A stretch of 35,279 nt of DNA from a virus, in the IMG/VR virus record IMGVR_UViG_3300031841_003125, positions 1-35,279 of that record; one strand, given 5' to 3'. The notes below the pieces were generated by a model. That model saw only the letters and a program-made list of their open reading frames with translations, ran no database searches and was not told the DNA's origin. Numbering within the stretch: the first letter of the stretch is position 1; each line of letters begins with the position of its first letter. Shown piece after piece: positions 1 to 35,279 of this stretch. A program made the translations under genes and the position numbers.

Positions 1-89
1 GGTATATTTATGATGGATTAGGGATAACTACTCTAGAAATAAAGAAAATAATTGAAGATAAGTACAAACAATCACAAAAGATGGGTTAG
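1..89 (+). CDS. C-terminal end of an unknown gene, cut by the window edge
   Basis: Reading from base 3, the frame stays open for 28 codons and stops with TAG at 87-89. The visible residues include YDGLGITTLEIKKIIEDKY, which looks helical and could be the end of a small DNA-binding or HTH protein, but there is too little to assign. If the right and left window ends are joined, the frame continues back about 16 codons to a stop without an ATG, so circular closure neither completes nor excludes the gene. Confidence 0.45.
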   Translation, partial: YIYDGLGITTLEIKKIIEDKYKQSQKMG

Positions 90-120
90 ACAACCTATAA
101 CTTAATAACTGGAGAGTGAC

Positions 121-465
121 ATGTTTAAAAAATTGTTCAAAAATAACCCCGACTACATCAGGAGTCAAGCGGAAGATTTAATCAGGTCCGAATTAGTTGA
201 TTATTACAACTTTGATTTACATAACTCAGGCCTGAAAAAAGCCCCAGCGAAAGTTTATGTGCGAGAGATTCTTAGGGAGTTGTTTGATAGTGAACACGTA
301 GCCAAGGCTTATAACTCCCTCTTAGAGAGTGAGATTATTGAAGATACTGTTTTAAGGTTGCTAGACGAGAAACTAAAAGAAAAAATAAATGAAAGGCTGG
401 ACGAAAGATTAATAGAAGATATTGTGCAAAGGATAAACAAAGTTCAGCTAACCCCCATTAACTAA
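121..465 (+). CDS. Hypothetical helical protein, 114 aa
   Basis: Starts at ATG after a GGAGAG ribosome-binding site 8 bases upstream. The protein is strongly charged and predicted mostly helical by eye, with a Leu/Glu/Lys/Arg-rich stretch in residues 75-105 (DEKLKEKINERLDERLIED) that could form a coiled coil. No catalytic motif or membrane segment is seen. It heads a run of small early genes (477, 670, 867) on the same strand. I do not recognise the family; a small early regulatory or scaffold-type role would be a guess. Confidence 0.75.
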   Translation: MFKKLFKNNPDYIRSQAEDLIRSELVDYYNFDLHNSGLKKAPAKVYVREILRELFDSEHVAKAYNSLLESEIIEDTVLRLLDEKLKEKINERLDERLIEDIVQRINKVQLTPIN

Positions 466-476
466 AGGAAAACAAT

Positions 477-650
477 ATGAACGATGAATTAAAGAAAAAA
501 GCAGAAAATGTATTTTATTTCTTAACTAAAGAGGCTGCAAGAAATAGCTTTGCTGAGTTTTTGGAGGGTTGTGGCTGCTCGCATGAGGATTGGCAGGAGA
601 TAAAAAAAGAGATAACAGCCAAAACCAATATTGAGTTTAAGTATCTTTAA
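477..650 (+). CDS. Hypothetical small protein, 57 aa
   Basis: ATG preceded by AAGGAAAA about 6 bases upstream; ends with TAA. The protein begins MNDELKKKAENVFYF, contains an acidic helical middle (FAEFLEGCGCSHEDWQEI) with a CGC pair, and ends in KYL. It sits 11 bases after the previous gene and 19 before the next, in the same operon. Small length and position fit a phage early accessory protein. Function unknown. Confidence 0.6.
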   Translation: MNDELKKKAENVFYFLTKEAARNSFAEFLEGCGCSHEDWQEIKKEITAKTNIEFKYL

Positions 651-669
651 CTAAATAGGAGATAAGAGA

Positions 670-861
670 ATGAATAATATTAGGCGAAAAGAGCTTGAGT
701 GGTATAAGGAGCATGGAAAGTATAAGGATAGAATTCACGCAAGGCATAAAGATAGTGAGTATGTAATTGGTGATTTTTCATGGAATAAGAAAAATCCAGA
801 AAGGCCTGAATATATAGAGGTTTATATGAAATCAGGCTTAAGGCCTTTAAAAGGAGAGTAA
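670..861 (+). CDS. Hypothetical small basic protein, 63 aa
   Basis: ATG follows AGGAGATAAGAGA, giving a good ribosome-binding site. The protein is rich in Lys, Arg and Tyr (for example WYKEHGKYKDRIHARHKDS) and ends in GLRPLKGE; the last codons themselves carry the AAGGAGAG ribosome-binding site for the next gene. No family recognised. The opposite-strand frame over this region has no ribosome-binding site and is a shadow. Confidence 0.6.
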   Translation: MNNIRRKELEWYKEHGKYKDRIHARHKDSEYVIGDFSWNKKNPERPEYIEVYMKSGLRPLKGE

Positions 862-866
862 TAACA

Positions 867-1091
867 ATGAAGATAGAAACGGTTGAAGGGTTGTATAATA
901 AAGGTTTTCGCACATTAAACGTTGTCGCAGCCGGAGAAGCAGAGGCTTTAGAGGGTAAAGTGGGGCAACTACAAAAAGAGAACGCAGAGTTTAGAGCGGT
1001 ATTGCAGTTTATAGCAGATATAGAGCAAGAAAGGTTAGATGAAGTTTCAGGTATGGCCGACACCGCTTTAGCCACAACTAAACGAGGGTAA
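867..1091 (+). CDS. Small coiled-coil phage protein, 74 aa
   Basis: Strong ribosome-binding site AAGGAGAG 9 bases before the ATG. The first 20 residues are followed by a heptad-like segment (residues 27-55, LEGKVGQLQKENAEFRAVL) and an Ala-rich end (MADTALATTKRG). The layout, a short N-terminus followed by a leucine-zipper-like helix, is common among unnamed phage early proteins located before replication genes. It may dimerise; its partner is unknown. Confidence 0.65.
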   Translation: MKIETVEGLYNKGFRTLNVVAAGEAEALEGKVGQLQKENAEFRAVLQFIADIEQERLDEVSGMADTALATTKRG

Positions 1092-1111
1092 TATGACCAA
1101 TAAAATAATAA

Positions 1112-1139
1112 TACACAACGAGTCAGACTAGTTTATAAT
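1112..1139 (+). promoter_or_regulatory. Candidate sigma70 promoter for the replication genes
   Basis: A perfect -10 box TATAAT (1134-1139) lies 16 bases after TACACA (1112-1117), a 4/6 match to the -35 consensus. Transcription would begin near 1146, just before the first base of the structured leader. The -10 is convincing; the -35 is weak. Confidence 0.5.
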
Positions 1140-1145
1140 ACGTGT

Positions 1146-1220
1146 ACGCGGATAGTCGGATTGCAACCCCGATGAAACAATCAACCCCTTATTGATTTTC
1201 CGCTAAACTTTCATAAGGGC
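1146..1220 (+). ncRNA. Candidate structured 5' leader RNA with pseudoknot
   Basis: In the 149-base gap before the replication gene four helices can form. P1 pairs GCGGA (1148-1152) with TCCGC (1199-1203). Inside it P2 pairs TCGG (1156-1159) with CCGA (1169-1172), plus a G-U at 1155/1173, and P3 pairs AATCAA (1179-1184) with TTGATT (1192-1197). The seven-base P3 loop (1185-1191) contains CCCTTA, which is complementary to TAAGGG at 1214-1219, giving a six-pair pseudoknot. The Shine-Dalgarno AAAGGAG (1228-1234) lies nine bases further on. A perfect -10 box ends at 1139, so the RNA would begin at P1. I do not recognise a known riboswitch class. All pairings were read by eye and no covariation could be tested. 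Confidence 0.45.
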
Positions 1221-1240
1221 TAATGCTAAAGGAGCGTTAA

Positions 1241-1753
1241 ATGATAGACCTAAAAACCTGCACAAGAGCCGATTTTATAGAGGCTTACGAAAACCTAGAA
1301 AACTCTCATAAGCACCTAGAAAGCGAAGTTCATTATCTTAACGAGCGCCTACAGGAATACGAAGGCATTCAAACTGACGGCGAAAAAGAAGCAGAGTTTC
1401 AAAAATTCTGGGCGATGTACGAAAAGAAAGGAAATCTCAAAACTACCCGAACTAGATGGAACAAGTTAAGCAATAAGAAAAAGAAGTTAATATTCGACCA
1501 CCTACCCAAGTACGTTAAATCAACCTACAAAGATGCTAGATACCCATCAAGAAAAAATGCGGAAGTCTATATCAGTAAGGAAGCATGGCTTGATGAGATA
1601 ATCGAGAATAAAGACTATCAGAAGTTTTCACCACAGCCAACAGTGGGAAGCGCATCATTTAAGCCAAGCCCTATAAAAAATAGAAGCAAGGAGCTAGACA
1701 GGCTTAGAGAGCAGAGTAAATCGGTCAACATTAAAGAGAGGTTAGGATTATGA
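1241..1753 (+). CDS. Replication initiation (O-like) protein, C-terminal-domain type
   Basis: Starts at ATG 7 bases after AAAGGAGCG. Residues 20-45 form a short coiled coil (ENLENSHKHLESEVHYLNERL). Residues 50-120 match the domain seen at the C-terminus of phage replication initiators and phage helix-turn-helix proteins: an FW..Y.KK block (FQKFWAMYEKKG), a W.KL..KKK segment, and a closing pattern of Tyr/Lys followed by YISKEAWLDEI that resembles the usual P..WL..E.W.DE signature. The winged-helix N-terminal DNA-binding half of a full O protein is replaced by the coiled coil, so origin recognition may be done by another protein. No helicase loader is visible next to it. The gene is preceded by the structured leader at 1146-1220. 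Confidence 0.6.
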   Translation: MIDLKTCTRADFIEAYENLENSHKHLESEVHYLNERLQEYEGIQTDGEKEAEFQKFWAMYEKKGNLKTTRTRWNKLSNKKKKLIFDHLPKYVKSTYKDARYPSRKNAEVYISKEAWLDEIIENKDYQKFSPQPTVGSASFKPSPIKNRSKELDRLREQSKSVNIKERLGL

Positions 1754-1833
1754 GTAACAATAACTGGATAGATGTGAATCGCTGTAGATTGTGCAGCGAA
1801 GTTAATCAAAACACCACCAAAGCAAAAGGATAG
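1750..1833 (+). CDS. Possible micropeptide, 27 aa
   Basis: ATG overlaps the stop of the replication gene (ATGA), the coupling style used throughout this genome. The peptide contains CRLC (residues 12-15), a single CxxC pair, and stops with TAG just before the next ATG. It is too short to assign and may only serve translational coupling. Confidence 0.35.
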   Translation: MSNNNWIDVNRCRLCSEVNQNTTKAKG

Positions 1834-1836
1834 TGA

Positions 1837-2004
1837 ATGACCCCAGAACAAGCCAAAGAAGCCCAACGCTGGAGTTATCTACTTAAAGGTATATCGTGGC
1901 AGCACCAGCAAGACTGGAGAGCCACCATACTACGCGAGCAAGGCAGAGAGGCGGCTGAGTTGTTTGACAGAAGGGTTAGATATGTTAATAGGAGTGAATT
2001 GTGA
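1837..2004 (+). CDS. Hypothetical protein, 55 aa
   Basis: ATG three bases after the previous stop; ends TGA overlapping the GTG start of the methyltransferase-like gene. The protein (MTPEQAKEAQRWSYLL followed by an Arg-rich helix REQGREAAELFDRRVRYVN) is helical and resembles unnamed small proteins commonly found in phage early regions. No motif gives a function. Overlap suggests coupled translation with the methyltransferase-like protein. Confidence 0.55.
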   Translation: MTPEQAKEAQRWSYLLKGISWQHQQDWRATILREQGREAAELFDRRVRYVNRSEL

Positions 2005-2606
2005 AGGTTCTACTTGCTTGCGAAGAAAGCCAGGCTGTATGCAAAGAGTTTAGAAAGTTAGGTCATGATGCATTCAGTGCTGATATTCAAGAGTGCTCAG
2101 GCGGCCATCCTGAATGGCACATCCAGGGTGACGTTTTGGAGATTTTAAATGACGATTGGGATATGATGATAGCCTTCCCTCCCTGTACAGATTTAGCCGT
2201 TAGTGGTGCGGCGTGGTTCGAGGAAAAAATAAAGGACGGCAGGCAGGCAAATAGCAGAGAATTCTTTATGAAAATGATCAACGCCCCAATTAAAAGAATA
2301 GCCGTTGAAAATCCTATAGGAATAATGAGCAACTATTACCGGAAACCAGATCAAATAATACACCCTTTCTATTTTGGCGACCCAGAGCCAAAGGCAACTT
2401 GCTTATGGTTGAAAAACCTACCAAAACTTCAACACTTTCCGCAAAATGATCTTTTTAATAAAAAAACATGGGTCGAGCCTGAATATGTAATCTCAAGTTC
2501 TGGGAAAAAATACAGCAGGATTCACTGGCTAGGTGGCGGTAGCGGAAAAGAAAGGTCAAAATTCTATCCAGGGATAAGCAAAGCGATGGCTAATCAATGG
2601 GGTTAA
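2001..2606 (+). CDS. Minimal DNA cytosine-C5-methyltransferase-like protein
   Basis: GTG start overlaps the preceding stop (GTGA) and gives MKVLLACEESQ, the start shared by a phage family usually annotated as DNA cytosine methyltransferase. Visible motifs are an N-terminal nucleotide-binding strand (VLLACEESQ), GGHPEWHIQGDV, the catalytic-type FPPCTDLAVSG with Cys62 (motif IV, PCT instead of the usual PCQ), and ENPIG at residues 103-107 (motif VI, ENP rather than ENV). At 201 residues it lacks the target-recognition domain and motifs IX-X region of full enzymes (typically above 300 residues). It could methylate phage DNA to escape restriction, act on a nucleotide or partner-bound DNA, or be inactive. 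No restriction endonuclease is nearby. Confidence 0.75.
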   Translation: MKVLLACEESQAVCKEFRKLGHDAFSADIQECSGGHPEWHIQGDVLEILNDDWDMMIAFPPCTDLAVSGAAWFEEKIKDGRQANSREFFMKMINAPIKRIAVENPIGIMSNYYRKPDQIIHPFYFGDPEPKATCLWLKNLPKLQHFPQNDLFNKKTWVEPEYVISSSGKKYSRIHWLGGGSGKERSKFYPGISKAMANQWG

Positions 2607-2607
2607 C

Positions 2608-2808
2608 TCACTCACCTAAAGCTATAAGCTCGCTAGGCTTCATATTGCAAAGCTTTGCATATTTAACAATAGTTGATAGCTTTGGGTCTTTGGAGCGACA
2701 TTGCTGGCTAACTGTATTAGGTGCCAAGTTAAGCTTTTTAGCTATCTCTTTTTGACTAAATCCAGACAGCACTAACGCTTTGTATAGAATGTTTAAATCT
2801 TCGTTCAT
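2608..2808 (-). CDS. Cro/CI-type HTH repressor, 66 aa
   Basis: The only convincing - strand gene. Residues 8-55 hold a lambda-repressor-like helix-turn-helix: FSQKEIAKKLNLAPNTVSQ is the scaffold/recognition helix pair, followed by STIVKYAKLCNMKPSELIAL, the usual C-terminal helices of XRE-family domains. There is no C-terminal peptidase domain, so it would act as a Cro-sized repressor without RecA-dependent self-cleavage. It is transcribed away from the recombination operon, and the 79 bases between them hold divergent promoters and an operator candidate. It probably represses the rightward operon and perhaps itself. Start at 2808 (ATG) lacks a clear Shine-Dalgarno. Confidence 0.85.
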   Translation of the reverse strand: MNEDLNILYKALVLSGFSQKEIAKKLNLAPNTVSQQCRSKDPKLSTIVKYAKLCNMKPSELIALGE

Positions 2809-2825
2809 TTATTTAATAAAATCCG

Positions 2826-2854
2826 TTGCAATAGATATGAAAGTCTATTATACT
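2826..2854 (+). promoter_or_regulatory. Rightward early promoter for the recombination operon
   Basis: TTGCAA (2826-2831), 17 bases, TATACT (2849-2854): a near-consensus sigma70 promoter. It points to the gene at 2888, leaving a leader of about 27 bases containing AAGGAAT as ribosome-binding site. Confidence 0.7.
2830..2849. promoter_or_regulatory. Operator candidate (inverted repeat)
   Basis: AATAGA (2830-2835) and TCTATT (2844-2849) are perfect reverse complements separated by eight bases. The repeat sits between the -35 and -10 of the rightward promoter and downstream of the leftward one, a position where a dimer of the adjacent HTH protein would block both. Confidence 0.5.
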
Positions 2855-2875
2855 AGATTCATCAGATAAAGTTAA
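2847..2875 (-). promoter_or_regulatory. Leftward promoter for the HTH repressor
   Basis: On the - strand TATAAT (complement of 2847-2852) is preceded at 17 bases by TTAACT (complement of 2870-2875). The -10 overlaps the -10 of the rightward promoter, so the two cannot be occupied together. This is a mutually exclusive divergent switch. Confidence 0.5.
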
Positions 2876-2887
2876 GGAATAAATTAA

Positions 2888-3265
2888 ATGAGTCAATTAA
2901 CATTTTTCGAGCAGTACGTGGAATCAGTATTCGGCCTTGAAGATGTAACGTACATCTCAGACGAGCAAGCGTTATCAAATCTAGGCTTTATGCAAGTCAA
3001 TCACCCTGATGAGTATCAAGAGATAATCGACCAAGTAAACGCTAGCTACGAGCCTCCAGAGGGTAAAGACAATGACCTTGACGAACTAACCGATGCTATC
3101 ACTAATAGAAACCCAATGAAATTTGTTATGGAATTAGAGCGATTGATGATAGTCGAGTTCAAAGCTTATATTGATGAAGTTCAGCAAGAAATCGCATACA
3201 AGAGTGCAAATCCAGAGCGTGACGGCTCTTATGAGACTAAGCAAGCAAGGGAGATGGTGTTATGA
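2888..3265 (+). CDS. Hypothetical acidic protein, 125 aa
   Basis: First gene of the rightward operon; AAGGAAT ribosome-binding site 9 bases before the ATG. The protein is acidic and helical (SQLTFFEQYVESVFGLEDV, DELTDAITNRNPMKFVMELERLM). No motif recognised. It ends in an ATGA overlap with the next gene. As the first product made when the repressor is released it could be an early host-takeover or recombination accessory protein, but the sequence gives no direct evidence. Confidence 0.7.
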   Translation: MSQLTFFEQYVESVFGLEDVTYISDEQALSNLGFMQVNHPDEYQEIIDQVNASYEPPEGKDNDLDELTDAITNRNPMKFVMELERLMIVEFKAYIDEVQQEIAYKSANPERDGSYETKQAREMVL

Positions 3266-3633
3266 GGGAGGTAAGGATTAGAGATTGGAGTTGTGACAGT
3301 CGAAACATGGTTATAGTTCAATATTTAAAGAAAACATTAAAAACAAACGGAGATAGAAAATTGAAAAATAAATTACCCGAAATTAAAAATGAAATAGTGA
3401 TTCGCGATGACTTCCCAAACAAGCAGTGTTTATCCGCCAGCGTGGCCACACAAAGAGCTTTAGACTGGTTTGTTAACGAAGCCTCAAAGTTTGAGAATAA
3501 AAGCTGCCTTTTTTCGATCTTGCAAGAAAAAATTAAGGATAAGCAGCTTCCAAATGAAATCAATGTGGTTATCTCTAGTTGTTACGACGTTCAAGAAGTT
3601 AAGGCGTATTTAGAGACCCCTGTTTTTAAATGA
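3262..3633 (+). CDS. Hypothetical protein, 123 aa
   Basis: ATG overlaps the preceding TGA (ATGA), and its own stop overlaps the next ATG. N-terminus VRIRDWSCDSRNMVIVQYLKK is basic; the middle has VATQRALDWFVNEASKFENK and the end VVISSCYDVQEVKAYLETPV, a possible small alpha/beta fold. Two Cys in the N-terminal half (SCDS, NKQC) are not arranged as a zinc site. Not recognised. Confidence 0.65.
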   Translation: MREVRIRDWSCDSRNMVIVQYLKKTLKTNGDRKLKNKLPEIKNEIVIRDDFPNKQCLSASVATQRALDWFVNEASKFENKSCLFSILQEKIKDKQLPNEINVVISSCYDVQEVKAYLETPVFK

Positions 3634-3746
3634 AACTAACAACTAAAGAAAAAATATACAAGATTCTAGGTATTCTAGTTATTCTTATGGTGGGCGCATC
3701 AGCTCCGGACGTTGTAGACAATATTTTATTAGGGTGGGGATTATGA
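3630..3746 (+). CDS. Single-pass membrane micropeptide, 38 aa
   Basis: Overlaps both neighbours by ATGA. After a basic start (KLTTKEKIYK) residues 12-24 (ILGILVILMVGAS) form one hydrophobic segment, followed by PDVVDNILLGW. It may be a small inner-membrane protein or a coupling ORF placed before the annealing protein. The tight double overlap supports translation. Confidence 0.5.
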   Translation: MKLTTKEKIYKILGILVILMVGASAPDVVDNILLGWGL

Positions 3747-4480
3747 ACAATAAAAACATGAAGCTCTGGAATTCGGTAAGCAAGACAGACACCAAATACG
3801 TTAAAGATGGCGTTAAAGGCATGTCTTCAATAGATACCCAGTACTATATCCAAGAAGCTACAAAAATGTTTGGACCTGTTGGTATTGGGTGGGGGTATGA
3901 AGTTTTGAAAGAATACATCACGGAAGGTGCAACAATGGCCGGAAATCTAGAGCAAAAAAACGGACCTTTCCAAGATTACAAAGTATCTCAAATGACTGTA
4001 AAGATTAAATTCTGGTACAAACTGGACGGAGAAAAAGGTGAGTTGATTCAATACGGTCATACGCCATTAGTGATGAAAACTAAGTGGGGGCCGTCCTTGG
4101 ACGATGATCCAGAAAAGAAATCGCTATCAGATGCAATAAAAAAATCTCTTACAATGCTTGGTTTTTGTGCTGACGTGTTTCTCGGCAAATTCGAAGATGT
4201 TAGCTACCTAAATGAATTGCGCCAAGATGAAGAAGAGGCCGCAAAAAAAGAGCGAGAAGAAAAGCTAAAGACTGTAAACAATGAAATCAACAAAATCGTC
4301 AAAGATGCGGAGCTTAACTATCAAGCTTGTACAACACAACCAGCAATAAACGGGATGTGTAAAACAGATGTAAGTGACATCAACCGATTATGCAAAAAAA
4401 TAAACAAAGACCCCGCGCCAGCACTAGAGGCGCTTAAACTAACAGTTCAAAAAAGAAGGGAAGAGATTAAAAATGTCTAA
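3743..4480 (+). CDS. Single-strand annealing protein, Rad52-like family candidate
   Basis: I take the ATG at 3743, which overlaps the previous stop and sits just after GGTGGGGA, rather than the GTG at 3734. The N-terminus (KLWNSVSKTDTKYVKDG) followed by SSIDTQYYIQEATKMFGPVG and GWGYEV matches a family of phage proteins in recombination modules that, from memory, are placed with Rad52/Sak-type annealing proteins. The WGPSLDDDPEKKSLSDAIKKSL segment and LGFCADVFLG follow, as in that family. C-terminal 60 residues are charged and helical. Neighbours (coiled-coil protein, SSB-like protein, NinG) fit a homologous-recombination operon that would anneal phage ends or recombine with other phages. No partner exonuclease is visible. 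RecT/Erf-type alternatives are less likely from the sequence. Confidence 0.65.
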   Translation: MNNKNMKLWNSVSKTDTKYVKDGVKGMSSIDTQYYIQEATKMFGPVGIGWGYEVLKEYITEGATMAGNLEQKNGPFQDYKVSQMTVKIKFWYKLDGEKGELIQYGHTPLVMKTKWGPSLDDDPEKKSLSDAIKKSLTMLGFCADVFLGKFEDVSYLNELRQDEEEAAKKEREEKLKTVNNEINKIVKDAELNYQACTTQPAINGMCKTDVSDINRLCKKINKDPAPALEALKLTVQKRREEIKNV

Positions 4481-5459
4481 AATAAAAGAGTACGATCCAA
4501 TTGAGGCGGGCTTGTCAGAGCTAGCAAGAAAATATTCAGTTGTTCACGATGTTACAACCAAAGAAGGTTACGAGCAGTGCAAGAAAGACGCCAGAGAAGT
4601 TGGCAAGTATCGAATCTCGCTAGAGGCCGTCAGAAAAGAGATCAAAGGCCCAGCCCTTGAGCGCTGCAAAGATATTGACGCAGAAGCTAAAAGAATACAA
4701 GCCGAAATAGCCAAAATTGAAGAGCCTCTTAAAGAAGCTTACAAGGCTATTGACGAAAAAAAGAAAATAGCCGAACAAGAACGAATTGATAAAATAGAAA
4801 GCAAGATCGAGGATATTAAAAGCTATGTCGATCGGTCGTATTCGGCTAACTCTAATGATCTTTCTGTTTTTATCGAAATTGTTGATTCTATTGATTGCAC
4901 TGAGGGATTTTACGAGTTCACCAAGCAAGCATTGATTGCCAGGAATGAAACGCTTGAGCATTTAAACCGAGCACTAAAGCAAGTCATTCAAAAAGAAAAT
5001 GACGATAAGAGGCGAGCGGAAGAGCAAGCCGAACTTGAGGAGTTGCGAAAAATAAAGGCTGAGCAGGAAGAAAAAGAGCGTCAGTTAGAAAATGAAAGGC
5101 GTGAAATTGAGCACCAAAAAGAGCTTGCAGAGCAGGCCAAACAAGCTGAGTTAGATAAAATCGAAGCCGAAAAGCGCGCACAAGAGGCCGCCAAGCAAGC
5201 CGAAATCGACAAGAAGCTAGCCGAGGAAGCTGCGGCAGAAAAAGCCAAGCAGGCCGAGATTGAAAGGCAAGAGCGGGAAAAGCAAGCCGAAATCGAAGCG
5301 AAAAGAAAGCTTGAGGAAAACAAAAGGCACGTTGCCAAGATTTGCGGTCAAGCTAAAAAGTCTCTAATGAAAATTGACGGAGTGGACGAGTCTCTAGCAA
5401 AAGCAATAGTTCAAGCTATCGCAAAAAAAGAAATAGCAAACGTAACAGTTAACTATTAA
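4473..5459 (+). CDS. Coiled-coil recombination accessory protein, 328 aa
   Basis: Starts within the end of the annealing-protein gene (8-base overlap). Residues 1-110 form a helical domain (SELARKYSVVHDVTTKEGYEQC, then VRKEIKGPALERCKDIDAEAK) typical of the DUF1351-like proteins found beside phage annealing proteins. Residues 165-290 are a long Ala/Glu/Lys/Gln coiled coil with near-repeats of AKQAEID/EEAAAEKAKQAEIE. The last 35 residues (KIDGVDESLAKAIVQAIA) look like a small helix-hairpin-helix and are conserved in comparable proteins. Probable role: DNA-bound partner of the annealing protein. This assignment is by neighbourhood and general resemblance. The - strand frames over it are shadows of its biased codons. 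Confidence 0.7.
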   Translation: MSKIKEYDPIEAGLSELARKYSVVHDVTTKEGYEQCKKDAREVGKYRISLEAVRKEIKGPALERCKDIDAEAKRIQAEIAKIEEPLKEAYKAIDEKKKIAEQERIDKIESKIEDIKSYVDRSYSANSNDLSVFIEIVDSIDCTEGFYEFTKQALIARNETLEHLNRALKQVIQKENDDKRRAEEQAELEELRKIKAEQEEKERQLENERREIEHQKELAEQAKQAELDKIEAEKRAQEAAKQAEIDKKLAEEAAAEKAKQAEIERQEREKQAEIEAKRKLEENKRHVAKICGQAKKSLMKIDGVDESLAKAIVQAIAKKEIANVTVNY

Positions 5460-5477
5460 CCACAAAAGGGTAATTAA

Positions 5478-5795
5478 ATGAAATACGGTGTAAATCTTAA
5501 AATAGACGTTTCAAAAATTGAAAAAGGCAGGCTGTTCAAAGGCAAAAAAGGTACTTACTTGGATGCTCAAGTATTTATCGATGTTGATAATGTTGGTGAA
5601 TTCGGCGATAACGGAATGATAGTCCAGCAAATAAATAAAGAAGAACGCCAAAACGGTGTAAAAGGCCAGATATTGGGTAATGCTACAGTGTTCTGGAAGG
5701 GTGAGAGCGACAACAATCAATCAAGCTCGCAAACGACAAGCCAACCTCAAGCTCAGCAATTTGATAATGAATTTGACGATGATATACCCTTTTAA
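5478..5795 (+). CDS. SSB-like single-stranded DNA-binding protein
   Basis: 105 residues starting after AAAAGGGTAATTAA. The N-terminal 80 residues are beta-rich (VNLKIDVSKIEKGRLF, TYLDAQVFIDVDNVGEF) as expected for an OB fold, followed by a Ser/Gln-rich linker (SSSQTTSQPQAQQ) and an acidic tip ending D-D-D-I-P-F. That tip is the hallmark by which bacterial and phage SSBs recruit host repair proteins. Shorter than bacterial SSB (about 170 residues). Next to the annealing protein it would coat single strands before annealing. Confidence 0.8.
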   Translation: MKYGVNLKIDVSKIEKGRLFKGKKGTYLDAQVFIDVDNVGEFGDNGMIVQQINKEERQNGVKGQILGNATVFWKGESDNNQSSSQTTSQPQAQQFDNEFDDDIPF

Positions 5796-5811
5796 CCATA
5801 AGGAATAGATG
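5794..5811 (+). repeat. Start cassette, copy 1 (partial)
   Basis: AACCATAAGGAA followed directly by TAG-ATG. It shares its first 12 bases with copies 2 and 3 but lacks the GTAACGAGAA part. Confidence 0.6.
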
Positions 5812-6030
5812 ATGAATGAAATAATTATATATGTCTTAGTTCTTACAACCAACACTAAAACATTACCTACAAGCAACATATTTGAGCAAGCAGAGGTGTG
5901 CAATGCCTATGCGAATTATAGGAATATAAAAAGTAGCTATAGTAATTTTGATACTGATCAGGGTTATAAGTTTTCATGCCTCAAGGTGAAAGTGCCGGTA
6001 GTCAACCATAAGGAAGGTAACGAGAAATGA
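5809..6030 (+). CDS. Possible secreted small protein, 73 aa
   Basis: Two ATGs in a row (5809, 5812) after AAGGAATAG. The first 12 residues (NEIIIYVLVLTT) are hydrophobic, like a weak signal or membrane anchor, and two later Cys (residues 31 and 58) could form a disulfide. The C-terminus ...HKEGNEK is encoded by the repeated start cassette of the next gene rather than by ordinary coding sequence. No function recognised. Confidence 0.55.
   Translation: MMNEIIIYVLVLTTNTKTLPTSNIFEQAEVCNAYANYRNIKSSYSNFDTDQGYKFSCLKVKVPVVNHKEGNEK
6003..6030 (+). repeat. Start cassette, copy 2 (full)
   Basis: CAACCATAAGGAAGGTAACG followed by AGAAATGA. It holds the stop of one gene and the ATG of the next and also encodes the EGNEK tail of the upstream protein. 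Confidence 0.75.
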
Positions 6031-6203
6031 GTAAGAAAAAAGAAAGAGTTACGAAATTAATTGCGCTAGACACAATGATAAGGCATCAAAAAAGGTCTAA
6101 GGCTGGCAATGCTACTTTTGATAAAGGACAGCTAGATGCTGCGCTGCAAGTTATAGGTGAAGTTCTAAAACTGGACCATATTACTTGCGGCGACCAACCA
6201 TAA
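6027..6203 (+). CDS. Hypothetical basic protein, 58 aa
   Basis: ATG in the second start cassette, stop inside the third. The protein (SKKKERVTKLIALDTM, then HQKRSKAGNATFDKGQ and LDAALQVIGEVLKL) has a basic N-terminus and an amphipathic C-terminal helix. Length and charge would allow nucleic-acid binding, but no motif is recognised. Confidence 0.6.
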   Translation: MSKKKERVTKLIALDTMIRHQKRSKAGNATFDKGQLDAALQVIGEVLKLDHITCGDQP

Positions 6204-6222
6204 GGAATGTAACGAAAAATGA
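6195..6222 (+). repeat. Start cassette, copy 3 (full)
   Basis: CAACCATAAGGAATGTAACG followed by AAAAATGA. Differs from copy 2 at only a few positions; here the upstream gene stops early inside it (TAA 6201-6203). Confidence 0.75.
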
Positions 6223-6437
6223 CCTATTACATTATAAAAACTGGAGTGTACGACCAAGGGCTTTTTTGGATAGGCAGCGAACTATTAAAAGGTATCAAAA
6301 AGGCAATAGAGCTATCCAAAGCAGACGAGGATGATTATCACGATTGGAACTTGTATGAATACAAAAACGATGAGAATGTTTTTATTGGTCATGCAAACAA
6401 ATCCGTTGACCACTTTATCAAAGGTAACGAGAAGTGA
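6219..6437 (+). CDS. Hypothetical protein, 72 aa
   Basis: ATG lies in the third start cassette. Sequence starts TYYIIKTGVYDQGLFWIG and contains an acidic patch ADEDDYHDWNLYEY; it ends FIKGNEK, the tail being coded by the next cassette. Probably a small alpha/beta protein. Unknown function; small acidic early proteins of this kind are sometimes host-defence inhibitors, which is only a possibility here. Confidence 0.65.
   Translation: MTYYIIKTGVYDQGLFWIGSELLKGIKKAIELSKADEDDYHDWNLYEYKNDENVFIGHANKSVDHFIKGNEK
6419..6437 (+). repeat. Start cassette, copy 4 (short form)
   Basis: CAAAGGTAACGAGAAGTGA: the right half of the cassette, here with a GTG instead of an ATG start. Confidence 0.75.
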
Positions 6438-6586
6438 CAATAAAAACGCTGACATTGAGGCAGGATAAGTTAATACCACACGATGTAGGCACCTTAACTG
6501 TAAACCGCTTTCGAGTAATTAATGGTGTTTATGTTAAGCAGCTTCCAAACCCTAAAACTGAACAAGTCAAAGGTAACGAGAAATGA
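6434..6586 (+). CDS. Hypothetical protein, 50 aa
   Basis: GTG start in a GTGA overlap with the previous stop, in cassette copy 4. The sequence (TIKTLTLRQDKLIPHDVG, then TVNRFRVINGVYVKQL) suggests a small beta structure; it ends VKGNEK, encoded by cassette copy 5. Function unknown. Confidence 0.6.
   Translation: MTIKTLTLRQDKLIPHDVGTLTVNRFRVINGVYVKQLPNPKTEQVKGNEK
6568..6586 (+). repeat. Start cassette, copy 5 (short form)
   Basis: CAAAGGTAACGAGAAATGA, identical to copy 4 except for the start codon. Confidence 0.75.
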
Positions 6587-6849
6587 AAATACCAAGCGAG
6601 GAATTTGATGAGCTGCATACATTTTGCTTTGTTGATAACTGCGACGGTGCTGAATATAGAAGATATATTGTAGAGCTGTTTGAAGACATCCATAACCGAG
6701 ATTACATCATACAGACTGAGAACTTTCTCGATTCACTAGAAAAAGAGGTTGACGCAATGCTTGTTTGGTATAGGAAAAACTTTAAGCTTGTAAAAGACAC
6801 TAAGACTAGAGAAATTGAAGAAACTGTTAGGTACTTGGAGGCAATTTAA
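6583..6849 (+). CDS. Hypothetical acidic protein, 88 aa
   Basis: ATG overlaps the preceding TGA in cassette copy 5. The sequence is acidic and helical (EEFDELHTFCFVDNCDGAE, FLDSLEKEVDAMLVWYRKNF). No recognised motif. Its TAA overlaps the next ATG by one base (TAATG). Confidence 0.65.
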   Translation: MKIPSEEFDELHTFCFVDNCDGAEYRRYIVELFEDIHNRDYIIQTENFLDSLEKEVDAMLVWYRKNFKLVKDTKTREIEETVRYLEAI

Positions 6850-6871
6850 TGAATAACCTAACACAAGAGCA
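6849..6871 (+). repeat. Second type of shared gene start, copy 1
   Basis: The first 23 bases of this gene (ATGAATAACCTAACACAAGA plus GCA) differ at only two positions from those at 7067, giving proteins that both begin MN.LTQEQ. Confidence 0.65.
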
Positions 6872-7070
6872 GATAATACAGTTTTTATTTGAGCTTCTAG
6901 ACGATATTGATTCGCAGTCAGACGCATGCAAAGAAAATGACAAAGCTTATCGTCGCAGGGTTGAGCAATTGCAAAAGGAAAGGTTTAGGTGTGGCATAAC
7001 AACCGATGGTTACGACCTGTACCTGCCTTGTGGTAAAAAACTCCCCAAAAGAGTCGAGTTTAGATTATGA
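6849..7070 (+). CDS. Hypothetical protein, 73 aa
   Basis: Begins MNNLTQEQIIQFLFELLDD, shares its first eight residues almost exactly with the next gene and then diverges. The remainder has KENDKAYRRRVEQLQKERF, a charged helix, and a C-terminal piece with two Cys (CGITTDGYDLYLPCG). No function recognised. Ends in ATGA overlap. Confidence 0.6.
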   Translation: MNNLTQEQIIQFLFELLDDIDSQSDACKENDKAYRRRVEQLQKERFRCGITTDGYDLYLPCGKKLPKRVEFRL

Positions 7071-7089
7071 ACAGCCTAACACAAGAGCA
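7067..7089 (+). repeat. Second type of shared gene start, copy 2
   Basis: ATGAACAGCCTAACACAAGA plus GCA, matching the start of the preceding gene. Suggests exchange or duplication of the 5' end of neighbouring small genes. Confidence 0.65.
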
Positions 7090-7414
7090 AGTGAGTGAGT
7101 GCGAAGCCGGATGCAAGAATTTTATGTGCGGATCAGTTGGTCACATTAAAGAATGCGCAAACTATAAAGATTCAATGCAAGAAATGATTGATATTAAAGA
7201 TTCTAGGATCGACGAACTCGAAAAGCAATTAGCCGAGTCAGTGCCTAAGAGTGAGATTAAAAACTTAGGTGAAATGTGGCCTATATTTTTATACTGGGTT
7301 AATGATTATGTCGGAGAAAATACTAACAAGTTTGGCAGCATTTCGTACTCAAGAGAAGATATGAGATATGCCTTTCAGGCTGGTTATGAGTTGATGCAGG
7401 AGAAAGCTAAATAA
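7067..7414 (+). CDS. Hypothetical Cys-containing coiled-coil protein, 115 aa
   Basis: Starts MNSLTQEQVSECEAGCKNFMC; four Cys within residues 12-30 (CEAGC, C, ECAN) could bind a metal. Residues 38-58 (EMIDIKDSRIDELEKQLAES) are a coiled coil, and the C-terminal part (YSREDMRYAFQAGYELMQ) resembles a recurrent tail found in variable phage early proteins. Overlaps both neighbours. Function unknown. Confidence 0.6.
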   Translation: MNSLTQEQVSECEAGCKNFMCGSVGHIKECANYKDSMQEMIDIKDSRIDELEKQLAESVPKSEIKNLGEMWPIFLYWVNDYVGENTNKFGSISYSREDMRYAFQAGYELMQEKAK

Positions 7415-7839
7415 TGACGTCCTTTACCATAAACTCAAAACAAGCCGTGGAAAGCTTCCAAGAGTTTATACAAGAAGAATTTATAAAAGAAAAATACTTG
7501 ATAGCTAAGATAGTCAAGGCCACTAGGTTGCAAATACAGAATCGATGGATCCAACAGTTTTACAATATGGTGTCAGGTCAAACGGGACAACCAAGGCAGA
7601 CGCTAGTCAACCACTGCAAGTATTATCACGGCATGCCTATACTGTTAGTAGACCAGCCAGAACAAGCGGAATTATGGCGCAAGATGATGATTCCGCTAAC
7701 GGAAGAAGAAAGGCTTGCAGCTATGGAAATAACAGCTGTAACAAGCTTAATGAATGTTCTCGAGTGTTCGGATTATATTAAACAATTAATAGCTCATTTT
7801 GACCACTGCGAGCTACCAAGAAAACAATGGAGAGAGTGA
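7414..7839 (+). CDS. NinB-like recombination protein candidate
   Basis: 141 residues, ATG at the last base of the previous gene. The block QNRWIQQFYNMVSGQTG followed by a CKYYHG.PIL segment and a run of helical residues resembles phage proteins found just upstream of NinG that carry QN.. followed by a Cys/His-Tyr-Gly element. Lambda NinB (Orf) is a similar size and acts in recombination mediator exchange with SSB. Identity to NinB is not evident, so the call rests on the position immediately before ninG and on general resemblance. Confidence 0.4.
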   Translation: MTSFTINSKQAVESFQEFIQEEFIKEKYLIAKIVKATRLQIQNRWIQQFYNMVSGQTGQPRQTLVNHCKYYHGMPILLVDQPEQAELWRKMMIPLTEEERLAAMEITAVTSLMNVLECSDYIKQLIAHFDHCELPRKQWRE

Positions 7840-8463
7840 TTGCCGAATTCTAAACTTCAATGTTGCAATTGTAAGCCAAATAGATTTCCATCGGAAACTA
7901 TGATCAAGCTTCCGGTTGGTAACTTCTGCTCTCAGGATTGCATTGTTGAATACGCAACCAATAAGGGTAAGAAGGCAGTTAAGAAGCAAATAGCAGCAAA
8001 AAAGAAAAAAGACAACCTGGAAAAAAAGCTTTTTAATATTAATGATGTTAAGAAACAGTTAGAGCTAACGCAGCCTGTATTTAATAAGCTTAGGCGGTTA
8101 CAAGAGTTTGAGTGGTTTAAGCAAAGAGGCTTAGAGCCTGAATGTATTAGCTGTGGCAAGAAGAATATGGATTGGTGTAACGGCCATTTTAAAACGGTAG
8201 GCTCTCAAGGTGGATTAAGGTTCGACCCCATGAACAGCTATTTACAATGCAATCGATACTGCAACAAAGGTCTAAGTGGGAATATTGAAGGCAATAAAAA
8301 CACTCGAGGCTACAAAGTTGGACTGGTTGAGAGGTTTGGCGCTGATAAAGCTAAAGAGATAATAGAATACTGTGAGATTGATCAAGTAAGAAAGTGGGCT
8401 GGTCAAGAGCTGTTTGAAATGAGAAAAGAATTTAACAAGCAAATTAGAGATTTAGAAGCTTAA
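7840..8463 (+). CDS. ninG: NinG/Rap recombination protein
   Basis: TTG start directly after the previous stop; the GGAGAG ribosome-binding site lies in the end of that gene. 207 residues, close to lambda NinG (204). N-terminal Cys (C8, C9, C11, C30, C34) form a zinc-finger-like cluster, followed by a Lys-rich helix (KKAVKKQIAAKKKKD). The C-terminal half shows the NinG signature: C102-x2-C105, CNGHFKTVG (C113, H116), LRFD, and NSYLQCNRYCN (C137, C141). In lambda this protein aids annealing-protein recombination by branched-DNA/Holliday-junction cleavage. It closes the recombination operon. Confidence 0.92.
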   Translation: MPNSKLQCCNCKPNRFPSETMIKLPVGNFCSQDCIVEYATNKGKKAVKKQIAAKKKKDNLEKKLFNINDVKKQLELTQPVFNKLRRLQEFEWFKQRGLEPECISCGKKNMDWCNGHFKTVGSQGGLRFDPMNSYLQCNRYCNKGLSGNIEGNKNTRGYKVGLVERFGADKAKEIIEYCEIDQVRKWAGQELFEMRKEFNKQIRDLEA

Positions 8464-8465
8464 CA

Positions 8466-8540
8466 GCGTCTAGCACTTCTTTTCTGTGGGTTTTGGCCGA
8501 ATATCCCAACTCTCACTTTATGCTAGGCGTCTTTTTATTT
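8466..8540 (+). terminator. Terminator-like stem with long loop, end of recombination operon
   Basis: GCGTCTAGCA (8466-8475) pairs with TGCTAGGCGT (8521-8530) through ten pairs, including two G-U, and is followed by CTTTTTATTT. The 45-base loop can form an inner TGGG/CCCA helix (8487-8490/8505-8508). The long loop is unusual for an intrinsic terminator, so this may instead be an attenuator or the end of a small RNA. Confidence 0.45.
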
Positions 8541-8561
8541 AAATTAACAAAAGGCTTAAAA

Positions 8562-8747
8562 ATGAAAGTTAATTATTTTGATTGCAAGTTTAGTGATTAT
8601 GATGAAATTTGGACAGGTGATGAAGAGATAAGAGTTTATAGATGTGCAAACGAGTGTAATTTTGAAAAATATTGCAGTTTAGACAATAAATCCGGCGGAG
8701 AAAAGCAAGAATGCTCTATGGCAGAGATAAATTGTGATTTAAATTAA
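8562..8747 (+). CDS. Cys-rich small protein, 61 aa
   Basis: I use the ATG at 8562; a longer frame starting with TTG at 8493 would overlap the stem-loop and has no ribosome-binding site. Six Cys (in FDCKF, YRCANECNF, KYCSL, QECSM, INCDL) in 61 residues with many acidic residues suggest a metal-binding or disulfide-rich protein. It occupies the position where lambdoid phages keep their late antiterminator, but no similarity to Q is visible. Confidence 0.55.
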   Translation: MKVNYFDCKFSDYDEIWTGDEEIRVYRCANECNFEKYCSLDNKSGGEKQECSMAEINCDLN

Positions 8748-8764
8748 CAAGTGGAGAGTGAGAG

Positions 8765-9010
8765 ATGAATAAAATAAAAAGGCATTTTTGGGAATATGGC
8801 ATGATATCAGGCTATTCTTTTATTTACATAGCGATAATGGTTTTAGCGCTTATGTTGTTTGGGGTTGATAATTACCAAGGTTGGCAATGTGGCAACTATC
8901 AAAAAATAACAGGACTTGAGTCTAGGTATATAAGTTGGGACGCTTGCTATATAAAAACCTCAGAAGACGGGTGGGTTAGATATGATAGTAATTACAAAAA
9001 CCCTCAATAG
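8765..9010 (+). CDS. Small membrane protein, 81 aa
   Basis: GGAGAGTGAGAG precedes the ATG. A basic start (NKIKRHFW) is followed by one hydrophobic segment, residues 15-36 (SGYSFIYIAIMVLALMLFG), and a soluble part with two Cys (CGNY, DACYIK). Topology suggests the C-terminal part faces the periplasm, where the Cys could pair. Possible superinfection or envelope function; nothing specific is recognised. Confidence 0.55.
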   Translation: MNKIKRHFWEYGMISGYSFIYIAIMVLALMLFGVDNYQGWQCGNYQKITGLESRYISWDACYIKTSEDGWVRYDSNYKNPQ

Positions 9011-9017
9011 CTCTAAA

Positions 9018-9047
9018 TTAGCAAGCAATAACAATTCATAGTATAAT
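9018..9047 (+). promoter_or_regulatory. Promoter of a single-gene unit
   Basis: TTAGCA (9018-9023), 18 bases, then a perfect TATAAT (9042-9047). A GCCA-gaga-TGGC hairpin (9054-9065) sits at the predicted transcript start. Confidence 0.55.
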
Positions 9048-9096
9048 AAACATGCCAGAGATGGCTTAACTTAAACTAGACAGAAAGGTAGAAATT

Positions 9097-9369
9097 ATGA
9101 TTATCAAAATAGTAAATGAAGAAGGCACTCAGTACAAAGAAACTCATCATCAACTATATATCCACAGTTATCAAGAATACATTAAAAGATTCCCCGAAAG
9201 GCAAGAAAGAAACAGCTCTGAAGGCGAGAGCGATATTGTTAGCCCTGAAGCAGTTTTAGTCTATAACTACATAGATGGAGGCGGAGGTCATTTACACATC
9301 TATAAAGGCACTGACGTATATCTAATGAACAATGATGGCAAAACAGTTGATAGATACTGTTTCCATTAA
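9097..9369 (+). CDS. Hypothetical protein in a moron-like unit, 90 aa
   Basis: AAAGGTAG ribosome-binding site, ATG at 9097. The protein contains an acidic/Ser-rich patch (RNSSEGESDIVS), YIDGGGGHLHIY, and ends VDRYCFH. No known motif. It has its own promoter upstream (9018-9047) and a strong terminator right behind it (9412-9443), so it can be made independently of phage early and late operons. That arrangement is typical of morons (lysogenic conversion, exclusion or anti-defence genes). The function itself is unknown. An alternative is a late-gene regulator, given its location between ninG and the lysis genes. Confidence 0.65.
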   Translation: MIIKIVNEEGTQYKETHHQLYIHSYQEYIKRFPERQERNSSEGESDIVSPEAVLVYNYIDGGGGHLHIYKGTDVYLMNNDGKTVDRYCFH

Positions 9370-9386
9370 AGCATAACCCAAAAGTG

Positions 9387-9403
9387 GTTAGCTGCGAGCT
9401 AGC
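9387..9403 (+). other. Hairpin upstream of the terminator, flanked by a direct repeat
   Basis: GTTAGCT-gcg-AGCTAGC (one G-U pair) forms a seven-pair hairpin. The heptamer AAGTGGT flanks it at 9382-9388 and 9404-9410. With the following terminator it makes a two-hairpin 3' end, possibly RNA-stabilising. Confidence 0.45.
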
Positions 9404-9411
9404 AAGTGGTG

Positions 9412-9443
9412 ACCGCCTTTCCTAACAGATTGGCGGTTTTTTT
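9412..9443 (+). terminator. Strong intrinsic terminator
   Basis: ACCGCC (9412-9417) and GGCGGT (9432-9437) form a perfect GC-rich stem, followed by a T-run (9437-9443). It isolates the 90-aa gene from the lysis genes. Confidence 0.85.
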
Positions 9444-9459
9444 ATACCTGCTGTATAAT
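9430..9459 (+). promoter_or_regulatory. Late promoter candidate before the lysis genes
   Basis: Perfect TATAAT (9454-9459) with TTGGCG (9430-9435, 4/6) 18 bases upstream, overlapping the right arm of the terminator. It is the only promoter candidate seen between the terminator and the lysis cassette. Confidence 0.45.
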
Positions 9460-9503
9460 TACATAATCTGTTAACTAAGAATCTTTATTATGACACCAAG
9501 ACA

Positions 9504-9665
9504 ATGTACATTCTTACCACGCATAGCAAGCGGTGGAGAGTCGAGAAAGGTCGAGAAATCATCCTTTCAGGTATTGGAACCGCATCACAAGCGATAGCAA
9601 TTGCTAAGCGTCACGGTGTAGTATTGTCACAAGTTAGGGAATCTAGTTATTTAAGAGTGGCTTAA
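9504..9665 (+). CDS. Hypothetical basic protein, 53 aa
   Basis: ATG at 9504; a competing ATG at 9490 opens a different, shorter frame (36 residues). The protein (HSKRWRVEKGREIILSG, TASQAIAIAKRHGVVLSQV) looks like a small beta-hairpin plus helix, possibly DNA-binding. It is the first gene after the late promoter candidate. The ribosome-binding site is weak. Confidence 0.45.
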   Translation: MYILTTHSKRWRVEKGREIILSGIGTASQAIAIAKRHGVVLSQVRESSYLRVA

Positions 9666-9666
9666 C

Positions 9667-9957
9667 ATGAGCGAAGGGAATAGCAACACATTGATTAACG
9701 TGAGCGCGGATAGTAAAGGCCTAACGGTTATTATTCTGCTAATCATATTAATTGGATTAGTAATGTGGAGCTTGCTAAGTGCAATCTCATTAAGAGATAC
9801 TATTAAAGAAACTAAGACAGAAGTGAGAATACTTCAAATGCATATTCAAGACCAGAACGCCATCCTAATAAGGGAAGGGATTAAAAAGGTCGGAGATTCT
9901 ACAACAGGTCCAACAGACCCAGACAAACTAGAGGTAAAAAGCAGTGAGCGCAATTGA
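9667..9957 (+). CDS. Membrane-anchored coiled-coil protein, 96 aa (lysis-region)
   Basis: ATG one base after the previous stop. Residues 19-41 (GLTVIILLIILIGLVMWSLL) form a transmembrane helix, followed by a coiled coil (LRDTIKETKTEVRILQMHI) and a polar tail. With 10128-10385 it forms a pair of one-pass membrane proteins upstream of the endolysin, a typical place for holin/antiholin-type proteins, but there is no direct proof of holin activity. Its end overlaps the next GTG. Confidence 0.6.
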   Translation: MSEGNSNTLINVSADSKGLTVIILLIILIGLVMWSLLSAISLRDTIKETKTEVRILQMHIQDQNAILIREGIKKVGDSTTGPTDPDKLEVKSSERN

Positions 9958-10135
9958 GTGTAAGATTATTATATGTGGTAACGAGGCTGGCAACGCATCC
10001 CAAACGGCGTTAGATGTTATTGGCGACCTGATTGATTCTGAAAATGAAGATATAGCAAAAGAGGTTATCGACGCTCAAGAGGACTATGTAAAAAGGATGC
10101 ATTGCGCCTTAGGTAGGTTGACACCCGATGCCTAG
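9944..10135 (+). CDS. Hypothetical acidic protein, 63 aa
   Basis: GTG start 14 bases inside the preceding gene, stop 8 bases inside the next; three successive overlaps support translational coupling. Sequence SAIECKIIICGNEAGNAS then an acidic helix (LIDSENEDIAKEVIDAQED). No motif recognised. Confidence 0.5.
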   Translation: MSAIECKIIICGNEAGNASQTALDVIGDLIDSENEDIAKEVIDAQEDYVKRMHCALGRLTPDA

Positions 10136-10385
10136 CCAAAGTAGATTCGCGACTTACTGGCCTATGGCCTTGGTGACAGTCGTACACATATTAGCAGTCG
10201 GTGTTCTTTATGGAACCTTAACAACCGAAATGCAGGTATTCAATAAATCACTAATTGACGTTGTTGTCGAACTAAAAGAAACCAATAAAACCATGCAAGA
10301 GCTTAAAGAAAACGACATCAGGCTTGAATACATTCAGAAAGATGTCGATAAGCGGGTTAAGCGCCTAGAAACTAAACACCCATGA
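10128..10385 (+). CDS. Membrane protein with coiled coil, 85 aa (holin-like candidate)
   Basis: Residues 12-30 (MALVTVVHILAVGVLYGTL) span the membrane; residues 45-80 (VVELKETNKTMQELKENDI) are a charged coiled coil. The start overlaps the previous gene and the stop overlaps the endolysin ATG (ATGA), so it is coupled to the lysis enzyme. One-pass holin, antiholin or pinholin are all possible; a second holin candidate lies at 11091. Confidence 0.6.
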   Translation: MPSQSRFATYWPMALVTVVHILAVGVLYGTLTTEMQVFNKSLIDVVVELKETNKTMQELKENDIRLEYIQKDVDKRVKRLETKHP

Positions 10386-10738
10386 AAGCTAATTACATTA
10401 GTGAAAACTTCCAACGTTCAGAATTCGAATGCCGATGTGGGTGCGGTTTTGCCACTGTCGATGTTGAATTAATCGAAATCCTAGAAAGGCTCAGAGAGTA
10501 TTACGGTAAACCTATCTCTATCAACTCAGGCTGTCGATGTAAAATATACAACAAGTCAATTGGTGGCGCTTCTCAGTCAAGGCACATGGAAGGAATAGCG
10601 GCTGATATCAATATAAAAGGCGTAGAACCTAGCGAAGTCCAAAGCAAACTAAAACAATGGTATCCCAATCAATACGGTATAGGCTGTTATAATACCTTCA
10701 CTCACGTAGATAGCAGAGCGAAAAAGGCGAGGTGGTAA
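10382..10738 (+). CDS. Endolysin, M15-family D-Ala peptidase
   Basis: 118 residues without a signal peptide. The M15A zinc site is complete: SRHMEGIAADI supplies His68 and Asp75, and FTHVDSR supplies His108 with Asp110 nearby. ISINSGCRC before the site is also typical. These enzymes cleave peptide cross-links (D-Ala/L-Ala bonds) in the cell wall. Length is usual for single-domain phage endopeptidases of this family. Lack of a signal implies release through a holin. Three Cys-containing motifs (CRCGCG, CRC) near the N-terminus are usual for the family. Confidence 0.92.
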   Translation: MKANYISENFQRSEFECRCGCGFATVDVELIEILERLREYYGKPISINSGCRCKIYNKSIGGASQSRHMEGIAADINIKGVEPSEVQSKLKQWYPNQYGIGCYNTFTHVDSRAKKARW

Positions 10739-10739
10739 T

Positions 10740-10880
10740 ATGAACACAGAAACGAACTTAGATGAACACAATCCTGTTAATAAGATTGAAGGTGGCGGTG
10801 ATGGAATTTGTAATGAAGGTGCAGCAATTGGCCTATCTGACGGGTATGATCCTGTAAAGATAGAAGGTGTTGACATATGA
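10740..10880 (+). CDS. Hypothetical acidic protein, 46 aa
   Basis: ATG one base after the endolysin stop, stop overlapping the next ATG. Sequence NTETNLDEHNPVNKIEGG and DGICNEGAAIGLSDG followed by DPVKIEGV: Gly- and Asp-rich with a near-repeated KIEG. Unknown; may be a small virion or lysis accessory protein. Confidence 0.5.
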   Translation: MNTETNLDEHNPVNKIEGGGDGICNEGAAIGLSDGYDPVKIEGVDI

Positions 10881-11086
10881 GCTACATGAACAACTTAATG
10901 TTTCCAATGAAGCCGCCGACACAAGGAAATAAACATCATGCGAATAGATCACGCAAGCTTTTTAAGAGGCACACCCCAAGAGGTAAAGCATTCAGAAGGC
11001 AGTTAATAGTCTACGGCAAAGGCTTAATAAGTGTTCTTGATAAGCAGATGGAAGAAATGGAATCTAGACTCAAAACAAGAGGCTAA
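10877..11086 (+). CDS. Hypothetical highly basic protein, 69 aa
   Basis: ATG overlaps the preceding stop. Rich in Arg, Lys and His (NKHHANRSRKLFKRHTPRGK), then a helix (VLDKQMEEMESRLK). Charge suggests nucleic-acid binding or a membrane-surface role. No match recognised. Confidence 0.5.
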   Translation: MSYMNNLMFPMKPPTQGNKHHANRSRKLFKRHTPRGKAFRRQLIVYGKGLISVLDKQMEEMESRLKTRG

Positions 11087-11090
11087 ACTA

Positions 11091-11291
11091 ATGAAAAACA
11101 CTATCAAAGGCGCAGCAAAAAGCAAATCTATATGGCTAGCGGGTGCAGTTGCTTTACTACCTCAAGTAATTGATTTGCTACCCAATCTTAAAATTTTCCT
11201 TGGTGAACATTACGGGCTTGCTTTCTTCTGCCTGTCAATTCTAATGGGGTATATTAGGTATAAAACGACTACAGCGCTGGAGAATAAGTGA
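11091..11291 (+). CDS. Holin candidate, two transmembrane helices
   Basis: I choose the ATG at 11091; the upstream GTG frame overlaps the previous gene. 66 residues: basic N-terminus (KNTIKGAAKSKS), TM1 (IWLAGAVALLPQVIDLLP), a short polar loop (KIFLGEHYG) and TM2 (LAFFCLSILMGYIRY), ending charged. The SKSIW.AG start and G.HYG loop resemble small phage holins found beside M15 endolysins. It sits between endolysin and spanins, which supports a pore function. Confidence 0.7.
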   Translation: MKNTIKGAAKSKSIWLAGAVALLPQVIDLLPNLKIFLGEHYGLAFFCLSILMGYIRYKTTTALENK

Positions 11292-11455
11292 TGCATCACA
11301 AGAGAAAAAGGCATTCAAACAAGCGAGCTGGTTGTGCTATGTGCAAGCCGCAAAAGAAAGGCAAAGGTGCCAACCCAGATACTAAGGTGTGGAATAACGG
11401 CTTCGGAAAGATAAAAGCCTTAATTAATGCCAAGAGAGATATGAAAGATGCTTAG
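11291..11455 (+). CDS. Small CxxCKP protein, 54 aa
   Basis: ATG overlaps the holin stop. Very basic, with AGCAMCKPQKKGKG at residues 18-31 (a CxxC followed by Lys), then WNNGFGKIKALINAKRDM. Small proteins with this AGC..CKP block recur in phage genomes near late genes, function unknown to me. The single CxxC could be half of an intermolecular zinc site. Confidence 0.6.
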   Translation: MHHKRKRHSNKRAGCAMCKPQKKGKGANPDTKVWNNGFGKIKALINAKRDMKDA

Positions 11456-11780
11456 CACTATAGGCGCAAAGATTAAATTGGCTATGCTAGCAGTTATTGG
11501 TGCCCTTGTTTTAATGCTGAGAGGTGAGAAGTCAAAACGTAAAGTTGCAGAGTTTGAGGCTTCAACCGAAAAGGGCAATAGAGAGCTTCTTGAGAAAGAA
11601 AAAACAGTCCTAAATAAAATAGAAGAAGATCGCAAAGTGTGGGATGAAGAGCAAGCCGAATCTCACCTAGATAACGTTGTCGAATTGGAGAAATTAAAAA
11701 ATGAAGATGATGATTCTGTTGTTGTTGATTCTATGCTCAGCATGTACAACAAAGACAGTAATAAAACTAAAGCCGATTGA
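11448..11780 (+). CDS. Inner-membrane spanin (Rz-like)
   Basis: 110 residues. N-terminal transmembrane segment (residues 9-24, IKLAMLAVIGALVLML), then a long charged periplasmic coiled coil (KRKVAEFEASTEKGNRELL, EKTVLNKIEEDRKVWDEEQ). This is the i-spanin topology. The outer-membrane partner gene starts 80 bases before its end in another frame, as in lambda Rz/Rz1. Together they would bridge and fuse the inner and outer membranes as the last lysis step. Confidence 0.8.
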   Translation: MLSTIGAKIKLAMLAVIGALVLMLRGEKSKRKVAEFEASTEKGNRELLEKEKTVLNKIEEDRKVWDEEQAESHLDNVVELEKLKNEDDDSVVVDSMLSMYNKDSNKTKAD

Positions 11781-11991
11781 GATTCCTACAAAGTATTTAG
11801 ATGCTTGTATTGATCCTAAATTTCAGCCGACACAAGAAGCGGTTAACAAAGCTAAAAACGGTAATTACAAGTTTTTATCCATTGAGCAAGCTAAGCACTC
11901 AAAAGCTCAAACAAAAGAAATAGAGCGTTGCGACAGAAATATTCTTGATATAATCAAGCTACAGAAAGAATTAATTAAAAAAGAGGAATGA
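11701..11991 (+). CDS. Outer-membrane lipoprotein spanin (Rz1-like)
   Basis: Overlaps the 3' end of the Rz-like gene out of frame. Starts KMMILLLLILCSAC, a lipoprotein signal peptide with lipobox Cys15, followed by TTKTVIKLKPIEIP. Unlike lambda Rz1 it extends beyond its partner and contains a C-terminal helical part with two Cys (DACIDP, IERCDR). 96 residues, within the range of Gammaproteobacterial o-spanins. Confidence 0.8.
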   Translation: MKMMILLLLILCSACTTKTVIKLKPIEIPTKYLDACIDPKFQPTQEAVNKAKNGNYKFLSIEQAKHSKAQTKEIERCDRNILDIIKLQKELIKKEE

Positions 11992-11994
11992 AAA

Positions 11995-12426
11995 ATGGCT
12001 CAAGGCGATTTTGTATTATTTGAAGAGTTTAGAAAAGAGATTGCTGATGGCACTTTCGATCTAGATACTGACACATGGGCGGCTAAGCTTATAACTACGC
12101 TACCTACCGCAGCTCAAGCTACCCCAGTGCTGGCTGATTTCACAGAGGTGTCCGCTGGTGGCGGATATACGACTGGCGGAATCGCTTTAACTCAATCGTG
12201 GACTGAGGCGGCTGGGGTGGCAACATTCGACTTTACAACCAACCCTAGCTGGACTGCTGGCGCATCTAGCCCAACCAATATTGTGTCCGCTTTGATCGTA
12301 AATGGCACCGATAATGCTATCGGGTACGTTGATTTAACCACGGATGGCGGCACAACTCCGGTAAGCTTGGTTGATGGTAACATCACTATCACTTGGAACG
12401 CGTCTGGCGTATTTACTCTAACGTAA
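11995..12426 (+). CDS. Probable virion structural protein, 143 aa
   Basis: AAAAAGAGGAATGAAAA ribosome-binding region before the ATG. Starts AQGDFVLFEEFRKEIADGTF, then TDTWAAKLITTLPTAA and an Ala/Gly/Thr-rich beta region (EVSAGGGYTTGGIAL), ending ITWNASGVFTLT. The pattern (helical start, W..K.., VSAGGGY..GG, terminal ITWN..GV..L) is typical of a phage protein family found near capsid and tail-fibre genes. Its function there is uncertain (decoration or fibre accessory). Confidence 0.6.
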   Translation: MAQGDFVLFEEFRKEIADGTFDLDTDTWAAKLITTLPTAAQATPVLADFTEVSAGGGYTTGGIALTQSWTEAAGVATFDFTTNPSWTAGASSPTNIVSALIVNGTDNAIGYVDLTTDGGTTPVSLVDGNITITWNASGVFTLT

Positions 12427-12430
12427 AATT

Positions 12431-14806
12431 ATGCCTTTTATAAGTGGAGCGATAACCGCATCTGGGGGCAGTTATACACCAGCAAGCGGAACGGATACCA
12501 TGTTGGTGGTTGTCAGCGGATCTACCGGTTCCGGATTATCCACTGCTAGCAGTCAAGATTTTGGCGGTTCGCCAATGTCTGAGGTCAATAACAGTGAGTT
12601 TTCTATAGACTTGACTGGTTCTGGCGACCCTGCCATAAGCTCGTCATACCTTATAAATCCAGGAACTACATCTCAAGCATTTACGCTGTCATGGACTGGC
12701 ACTAGATTTACTCAGAACAATTATGCTTTCACAGTTAGCGGCGTTAATAGTGTAACCGGCGAAAGTGGGTCGACTTATACCAGCTCAACAAATCCAAGCC
12801 TAACCTATAGCGCCGAAAATGGTGATACTGTTGTCTATGTGCGCCATCACGCCAGAGGTGGCGGAGCTATCTCTTGGACTTCTGACCCTACTGGGTTTAC
12901 GCGACAAGAGAGCATAAATTTAGTAACCAGCCCAGCCAGAAGAACTTTTGCAATATGGACTAGAGACGTCACTTCCACATTGACAAATGAAACAGCTCAG
13001 GCTGTAGAGTCAGCTGCAGGCGATGGCGATCATGGTATTTTTGTTATAAAAGCTGCGTCGCCTGACGTAAACGCAGAGCCAAACCTTCAAACGCTATCAA
13101 TAACATCATTTAAGCCTTTCGTACTAGCGTCTAATATTGCATCTTTAATTAATACGATAAACAATTATTCGGCGGTGGGCAGCGTTGCCAGCTTTGCTGG
13201 TGGCGGCACTAATACATCAGATGCAACCTATAGAGATGAAACTGGCGAACTTATAACAATAAGAAACGGCAGCGCCTCGGCAGATGTTTACGACTTAGGC
13301 GTTTATGGAACTGTTAAAAAAACCATCAGCCTTACCTTTGACGGATCGGATTGTGAAGGCATATGCGACATGGGTTTGGGGGAGTTTGCCACATGTTCAG
13401 AAGATGGGGGAAGGTATCAATTCAATATCTATGACTGGCCTAGCGATGTTGGAACTGCCGCAACATCCAAACAAGAGTTTACAATCGCGCCGAATGGCAC
13501 GGATAACAATTCAGGCGCAGAAGGTATTTGTTACGATAGAAAAAACAAGATATTTTACATCGTTGGAGAGGGTGAGCAGACAAGTACTAGTCGAAGGTTT
13601 TTCAAGGTATTGCGTCCAGGCGTTAATGGAAGGTTTGGCGATACTTCGACATCTTACGCATACAATGATGCAGATGATGGTGATGGCTGGTCTTTAGATG
13701 ATTATATTTCAGAGCCTTTTGATCCAGAGGTGGCCTTTTCATCATATGGTGCATCAGGTGCTACGTTTGATTTATCCAGTATTGATTTTGACCACGCATC
13801 AGACAACGTTGTAATAACCTCAGATACCGGCCAAGAGGTTTTGCAAGTTGATCCGTCTGATGGCACCGTTATAGCCGACTTATCAGTCACATCACTAAGC
13901 CAGATGGAGGGTGTTGCAATACTTCCTAGCGGCGATATGATGCTAATGGGTGAGGCTGATGAATACATAATTTATGAGGCGGCTATAGCTATATCTGCAT
14001 CGTTTGTTCCAATATCAATAGCTATCTTTAATCCAGCCGTAGAGATTAGTTCGCCTCTGAATGTTGATGCAACATCAGAATCGCTATCTATCGCAGCGCT
14101 GAACCCAGCGGTCGAGGTCTTAGTCGACTTAGCTGTAGCCGCATCATTGGTTGCTGTCGCGATAACCCCGATAAACCCAAACGCAGAAGTTTTAACAAAC
14201 ACAAATATTAATAGCCCAACCCAAGCGCTATCAATCCAAGCATTTAATCCATCAGTTGACGTGTTAACCAATCTTGCTGTTGAAGCGACTGTTGAATCCC
14301 TAGCGATATCATTATTTAACCCTTCTGCAGAAGCGCTAATAAATAAAGAAATAACTGCAACAGTTGAAAATTTATCATTGGCGAAATTTAATCCTGATGC
14401 AAATGTAAGCTTGGATTTGTCAGTTACTGCAACGTTGGAAACAATAGATTTAACCGCATTCAATCCATCAGTTTTAGTTGATTTAAATATCACTACAAAT
14501 CTAGTGGCTATGGGCTTAAGCGCAATAAGTCCAGCGTTTTCTCAAGATATAGAGTATAATATAACTGTAACTAGCGGGTCTTTATCGGTATTAAGTTTTG
14601 ATCCAGTTATAACAATTGATAGCGAAGTATCGGTTATTCCAGCGTTAGTGCCAATTGATTTGCTGGTATTTAACCCATCAGTTGGCGTTGGTGCGGTAAA
14701 AATAACATTAACTATAGAATCTAACATTGATAATCGAATAGGCTCAAACATAGAAACTGTTTACAGTTCGAATATAAATACAGCAATTTCAGCTAATCTA
14801 AATTAG
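12431..14806 (+). CDS. Large repeat protein with beta-propeller-like insertion, 791 aa
   Basis: Five bases after the previous stop. Residues 1-212: Ser/Thr/Gly-rich beta domain (GAITASGGSYTPASGTDTML, ARGGGAISWTSD). Residues 215-238: one 24-residue repeat (LQTLSITSFKPFVLASNIA). Residues about 268-516: resembles the SdiA-regulated/esterase-like beta-propeller, seen in GAEGICYDRKNKIFYIVGEG, FDLSSIDFDHASDNVVITSD and QMEGVAILPSGDMMLMGEAD. Residues 523-759: about ten 24-residue repeats of form (Ala)T.E.LSI..FNP.V.V, and a short polar tail. No signal peptide. Position between lysis and packaging genes suggests a virion fibre or decoration protein; a host-surface or enzymatic function for the propeller is an inference. 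Confidence 0.75.
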   Translation: MPFISGAITASGGSYTPASGTDTMLVVVSGSTGSGLSTASSQDFGGSPMSEVNNSEFSIDLTGSGDPAISSSYLINPGTTSQAFTLSWTGTRFTQNNYAFTVSGVNSVTGESGSTYTSSTNPSLTYSAENGDTVVYVRHHARGGGAISWTSDPTGFTRQESINLVTSPARRTFAIWTRDVTSTLTNETAQAVESAAGDGDHGIFVIKAASPDVNAEPNLQTLSITSFKPFVLASNIASLINTINNYSAVGSVASFAGGGTNTSDATYRDETGELITIRNGSASADVYDLGVYGTVKKTISLTFDGSDCEGICDMGLGEFATCSEDGGRYQFNIYDWPSDVGTAATSKQEFTIAPNGTDNNSGAEGICYDRKNKIFYIVGEGEQTSTSRRFFKVLRPGVNGRFGDTSTSYAYNDADDGDGWSLDDYISEPFDPEVAFSSYGASGATFDLSSIDFDHASDNVVITSDTGQEVLQVDPSDGTVIADLSVTSLSQMEGVAILPSGDMMLMGEADEYIIYEAAIAISASFVPISIAIFNPAVEISSPLNVDATSESLSIAALNPAVEVLVDLAVAASLVAVAITPINPNAEVLTNTNINSPTQALSIQAFNPSVDVLTNLAVEATVESLAISLFNPSAEALINKEITATVENLSLAKFNPDANVSLDLSVTATLETIDLTAFNPSVLVDLNITTNLVAMGLSAISPAFSQDIEYNITVTSGSLSVLSFDPVITIDSEVSVIPALVPIDLLVFNPSVGVGAVKITLTIESNIDNRIGSNIETVYSSNINTAISANLN
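13997..14707 (+). repeat. Tandem 72-bp coding repeats (24-residue units)
   Basis: About ten degenerate units, each with a hydrophobic stretch ending in (F/L/I)NP and a V/D/N-rich turn, for example LSIAALNPAVEVLVDL, LSIQAFNPSVDVLTNL and LAISLFNPSAEALINK. Conserved at protein level but diverged in DNA, so it is an old repeat. An eleventh unit lies apart at 13073-13144. Confidence 0.8.
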
Positions 14807-14814
14807 GTGTTAAA

Positions 14815-15138
14815 ATGTCACAGATAACAAGCGGCGATGATATAGCATTAGAATACACATTAAAAAAGAATGATGCGGTATTCGCTATAGACTCAGGAGC
14901 AACAATACAAGCCTCGATATTAACAAGAGACAAAGCAACAGTGCTGGTAACCCCTAAAGCTGTGCTAGAGGCTACTACAGGCTCAGATTGGGCTAACAGT
15001 AAGATAATTGTAACGTTCGATGAGGCTGACACTGTATCACTAACTACTTTTGGCGCTGTTTGGCTAGAAGTAGAAGTTAATGATGGCGGCAAGCTGACAT
15101 GGCATAAAAAACTAGAATTAGTTAAAGGTACAATTTAG
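14815..15138 (+). CDS. BppU/Ig-like virion domain protein, 107 aa
   Basis: Starts MSQITSGDDIALEYTLKKND, with GATIQASILTRDK and FGAVWLEVEVNDGGKLTW: the strand pattern of the N-terminal domain of phage baseplate upper protein/receptor-binding-protein accessory domains. Stand-alone copies occur near fibre and capsid genes. It probably joins the 791-residue protein to the virion or decorates it. This is a fold-level guess. Confidence 0.5.
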   Translation: MSQITSGDDIALEYTLKKNDAVFAIDSGATIQASILTRDKATVLVTPKAVLEATTGSDWANSKIIVTFDEADTVSLTTFGAVWLEVEVNDGGKLTWHKKLELVKGTI

Positions 15139-15139
15139 T

Positions 15140-15262
15140 TTGGAAGAGTCCACCGAAACCAAATACTTAGAAGATGAGCAAGGCGCTTGGCTTTTATTAG
15201 ATGGGGATTGGTGGTTAATTGATGATGATGGTGAGCTATCAGAGGTAGTCACCATTCACTAA
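15140..15262 (+). CDS. Possible acidic Trp-rich micropeptide, 40 aa
   Basis: TTG start one base after the previous stop, AAAGG about 10 bases upstream. Sequence EESTETKYLEDEQGAWLLLD then GDWWLIDDDGELSEV: acidic, three Trp. The in-frame length is modest and the TTG start uncertain, but the gap between the flanking genes would otherwise be empty. Short acidic Trp-containing ORFs at this point are common in phages. Confidence 0.4.
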   Translation: MEESTETKYLEDEQGAWLLLDGDWWLIDDDGELSEVVTIH

Positions 15263-15276
15263 ACGCGGGGCGTGAT

Positions 15277-15669
15277 GTGGATAAAGTTGGAAGGCCGCCG
15301 GCATTTAAAAACGCCGAAGAGCTGCAAGATAAAATTAATGAATACATACAGAGCCCGCCAACGAGAAGTGTAAAGCTTAAAGATGGGACAGAGTTTGATG
15401 TCAGCGATATTACCATATCAGGGCTTTGCTGGACGCTTGGATTTGAGTCAAGGCAATCATTTTATGACTATGAAAAAAAGCCTGAGTTTACTTACACAAT
15501 AAAAAGAGCAAGGCTATATATCGAGTCTCAGTATGAAAGCTGCCTCAAGTCAAACAGCTGTACAGGTTCGATTTTCGCATTAAAGAGCATGGGTTGGGAT
15601 GATGGATCTGGTCAGGATAAACCCTTGTCGTCTTACACTATAGAAATAGTCAACCCTAATGCAGATTAA
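15277..15669 (+). CDS. terS: Terminase small subunit
   Basis: GTG start after CGGGGCGTGAT. 130 residues. VGRPPAFKNAEELQDKINEY begins as in P22-gp3-type/phage DNA-packaging proteins; ISGLCWTLGFESRQSFYDYE is the DNA-binding HTH, and GSIFALKSMGWDD is the signature near the oligomerisation region. It recognises the packaging site and recruits the large subunit. Its last ten bases overlap the start of that gene. Confidence 0.85.
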   Translation: MDKVGRPPAFKNAEELQDKINEYIQSPPTRSVKLKDGTEFDVSDITISGLCWTLGFESRQSFYDYEKKPEFTYTIKRARLYIESQYESCLKSNSCTGSIFALKSMGWDDGSGQDKPLSSYTIEIVNPNAD

Positions 15670-16906
15670 GCCAACAAAGCCCCAATTTGACTATATAACG
15701 TCTAACGATTTATTTCCCGCTATGGTTGCTGGTTTTGGGGCTGGCAAAACAGAAGCGGCTATAAAGCGTGCAATTATAGGTAAGCTCCAATATCCAACTT
15801 TAAACCGTGGATTTTACGAACCTACCTACGACCTTGTTAGAATGATTGCCTTCCCAAGATTCGAAGAAGCTTTGAGCGAACTAAATATTCCTTACAAGCT
15901 TTATAAATCACCATTGAACTATATTGAAATAGAAAATGCTGGAAAAATATTCTTTCGCTCGATGGATACACCTAGCAGGATTATAGGCTATGAACATGCT
16001 GATGCTGATGTTGATGAGCTGGACACATTAAAAATAAATGACGCGGAGGATGTATGGAGGCGCATCCAATCAAGGAATAGACAATTCAAGCCGGACGGTA
16101 TGCCAAACACAATAGGTGTAACAACAACCCCAGAGGGCTTTAAATTTGTTTACAAAGCGTGGAAAAAATCACCTAAAGAGGGCTATAAAATAATACAAGC
16201 GCCAACCGCATCAAATCCTCACTTGCCGAATGGGTATATAAAATCAATGAGGGACACGTATCCAGAGCAGTTAATAGAAGCTTATTTGATGGGTGAGTTT
16301 GTCAATTTAACTAGTGGGACAATTTACAGCTCATTTAACAGAAAATATAACAATACAAACAGAGTTTGGGATGGGAAGGAGCCTGTTTATATAGGTATGG
16401 ATTTTAACGTTGGAAAAATGGCCGCGGTTATACATGTTAAGGATAAAGGTAGGCCGGTTGCTATTGATGAAATCTCGAACGGTTACGACACGCCTGACGT
16501 AATAAAAACAATAAAATCAAGGTATGATGGGGTGTCAATTATTGTTTATCCGGACGCTAGTGGAGGAAGTCGAAAGTCTATCAACGCAAGTAAGACTGAT
16601 ATTGCTATTCTTGAAGAGGCTGGTTTTAGGGTTGCCGCAAATTCAAAGAATCCATTTGTAAAAGAGCGCATATTGGCAATGAATCGCGCATTTTGCGATA
16701 ATGATGGAAATAGAGATTATTTGGTTAATATAGATAAATGCCCTAATTATGCGGATTGTTTAGAGCAGCAAGTATGGGCTGATAATGGCGAGCCAGATAA
16801 GACGCAAAATAACGATCATATGAACGATGCTGGGGGCTACTTCATTGCTTACGATTATCCTGTAATTAAACCAGCTTCAAGTATAGAGGTTAACTTTAGA
16901 ATATGA
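15659..16906 (+). CDS. terL: Terminase large subunit
   Basis: 415 residues. Walker A AGFGAGKT at residues 24-31; Walker B region ADADVDELDTL with Asp119-Glu120; the coupling motif follows near TTTPEG (residues about 160-165). The nuclease domain starts with VYIGMDFNVGKMAAVIHV (catalytic Asp about residue 246), continues with VYPDASGG (about 295) and ends with NDHMNDAGGY (about 384). This is the standard motor-plus-RNase-H-nuclease order that packages DNA through the portal. Slightly shorter than usual. Overlaps both neighbours. Confidence 0.95.
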   Translation: MQIKPTKPQFDYITSNDLFPAMVAGFGAGKTEAAIKRAIIGKLQYPTLNRGFYEPTYDLVRMIAFPRFEEALSELNIPYKLYKSPLNYIEIENAGKIFFRSMDTPSRIIGYEHADADVDELDTLKINDAEDVWRRIQSRNRQFKPDGMPNTIGVTTTPEGFKFVYKAWKKSPKEGYKIIQAPTASNPHLPNGYIKSMRDTYPEQLIEAYLMGEFVNLTSGTIYSSFNRKYNNTNRVWDGKEPVYIGMDFNVGKMAAVIHVKDKGRPVAIDEISNGYDTPDVIKTIKSRYDGVSIIVYPDASGGSRKSINASKTDIAILEEAGFRVAANSKNPFVKERILAMNRAFCDNDGNRDYLVNIDKCPNYADCLEQQVWADNGEPDKTQNNDHMNDAGGYFIAYDYPVIKPASSIEVNFRI

Positions 16907-18291
16907 CACACGAATACAACAAACAAAGCAAAGAATATAGAGAGTATGTTGACCGCTGGAAAATGGTTGATGACGTTGTTCGATCTAGGGTTAAAAAAGA
17001 GACTACAAAATACCTCCCAAAGCCCAACCCTCACGACTTGAGCGAGAGAAACAAAAAAGCTTATGAAAACTACCTAAAAAGAGCCGTTTTCTATAACTTC
17101 ACAAAACCAACACAGAACACACTGTTAGGCTCAATGTTCAGAAAGCCAATAGAGATTGATATCCAGGGTTTTGATTATATTGAATCAGACATAGATGGGG
17201 GCGGTTTAGGGTTTAGGCAGCAAGCAAAAGACGCAGCTAGAGAGCTTACTGAAACTAGCCGGTGCGGCTTTTTTGTTGACTACACATCAACGGAGCCAGC
17301 CAGCAACAGGGCGGAAGAGTTACAGATAGGCGCTCGTCCAGTGGCTATACTTTATAAAGCCGTTGAGATTATCGATGTTAAAACGGTGGTGACAAACTCC
17401 GTTAAAAAGCTATCTAAAGTCGTCTTAGCTGAATATGAAGACGAAGAGTCTCAGCAACATGATAGGGAGCGCGTGTTAATGCTTGACGAGTCAGGCCTTT
17501 GCGTTATACAGGTTTACAGATATAAAGATGGTCAATTGGTAAGTATGGATGAAAGCATGCCGACAAACGCGGCAGGAGCCAGGCTTGACTATATACCATT
17601 TGTATTTTGTGGCGGCTTGAACAATGATGAGTCAATTGATGATGCTCTGCTATATGATTTAGCTGTATTGAACATTTCACACTATCAATCAAGCGCTGAT
17701 TACGAGGATTTTAGGTTTAAACTAGGGCAGGTTCAGCCATTCATCTCTGGCGCAACCTCAGCTGAAATTGATAAAAACGGCGGTAAGCTTGATTTTGGAT
17801 CTGGTGTGGCGTGGGTTTTTGGTGAGGGCGCGAGCGCACAACTGTTACAAGCCCAGCCAAATAGCGCAAACATGGAGTCGATGCAGCATAAGGAAGATCA
17901 GGCCAAAGCGATTGGAGCTAAGCTTATCAATCCTAATCAAAAAGTTATGAGCAACACCCAGACGGATACTATCTCAGCAAACGAGACAGCATCAATTGTT
18001 ACTATTGCAGCCAACCTCGAGGCGGCCTATAGAGATGTTTTTGAGATGATGATAGACCGAGTTCAAAGCGGATTTATTGAAATAGAGTTCAGTAAGGAAT
18101 TTGTTAAATTCTCGCTCGAAAGTGCTGAATTAAAGGAGCTAGGGCAATTAGTTAGAGATCGAGTTATTCCTGACACTGTTTTATTTTCAAGAATGCGAAA
18201 GGCTGGCTTTGTCGCTGAGGATGAAACCGATGAGGATTTGAGAGCTATGATTGCGAATAATCCAGAGGGGCTTGGTCTTGGCGCTCAATGA
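16903..18291 (+). CDS. Portal protein (DUF4055-type)
   Basis: 462 residues, ATGA overlap with the terminase. Starts THEYNKQSKEYREYVDRW, then YENYLKRAVFYNFTKPTQNT and GSMFRKPIEI, the opening of the DUF4055 portal family; TSRCGFFVDY, VAILYKAVEII, and the NETASIVTIAANLEAAYRDV helix near residue 365 follow. It would form the dodecameric DNA channel at the capsid vertex. Location between the terminase and the minor head protein agrees. Confidence 0.9.
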   Translation: MTHEYNKQSKEYREYVDRWKMVDDVVRSRVKKETTKYLPKPNPHDLSERNKKAYENYLKRAVFYNFTKPTQNTLLGSMFRKPIEIDIQGFDYIESDIDGGGLGFRQQAKDAARELTETSRCGFFVDYTSTEPASNRAEELQIGARPVAILYKAVEIIDVKTVVTNSVKKLSKVVLAEYEDEESQQHDRERVLMLDESGLCVIQVYRYKDGQLVSMDESMPTNAAGARLDYIPFVFCGGLNNDESIDDALLYDLAVLNISHYQSSADYEDFRFKLGQVQPFISGATSAEIDKNGGKLDFGSGVAWVFGEGASAQLLQAQPNSANMESMQHKEDQAKAIGAKLINPNQKVMSNTQTDTISANETASIVTIAANLEAAYRDVFEMMIDRVQSGFIEIEFSKEFVKFSLESAELKELGQLVRDRVIPDTVLFSRMRKAGFVAEDETDEDLRAMIANNPEGLGLGAQ

Positions 18292-19321
18292 GCAATTAGT
18301 AAGTATTCAATCTAGGCATCATGTATTTCTGCAAAGACTTATATCAGGCGAGGTTGATAGATTCTTACCGATACTTAAGCAGCTTCAAAGCGGTGTCCTA
18401 AAGAGATTAACTGGCGATTTAACTGAGTTTTCTAGATCTAGGCTAGAAGTTCAGCTGGCCGAGCTTCTGCGCTTTCAAAAAGAAATATACAAGGATTATA
18501 TTAACGGCTTAAATTCATCATTACTTGAAATAGGACTGAGCGAGTCAGAGTTTGAGCAGTCGGCGTTAAATAAAATACTATCAAACTATCAGGTGGCCGC
18601 CCCATCTAACGCGCAAATTATTGCAGCAATAAGAACAAGCCCTTTATCGGTGGTCAGAAATTCAAGCAAGCTGTTAAAGCCGTTTATTGACGACTGGTCA
18701 AAAACACAAATGAATATTGTTAATGGCGCTATTCGTGATGGGTGGGTTCAAGGGCAGACGATTAATCAAATGGCTGCGAATCTGAAAAAACTAACAGGTG
18801 AGGAGTTACTGAGAACAAATCAAGCCATCGTTAGAACCGCTATCAATCATGTGAGTCAATCTGCTAGGCGGATGGTTTGGAGTGCTAACGCTGACATAAT
18901 TACAGGATGGCGGTTTTTGGCTGTTCTGGATGGTCGCACTAGCGATATATGCAGCAGCATAATGTCATTAGACAGGGTTTATCCTGTTGACAAAGGGCCA
19001 TACCCCCCAAGACATATAAATTGCAGAAGCACGTCCATACCAGAGTTGGATGACCGATTTAAAGCTGATAAAGATAACGCAACTCAAGCCTCTATGAGTG
19101 GGCAGGTCGATGCTGATTTAACTTATTTCGATTGGTTGAAAACGCAACCGAAGGAGTTTGTTACTGATGTTTTAGGCGTTGGCAAAGGTGAGGCTTTGTT
19201 GTCCGGCAAATTGTCAGCAAAAGACTTTGCAAAGTTCTCGTTAAATAGAAGGTTCGAGCCGTTAACGCTTGCAGAAATGATCAAAAAAGACAAAAAACTA
19301 AATCTTGGCTTATTTGGTTAA
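18278..19321 (+). CDS. Minor head protein (SPP1 gp7/Mu F-like)
   Basis: No ATG is available in the first 60 codons. I choose the TTG at 18278, 7 bases after AGAGGGG; TTG at 18272 or 18251 is possible. About 347 residues. The C-terminal half holds the phage head morphogenesis domain: INQMAANLKKLTGEELLRTN, AIVRTAINHVSQSARRM, then LDGRTSDICSSIMSLDRVY and PPRHINCRSTSIPELD, with the Cys and His typical of that domain. It is thought to act in early capsid assembly or in DNA ejection. Confidence 0.88.
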   Translation: MALNEQLVSIQSRHHVFLQRLISGEVDRFLPILKQLQSGVLKRLTGDLTEFSRSRLEVQLAELLRFQKEIYKDYINGLNSSLLEIGLSESEFEQSALNKILSNYQVAAPSNAQIIAAIRTSPLSVVRNSSKLLKPFIDDWSKTQMNIVNGAIRDGWVQGQTINQMAANLKKLTGEELLRTNQAIVRTAINHVSQSARRMVWSANADIITGWRFLAVLDGRTSDICSSIMSLDRVYPVDKGPYPPRHINCRSTSIPELDDRFKADKDNATQASMSGQVDADLTYFDWLKTQPKEFVTDVLGVGKGEALLSGKLSAKDFAKFSLNRRFEPLTLAEMIKKDKKLNLGLFG

Positions 19322-19350
19322 AATTTAGTTAGTGTCAAAATGACCAAAAT

Positions 19351-19379
19351 TTGACTAAACAGGCTAATAGTAAGATAAT
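19351..19379 (+). promoter_or_regulatory. Internal promoter before scaffold and coat genes
   Basis: TTGACT (19351-19356), 17 bases, GATAAT (19374-19379): 5/6 matches in each box. An inverted repeat GTCAAA (19334-19339)/TTTGAC (19350-19355) overlaps the -35 region, an operator candidate, and GTGAA-agg-TTCAC (19387-19399) lies at +1. Confidence 0.7.
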
Positions 19380-19424
19380 TACACACGTGAAAGGTTCACA
19401 ACTAACGTAAACGGGGTTTACAAA

Positions 19425-20117
19425 ATGGCATTAGAGTATATTGTTGATAGTCTAGATGGCTTAGACGAGTCGCAAAAAGGTTTATATGTAGAAAAAGATG
19501 GAAAGTTTAGTTTGGATGTTAACTTGGGGGATATGTTTGTGCCTTCTAGTGATGTAACTGGGCTTAAGGCGAATCACGACAAATTGCTAGCTGAAAAGAA
19601 AGAAGCTCAAAGGCAAGCAAAAGAGGCGGCGGCAGAAGCACAAAGAATTGCTGATGAAAACGCCGCGAAATCAGGTGATGTTGAGAGTTTAACGAAGTCT
19701 TGGGCAGAGAAAGAGAAGTCATACCAAGAGCAGTTAAACGGATTCAAGCAAAAAGAAGATAATTTCGAAATATCAAAAGCTGCTGATAATGTGGTGGAGG
19801 GCTTGGCTGAGGGTGCAAACGCAAAACTTTTAAAAGAGTTTGTTAAAAAGCGTTTAAAGCGCGAGGCTGGCGAAGTGAAAGTTGTTGATGCGCATGGCAA
19901 TTTAACTATCTCCACGCTGGACGACTTAAAGGCTGAATTCGAGAAGGATGAAACCTATAACAGTCTCAAGATTGGCAGTAAGGCAAGCGGTAGCGGGGCT
20001 ACTAAAAGTAATAACGGCGGGGCCGGAGTGAGTGAAATTAAGCGTGAACAATTTGATGCAATGTCGCATCTTGAGCGCTCAGAATTTTTTAAATCCGGCG
20101 GAAAGGTCGTCGATTAA
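19425..20117 (+). CDS. Scaffolding protein
   Basis: 230 residues. Residues 50-140 form a Glu/Lys/Ala coiled coil (HDKLLAEKKEAQRQAKEAAA, ESLTKSWAEKEKSYQEQLNG), and the end has a Gly/Ser linker (KASGSGATKSNNGGAGV) plus a basic tip (KREQFDAMSHLERSEF). This is the usual phage scaffold form, acting inside the procapsid and leaving before packaging. Immediately before the coat gene and 46 bases after a strong promoter. Start ATG after GGGGTTTACAAA. Confidence 0.85.
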   Translation: MALEYIVDSLDGLDESQKGLYVEKDGKFSLDVNLGDMFVPSSDVTGLKANHDKLLAEKKEAQRQAKEAAAEAQRIADENAAKSGDVESLTKSWAEKEKSYQEQLNGFKQKEDNFEISKAADNVVEGLAEGANAKLLKEFVKKRLKREAGEVKVVDAHGNLTISTLDDLKAEFEKDETYNSLKIGSKASGSGATKSNNGGAGVSEIKREQFDAMSHLERSEFFKSGGKVVD

Positions 20118-20135
20118 CTTTTAGAGGAATGAAAA

Positions 20136-21278
20136 ATGGCTAATGTACTAACAAGCTTAGCAGCAGATATCTACAAAGCGGCTGACGTCGTTTCCAGAGA
20201 ATTGGTGGGGGCAATCCCATCAGTTACCATTAATGGCGACGGGACGACCCGCGCAGCCCTAAATGATACAGTTCGATCATTTGTTGCGCCAGCAGCCACA
20301 GCGGTAACAAATACACCGTCGATGACAATCCCAGAGGGGACTGATCAAACGATTGGCAATAAAACAATGACCTTAAGTAAATCTAAGGGCGTTCCAATCC
20401 CCTGGACTGGTGAAGATATCAGACACGTCAACAACGGGTCAGGCTATCAAAGCATTTTAGGCGACCAGTTCGAACAGGCATTTAGAGCAATCACTAACGA
20501 GATGGAGGCTGATTTGTGTACCGACTTATATCAGAACTCATCAAGGGCTTATGGTACTGCTGGGACTACCCCATTTGCTACGGCTGGCGACTATGCAGAC
20601 ATGTCTGAAACGCTCCGTATCATTAAGGATAACGGACAGGCTGGCGGCGATAATACCTTAGTATTAAACACTGCAGCTGGTGCTAAAATGCTAGGCAAGC
20701 AGCCTGATGCAAATCGTCAAGGCTCCGACTCAATGCTTCGACAAGGTGTTTTGCTTGATGTTGCTGGTAACCGTATTCGAGAATCAGCTCAAGTGCAAAA
20801 CCATACAAAAGGTACTGGTACTGGATATCTTGTTAATGATGCTTCTTTAGCTGTTGGCGACACCGTGATCGCAGCTGATACCGGTTCTGGCACTATCGTA
20901 GCTGGTGATGTTGTTACATTCGCAGCCGATGCAAACAATAAATACGTTGTTACATCAGCGCTCTCAGGTGGGTCTTTTGAGATAGCAGCTCCAGGTCTTA
21001 GGGTTGCCATTGCCGACAATAATGCAATCACTGTCGGTGACAACTATGCCGGAAATATTTTAGTAGCTCGAAGCGCTGCCGAGATTGCAGTAAGAGCGCC
21101 AGCAATGCCAGAAGGTGGCGACGCCGCTGTTGATAGTATGGTTATTGTCGATCCCCGCTCAGGCATTCCTTTTGATATCTCGTTCTACAAAGGATTCCAG
21201 AAAGCAATGATTAACGTTTCTGCTGTTTGGGGTTATAAGACCTGGAAGCCGGAAGCGGTAGCAACCTTGCTTGGGTAA
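20136..21278 (+). CDS. Major capsid protein, P22-coat-type
   Basis: 380 residues after TAGAGGAATGAAAA. The start (ANVLTSLAADIYKAADVV) and middle (GVPIPWTGEDIRHVN, FEQAFRAITNEMEADL, DYADMSETLRIIKDNG) follow the P22 coat family; the end has FYKGFQKAMINVSAVWGYK. Residues about 228-305 are an inserted domain with VAGDVVTFAADANNKYVV and ITVGDN, in the place of the P22 I-domain (RGDKISF..). HK97 fold, outer capsid shell. Shorter than P22 coat (430). Its own promoter upstream and terminator downstream suggest high, separate expression. Confidence 0.9.
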   Translation: MANVLTSLAADIYKAADVVSRELVGAIPSVTINGDGTTRAALNDTVRSFVAPAATAVTNTPSMTIPEGTDQTIGNKTMTLSKSKGVPIPWTGEDIRHVNNGSGYQSILGDQFEQAFRAITNEMEADLCTDLYQNSSRAYGTAGTTPFATAGDYADMSETLRIIKDNGQAGGDNTLVLNTAAGAKMLGKQPDANRQGSDSMLRQGVLLDVAGNRIRESAQVQNHTKGTGTGYLVNDASLAVGDTVIAADTGSGTIVAGDVVTFAADANNKYVVTSALSGGSFEIAAPGLRVAIADNNAITVGDNYAGNILVARSAAEIAVRAPAMPEGGDAAVDSMVIVDPRSGIPFDISFYKGFQKAMINVSAVWGYKTWKPEAVATLLG

Positions 21279-21294
21279 TTCTCCATAGGTGATT

Positions 21295-21321
21295 AGCCCC
21301 GTTTCGGCGGGGTTCTTTTTT
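21295..21321 (+). terminator. Intrinsic terminator after the coat gene
   Basis: AGCCCCG (21295-21301) with CGGGGTT (21308-21314), loop TTTCGG, then CTTTTTT. A strong stem plus T-run. Downstream connector and tail genes need read-through or another promoter. Confidence 0.88.
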
Positions 21322-21337
21322 AATTGAGAGGTGCGTC

Positions 21338-21454
21338 ATGGCTAAGAAAGAAACCAAACCAAAATTAATCAAAATGAAGCTTGGTGAAAAGTTTGCCGAT
21401 GTTCACCCTGATGAGGTTGATAATTACAAGTCGGCCGGATGGGTTAAAGCATAA
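21338..21454 (+). CDS. Small protein with VHP..V..YK..GW motif, 38 aa
   Basis: GAGAGGTG ribosome-binding site before the ATG. Sequence AKKETKPKLIKMKLGEKF, then a VHPDEVDNYKSAGWVKA end. The last 16 residues match the end of the 57-residue protein at 21936 (VHPSDVESYKEQGWAV), so the two are paralogues. Probably a small head-associated or assembly protein; the motif recurs near phage connector genes, without known role. Confidence 0.65.
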   Translation: MAKKETKPKLIKMKLGEKFADVHPDEVDNYKSAGWVKA

Positions 21455-21936
21455 TGAGTTATGCTGACTTAGCATACTACAAGACCTATATGGGTGATCG
21501 AGGTGTTGACGTTACAGCTCAAGCTGATGCAGATATCACAAGTTCACTACTGAATGCCACAGAGTATATGGATGATCAGTGGGATTATGTTGGCGTTAGG
21601 GTTGTTGAGTCTCAGGACAATAAATGGCCACGATCATCAGCTTACAACTCAGAAGGCATTCTACTAACAAGCTTAGAAATCCCAACAAAGGTCAAAGATG
21701 CCTGCTGTGAGCTGGCATACCTCGATCAAACTGAAACGGGTGGATTATCGCCAGTATTTAATGGCAAGGTTGTCAAGCGTCAAAAAAACAAGCTTGGCGT
21801 GTTGGAGCAAGATACTGAATACGATTCGGGCGCTAGTGAGGCTTACACACGTTTTTACGCAAAAGCCTATAGCAAGATTAAAGACCTGATAATCAACTCG
21901 TCAAACTCCTCTGTGCGGCTACAAAGGGTAATCTAA
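21454..21936 (+). CDS. Head-tail connector (adaptor), DnaT-like-domain family
   Basis: 160 residues. SYADLAYYKTYMGDRGVDV, LLNATEYMDDQWDYVGVRV, NKWPRSSAYNSEGI and IPTKVKDACCELAYLDQT follow the family labelled DnaT-like ssDNA-binding protein in phage annotation, now viewed as head-tail adaptors resembling gp6/P22 gp4. It sits right after the coat gene and before the neck and tail genes. The stop overlaps the next ATG. Confidence 0.8.
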   Translation: MSYADLAYYKTYMGDRGVDVTAQADADITSSLLNATEYMDDQWDYVGVRVVESQDNKWPRSSAYNSEGILLTSLEIPTKVKDACCELAYLDQTETGGLSPVFNGKVVKRQKNKLGVLEQDTEYDSGASEAYTRFYAKAYSKIKDLIINSSNSSVRLQRVI

Positions 21937-22109
21937 TGAAAAAAGTTAAAAAGCAAGTTGAGAAGCTAGTAAAAAAAGGCGCCCCAATGAATCCCAACCT
22001 AGTTAGAATGACTAAAGGCGCAAACCCAAAGCTGAAAGCCGGAGTCCATCCTTCTGACGTTGAAAGCTATAAAGAGCAAGGCTGGGCTGTAGATGACCGT
22101 AAAGGCTAA
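21936..22109 (+). CDS. Paralogous VHP..V..YK..GW small protein, 57 aa
   Basis: ATG overlaps the adaptor stop. N-terminal half is Lys-rich (KKVKKQVEKLVKKGAP), followed by a NPNLVRMTKGANPKLKAG segment and the shared GVHPSDVESYKEQGW end. Overlaps the next gene by 17 bases. The two copies flank the adaptor gene, one each side. Confidence 0.65.
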   Translation: MKKVKKQVEKLVKKGAPMNPNLVRMTKGANPKLKAGVHPSDVESYKEQGWAVDDRKG

Positions 22110-22449
22110 CATATTTAAGGCTATTGCCGACAGCTTGATTACTGATGTTTTTGGCGAGTTTCAAAAAGAATTGGTGATGAGGGAGATGAGCAATTCTGAT
22201 GTCGGTGAAGATCCAGAAACAACAACCGAAACTGGTACTGGTATTTTAATAGAGTTAACCGAAAGTCAATTTCAAGGTCAAGCCGTTGAATCTGGCGACT
22301 TTTTCATAGCAACCAACGCCAGCCAATGGGAAACGGACCCAAGCGTTGACAATATAGAGATGGAGTTTGATGGCGTAGCTATTAGCGTGAAAGCGGTAAA
22401 AAAAGACGCTGACAACGCAGCTTATACGATTATGGCTAAAAGAAAATGA
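22093..22449 (+). CDS. Neck/head-closure (stopper) protein candidate
   Basis: 118 residues. TVKANIFKAIADSLITDVFG, then a beta-rich body (GILIELTESQFQGQAV, FFIATNASQWETDP, EMEFDGVAISVKAV). Position, size and beta content between adaptor and tail completion protein agree with a head-closure protein. There is no specific motif. Confidence 0.6.
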   Translation: MTVKANIFKAIADSLITDVFGEFQKELVMREMSNSDVGEDPETTTETGTGILIELTESQFQGQAVESGDFFIATNASQWETDPSVDNIEMEFDGVAISVKAVKKDADNAAYTIMAKRK

Positions 22450-22799
22450 CAGAGTATTCAAAGCAAGCTCTCAATGCTGAAATAAGCCAAGACATTAGGG
22501 TGACAGCTTTTAAAATATTAAGGAATGTTGTTCTGGCGACCCCTGTTGATACCGGTCGAGCAAGAGGTAATTGGCAGGTTGGTATAGACAGCTTTAAAAT
22601 TAATACTGTTGACGTGACTGACAAGTCAGGTGGTGTGGCAATTAACGCCGGAGCTTTAGAGTTGAAAGGTGTAAGAGATTATCAAACAGTGTGGATAACA
22701 AACAACCTACCTTATATAGCCGCCCTAAATGATGGCTCAAGCGCTCAAGCGCCAAAGAAGTTCGTTGAAACTGGTATAAGGCGGGCTATTAATGACTAG
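22446..22799 (+). CDS. Tail completion/neck protein, HK97 gp10-like
   Basis: ATGA overlap. Residues 19-40 (TAFKILRNVVLATPVDTGRA) with RGNWQVGID and NNLPYIAALNDGSS are the hallmarks of the HK97-gp10 family (the PVDTG.AR.NW block, then N..PY...L..G). It joins the head connector to the tail. C-terminus FVETGIRRAIND is also usual. Confidence 0.85.
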   Translation: MTEYSKQALNAEISQDIRVTAFKILRNVVLATPVDTGRARGNWQVGIDSFKINTVDVTDKSGGVAINAGALELKGVRDYQTVWITNNLPYIAALNDGSSAQAPKKFVETGIRRAIND

Positions 22800-23220
22800 C
22801 CCAAGTACGGCAAATGCAAAACAAGTGTTTTATGAGCGGGTTTTAAATAACTTGCCGTCCGGTTACGCAAGAAGCGATGTCAAGCAGCCAAATAAGCCGT
22901 TTAACACGCCAAATAACCAGAAATGGTTAAGGGTTAGCGTTATTGATCAAGATGTGAATAACGTCCAAGCAGGCGGTAAGTGGTTAAGGTATGATGCGTT
23001 AATGGTTGTTGATGTGTTTTATCCTAAAAATTTAGACACCATAGCCCAATTGACCGATGCGGAAACAGTTGCGGCTTTATTTGAAAATCAGAGTTTTGGT
23101 GGCGCCGACTCTAATGATGTAAAGTGTCACGAGGTGCTTATTCAGGAAATAGGCGAGGAAGAATCGTGGTATCATGTGCAAGTTAATATTACAGCTACTT
23201 ATGAAGGTAGCAGACTTTAG
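22792..23220 (+). CDS. Tail terminator protein (DUF4128-like)
   Basis: 142 residues, overlapping the preceding gene. VFYERVLNNLPSGYARSDV with NNQKWLRVSVIDQDVNNV and RYDALMVVDVFYPKN, ending with VNITATYEGSRL, fits the small family with an alpha/beta fold that caps the tail tube. The spacing to the tail tube gene (12 bases) and order are standard. Confidence 0.78.
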   Translation: MTSPSTANAKQVFYERVLNNLPSGYARSDVKQPNKPFNTPNNQKWLRVSVIDQDVNNVQAGGKWLRYDALMVVDVFYPKNLDTIAQLTDAETVAALFENQSFGGADSNDVKCHEVLIQEIGEEESWYHVQVNITATYEGSRL

Positions 23221-23231
23221 AGGAAAATAAG

Positions 23232-24392
23232 ATGGCTGAGTATTTAAGTGGAAATGATTTTTCGGTTCACTATGTTAAACAGGTAACAAAAGGAACCGTC
23301 CCAGCAACACCGACATTCAATGAGGCTCGAAGGAAGTCAGGCAGGGCGTTAAAAACCCTGTCTTATACACAATCAGAAGAGGTTAAAACAAATAATCAAG
23401 GCGTCGAGAATGTTACCGACAAAACGACCTATCCGGCAGCAATTGAGGCAGAAACAACCAAGCAATCAATTGATTTCTTAATCTCTGCTATGAAGTCGCC
23501 TGAATCGGTTAATACCGTGACCGCCTCAGATATTCAGTTTACAGCAACAAACATCACGGCGGCGGCTGGAACTCCTTTTGATTTCGTTTCGACGGGCGAT
23601 TTTATATTTATATCTGGCTCAGGCAGCAACAACCGAGCATTTAAAGTGACAACGAAAAACTCTGACTTAGATTTAGTGGTTAGTCCAGCTCCAACAGTTG
23701 AGGCTGCGGGCGCTTCTGTCACTGTTGACATGAATCGCACTATTACAGCAAAGACGCCCGTTTATTACGCCTTGCAAAATAGAGTAACTGACCAGAGCCT
23801 GGGTGGTGACAATACTAGCTACATGACGTTTTATGATCACCAAATCAACTCAATGTCGTTAGAAATTGGCGAAACTGGAATTTCTGGAAATACGATAAAT
23901 TTTGTCGGCGAAAACCTTCTTGCTGGTGAAGCGATCGTATCGGGGCAAACTGACGCGACAAAGGATGCCTCAAACGTTATAAGCAACTCTAACGATATTA
24001 CTGACTTTTGGGTGAACGGCTCCACTGAGAATTGCGTAATCAAATCAATGAATATCGAGCTCAATAATAATCTACAAGAAGACGACGCAGCAGGATGCCC
24101 TACAGCTTACGCTGATGGTCAGATGGCTATCACCGCCGCCATCAATGCTAGAAACGTTATTACAGAGTCCAGAAGGTGGGAAAGGCTTTATTATGCAGAC
24201 TCAACCCAGGCGTTCGCAGTTCAAATACATCACGGCTCTAGCGATTGGACTATCATTGAATTCCCTAAAGCGCGCATCGTCGAGCATTCGATTGCTGATG
24301 GAGCTAACGTAGTAGCAAGTTCAAGTATGAATATCGGCGCGGAAGAGGATGCAAACAACGAAACATTTATAGTTACTCGAAACTGGGCGTAA
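23232..24392 (+). CDS. Major tail tube protein with inserted beta domain
   Basis: 386 residues, starting AEYLSGNDFSVHYVKQVTKG followed by TVPATPTFNEARRKSGRAL, the opening of the phage tail tube family. Residues about 98-169 insert a compact domain (FVSTGDFIFISGSGSNNRAF, then VVSPAPTVEAAGASVTVD) not found in minimal tube proteins. The C-terminal part (EIGETGISGNTINFVGENL, ARIVEHSIADGANVVASSSM) closes the tube fold. Forms stacked rings around the tape measure. The - strand frames here are shadows. Confidence 0.88.
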   Translation: MAEYLSGNDFSVHYVKQVTKGTVPATPTFNEARRKSGRALKTLSYTQSEEVKTNNQGVENVTDKTTYPAAIEAETTKQSIDFLISAMKSPESVNTVTASDIQFTATNITAAAGTPFDFVSTGDFIFISGSGSNNRAFKVTTKNSDLDLVVSPAPTVEAAGASVTVDMNRTITAKTPVYYALQNRVTDQSLGGDNTSYMTFYDHQINSMSLEIGETGISGNTINFVGENLLAGEAIVSGQTDATKDASNVISNSNDITDFWVNGSTENCVIKSMNIELNNNLQEDDAAGCPTAYADGQMAITAAINARNVITESRRWERLYYADSTQAFAVQIHHGSSDWTIIEFPKARIVEHSIADGANVVASSSMNIGAEEDANNETFIVTRNWA

Positions 24393-24393
24393 C

Positions 24394-24813
24394 ATGCTAA
24401 GTTTGTTTCGTGAGGATTTAAAAAAGCACGATGAAGGCTCGCCATGCTATACAGATAACAGTGACGAGCCCATGTGTTTTATGGTTGCTAGGGCTGGTAC
24501 TAAGCTTTATAGAGAGCAAATAAAAGAAATCTCTGAAAAGCTGTATGGCCCGTTTCCAAATCCGTCTGATATTGATGATGATAAAATTGTTGCTAATTGG
24601 CTTGCTGAGTACGGCGTGATATCGTGGGAAAATTTAGTGGATGATGAAACTGACGAGCCGGAGCCATACTCCAAGTCATTTGCTAGAATGCTTTTTTTGA
24701 ACAGGGCTTATTGGCTATCATTAAATAAAGTACTCATCACTCACGCGTTTAACTTTGAAAACTATCTGACCGATGAAGAAAGCAAAGATATTGATAGCTT
24801 AAAAAAAAAATAG
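24394..24813 (+). CDS. Tail assembly chaperone, G-like product
   Basis: 139 residues, ATG one base after the tail tube stop. Sequence FREDLKKHDEGSPCYTDN, GTKLYREQIKEISEKLYG, ISWENLVDDETDEPEPYS and FLNRAYWLSLNKVLITH fit the small acidic chaperones between tube and tape measure. Its frame ends in ten A residues followed by TAG. The alternative reading gives the longer GT-like protein (see 24810-25109). Confidence 0.8.
   Translation: MLSLFREDLKKHDEGSPCYTDNSDEPMCFMVARAGTKLYREQIKEISEKLYGPFPNPSDIDDDKIVANWLAEYGVISWENLVDDETDEPEPYSKSFARMLFLNRAYWLSLNKVLITHAFNFENYLTDEESKDIDSLKKK
24801..24810 (+). promoter_or_regulatory. Slippery A10 run for -1 frameshift
   Basis: CTT followed by ten A then TAG at 24811. 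Slipping one base back leaves the frame open through 24810-25109, giving a 238-residue fusion of the two chaperone ORFs. Confidence 0.75.
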
Positions 24814-25109
24814 ATAGGCAGTTTGAGTGGGGTGGAGATGATGAAGTTTCAATCCGCAATCAATGCAAAAAAATGGGTATGGATTACAATTCAACAATCC
24901 CAAACTTGAGCGAAAGAGCAAAAGAGCTTTTTTATTTTTTCAGCTTACTAAACAGAAGAAGAATTGAACACCGACCGCTACAGAAGAATGATATACTAGA
25001 CGAGTTGGGAGGCTGTCAATATCAAGACAAATGTTTAAACATTATCGAAACTATTGATTCTTATTGGTTGAGTAAAGAGGCTGATAGGATTAAAAACCAA
25101 AAGAGTTAA
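24810..25109 (+). CDS. Tail assembly chaperone, T-like extension by -1 frameshift
   Basis: Reads in the -1 frame after the A10 run: 21 codons before the internal ATG at 24873 (IDRQFEWGGDDEVSIRNQC), then 78 more (ERAKELFYFFSLLNRRRIEH, CLNIIETIDSYWLS). The upstream 63 bases are fully open, which favours fusion over a separate start at 24873. Lambda-type G/GT chaperones use the same layout to load the tube protein on the tape measure. The minor fusion product would bind the tape measure gene product encoded 3 bases downstream. Confidence 0.78.
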   Translation: MDRQFEWGGDDEVSIRNQCKKMGMDYNSTIPNLSERAKELFYFFSLLNRRRIEHRPLQKNDILDELGGCQYQDKCLNIIETIDSYWLSKEADRIKNQKS

Positions 25110-25111
25110 CC

Positions 25112-27418
25112 ATGGCATTAGATAAAACGATTAAAATTAAGGTTGACTCAAAGAGCGCAGAAGCCAGCGTTAATAGCTTAGACGGAAAAATGGGCAAGCT
25201 AGACAAGTCGGCTGACAAAACCAATGAGTCTTTTGGAAAGCTAAAAACAACTGTGATTGCTGTCGCTGCGGCGCTTCAGGTTCGTGTCATTGCTCAGTAT
25301 GCAGACGCTTTCACATCTATTCAAAATCAAATAAGGCAAACCACCACAAACACTAGAGATCTAACTGATCGAACTAAGCAATTGCTAGACGTTGCTAATC
25401 GTTCAAGGGTTGAGTTTGGTGCAACCTCTGAACTGTACACAAACCTTGTTTTATCAACGGAAAACCTTAACTTATCCACAGAAGAACAAATAAGGCTGAC
25501 CGAAACTATAGCGAAATCATTTGCTGTGTCAGGCAAAAGCGCCGCCGAGTCGGCTGGAGCTATTAGACAGCTGGGTCAAGCGTTCGCAAGCGGGGCGCTA
25601 AGAGGCGATGAATTTAATTCAATTGCGGAAGGCGCGCCAGAGATAATGCGAGCACTGCAAAGGAGCCTAAACTTAACGCAAGGGCAGTTAAGGGACTTTG
25701 CCGCAACCGGCGGGATTACGTCTAAGGTGCTAGTGGACGCTCTTGGCGGTGCGGCTGATGTTATTGATATTAAGATGTCAAAAGCAAGCCAAACGTTCTC
25801 ACAAGCAGCTCAGGAAGCCGAAAACAACGCAATAGCATTTGTAGGCTCTAGCGACCTAATCACAACCTCCATGGGGTTTGCTGGCGAATCAATTATTACA
25901 CTATCGGAAAATCTCGACGTGTTGGCTAATGTCGCCTTAGTTGCAGCTGCGGTTGGTTATGGAAGGCTATCGGCAGCGTTGATATTAAACACAGTCGAAA
26001 CTGTTAAAAATACAGTTGCTAAGGCTGCAAGCGTACCTGTGACCGCTAGAGTCAATAACGGGATTAACTTTACAACTAAAAATGTTCAAGCTTCAACTGT
26101 CGCCATGAGAGCGTCAAGGGTTGCCGCTGTGAGCTTGCGAGGCGCTATGAGTTTATTGGGTGGTCCTATTGGTGTTGTGGCTTTAGCTGCAACAGCGCTA
26201 CTTTCTTTCGCGCTTAATGCTGACGATGCAGAAGATAAAGCGGATAAGCTGGCGCAGCAGGTCGATACTTTGGCCGGAAGCTTCTCTAATTTAACTAAAG
26301 CCCAAATTGAGCCTAAGCTGCAAAACGCCGTTGTAGAGGTTAATAAATTAGAGAAATCAATTGCTCAAACGTCCGCAAAAATAACTGAGCTAAAAACAAA
26401 TAAATTCTCTATTGATACCGTCGAGCTAGGTAGAGCGGTAACTAAGTTAGAAGAGTTAGAGAGAGCGCTAGATGAGGCTATAGTAAAAAGAGACGCCTTA
26501 TTCGAGGCTGGGTTGAGCGCTGGTAGAACGCCAGAAAGCGGCTCAGGTGAAAAATCCTCGAGTGTAGCGCCAAAAGAAAAAGAGAAGGATTTATTTGTTA
26601 ATACCGAAATATCAAAAACCCAGGAATTAAGGTCTGCACTAGAAAAACGCAGAACCATTCAGACGGCATACAATAACTTGCTTTTGCAGGACTTTAAGTC
26701 TCTAGCTGATCAAGAGCGAGCTATAGCAGAATTCAGGCGTCAAGAGGCACTAGCGGAGCTGCAACAGCAAATAGCTAATGCGGAAATTGAGGCCTTAACC
26801 AAAAGAGAGAATTTAGTTGCTAATGACAGATTAACTTTTGAACAGCGATTTGAGCTAGAGGCCGAACTACAACAACAAGAGCTAACCCAAAAGCAATTGT
26901 TTGAGCTGCAAAAAACCCAAATAGAAGAGGATGCAGCATCAGATAGGGCCGCTATCGCTAGAAACGAGTATATGGACAAGGTTAATGCCGCTCAAACATG
27001 GGCGACTGCTACTTTATCGATTAATGAGTTGTTTGGCTCGAAATCTGAGAAAGCGAACAAAAGAAGGCGTAAAACTCAAGCTAGAATTGATGGGGCTGCT
27101 GGTATAGTGCGCGCTTGGGCTGAAAACGACTTTTACAGCGCTTTAGCTATGACGGTGGCTATTGCTGCAAGCACTGAGGCTCAGATAAAGAGAATGGATA
27201 GTGCAGGTGGAGGTGGCGGCGGTGGCTCCGCATCATTTAACGCGCCAGCCCCAAGGCAAGAACCTGTAAGACAGTCTAATGTTGTAGAGATTGGCGGCTT
27301 GTCGGAAGCTGTAAGCTTCCTTAGAGAGAGAGATCCAGACGAGCCAATACCTATGGAGGTCATGCAAAGGTTTGTTATTGGTATGGATGAATATAACAGG
27401 GTGAGTGGTGGCGGATAA
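25112..27418 (+). CDS. Tape measure protein
   Basis: 768 residues. Starts ALDKTIKIKVDSKSAEASV; residues 70-230 are the tape-measure N-terminal domain (SIQNQIRQTTTNTRDLTDRT, SGKSAAESAGAIRQLGQAFA, GALRGDEFNSIAEGAPEIM). Hydrophobic stretches at about 260-290 and 340-370 (LLGGPIGVVALAATALLSF) could cross the inner membrane at ejection. Then a long Gln/Glu coiled coil (AELQQQIANAEIEALTKREN). A Gly run (GGGGGGS) lies near the end. At roughly 0.15 nm per residue the tail would be near 115 nm (rule-of-thumb). Confidence 0.92.
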   Translation: MALDKTIKIKVDSKSAEASVNSLDGKMGKLDKSADKTNESFGKLKTTVIAVAAALQVRVIAQYADAFTSIQNQIRQTTTNTRDLTDRTKQLLDVANRSRVEFGATSELYTNLVLSTENLNLSTEEQIRLTETIAKSFAVSGKSAAESAGAIRQLGQAFASGALRGDEFNSIAEGAPEIMRALQRSLNLTQGQLRDFAATGGITSKVLVDALGGAADVIDIKMSKASQTFSQAAQEAENNAIAFVGSSDLITTSMGFAGESIITLSENLDVLANVALVAAAVGYGRLSAALILNTVETVKNTVAKAASVPVTARVNNGINFTTKNVQASTVAMRASRVAAVSLRGAMSLLGGPIGVVALAATALLSFALNADDAEDKADKLAQQVDTLAGSFSNLTKAQIEPKLQNAVVEVNKLEKSIAQTSAKITELKTNKFSIDTVELGRAVTKLEELERALDEAIVKRDALFEAGLSAGRTPESGSGEKSSSVAPKEKEKDLFVNTEISKTQELRSALEKRRTIQTAYNNLLLQDFKSLADQERAIAEFRRQEALAELQQQIANAEIEALTKRENLVANDRLTFEQRFELEAELQQQELTQKQLFELQKTQIEEDAASDRAAIARNEYMDKVNAAQTWATATLSINELFGSKSEKANKRRRKTQARIDGAAGIVRAWAENDFYSALAMTVAIAASTEAQIKRMDSAGGGGGGGSASFNAPAPRQEPVRQSNVVEIGGLSEAVSFLRERDPDEPIPMEVMQRFVIGMDEYNRVSGGG

Positions 27419-28182
27419 TGAGTAATGTTTTTGTAGTATCAGCATCAACAAACGACCTAGATAAAGAGCCAAGACTAGCCTATCAAAGCTATGTTTCTGG
27501 AGCTACGATTGTGGCTAGCCATGATCAATCGAATGTCGCTTATATATATGACGGAATGACAACTATGAAGTGGAGGCCAGCGGTAAATACATCAAGTATC
27601 ACATTGAGCGGATCCTTTAATGGGACGGATTACGTTGCTATCGCTGGCGCTAATTTTAAATCATCCGGCTGTCAAGTTGAAATAAAAGACTCAGGCGGCA
27701 ACAGTCTCGGTATTGCTAACGGGTTAAGAGATAATCAACCGGTTTATTTTGTGTTTGAAAGGACTTTTTATAGTCAAATAGTAATTGAGTTTACCTGCTC
27801 AAACTCCACTTTGGAAGTCGGCGAGATTTATATGGGGAGTTCAATGCTGTTTCCTAAAAACGTGTCTGTCGGCTATGTTCCGGCCAGATGGAACACCAAC
27901 AACATTGTTAACACAGGCGTTACTCAATCTAATCAATTTGCTGGATCTGTTGTTAGAGCTAGAGGATCAACCGAACAGTTCAGCATAAGCAAGATGGATG
28001 TGTCTTTTTTAGATGGTGCTTACGAAAGTTTTTTAAGGGCCGCTGAGGGTGTGCCTGTTTTCTTTTTGTGGAGTAAAGATAATTTCGCTGACTGCGTTTT
28101 TGGTAATTGGAAGTCAAATAAACCAGCTTACGAGTCCGCATATCAAAGTTCTATTACGCTGACCATTGAGGGCGCCTCGTGA
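27418..28182 (+). CDS. Distal tail (tail tip) protein candidate
   Basis: 254 residues; ATG overlaps the tape measure stop. N-terminal part (residues 20-140) resembles a beta-sandwich carbohydrate-binding domain (SITLSGSFNGTDYVAIAG, QPVYFVFERTFYSQIVIEF). C-terminal part (NVSVGYVPARWNTNNIV, VRARGSTEQFSISKMDVSF, NWKSNKPAYESAYQSSITL) resembles tail-tip base domains. It probably forms the ring linking tube and hub. No signature allows a firm name. Confidence 0.65.
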   Translation: MSNVFVVSASTNDLDKEPRLAYQSYVSGATIVASHDQSNVAYIYDGMTTMKWRPAVNTSSITLSGSFNGTDYVAIAGANFKSSGCQVEIKDSGGNSLGIANGLRDNQPVYFVFERTFYSQIVIEFTCSNSTLEVGEIYMGSSMLFPKNVSVGYVPARWNTNNIVNTGVTQSNQFAGSVVRARGSTEQFSISKMDVSFLDGAYESFLRAAEGVPVFFLWSKDNFADCVFGNWKSNKPAYESAYQSSITLTIEGAS

Positions 28183-30479
28183 GTTTTAATGATTTAAAGG
28201 CTGTTGGTCATAGAAAGGCGTTCACAATGGTGAGACTTTACCTTGACCAGAACGACCCTTCCTTATCTGCTGAGCTATCTTTAGAGCCTGATAGCTGCGA
28301 CACACCAAAAACTACTGATGACATAAGAGCTTATACCGGTGTTGATTTTAAGGTTTACCAGTATGCAGATCAAAATATTGTTGGGGTTGATCATTTTCCG
28401 CAACTTGCTAGCGTGCAAACCTCTCCCCCAAAAATTGAGCCTGGTAAATCGATAGGATTTAGAGCAACCGCAAAAGTCAACCTGTTTGACTTTATCAGTA
28501 CCGACGCCTTTGAGTTGCAAGGTGATTACTCTGACAGAAGAGTGACCGGAAGCCACTTTCAAAAATTAAAAGCGAGAAATTATCTGATTAACCGTAAAGC
28601 TGAGATTGTTAGAGGATTTAACCCCGACAACTACAGCTCAGCTAATACGCAAGTAGAAACCTATGTGATAGACTCAATCAGCGATCCAGCGCCAGATGGG
28701 TCGGTTACATTAAACTTAGTAGATCATTTAATTTTGGTCGAAGATAAGCAAGCTAAAGCTCCGACAGTCAGCAGAGGTGTGCTAACCGCGACATTTACAA
28801 CATCAGATCCAACATTAAGTTATTCATCAACTATCACCGATGAATACGGAGCTGTTAGTGATACGGTTTTTATTGTTATAGGGAAAGAGTTGATTGAGTG
28901 CACTGTAACATCATCAACCGTGTTAACGGTAGTCAATCGCGCTCAAGGGGGCACGGAGCTAGCAGAGCACGCATCAGGCGAGACTATACAAAAATGTATT
29001 GTTTATGATGACGAGAATATTATAGATATTATTACTGACTTGATTACAAGCCATACAAAAATACCCGCATCATATATTCCGACGGCCGACTGGGCAAGCT
29101 TGAAAGCTAATGAGTTAAGCGCTTTTAACTTGTCCAGAACAATTCACAAACCAACAGACGTTAAAAAGCTTCTAACTGAGCTCATTGTTTTAGCGGGCCT
29201 TTCTATGTACGTTGATGTTATTAATAATGAACTCGTAATTGTTCCAACGCCAGATTTTGCCACGCCTGTGATAACATTTGATGAAGATGAGCATTTAATG
29301 ATGGATTCGGTGTCTGTTAGAGATGATAAAAAGAGCAAAATAACAAGACAGTCTTTGCTTTGGGATAAAGTTTCGGTAACAGAGTCAGACGACGAAAATA
29401 ACTATAGAAAATCATTTCAGGTTATTGATGCAATTGTTGAGCAGGACGCCAACGAGGGCGTTGTGTCTGAGGCCAAAACAGTTAAATCTAACTGGCTAAT
29501 AAACACTACAGAGGATAATTCTTTAGCGACAAACTACTGTCAAAGGCAGGTTAACAGGTTTTCTCAGACCCCAAAACAGGTAAGGTTTAAATTAGACCAA
29601 AGGCACGTTGATCAGCTTGTCTCTGGCGATAGGTTCTGGCTGGGATCGATATTTGATATAAATACATCAAAAATAAAAGATCAGTTACTAAACAACAAAG
29701 TAACTACCTGCCAATGTATACAAATAAACCCGACAAACGACGACAAATGGCAGGTTACAGGGCTGTCTTATATTGCAGCGTCTCCACCTGTAGCCGATTT
29801 ATATATCAATGAAGATCAAGAAGATTACGTACTATCTGATCATTTAACAACAACAGAAGCTATAGAATACGTTGTGGTGGTTGGTGCAGGTGTTATCATT
29901 TCAGCATCATCAACATCCGCAAAAGCATTTACTACAGGCAGTTTGTTTGCAGGTGCTACCATTAAAATAATTAACTTGGGGTTTATAGTTGGCGCTGGCG
30001 GTAAGGGTGGTAGCGGTGCGCTTGAAGAATACGACGCAGAATCCGATTCGTGCCTAACACATTCCTTAGCTAATGGATCTGATGGCGGCGACGCACTAAA
30101 TTTAACAGTCGACACAACTCTTGACAATGGATTCGGATTCATAGGTGGCGGAGGTGGCGGCGGTGTTGGCACTTTCGGATCTTGCGATCAACCTTCCGGC
30201 GTAGCTGTTGGTGGTGATGGTGGCGGTGGTGGTCAGGGGCTTGCAGGTGGTGCAGGCGGTAACGCTGGAACGGGCTTACCTGGGCCGGTTCTTGGGAATA
30301 TTGGCATTGCTGGCACTTTTGCCACTAAGGGTGGTAACGGAGGCGAGTTTGGCGAGAATGGCCAAGACTTCTCTGGAGCTACAGGCGGCGCTGCTGGAGA
30401 TGCAATTGTCACTAACGGCAATACGGTAACAATACTATCAGGTAACAACTCAGAACAAATTAAAGGAGCCGTAAACTAA
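28179..30479 (+). CDS. Tail hub/tip protein with glycine-rich C-terminal domain
   Basis: 766 residues, GTG overlapping the previous stop (GTGA). Residues 1-550 (KAVGHRKAFTMVRLYLDQ, LINRKAEIVRGFNPDNY, PTDVKKLLTELIVLAGLSMY, VRFKLDQRHVDQLVSGDRFW) follow the phage hub/tail-tip family. A block near residues 230-270 includes IVIGKELIECTV and AQGGTELAEHASGE. Residues about 602-737 are extremely Gly-rich (FGFIGGGGGGGVGT, GDGGGGGQGLAGGAGG), a form found at the tips of phage adhesins where it folds into polyglycine helices. The tip may contact the host receptor. It then runs into the fibre gene with an ATG overlap. Confidence 0.8.
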   Translation: MSFNDLKAVGHRKAFTMVRLYLDQNDPSLSAELSLEPDSCDTPKTTDDIRAYTGVDFKVYQYADQNIVGVDHFPQLASVQTSPPKIEPGKSIGFRATAKVNLFDFISTDAFELQGDYSDRRVTGSHFQKLKARNYLINRKAEIVRGFNPDNYSSANTQVETYVIDSISDPAPDGSVTLNLVDHLILVEDKQAKAPTVSRGVLTATFTTSDPTLSYSSTITDEYGAVSDTVFIVIGKELIECTVTSSTVLTVVNRAQGGTELAEHASGETIQKCIVYDDENIIDIITDLITSHTKIPASYIPTADWASLKANELSAFNLSRTIHKPTDVKKLLTELIVLAGLSMYVDVINNELVIVPTPDFATPVITFDEDEHLMMDSVSVRDDKKSKITRQSLLWDKVSVTESDDENNYRKSFQVIDAIVEQDANEGVVSEAKTVKSNWLINTTEDNSLATNYCQRQVNRFSQTPKQVRFKLDQRHVDQLVSGDRFWLGSIFDINTSKIKDQLLNNKVTTCQCIQINPTNDDKWQVTGLSYIAASPPVADLYINEDQEDYVLSDHLTTTEAIEYVVVVGAGVIISASSTSAKAFTTGSLFAGATIKIINLGFIVGAGGKGGSGALEEYDAESDSCLTHSLANGSDGGDALNLTVDTTLDNGFGFIGGGGGGGVGTFGSCDQPSGVAVGGDGGGGGQGLAGGAGGNAGTGLPGPVLGNIGIAGTFATKGGNGGEFGENGQDFSGATGGAAGDAIVTNGNTVTILSGNNSEQIKGAVN

Positions 30480-32149
30480 TGGCATTACCTTATTATTCAT
30501 TTACAGCGATTCTCAACACAGACCCAGACGGCGATAATATAATCGCAGGACAGGCCGTATCTGTTAATATCAAAGGTGGCGGGCTGGCGTCGATATACTC
30601 AGATGATGCAGGGACAACACCAATAGCGCAACCAGGTGCGGTCACGGATTCTAATGGGGTTCTAGAATTTTATGCAAATTCTGGTAATTATTTGATAACA
30701 AGCGGGTCGAGAACCGAGGAAATTCAACTTACTAACTCAGGCGAAAGCTTTAAAAACGTAACGCTTGCAGAAATGAAAGCCTGGAGCGCTCCTAGCGTGG
30801 GCGACGCGTTTATTGTGTCAGACAGAGCTAACGGCATATTTGACACGGTAACGGTCGGAACTACTTCCAATGTAGACCTACCCAACGGCCAGAATATTAT
30901 TGTATCAATAGCCGACCCTACCAAGTGTTTTGTGTTGAGAGAGGATGCGCTTCCGAGCGTTGCTCAGTGGGGTTCATTTGGTGGAGTAACCGACGAAACG
31001 GCTATTTGGCAGGCGATTATAGATATAGGTGTCAGACATGCAGTAGTGCCATACAATGCGACCGGCTACACAATCAACACACTTACAAACTCGTCAAATA
31101 CGACTTTTGTATTTCAAGGTAGTAGCCCGATGCTAGGAACTCAAACCCTTGAAAGTTTGGGTCTTGTTCTTGATAGTGGATATATTGGCGGTGCTGCAAT
31201 AGCTGACGATTTAAGAGATGGAAAGATTGAGATTGTATCTGGGACTATACGTCAAGAGCAGCCTACATCCGTGGCAGGCATTACAAGAAGCGGGACATCT
31301 GGGATTGTAAATGAAGTGGCTCACGGTCGCGTTGCTGGCGATTGGATTGTAATACAGGGAGCGTCCCCGACAGGGTATAACGGAACGCATGAAATAGCAC
31401 AAGTTGATGATGTTGACACATATAGAGTGGTTGTTGATTCTGGCTTAACAACGCCAGCAACTGGCACAATAACGGTTTTTGGTGCCGATGTTTGGGAGTG
31501 GATAAAAGACGGCACACACGAGCCGCTAGGTGTGGACGATTCAACGCCAGTAAGATCCGATGCTGGAGGTTATGGATTGCTCATACCATTCACAAAAACC
31601 TATTCAAAAGTATTAACAATGATGGTTGGCCCAGACGAAACAATAGCAGGCGCACAAGCTATGGTCATAGGGTCATCAGTGTCTACCAGCGCAATAGCGC
31701 TTAGAGCATCGATAAATAAGACGGTTGCAGGGCGTGTTCTATATGATGGTGCAAACTGGGCTGTTAATATGGGTACAGATCAAGGCTCTATATACACAAC
31801 TGATGCGCCTTACCCATTTGACGATATAGCATATAGCGGCGGGAACTTAACACTTAATCACTCTTTTTGTCTTGGTAGCGATATTAGATTAACGCCAAGC
31901 TCAGCAGGGGGCACTACAACTCCATATATACCCGTATTAAAATCAAATACCGACAATGAAACTGTTGTCAACTTTATGTATGTTAATGCTGGGGCTTTGG
32001 CGCTATACACCGGAGCCGAAACAACAAACATGGCGTTTCATTACACAAAAAACTCAAACAGGTTGATAAAATTCGACGGCTCAGACAGGTCGAGCGAAAC
32101 CAAGATGTACTTTGGTAACATTTGGTTTTTCGGAATAATGCAAGTTTAA
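30479..32149 (+). CDS. Tail fibre/spike protein
   Basis: 556 residues, start ALPYYSFTAILNTDPDGDN, then IYSDDAGTTPIAQPGAVTDSN, GVLEFYANSGNYLI: the N-terminal attachment domain of tail fibres. VAQWGSFGGVTDETAIWQAI with VVPYNATGYTINTLTNSSN looks like the first turn of a pectate-lyase-type beta-helix, but the helix body is short. Residues 254-334 hold a domain (VAGDWIVIQGASPTGYNG, ATGTITVF) shared with coat and tail tube proteins. Whether the spike is an enzyme is unknown. Confidence 0.75.
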   Translation: MALPYYSFTAILNTDPDGDNIIAGQAVSVNIKGGGLASIYSDDAGTTPIAQPGAVTDSNGVLEFYANSGNYLITSGSRTEEIQLTNSGESFKNVTLAEMKAWSAPSVGDAFIVSDRANGIFDTVTVGTTSNVDLPNGQNIIVSIADPTKCFVLREDALPSVAQWGSFGGVTDETAIWQAIIDIGVRHAVVPYNATGYTINTLTNSSNTTFVFQGSSPMLGTQTLESLGLVLDSGYIGGAAIADDLRDGKIEIVSGTIRQEQPTSVAGITRSGTSGIVNEVAHGRVAGDWIVIQGASPTGYNGTHEIAQVDDVDTYRVVVDSGLTTPATGTITVFGADVWEWIKDGTHEPLGVDDSTPVRSDAGGYGLLIPFTKTYSKVLTMMVGPDETIAGAQAMVIGSSVSTSAIALRASINKTVAGRVLYDGANWAVNMGTDQGSIYTTDAPYPFDDIAYSGGNLTLNHSFCLGSDIRLTPSSAGGTTTPYIPVLKSNTDNETVVNFMYVNAGALALYTGAETTNMAFHYTKNSNRLIKFDGSDRSSETKMYFGNIWFFGIMQV

Positions 32150-32155
32150 TACAGA

Positions 32156-33187
32156 ATGATTAACGTGAAAAAGATACAGATCTCAATCTTATTATTGCTA
32201 ACTTCAATGCAAACGTTATGTGAAAACCAAATTCACCTAGGTATGTTTTCAACTCATTTTGAGGATGGTAGCTATAATGAAGTGCACAACCTAATCGGAT
32301 TAGAATTTGATAGCTTCTTCTTGCATCGATTTAAAAATTCGAACGGAGAGACTAATTATTTTTTAGGAAAAATAAAAAGAGATGGAGTTTGCATTGATAA
32401 ATTATGCCTTGGTTATAGCTATGGAATTATGAAAGGCTACGAATTTGAGGAGTATTTACCAGCAATATTCGGCGTAATTTCTTACGAAAGAGATAGCGCC
32501 GGTTTTGATATATCATGTTTTCCAAGTATTGTTTGCGCTATTCAATTTAGATTTTCTGATGAAGCTTTCAAGGCTTTAGATTTAATACCTATCTGGGATG
32601 CTAAAGGCTATTTAGAGGTGGCTTTAGATCACTATGATTCTGACGACCCAAGCAGATACGGATACCACAGAAACAACGGAGCAGACTATCAGCTAAAATT
32701 ATACCTAAAAGATAAAACCTATCTAAAGTGGGGCTACACATCGACAGATGCGACCATAAAAGCCGATCAAAGTAATAACAAATTCCCCTCAGGTTGGAAA
32801 ACCAAAGACCCTAGCACTATACTATCAAAAGGTTATTTTATGGCTGGCCATGATTTTGATTCATTTTCTCTAGGCGTTTCGTACAACCAAGTATCGATTC
32901 AAGAGAACGTGCTAGATATCAATCAAGATAGCTTTCCTTTATCAGAGCTTCCAAAAACAACCCACAACGGCTATGGGGTTCATGCAAGCAAGAACTTCAA
33001 ACTATCCGACAACACAAACGCATACCTCGAATTAGCTGTAATAGACACGCTAATAACCGATAGCCGCATAACAGCAGAGCTAAGGCATAATATCACCGAT
33101 AGCTTAGAGGTCACATTAAGAACTATAGATTATGAGAAATGGAACAGCTCGCACTACCAGCTAGGAATAAGATATCGTTTTAATTAG
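32156..33187 (+). CDS. Outer-membrane beta-barrel protein carried by the phage
   Basis: 343 residues. Signal peptide ISILLLLTSMQTLC (residues 9-22), then alternating strands. The first 120 residues (IHLGMFSTHFEDGSYNEV, LIGLEFDSFFLHRFKNSNG, LGYSYGIMKGYEFEEYLP) look like the small phage/PagP-type barrels, and residues 145-343 (YLEVALDHYDSDDPSR, YGVHASKNFKLSDNTNAYL, RITAELRHNITDSLEVTLR) look like a second barrel ending YQLGIRYRFN (Phe next to last). It is probably exported to the outer membrane and may alter receptor access (superinfection exclusion), but this is inference. No promoter of its own seen. Confidence 0.75.
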   Translation: MINVKKIQISILLLLTSMQTLCENQIHLGMFSTHFEDGSYNEVHNLIGLEFDSFFLHRFKNSNGETNYFLGKIKRDGVCIDKLCLGYSYGIMKGYEFEEYLPAIFGVISYERDSAGFDISCFPSIVCAIQFRFSDEAFKALDLIPIWDAKGYLEVALDHYDSDDPSRYGYHRNNGADYQLKLYLKDKTYLKWGYTSTDATIKADQSNNKFPSGWKTKDPSTILSKGYFMAGHDFDSFSLGVSYNQVSIQENVLDINQDSFPLSELPKTTHNGYGVHASKNFKLSDNTNAYLELAVIDTLITDSRITAELRHNITDSLEVTLRTIDYEKWNSSHYQLGIRYRFN

Positions 33188-33240
33188 CCTGCCGATTTAA
33201 GCATCTCAACCTCAAAACCCAAACCCGCTCGAAATTAAAT

Positions 33241-33269
33241 TTGACAGTGGGTATTATTTTGTCTATCCT
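33241..33269 (+). promoter_or_regulatory. Promoter of the right-hand early operon
   Basis: Perfect -35 TTGACA (33241-33246), 17 bases, TATCCT (33264-33269). ATTAC-TACA-GTAAT (33270-33283) just downstream could be an operator. Confidence 0.7.
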
Positions 33270-33298
33270 ATTACTACAGTAATTAATAAGGAGTCAGA

Positions 33299-33478
33299 AT
33301 GATAAAGAAAAGAGGGCCAAAACGATTAACCGAGGATGAGCGCAGAAAGCGATTCCAGATGGTTGTATCACCAGCTACATCAGAGTGGCTAGAATCTCAA
33401 CCTGAGGCTGCTGGAAGGGTTGTTGATAGGCTAGTGGAGAATCATCGAATCAAACAAGATTATGACAGTAAGGGGTAG
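33299..33478 (+). CDS. Small basic regulatory protein candidate, 59 aa
   Basis: AAGGAGTCAGA ribosome-binding site. Basic start (IKKRGPKRLTEDERRKRFQ) followed by VVSPATSEWLESQPEAAGR, VVDRLVENHRIKQ. One strand plus two helices would be the ribbon-helix-helix size and order, so it may bind DNA, possibly the inverted repeat in its own promoter region. No certain family match. Confidence 0.55.
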   Translation: MIKKRGPKRLTEDERRKRFQMVVSPATSEWLESQPEAAGRVVDRLVENHRIKQDYDSKG

Positions 33479-33481
33479 ATT

Positions 33482-33607
33482 ATGAATAACGAACAAGATA
33501 ACGCAACAGAGGGTCAAGTAAGCCTGTTATGTTTAGCTGGCATAGGTTTACTATTTTGGCTGATTGGGCTTGGTTTAATATGGTTTGTAGGGTGGTTAGT
33601 GTCATGA
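33482..33607 (+). CDS. Small membrane protein, 41 aa
   Basis: Three bases after the previous stop. Polar start (NNEQDNATEGQ) and a hydrophobic stretch of about 27 residues (LLCLAGIGLLFWLIGLGLIW) with FVGWLVS end. One long or two short transmembrane helices. The stop overlaps the next ATG. Confidence 0.55.
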   Translation: MNNEQDNATEGQVSLLCLAGIGLLFWLIGLGLIWFVGWLVS

Positions 33608-34041
33608 GGACAATTCAAAGCAGAATTCAACATTGCAAAAACAGAGTTCCGATCGCCGCGCCAAAGATTGAAGAAAGCGCAAAGCTTCAAGCTGATGTTG
33701 ATGCGTGGCTAGCGAAGGGTAATGAGATTTACGACGCTGATAAAAAAAAGGCTAATTTCAGGAATGATATTGAAAAATCCAGAGCCTACAAAAAACGCAC
33801 CAAACCATTGCTAAACCTGTCCATGTGGCGCTTTAGAGGCGAAGATACCATCCTAACCACTAAAGACATGGTCAGAGTTTTAGAGTGCTCCAGCGATTGG
33901 GTTGTGACCGAATACACTAAAAAACATCTTATTCCAGCACCCTATAAAATTAGGGATTTAGATGGAAAGGTAAAAATAACCAAGCAAAACCACAACGCCA
34001 ACTATTGGAAGTTAGGCGATTTAATTAAACACAATAAGTAG
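33604..34041 (+). CDS. Winged-helix-like protein, 145 aa
   Basis: I use the ATG at 33604 in the ATGA overlap, not an upstream TTG that would lie inside the preceding membrane gene. The C-terminal half (TKDMVRVLECSSDWVVTEYT, KKHLIPAPYKI, NANYWKLGDLIKH) follows the helix-turn-helix-plus-wing pattern of excisionase/AlpA- or MerR-like DNA-binding domains. The N-terminal part is a basic helix (RIQHCKNRVPIAAPKIEES). It could regulate the early genes or act as an excisionase-like factor, though no integrase is visible. Confidence 0.6.
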   Translation: MRTIQSRIQHCKNRVPIAAPKIEESAKLQADVDAWLAKGNEIYDADKKKANFRNDIEKSRAYKKRTKPLLNLSMWRFRGEDTILTTKDMVRVLECSSDWVVTEYTKKHLIPAPYKIRDLDGKVKITKQNHNANYWKLGDLIKHNK

Positions 34042-34049
34042 CTAGAAAA

Positions 34050-34274
34050 ATGAGACAGTCAACTGAATTAAGTAATTTAGTCGCTAAACACCTACAAGGC
34101 CAAGTTCCGCCTAGCGTGGTCAACGAGTTTAACAAGCTAATTGTAAAAATGCGTAAAGATGAATCAACTATTGCGGATGCTGTGGATAAGTTTGAAGCTA
34201 TCCACAAGCCCCAAGTTGGAGCAGCCAATCTAAATGATGAAATACTTAAAGGGAAGCTGTCCTTTGAAATTTAG
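34050..34274 (+). CDS. Hypothetical helical protein, 74 aa
   Basis: Sequence RQSTELSNLVAKHLQGQVP, PSVVNEFNKLIVKMRKDES and IADAVDKFEAIHKPQVG: two or three helices. The ribosome-binding site is weak (TAGAAAA). No motif. Confidence 0.5.
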   Translation: MRQSTELSNLVAKHLQGQVPPSVVNEFNKLIVKMRKDESTIADAVDKFEAIHKPQVGAANLNDEILKGKLSFEI

Positions 34275-34425
34275 ACTTGAATCGCTCGTAAAGAGCTACA
34301 ACAAGCCTAAGAAGCACGATATTGAGAAAGATGTAGAAGTTATCGATTTAGAAGAGAAAACGCCATCAGAGGCCGATTTCGAGCTTGCTGACGCCATGAT
34401 TGAGTATTTTAAGGAGGAATTGTGA
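34264..34425 (+). CDS. Hypothetical acidic protein, 53 aa
   Basis: I choose the TTG at 34264, nine bases after AAAGGGA (34248-34254). ATGs at 34234 and 34237 have no ribosome-binding site and would give an unusual ten-residue extension. Sequence KFRLESLVKSYNKPKKHDI, then an acidic helix (DLEEKTPSEADFELADAM). Overlaps both neighbours. Unknown. Confidence 0.45.
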   Translation: MKFRLESLVKSYNKPKKHDIEKDVEVIDLEEKTPSEADFELADAMIEYFKEEL

Positions 34426-34640
34426 AGTTAATTGTAGGTGTAACCTTTTATGCGGTTGTGACCTTTTGCTTTGGTTTTGTTTTCGGGGTGTATTCTCAGC
34501 AAAAAACAGAGTCAGGCATTAAAACATGCCAAAGCGAATTCAACCAGCAAGTTAAATCAACCAGCGTCGAGCATGGCCAGGATATCCCACACAAGGGAAA
34601 GCGGCCTAATCGAATAGTGATTGAACGTGAGGGTAAGTAG
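34422..34640 (+). CDS. Small membrane or exported protein, 72 aa
   Basis: GTG start in a GTGA overlap, with AAGGAGGAAT upstream. Residues 2-22 (KLIVGVTFYAVVTFCFGFVF) are hydrophobic; the rest is polar (QKTESGIKTCQSEFNQQ, GKRPNRIVIEREG). A signal-anchor protein exposed outside the inner membrane, or a secreted small protein. Confidence 0.55.
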   Translation: MKLIVGVTFYAVVTFCFGFVFGVYSQQKTESGIKTCQSEFNQQVKSTSVEHGQDIPHKGKRPNRIVIEREGK

Positions 34641-34898
34641 ATGAGTCAGCTAAAAGAAATTGTATCCGGCGATATTAAAAGGGCAGTTATTGAAATCAAT
34701 AGAGACGCCCACGCTTACTCAGCTTTGTTTATGACTATATTTGTTATGATTGTCGCCGCCATTGTTGAAGTTGTGACCGGCGATGCTGGGGTATTTTTTG
34801 GTGCGCTTGTAGGGTTGGTTATCATACCTTTAGGTTTAATGCTGATAGCCTACATATTTAACGTATTAATTAAGCTTATAGGGGTGCCCAAACAATGA
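34641..34898 (+). CDS. Two-helix membrane protein, 85 aa
   Basis: ATG directly after the previous stop. TM1 residues about 27-44 (SALFMTIFVMIVAAIVEVV), TM2 about 52-78 (FFGALVGLVIIPLGLMLIAY). Could be holin-like or superinfection-related, but it is far from the lysis genes and in an early operon. Overlaps the next gene by ATGA. Confidence 0.6.
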   Translation: MSQLKEIVSGDIKRAVIEINRDAHAYSALFMTIFVMIVAAIVEVVTGDAGVFFGALVGLVIIPLGLMLIAYIFNVLIKLIGVPKQ

Positions 34899-35209
34899 GC
34901 ATAGAAAACCATAAATGGAGTGATGGCCAACTTTTATTGCTTGCCCATAGTGATGACGAAATACATCTAGAGTTTACCTTAATTCCCGAGATATTTAGCT
35001 TCAACAAGCAAGACGCCATAGCAATAGCCAAGCACTTTAACGTAGATAATGGACCTCTAGTTGGCGGCATAAAAGACTTGATTTCAAGTTGTGAGGATGT
35101 AATAAAATCTGAAAGGGTTTTTGGTGGGAATGCGATAGAGTATCAGTTTTTCAAGAGTGCGCTACAAAAACTAATAACTAAGGAGGGGCTAGACAATAAC
35201 CAAGAATGA
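34895..35209 (+). CDS. Hypothetical protein, 104 aa
   Basis: Starts SIENHKWSDGQLLLLAHSD, with EIHLEFTLIPEIFSFNKQD, AIAIAKHFNVDNGPLVGG and CEDVIKSERVFGGNAIEYQ. The alternating beta and helix pattern suggests a compact fold. I do not recognise it. Last gene of the right-hand operon. Confidence 0.6.
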   Translation: MSIENHKWSDGQLLLLAHSDDEIHLEFTLIPEIFSFNKQDAIAIAKHFNVDNGPLVGGIKDLISSCEDVIKSERVFGGNAIEYQFFKSALQKLITKEGLDNNQE

Positions 35210-35217
35210 GGTATAAT
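35190..35217 (+). promoter_or_regulatory. Promoter firing out of the window
   Basis: TAGACA (35190-35195), 16 bases, perfect TATAAT (35212-35217). It would transcribe rightward beyond the window or, if the genome is circular or permuted, into the genes at the left end. Confidence 0.6.
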
Positions 35218-35221
35218 TAAA

Positions 35222-35253
35222 AGGCTGATTTAATCAGACGGGTTTCGAAGCCT
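35222..35253 (+). other. Two alternative inverted repeats at predicted transcript start
   Basis: CTGATT-T-AATCAG (35225-35237) and AGGCT (35222-35226)/AGCCT (35249-35253). They share two bases and exclude each other in part; either begins within a few bases of +1. Could be operator sites or a 5' hairpin RNA. Confidence 0.4.
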
Positions 35254-35279
35254 GAACACATCACTAGAGTCCAGAGAGT

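Follow-up and report, generated by a model that had tools for sequence, protein, structure and literature searches.

Beta-propellers are already established in phage proteins that contact the host. In the receptor-binding protein of Staphylococcus phage phi11 (Gp45), a five-bladed propeller lies mid-protein, between N- and C-terminal modules, and is thought to hold N-acetylglucosamine (PMC4901313). The same authors cite PRD1 P2 and PhiKZ gp131C as other propellers in putative receptor-binding proteins; together with the K1F endosialidase these belong to other propeller classes, namely distorted five-bladed, seven-bladed and catalytic endosialidase (PMC4901313). The SdiA-regulated family (PF06977) includes the chromosomal bacterial protein YjiK of E. 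coli, whose structure is solved (3qqz). CarP (PA0327) of Pseudomonas aeruginosa, a Ca2+-regulated beta-propeller protein, is cellular and serves calcium homeostasis, and its homologues are annotated as SdiA-regulated (PMC10574481); through that annotation it may be compared with the domain described here.

In a virus record 35,279 bases long, the whole of which is called the window, we found that one gene encodes a 791-aa protein with a propeller of this family (Table 1). Its fold and family motifs are those of YjiK, from which it differs in sitting between a beta-rich domain and a repeat array and in carrying an acidic insertion in blade 3. With phi11 Gp45 it shares a five-bladed propeller placed between N- and C-terminal modules and a nearness in fold to glutaminyl cyclotransferases. 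Gp45 differs in having a helical stem, a two-domain tower and a solved baseplate trimer, and a search with the full window protein against PDB sequences at E≤10 did not match the phi11 protein, giving no sequence evidence of homology. A full-text search of open-access papers returned no description of a SdiA-regulated domain in a phage structural protein, and no PHROG covers the propeller domain. An exchangeable YjiK-type propeller cassette in phages thus appears to be undescribed in the literature searched, while propellers on phage adhesins are already known. An earlier sequence-only reading of this gene had called the combination unfamiliar in phage virion proteins, which holds for the SdiA-regulated family as searched and not for propellers in general.

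Table 1. Features of the propeller gene and its flanks in the window (L numbers denote related loci)
Feature	Residues	Position	Strand	Basis
phrog_644 family gene, directly 5' of the propeller gene		11995..12426	+	family match
Whole gene, 791 aa, putative modular fibre/adhesin type		12431..14806	+	single open frame; architecture shared with four other viral contigs
N-terminal beta-rich domain	1-210	12431..13060	+	comparison with relatives; AlphaFold
Lone repeat unit of 24 aa, immediately preceding the propeller	211-234	13061..13132	+	21.1 bits; kept in L002, L003 and L008
SdiA-regulated (PF06977) five-bladed propeller, acidic insertion within ~399-447	~246-517	13166..13981	+	Pfam, AlphaFold, Foldseek
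Ten-unit array of ~24-aa beta repeats	517-763	13979..14719	+	lag-24 z=12.7; same class in L004 and L008
C-terminal end	764-791	14720..14803	+	differs from L004, L008 and L005 tips
Terminase small and large subunit genes, 3' of the propeller gene		15277..16906	+	context

A SdiA-regulated propeller between a lone repeat and a repeat array

The middle section of the protein is a true SdiA-regulated domain. It matches PF06977 with E=6.1e-17 and 62.1 bits, about three times the curated cut-off of 21 bits, and propellers among the relatives described below match the family too. Blade-wise motifs aligned to YjiK by hmmsearch and hhalign (D-x-EG...E, N-x-G-x-EG...E, D-x-S...S and Q-x-EGVA...E) contain many residues that are invariant across the phage propeller set, and hhalign of the phage propeller against YjiK gives 96.9% with the family motifs in register. 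We also predicted the structure with AlphaFold, template-free and from only eight sequences. The full-length model is weak (pLDDT 49.5), but it does contain a propeller stretch, with pLDDT mostly 60-85 except in the acidic insertion and the first strand. The 19 strands of the modelled propeller would fit five blades if one blade-3 strand is lost in the low-confidence insertion. When this template-free model was compared with 350,542 solved chains by Foldseek, the best match was YjiK (3qqz; E=1.8e-12, TMt 0.82), far ahead of other propellers, which include glutaminyl cyclases. A profile of the phage propellers, which is independent of the fold search, likewise ranks 3qqz first (E=1.9e-9). Profile, fold and comparison thus agree with the earlier proposal of a SdiA-regulated propeller inside a repeat-bearing protein. 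A single-sequence PDB search with the protein returned chance matches only, and, as the full-length model is poor beyond the propeller, comparison with a viral structure library was uninformative.

Within the propeller lies the acidic stretch NDADDGDGWSLDDY (residues 412-425, window 13664-13705), which is identical in the window and in L002 to L006, has one change in L008 and is absent in L013. To judge from its letters it looks like a metal-binding loop, although the canonical EF-hand pattern is not matched.

The repeats on either side of the propeller are of one kind. A typical array unit is ATVESLAISLFNPSAEAL. Self-similarity of residues 517-765 is highest at a lag of 24 (mean score 1.24; in 500 shuffles no lag scored above 0.15), with a second peak at lag 48 (z=10.6); one of the steps between the ten units is 22 aa. 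By running the array profile over residues 1-515 we recovered one further unit, whose score exceeds the shuffle maximum of 15.1 bits (n=1000), the next-best match outside the array reaching 0.8 bits. The count of one unit before and ten after the propeller, as first read from the sequence, is therefore real, and only the register of the lone unit differs (13061-13132 instead of 13073-13144). A unit stands directly 5' of the propeller in the window, L002, L003 and L008, with a score reached by none of 1000 shuffles. In L004 it fails the gap-free profile test and is recognisable by eye only, with a one-residue insertion. AlphaFold models of the repeats are of low confidence.

A third part of the protein, absent from the earlier description, is the N-terminal domain. 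It is 59-63% identical in L002, L003, L004 and L008 and about 40% identical in the propeller-less proteins of L026, L027 and L028. Its model, also of low confidence, is all-beta with a mean pLDDT of 59, and a fold search of the PDB gave no match at E≤0.001; the head domain of the Tuc2009 baseplate (E=0.12) was set aside. By eye, the N-terminus has no signal-peptide-like stretch. At the other end of the protein, a similar tip (G.G..MYS....Y) closes L004, L008 and L005 after different repeat classes and is missing in the window protein, so that the tip seems to have been exchanged separately.

The propeller recurs in different modular layouts

Nine further metagenomic viral records carry related genes: five were found by the whole protein, two more by the propeller and two more by the N-terminal domain, which also gave a second locus (L028) in the contig of L002. 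We grouped them into four layouts. In layout A (window, L002, L003, L004 and L008) the N-terminal domain is followed by the unit, the propeller and a tail. In L002 the tail repeats belong to another class, with units of 22 aa, and L003 ends soon after the propeller. The recurrence of this layout in four other contigs rules out an assembly artefact. In layout B (L005 and L013) an unrelated N-terminal domain precedes the propeller, and the tail behind it shows a weak period of 18 residues; L006, a fragment, is nearly identical to L005. Profile comparison found no relation between the N-terminal domains of layouts A and B (hhalign probability 0.1%). In layout C (L026 and L028) a stand-alone propeller gene of 376 aa (PF06977, E=1.1e-6) lies beside a 661-aa protein made of the N-terminal domain plus repeats and lacking the propeller, and the propeller stop abuts the partner start (TAG|ATG). 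Layout D, seen in L027, is the N-terminal domain with repeats and no propeller. Across the tails the repeat period is 24, 22, 20 or 18. Comparison of these layouts shows that the propeller is an exchangeable cassette, combined with two unrelated N-terminal domains and with tails of at least three kinds, and also encoded as a gene of its own next to a partner that lacks it.

In the split form the propeller gene is upstream of its partner; the fused protein has the propeller in its middle. This difference in module order rules out simple gene fusion as the origin, since loss of a stop codon cannot interconvert the two forms. Insertion of the propeller beside a repeat unit, or its excision from there, is needed instead, and the movement may have gone in either direction. 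By eye, an 'NM' variant is common to the units before and after the propeller in L002 and L003, even though L002 otherwise has a different repeat in its tail, and this likeness fits insertion beside a repeat unit. The earlier view that the propeller was inserted into a repeat array is thus backed by the lone unit before the propeller in relatives and by the propeller-less proteins of N-terminal domain plus repeats.

L002 and L028 lie in one 74-kb contig (IMGVR_UViG_3300032087_003094), which therefore holds the fused and split forms together; the assembly may have joined two phages, or the duplication may be real.

We also searched 50,697 phage records by tblastn and found no relatives of the whole protein, the L027 N-terminal domain, the L013 propeller or the stand-alone propeller, the weak best matches being rejected. 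The L004 repeat array as query found its own contig only, and scanning bacterial genomes for patterns of the propeller and of the N-terminal domain gave no match. YjiK as query matches four 'phage' records: two carry the names of Salmonella enterica strains and are about 501 kb long, one is a 1.5-kb fragment and one is an UNVERIFIED record of Pseudomonas phage Y10. We do not accept these as evidence of PF06977 in isolated phages. The Y10 record (L034, unannotated) has a YjiK-like gene 34% identical to YjiK, where host contamination is possible.

Genomic neighbourhoods and proposed function

The late region of the window is of siphophage type, with terminase small and large subunits, portal, head morphogenesis, scaffold, major head protein, tail tube, tape measure and two tail-fibre genes. 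Other carriers differ in their packaging and structural genes: the window has a Terminase_6 with a long tail, L002 a Terminase_3, L013 a P22-like portal, L004 a T7-type internal virion protein and L027 an SU10-like adaptor. A phrog_644-type gene lies directly 5' of all five layout A genes (by family match in the window and L004, and recognised by sequence in L002, L003 and L008), and LamG lectin genes are close to the L005 and L027 genes.

We propose that the gene product is a virion adhesin whose propeller forms a ligand-binding head between an anchor and a repeat stalk, a reading with an even chance of being correct. It would be a phage surface adhesin assembled from exchangeable modules, which the N-terminal beta domain would attach to the virion. 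The YjiK-type propeller, between the single unit and the long array, would have its ligand or metal site on the central face. The host-surface molecule to which it binds would probably be a glycan or a phosphorylated envelope component, and the array of short two-stranded repeats may form an extended beta stalk that sets distance. This model draws on the repeat-bearing, modular architecture, the position of the L004 gene near an internal virion protein, the LamG neighbours, the link of phrog_644 to minor tail genes and the N-terminus without a signal-peptide-like stretch. Whole protein and parts gave no meaningful score against PHROG, and no known tail-fibre or receptor-binding family was matched. 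Of the sequence-only reading's description of the protein as virion-type, the part that stands is what gene position, its sole support, can bear.

That position can be read in more than one way. On one side the gene is flanked by a spanin gene and the phrog_644 gene, on the other by the terminase genes; it lies apart from the recognised tail-fibre genes at 28179-32149, so its product could be on the head or outside the virion. It may decorate the head as a capsid-projecting fibre that binds loosely to surfaces or polymers, instead of being a receptor-binding protein of the tail; we consider this unlikely, although in the window, L002 and L013 the propeller gene is closely upstream of the terminase small subunit and away from tail genes, and the window has separate genes for a tail fibre and a GP38-like adhesin. 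T7-like phages usually place fibre genes in the region after the internal virion protein, and in the T7-like L004 the propeller gene is the fourth after that gene. Moreover, the homologue of the phrog_644 neighbour in mycobacteriophage Zapner comes after three annotated minor tail protein genes, and no known head-fibre domain was found.

The propeller could instead have an enzymatic activity of phytase, lactonase or cyclase type and break down a polymer of the host surface or a small molecule. Many similarly shaped propellers are catalytic, glutaminyl cyclases are among the fold matches, conserved acidic residues recur in each blade and L004 has a weak Phytase-like match. The last, to PF13449, is below threshold (21.8 against a cut-off of 27.6 bits) and confined to that one relative, Pfam gave no hydrolase-family match in the window protein, and we found no established enzyme activity for PF06977. 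The phi11 receptor-binding protein likewise resembles glutamine cyclotransferase, yet its authors assign it to receptor binding (PMC4901313). We therefore regard an enzymatic role as decidedly improbable, and the earlier suggestion of surface-polymer degradation, whose sole link to a hydrolase is the L004 match, found no positive evidence. By analogy with the phi11 propeller, host-surface binding is favoured here, and receptor binding by the propeller is plausible and our best guess. As CarP homologues are annotated SdiA-regulated, a divalent metal site in the propeller would also be reasonable.

A late-expressed, non-virion protein that works inside the host cell or on its surface, in lysis, superinfection exclusion or divalent metal ion binding, would fit the nearby spanin gene and bacterial relatives of the propeller class such as Ca2+-regulated CarP (PMC10574481), but is very improbable given an N-terminus without a signal-peptide-like stretch and a repeat-tail architecture and lectin-bearing neighbourhoods typical of virion adhesins.

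More tentatively, and as a possibility that we hold to be somewhat doubtful, the YjiK-type propeller may be a mobile host-recognition cassette of environmental phages, crossing unrelated lineages and alternating between a fused form, with the propeller inserted next to a repeat unit, and a form split over two genes, the products of which would assemble on the virion. The toolkit of phage surface proteins gains a class of propeller whose bacterial relative has a solved structure, and the propeller-less and split-gene relatives are natural comparisons for the role of the propeller in adsorption. The layouts also show a possible route by which phages may acquire host-recognition domains, through insertion beside a stalk repeat.

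The tail-fibre region of the window (28179-32149) encodes a 766-aa protein whose C-terminus is of the GP38 adhesin type, and a fibre of 556 aa that shares a stretch (DPTKCFVLRE and sequence upstream of it) with the L005 gene at 1077-2819. Directly 3' of these genes, a 343-aa protein with a signal-like N-terminal stretch (32156-33187) matches PHROG 3600 (PagP-like lipid A acylation, moron class; E=1e-14) and is possibly an outer-membrane moron.
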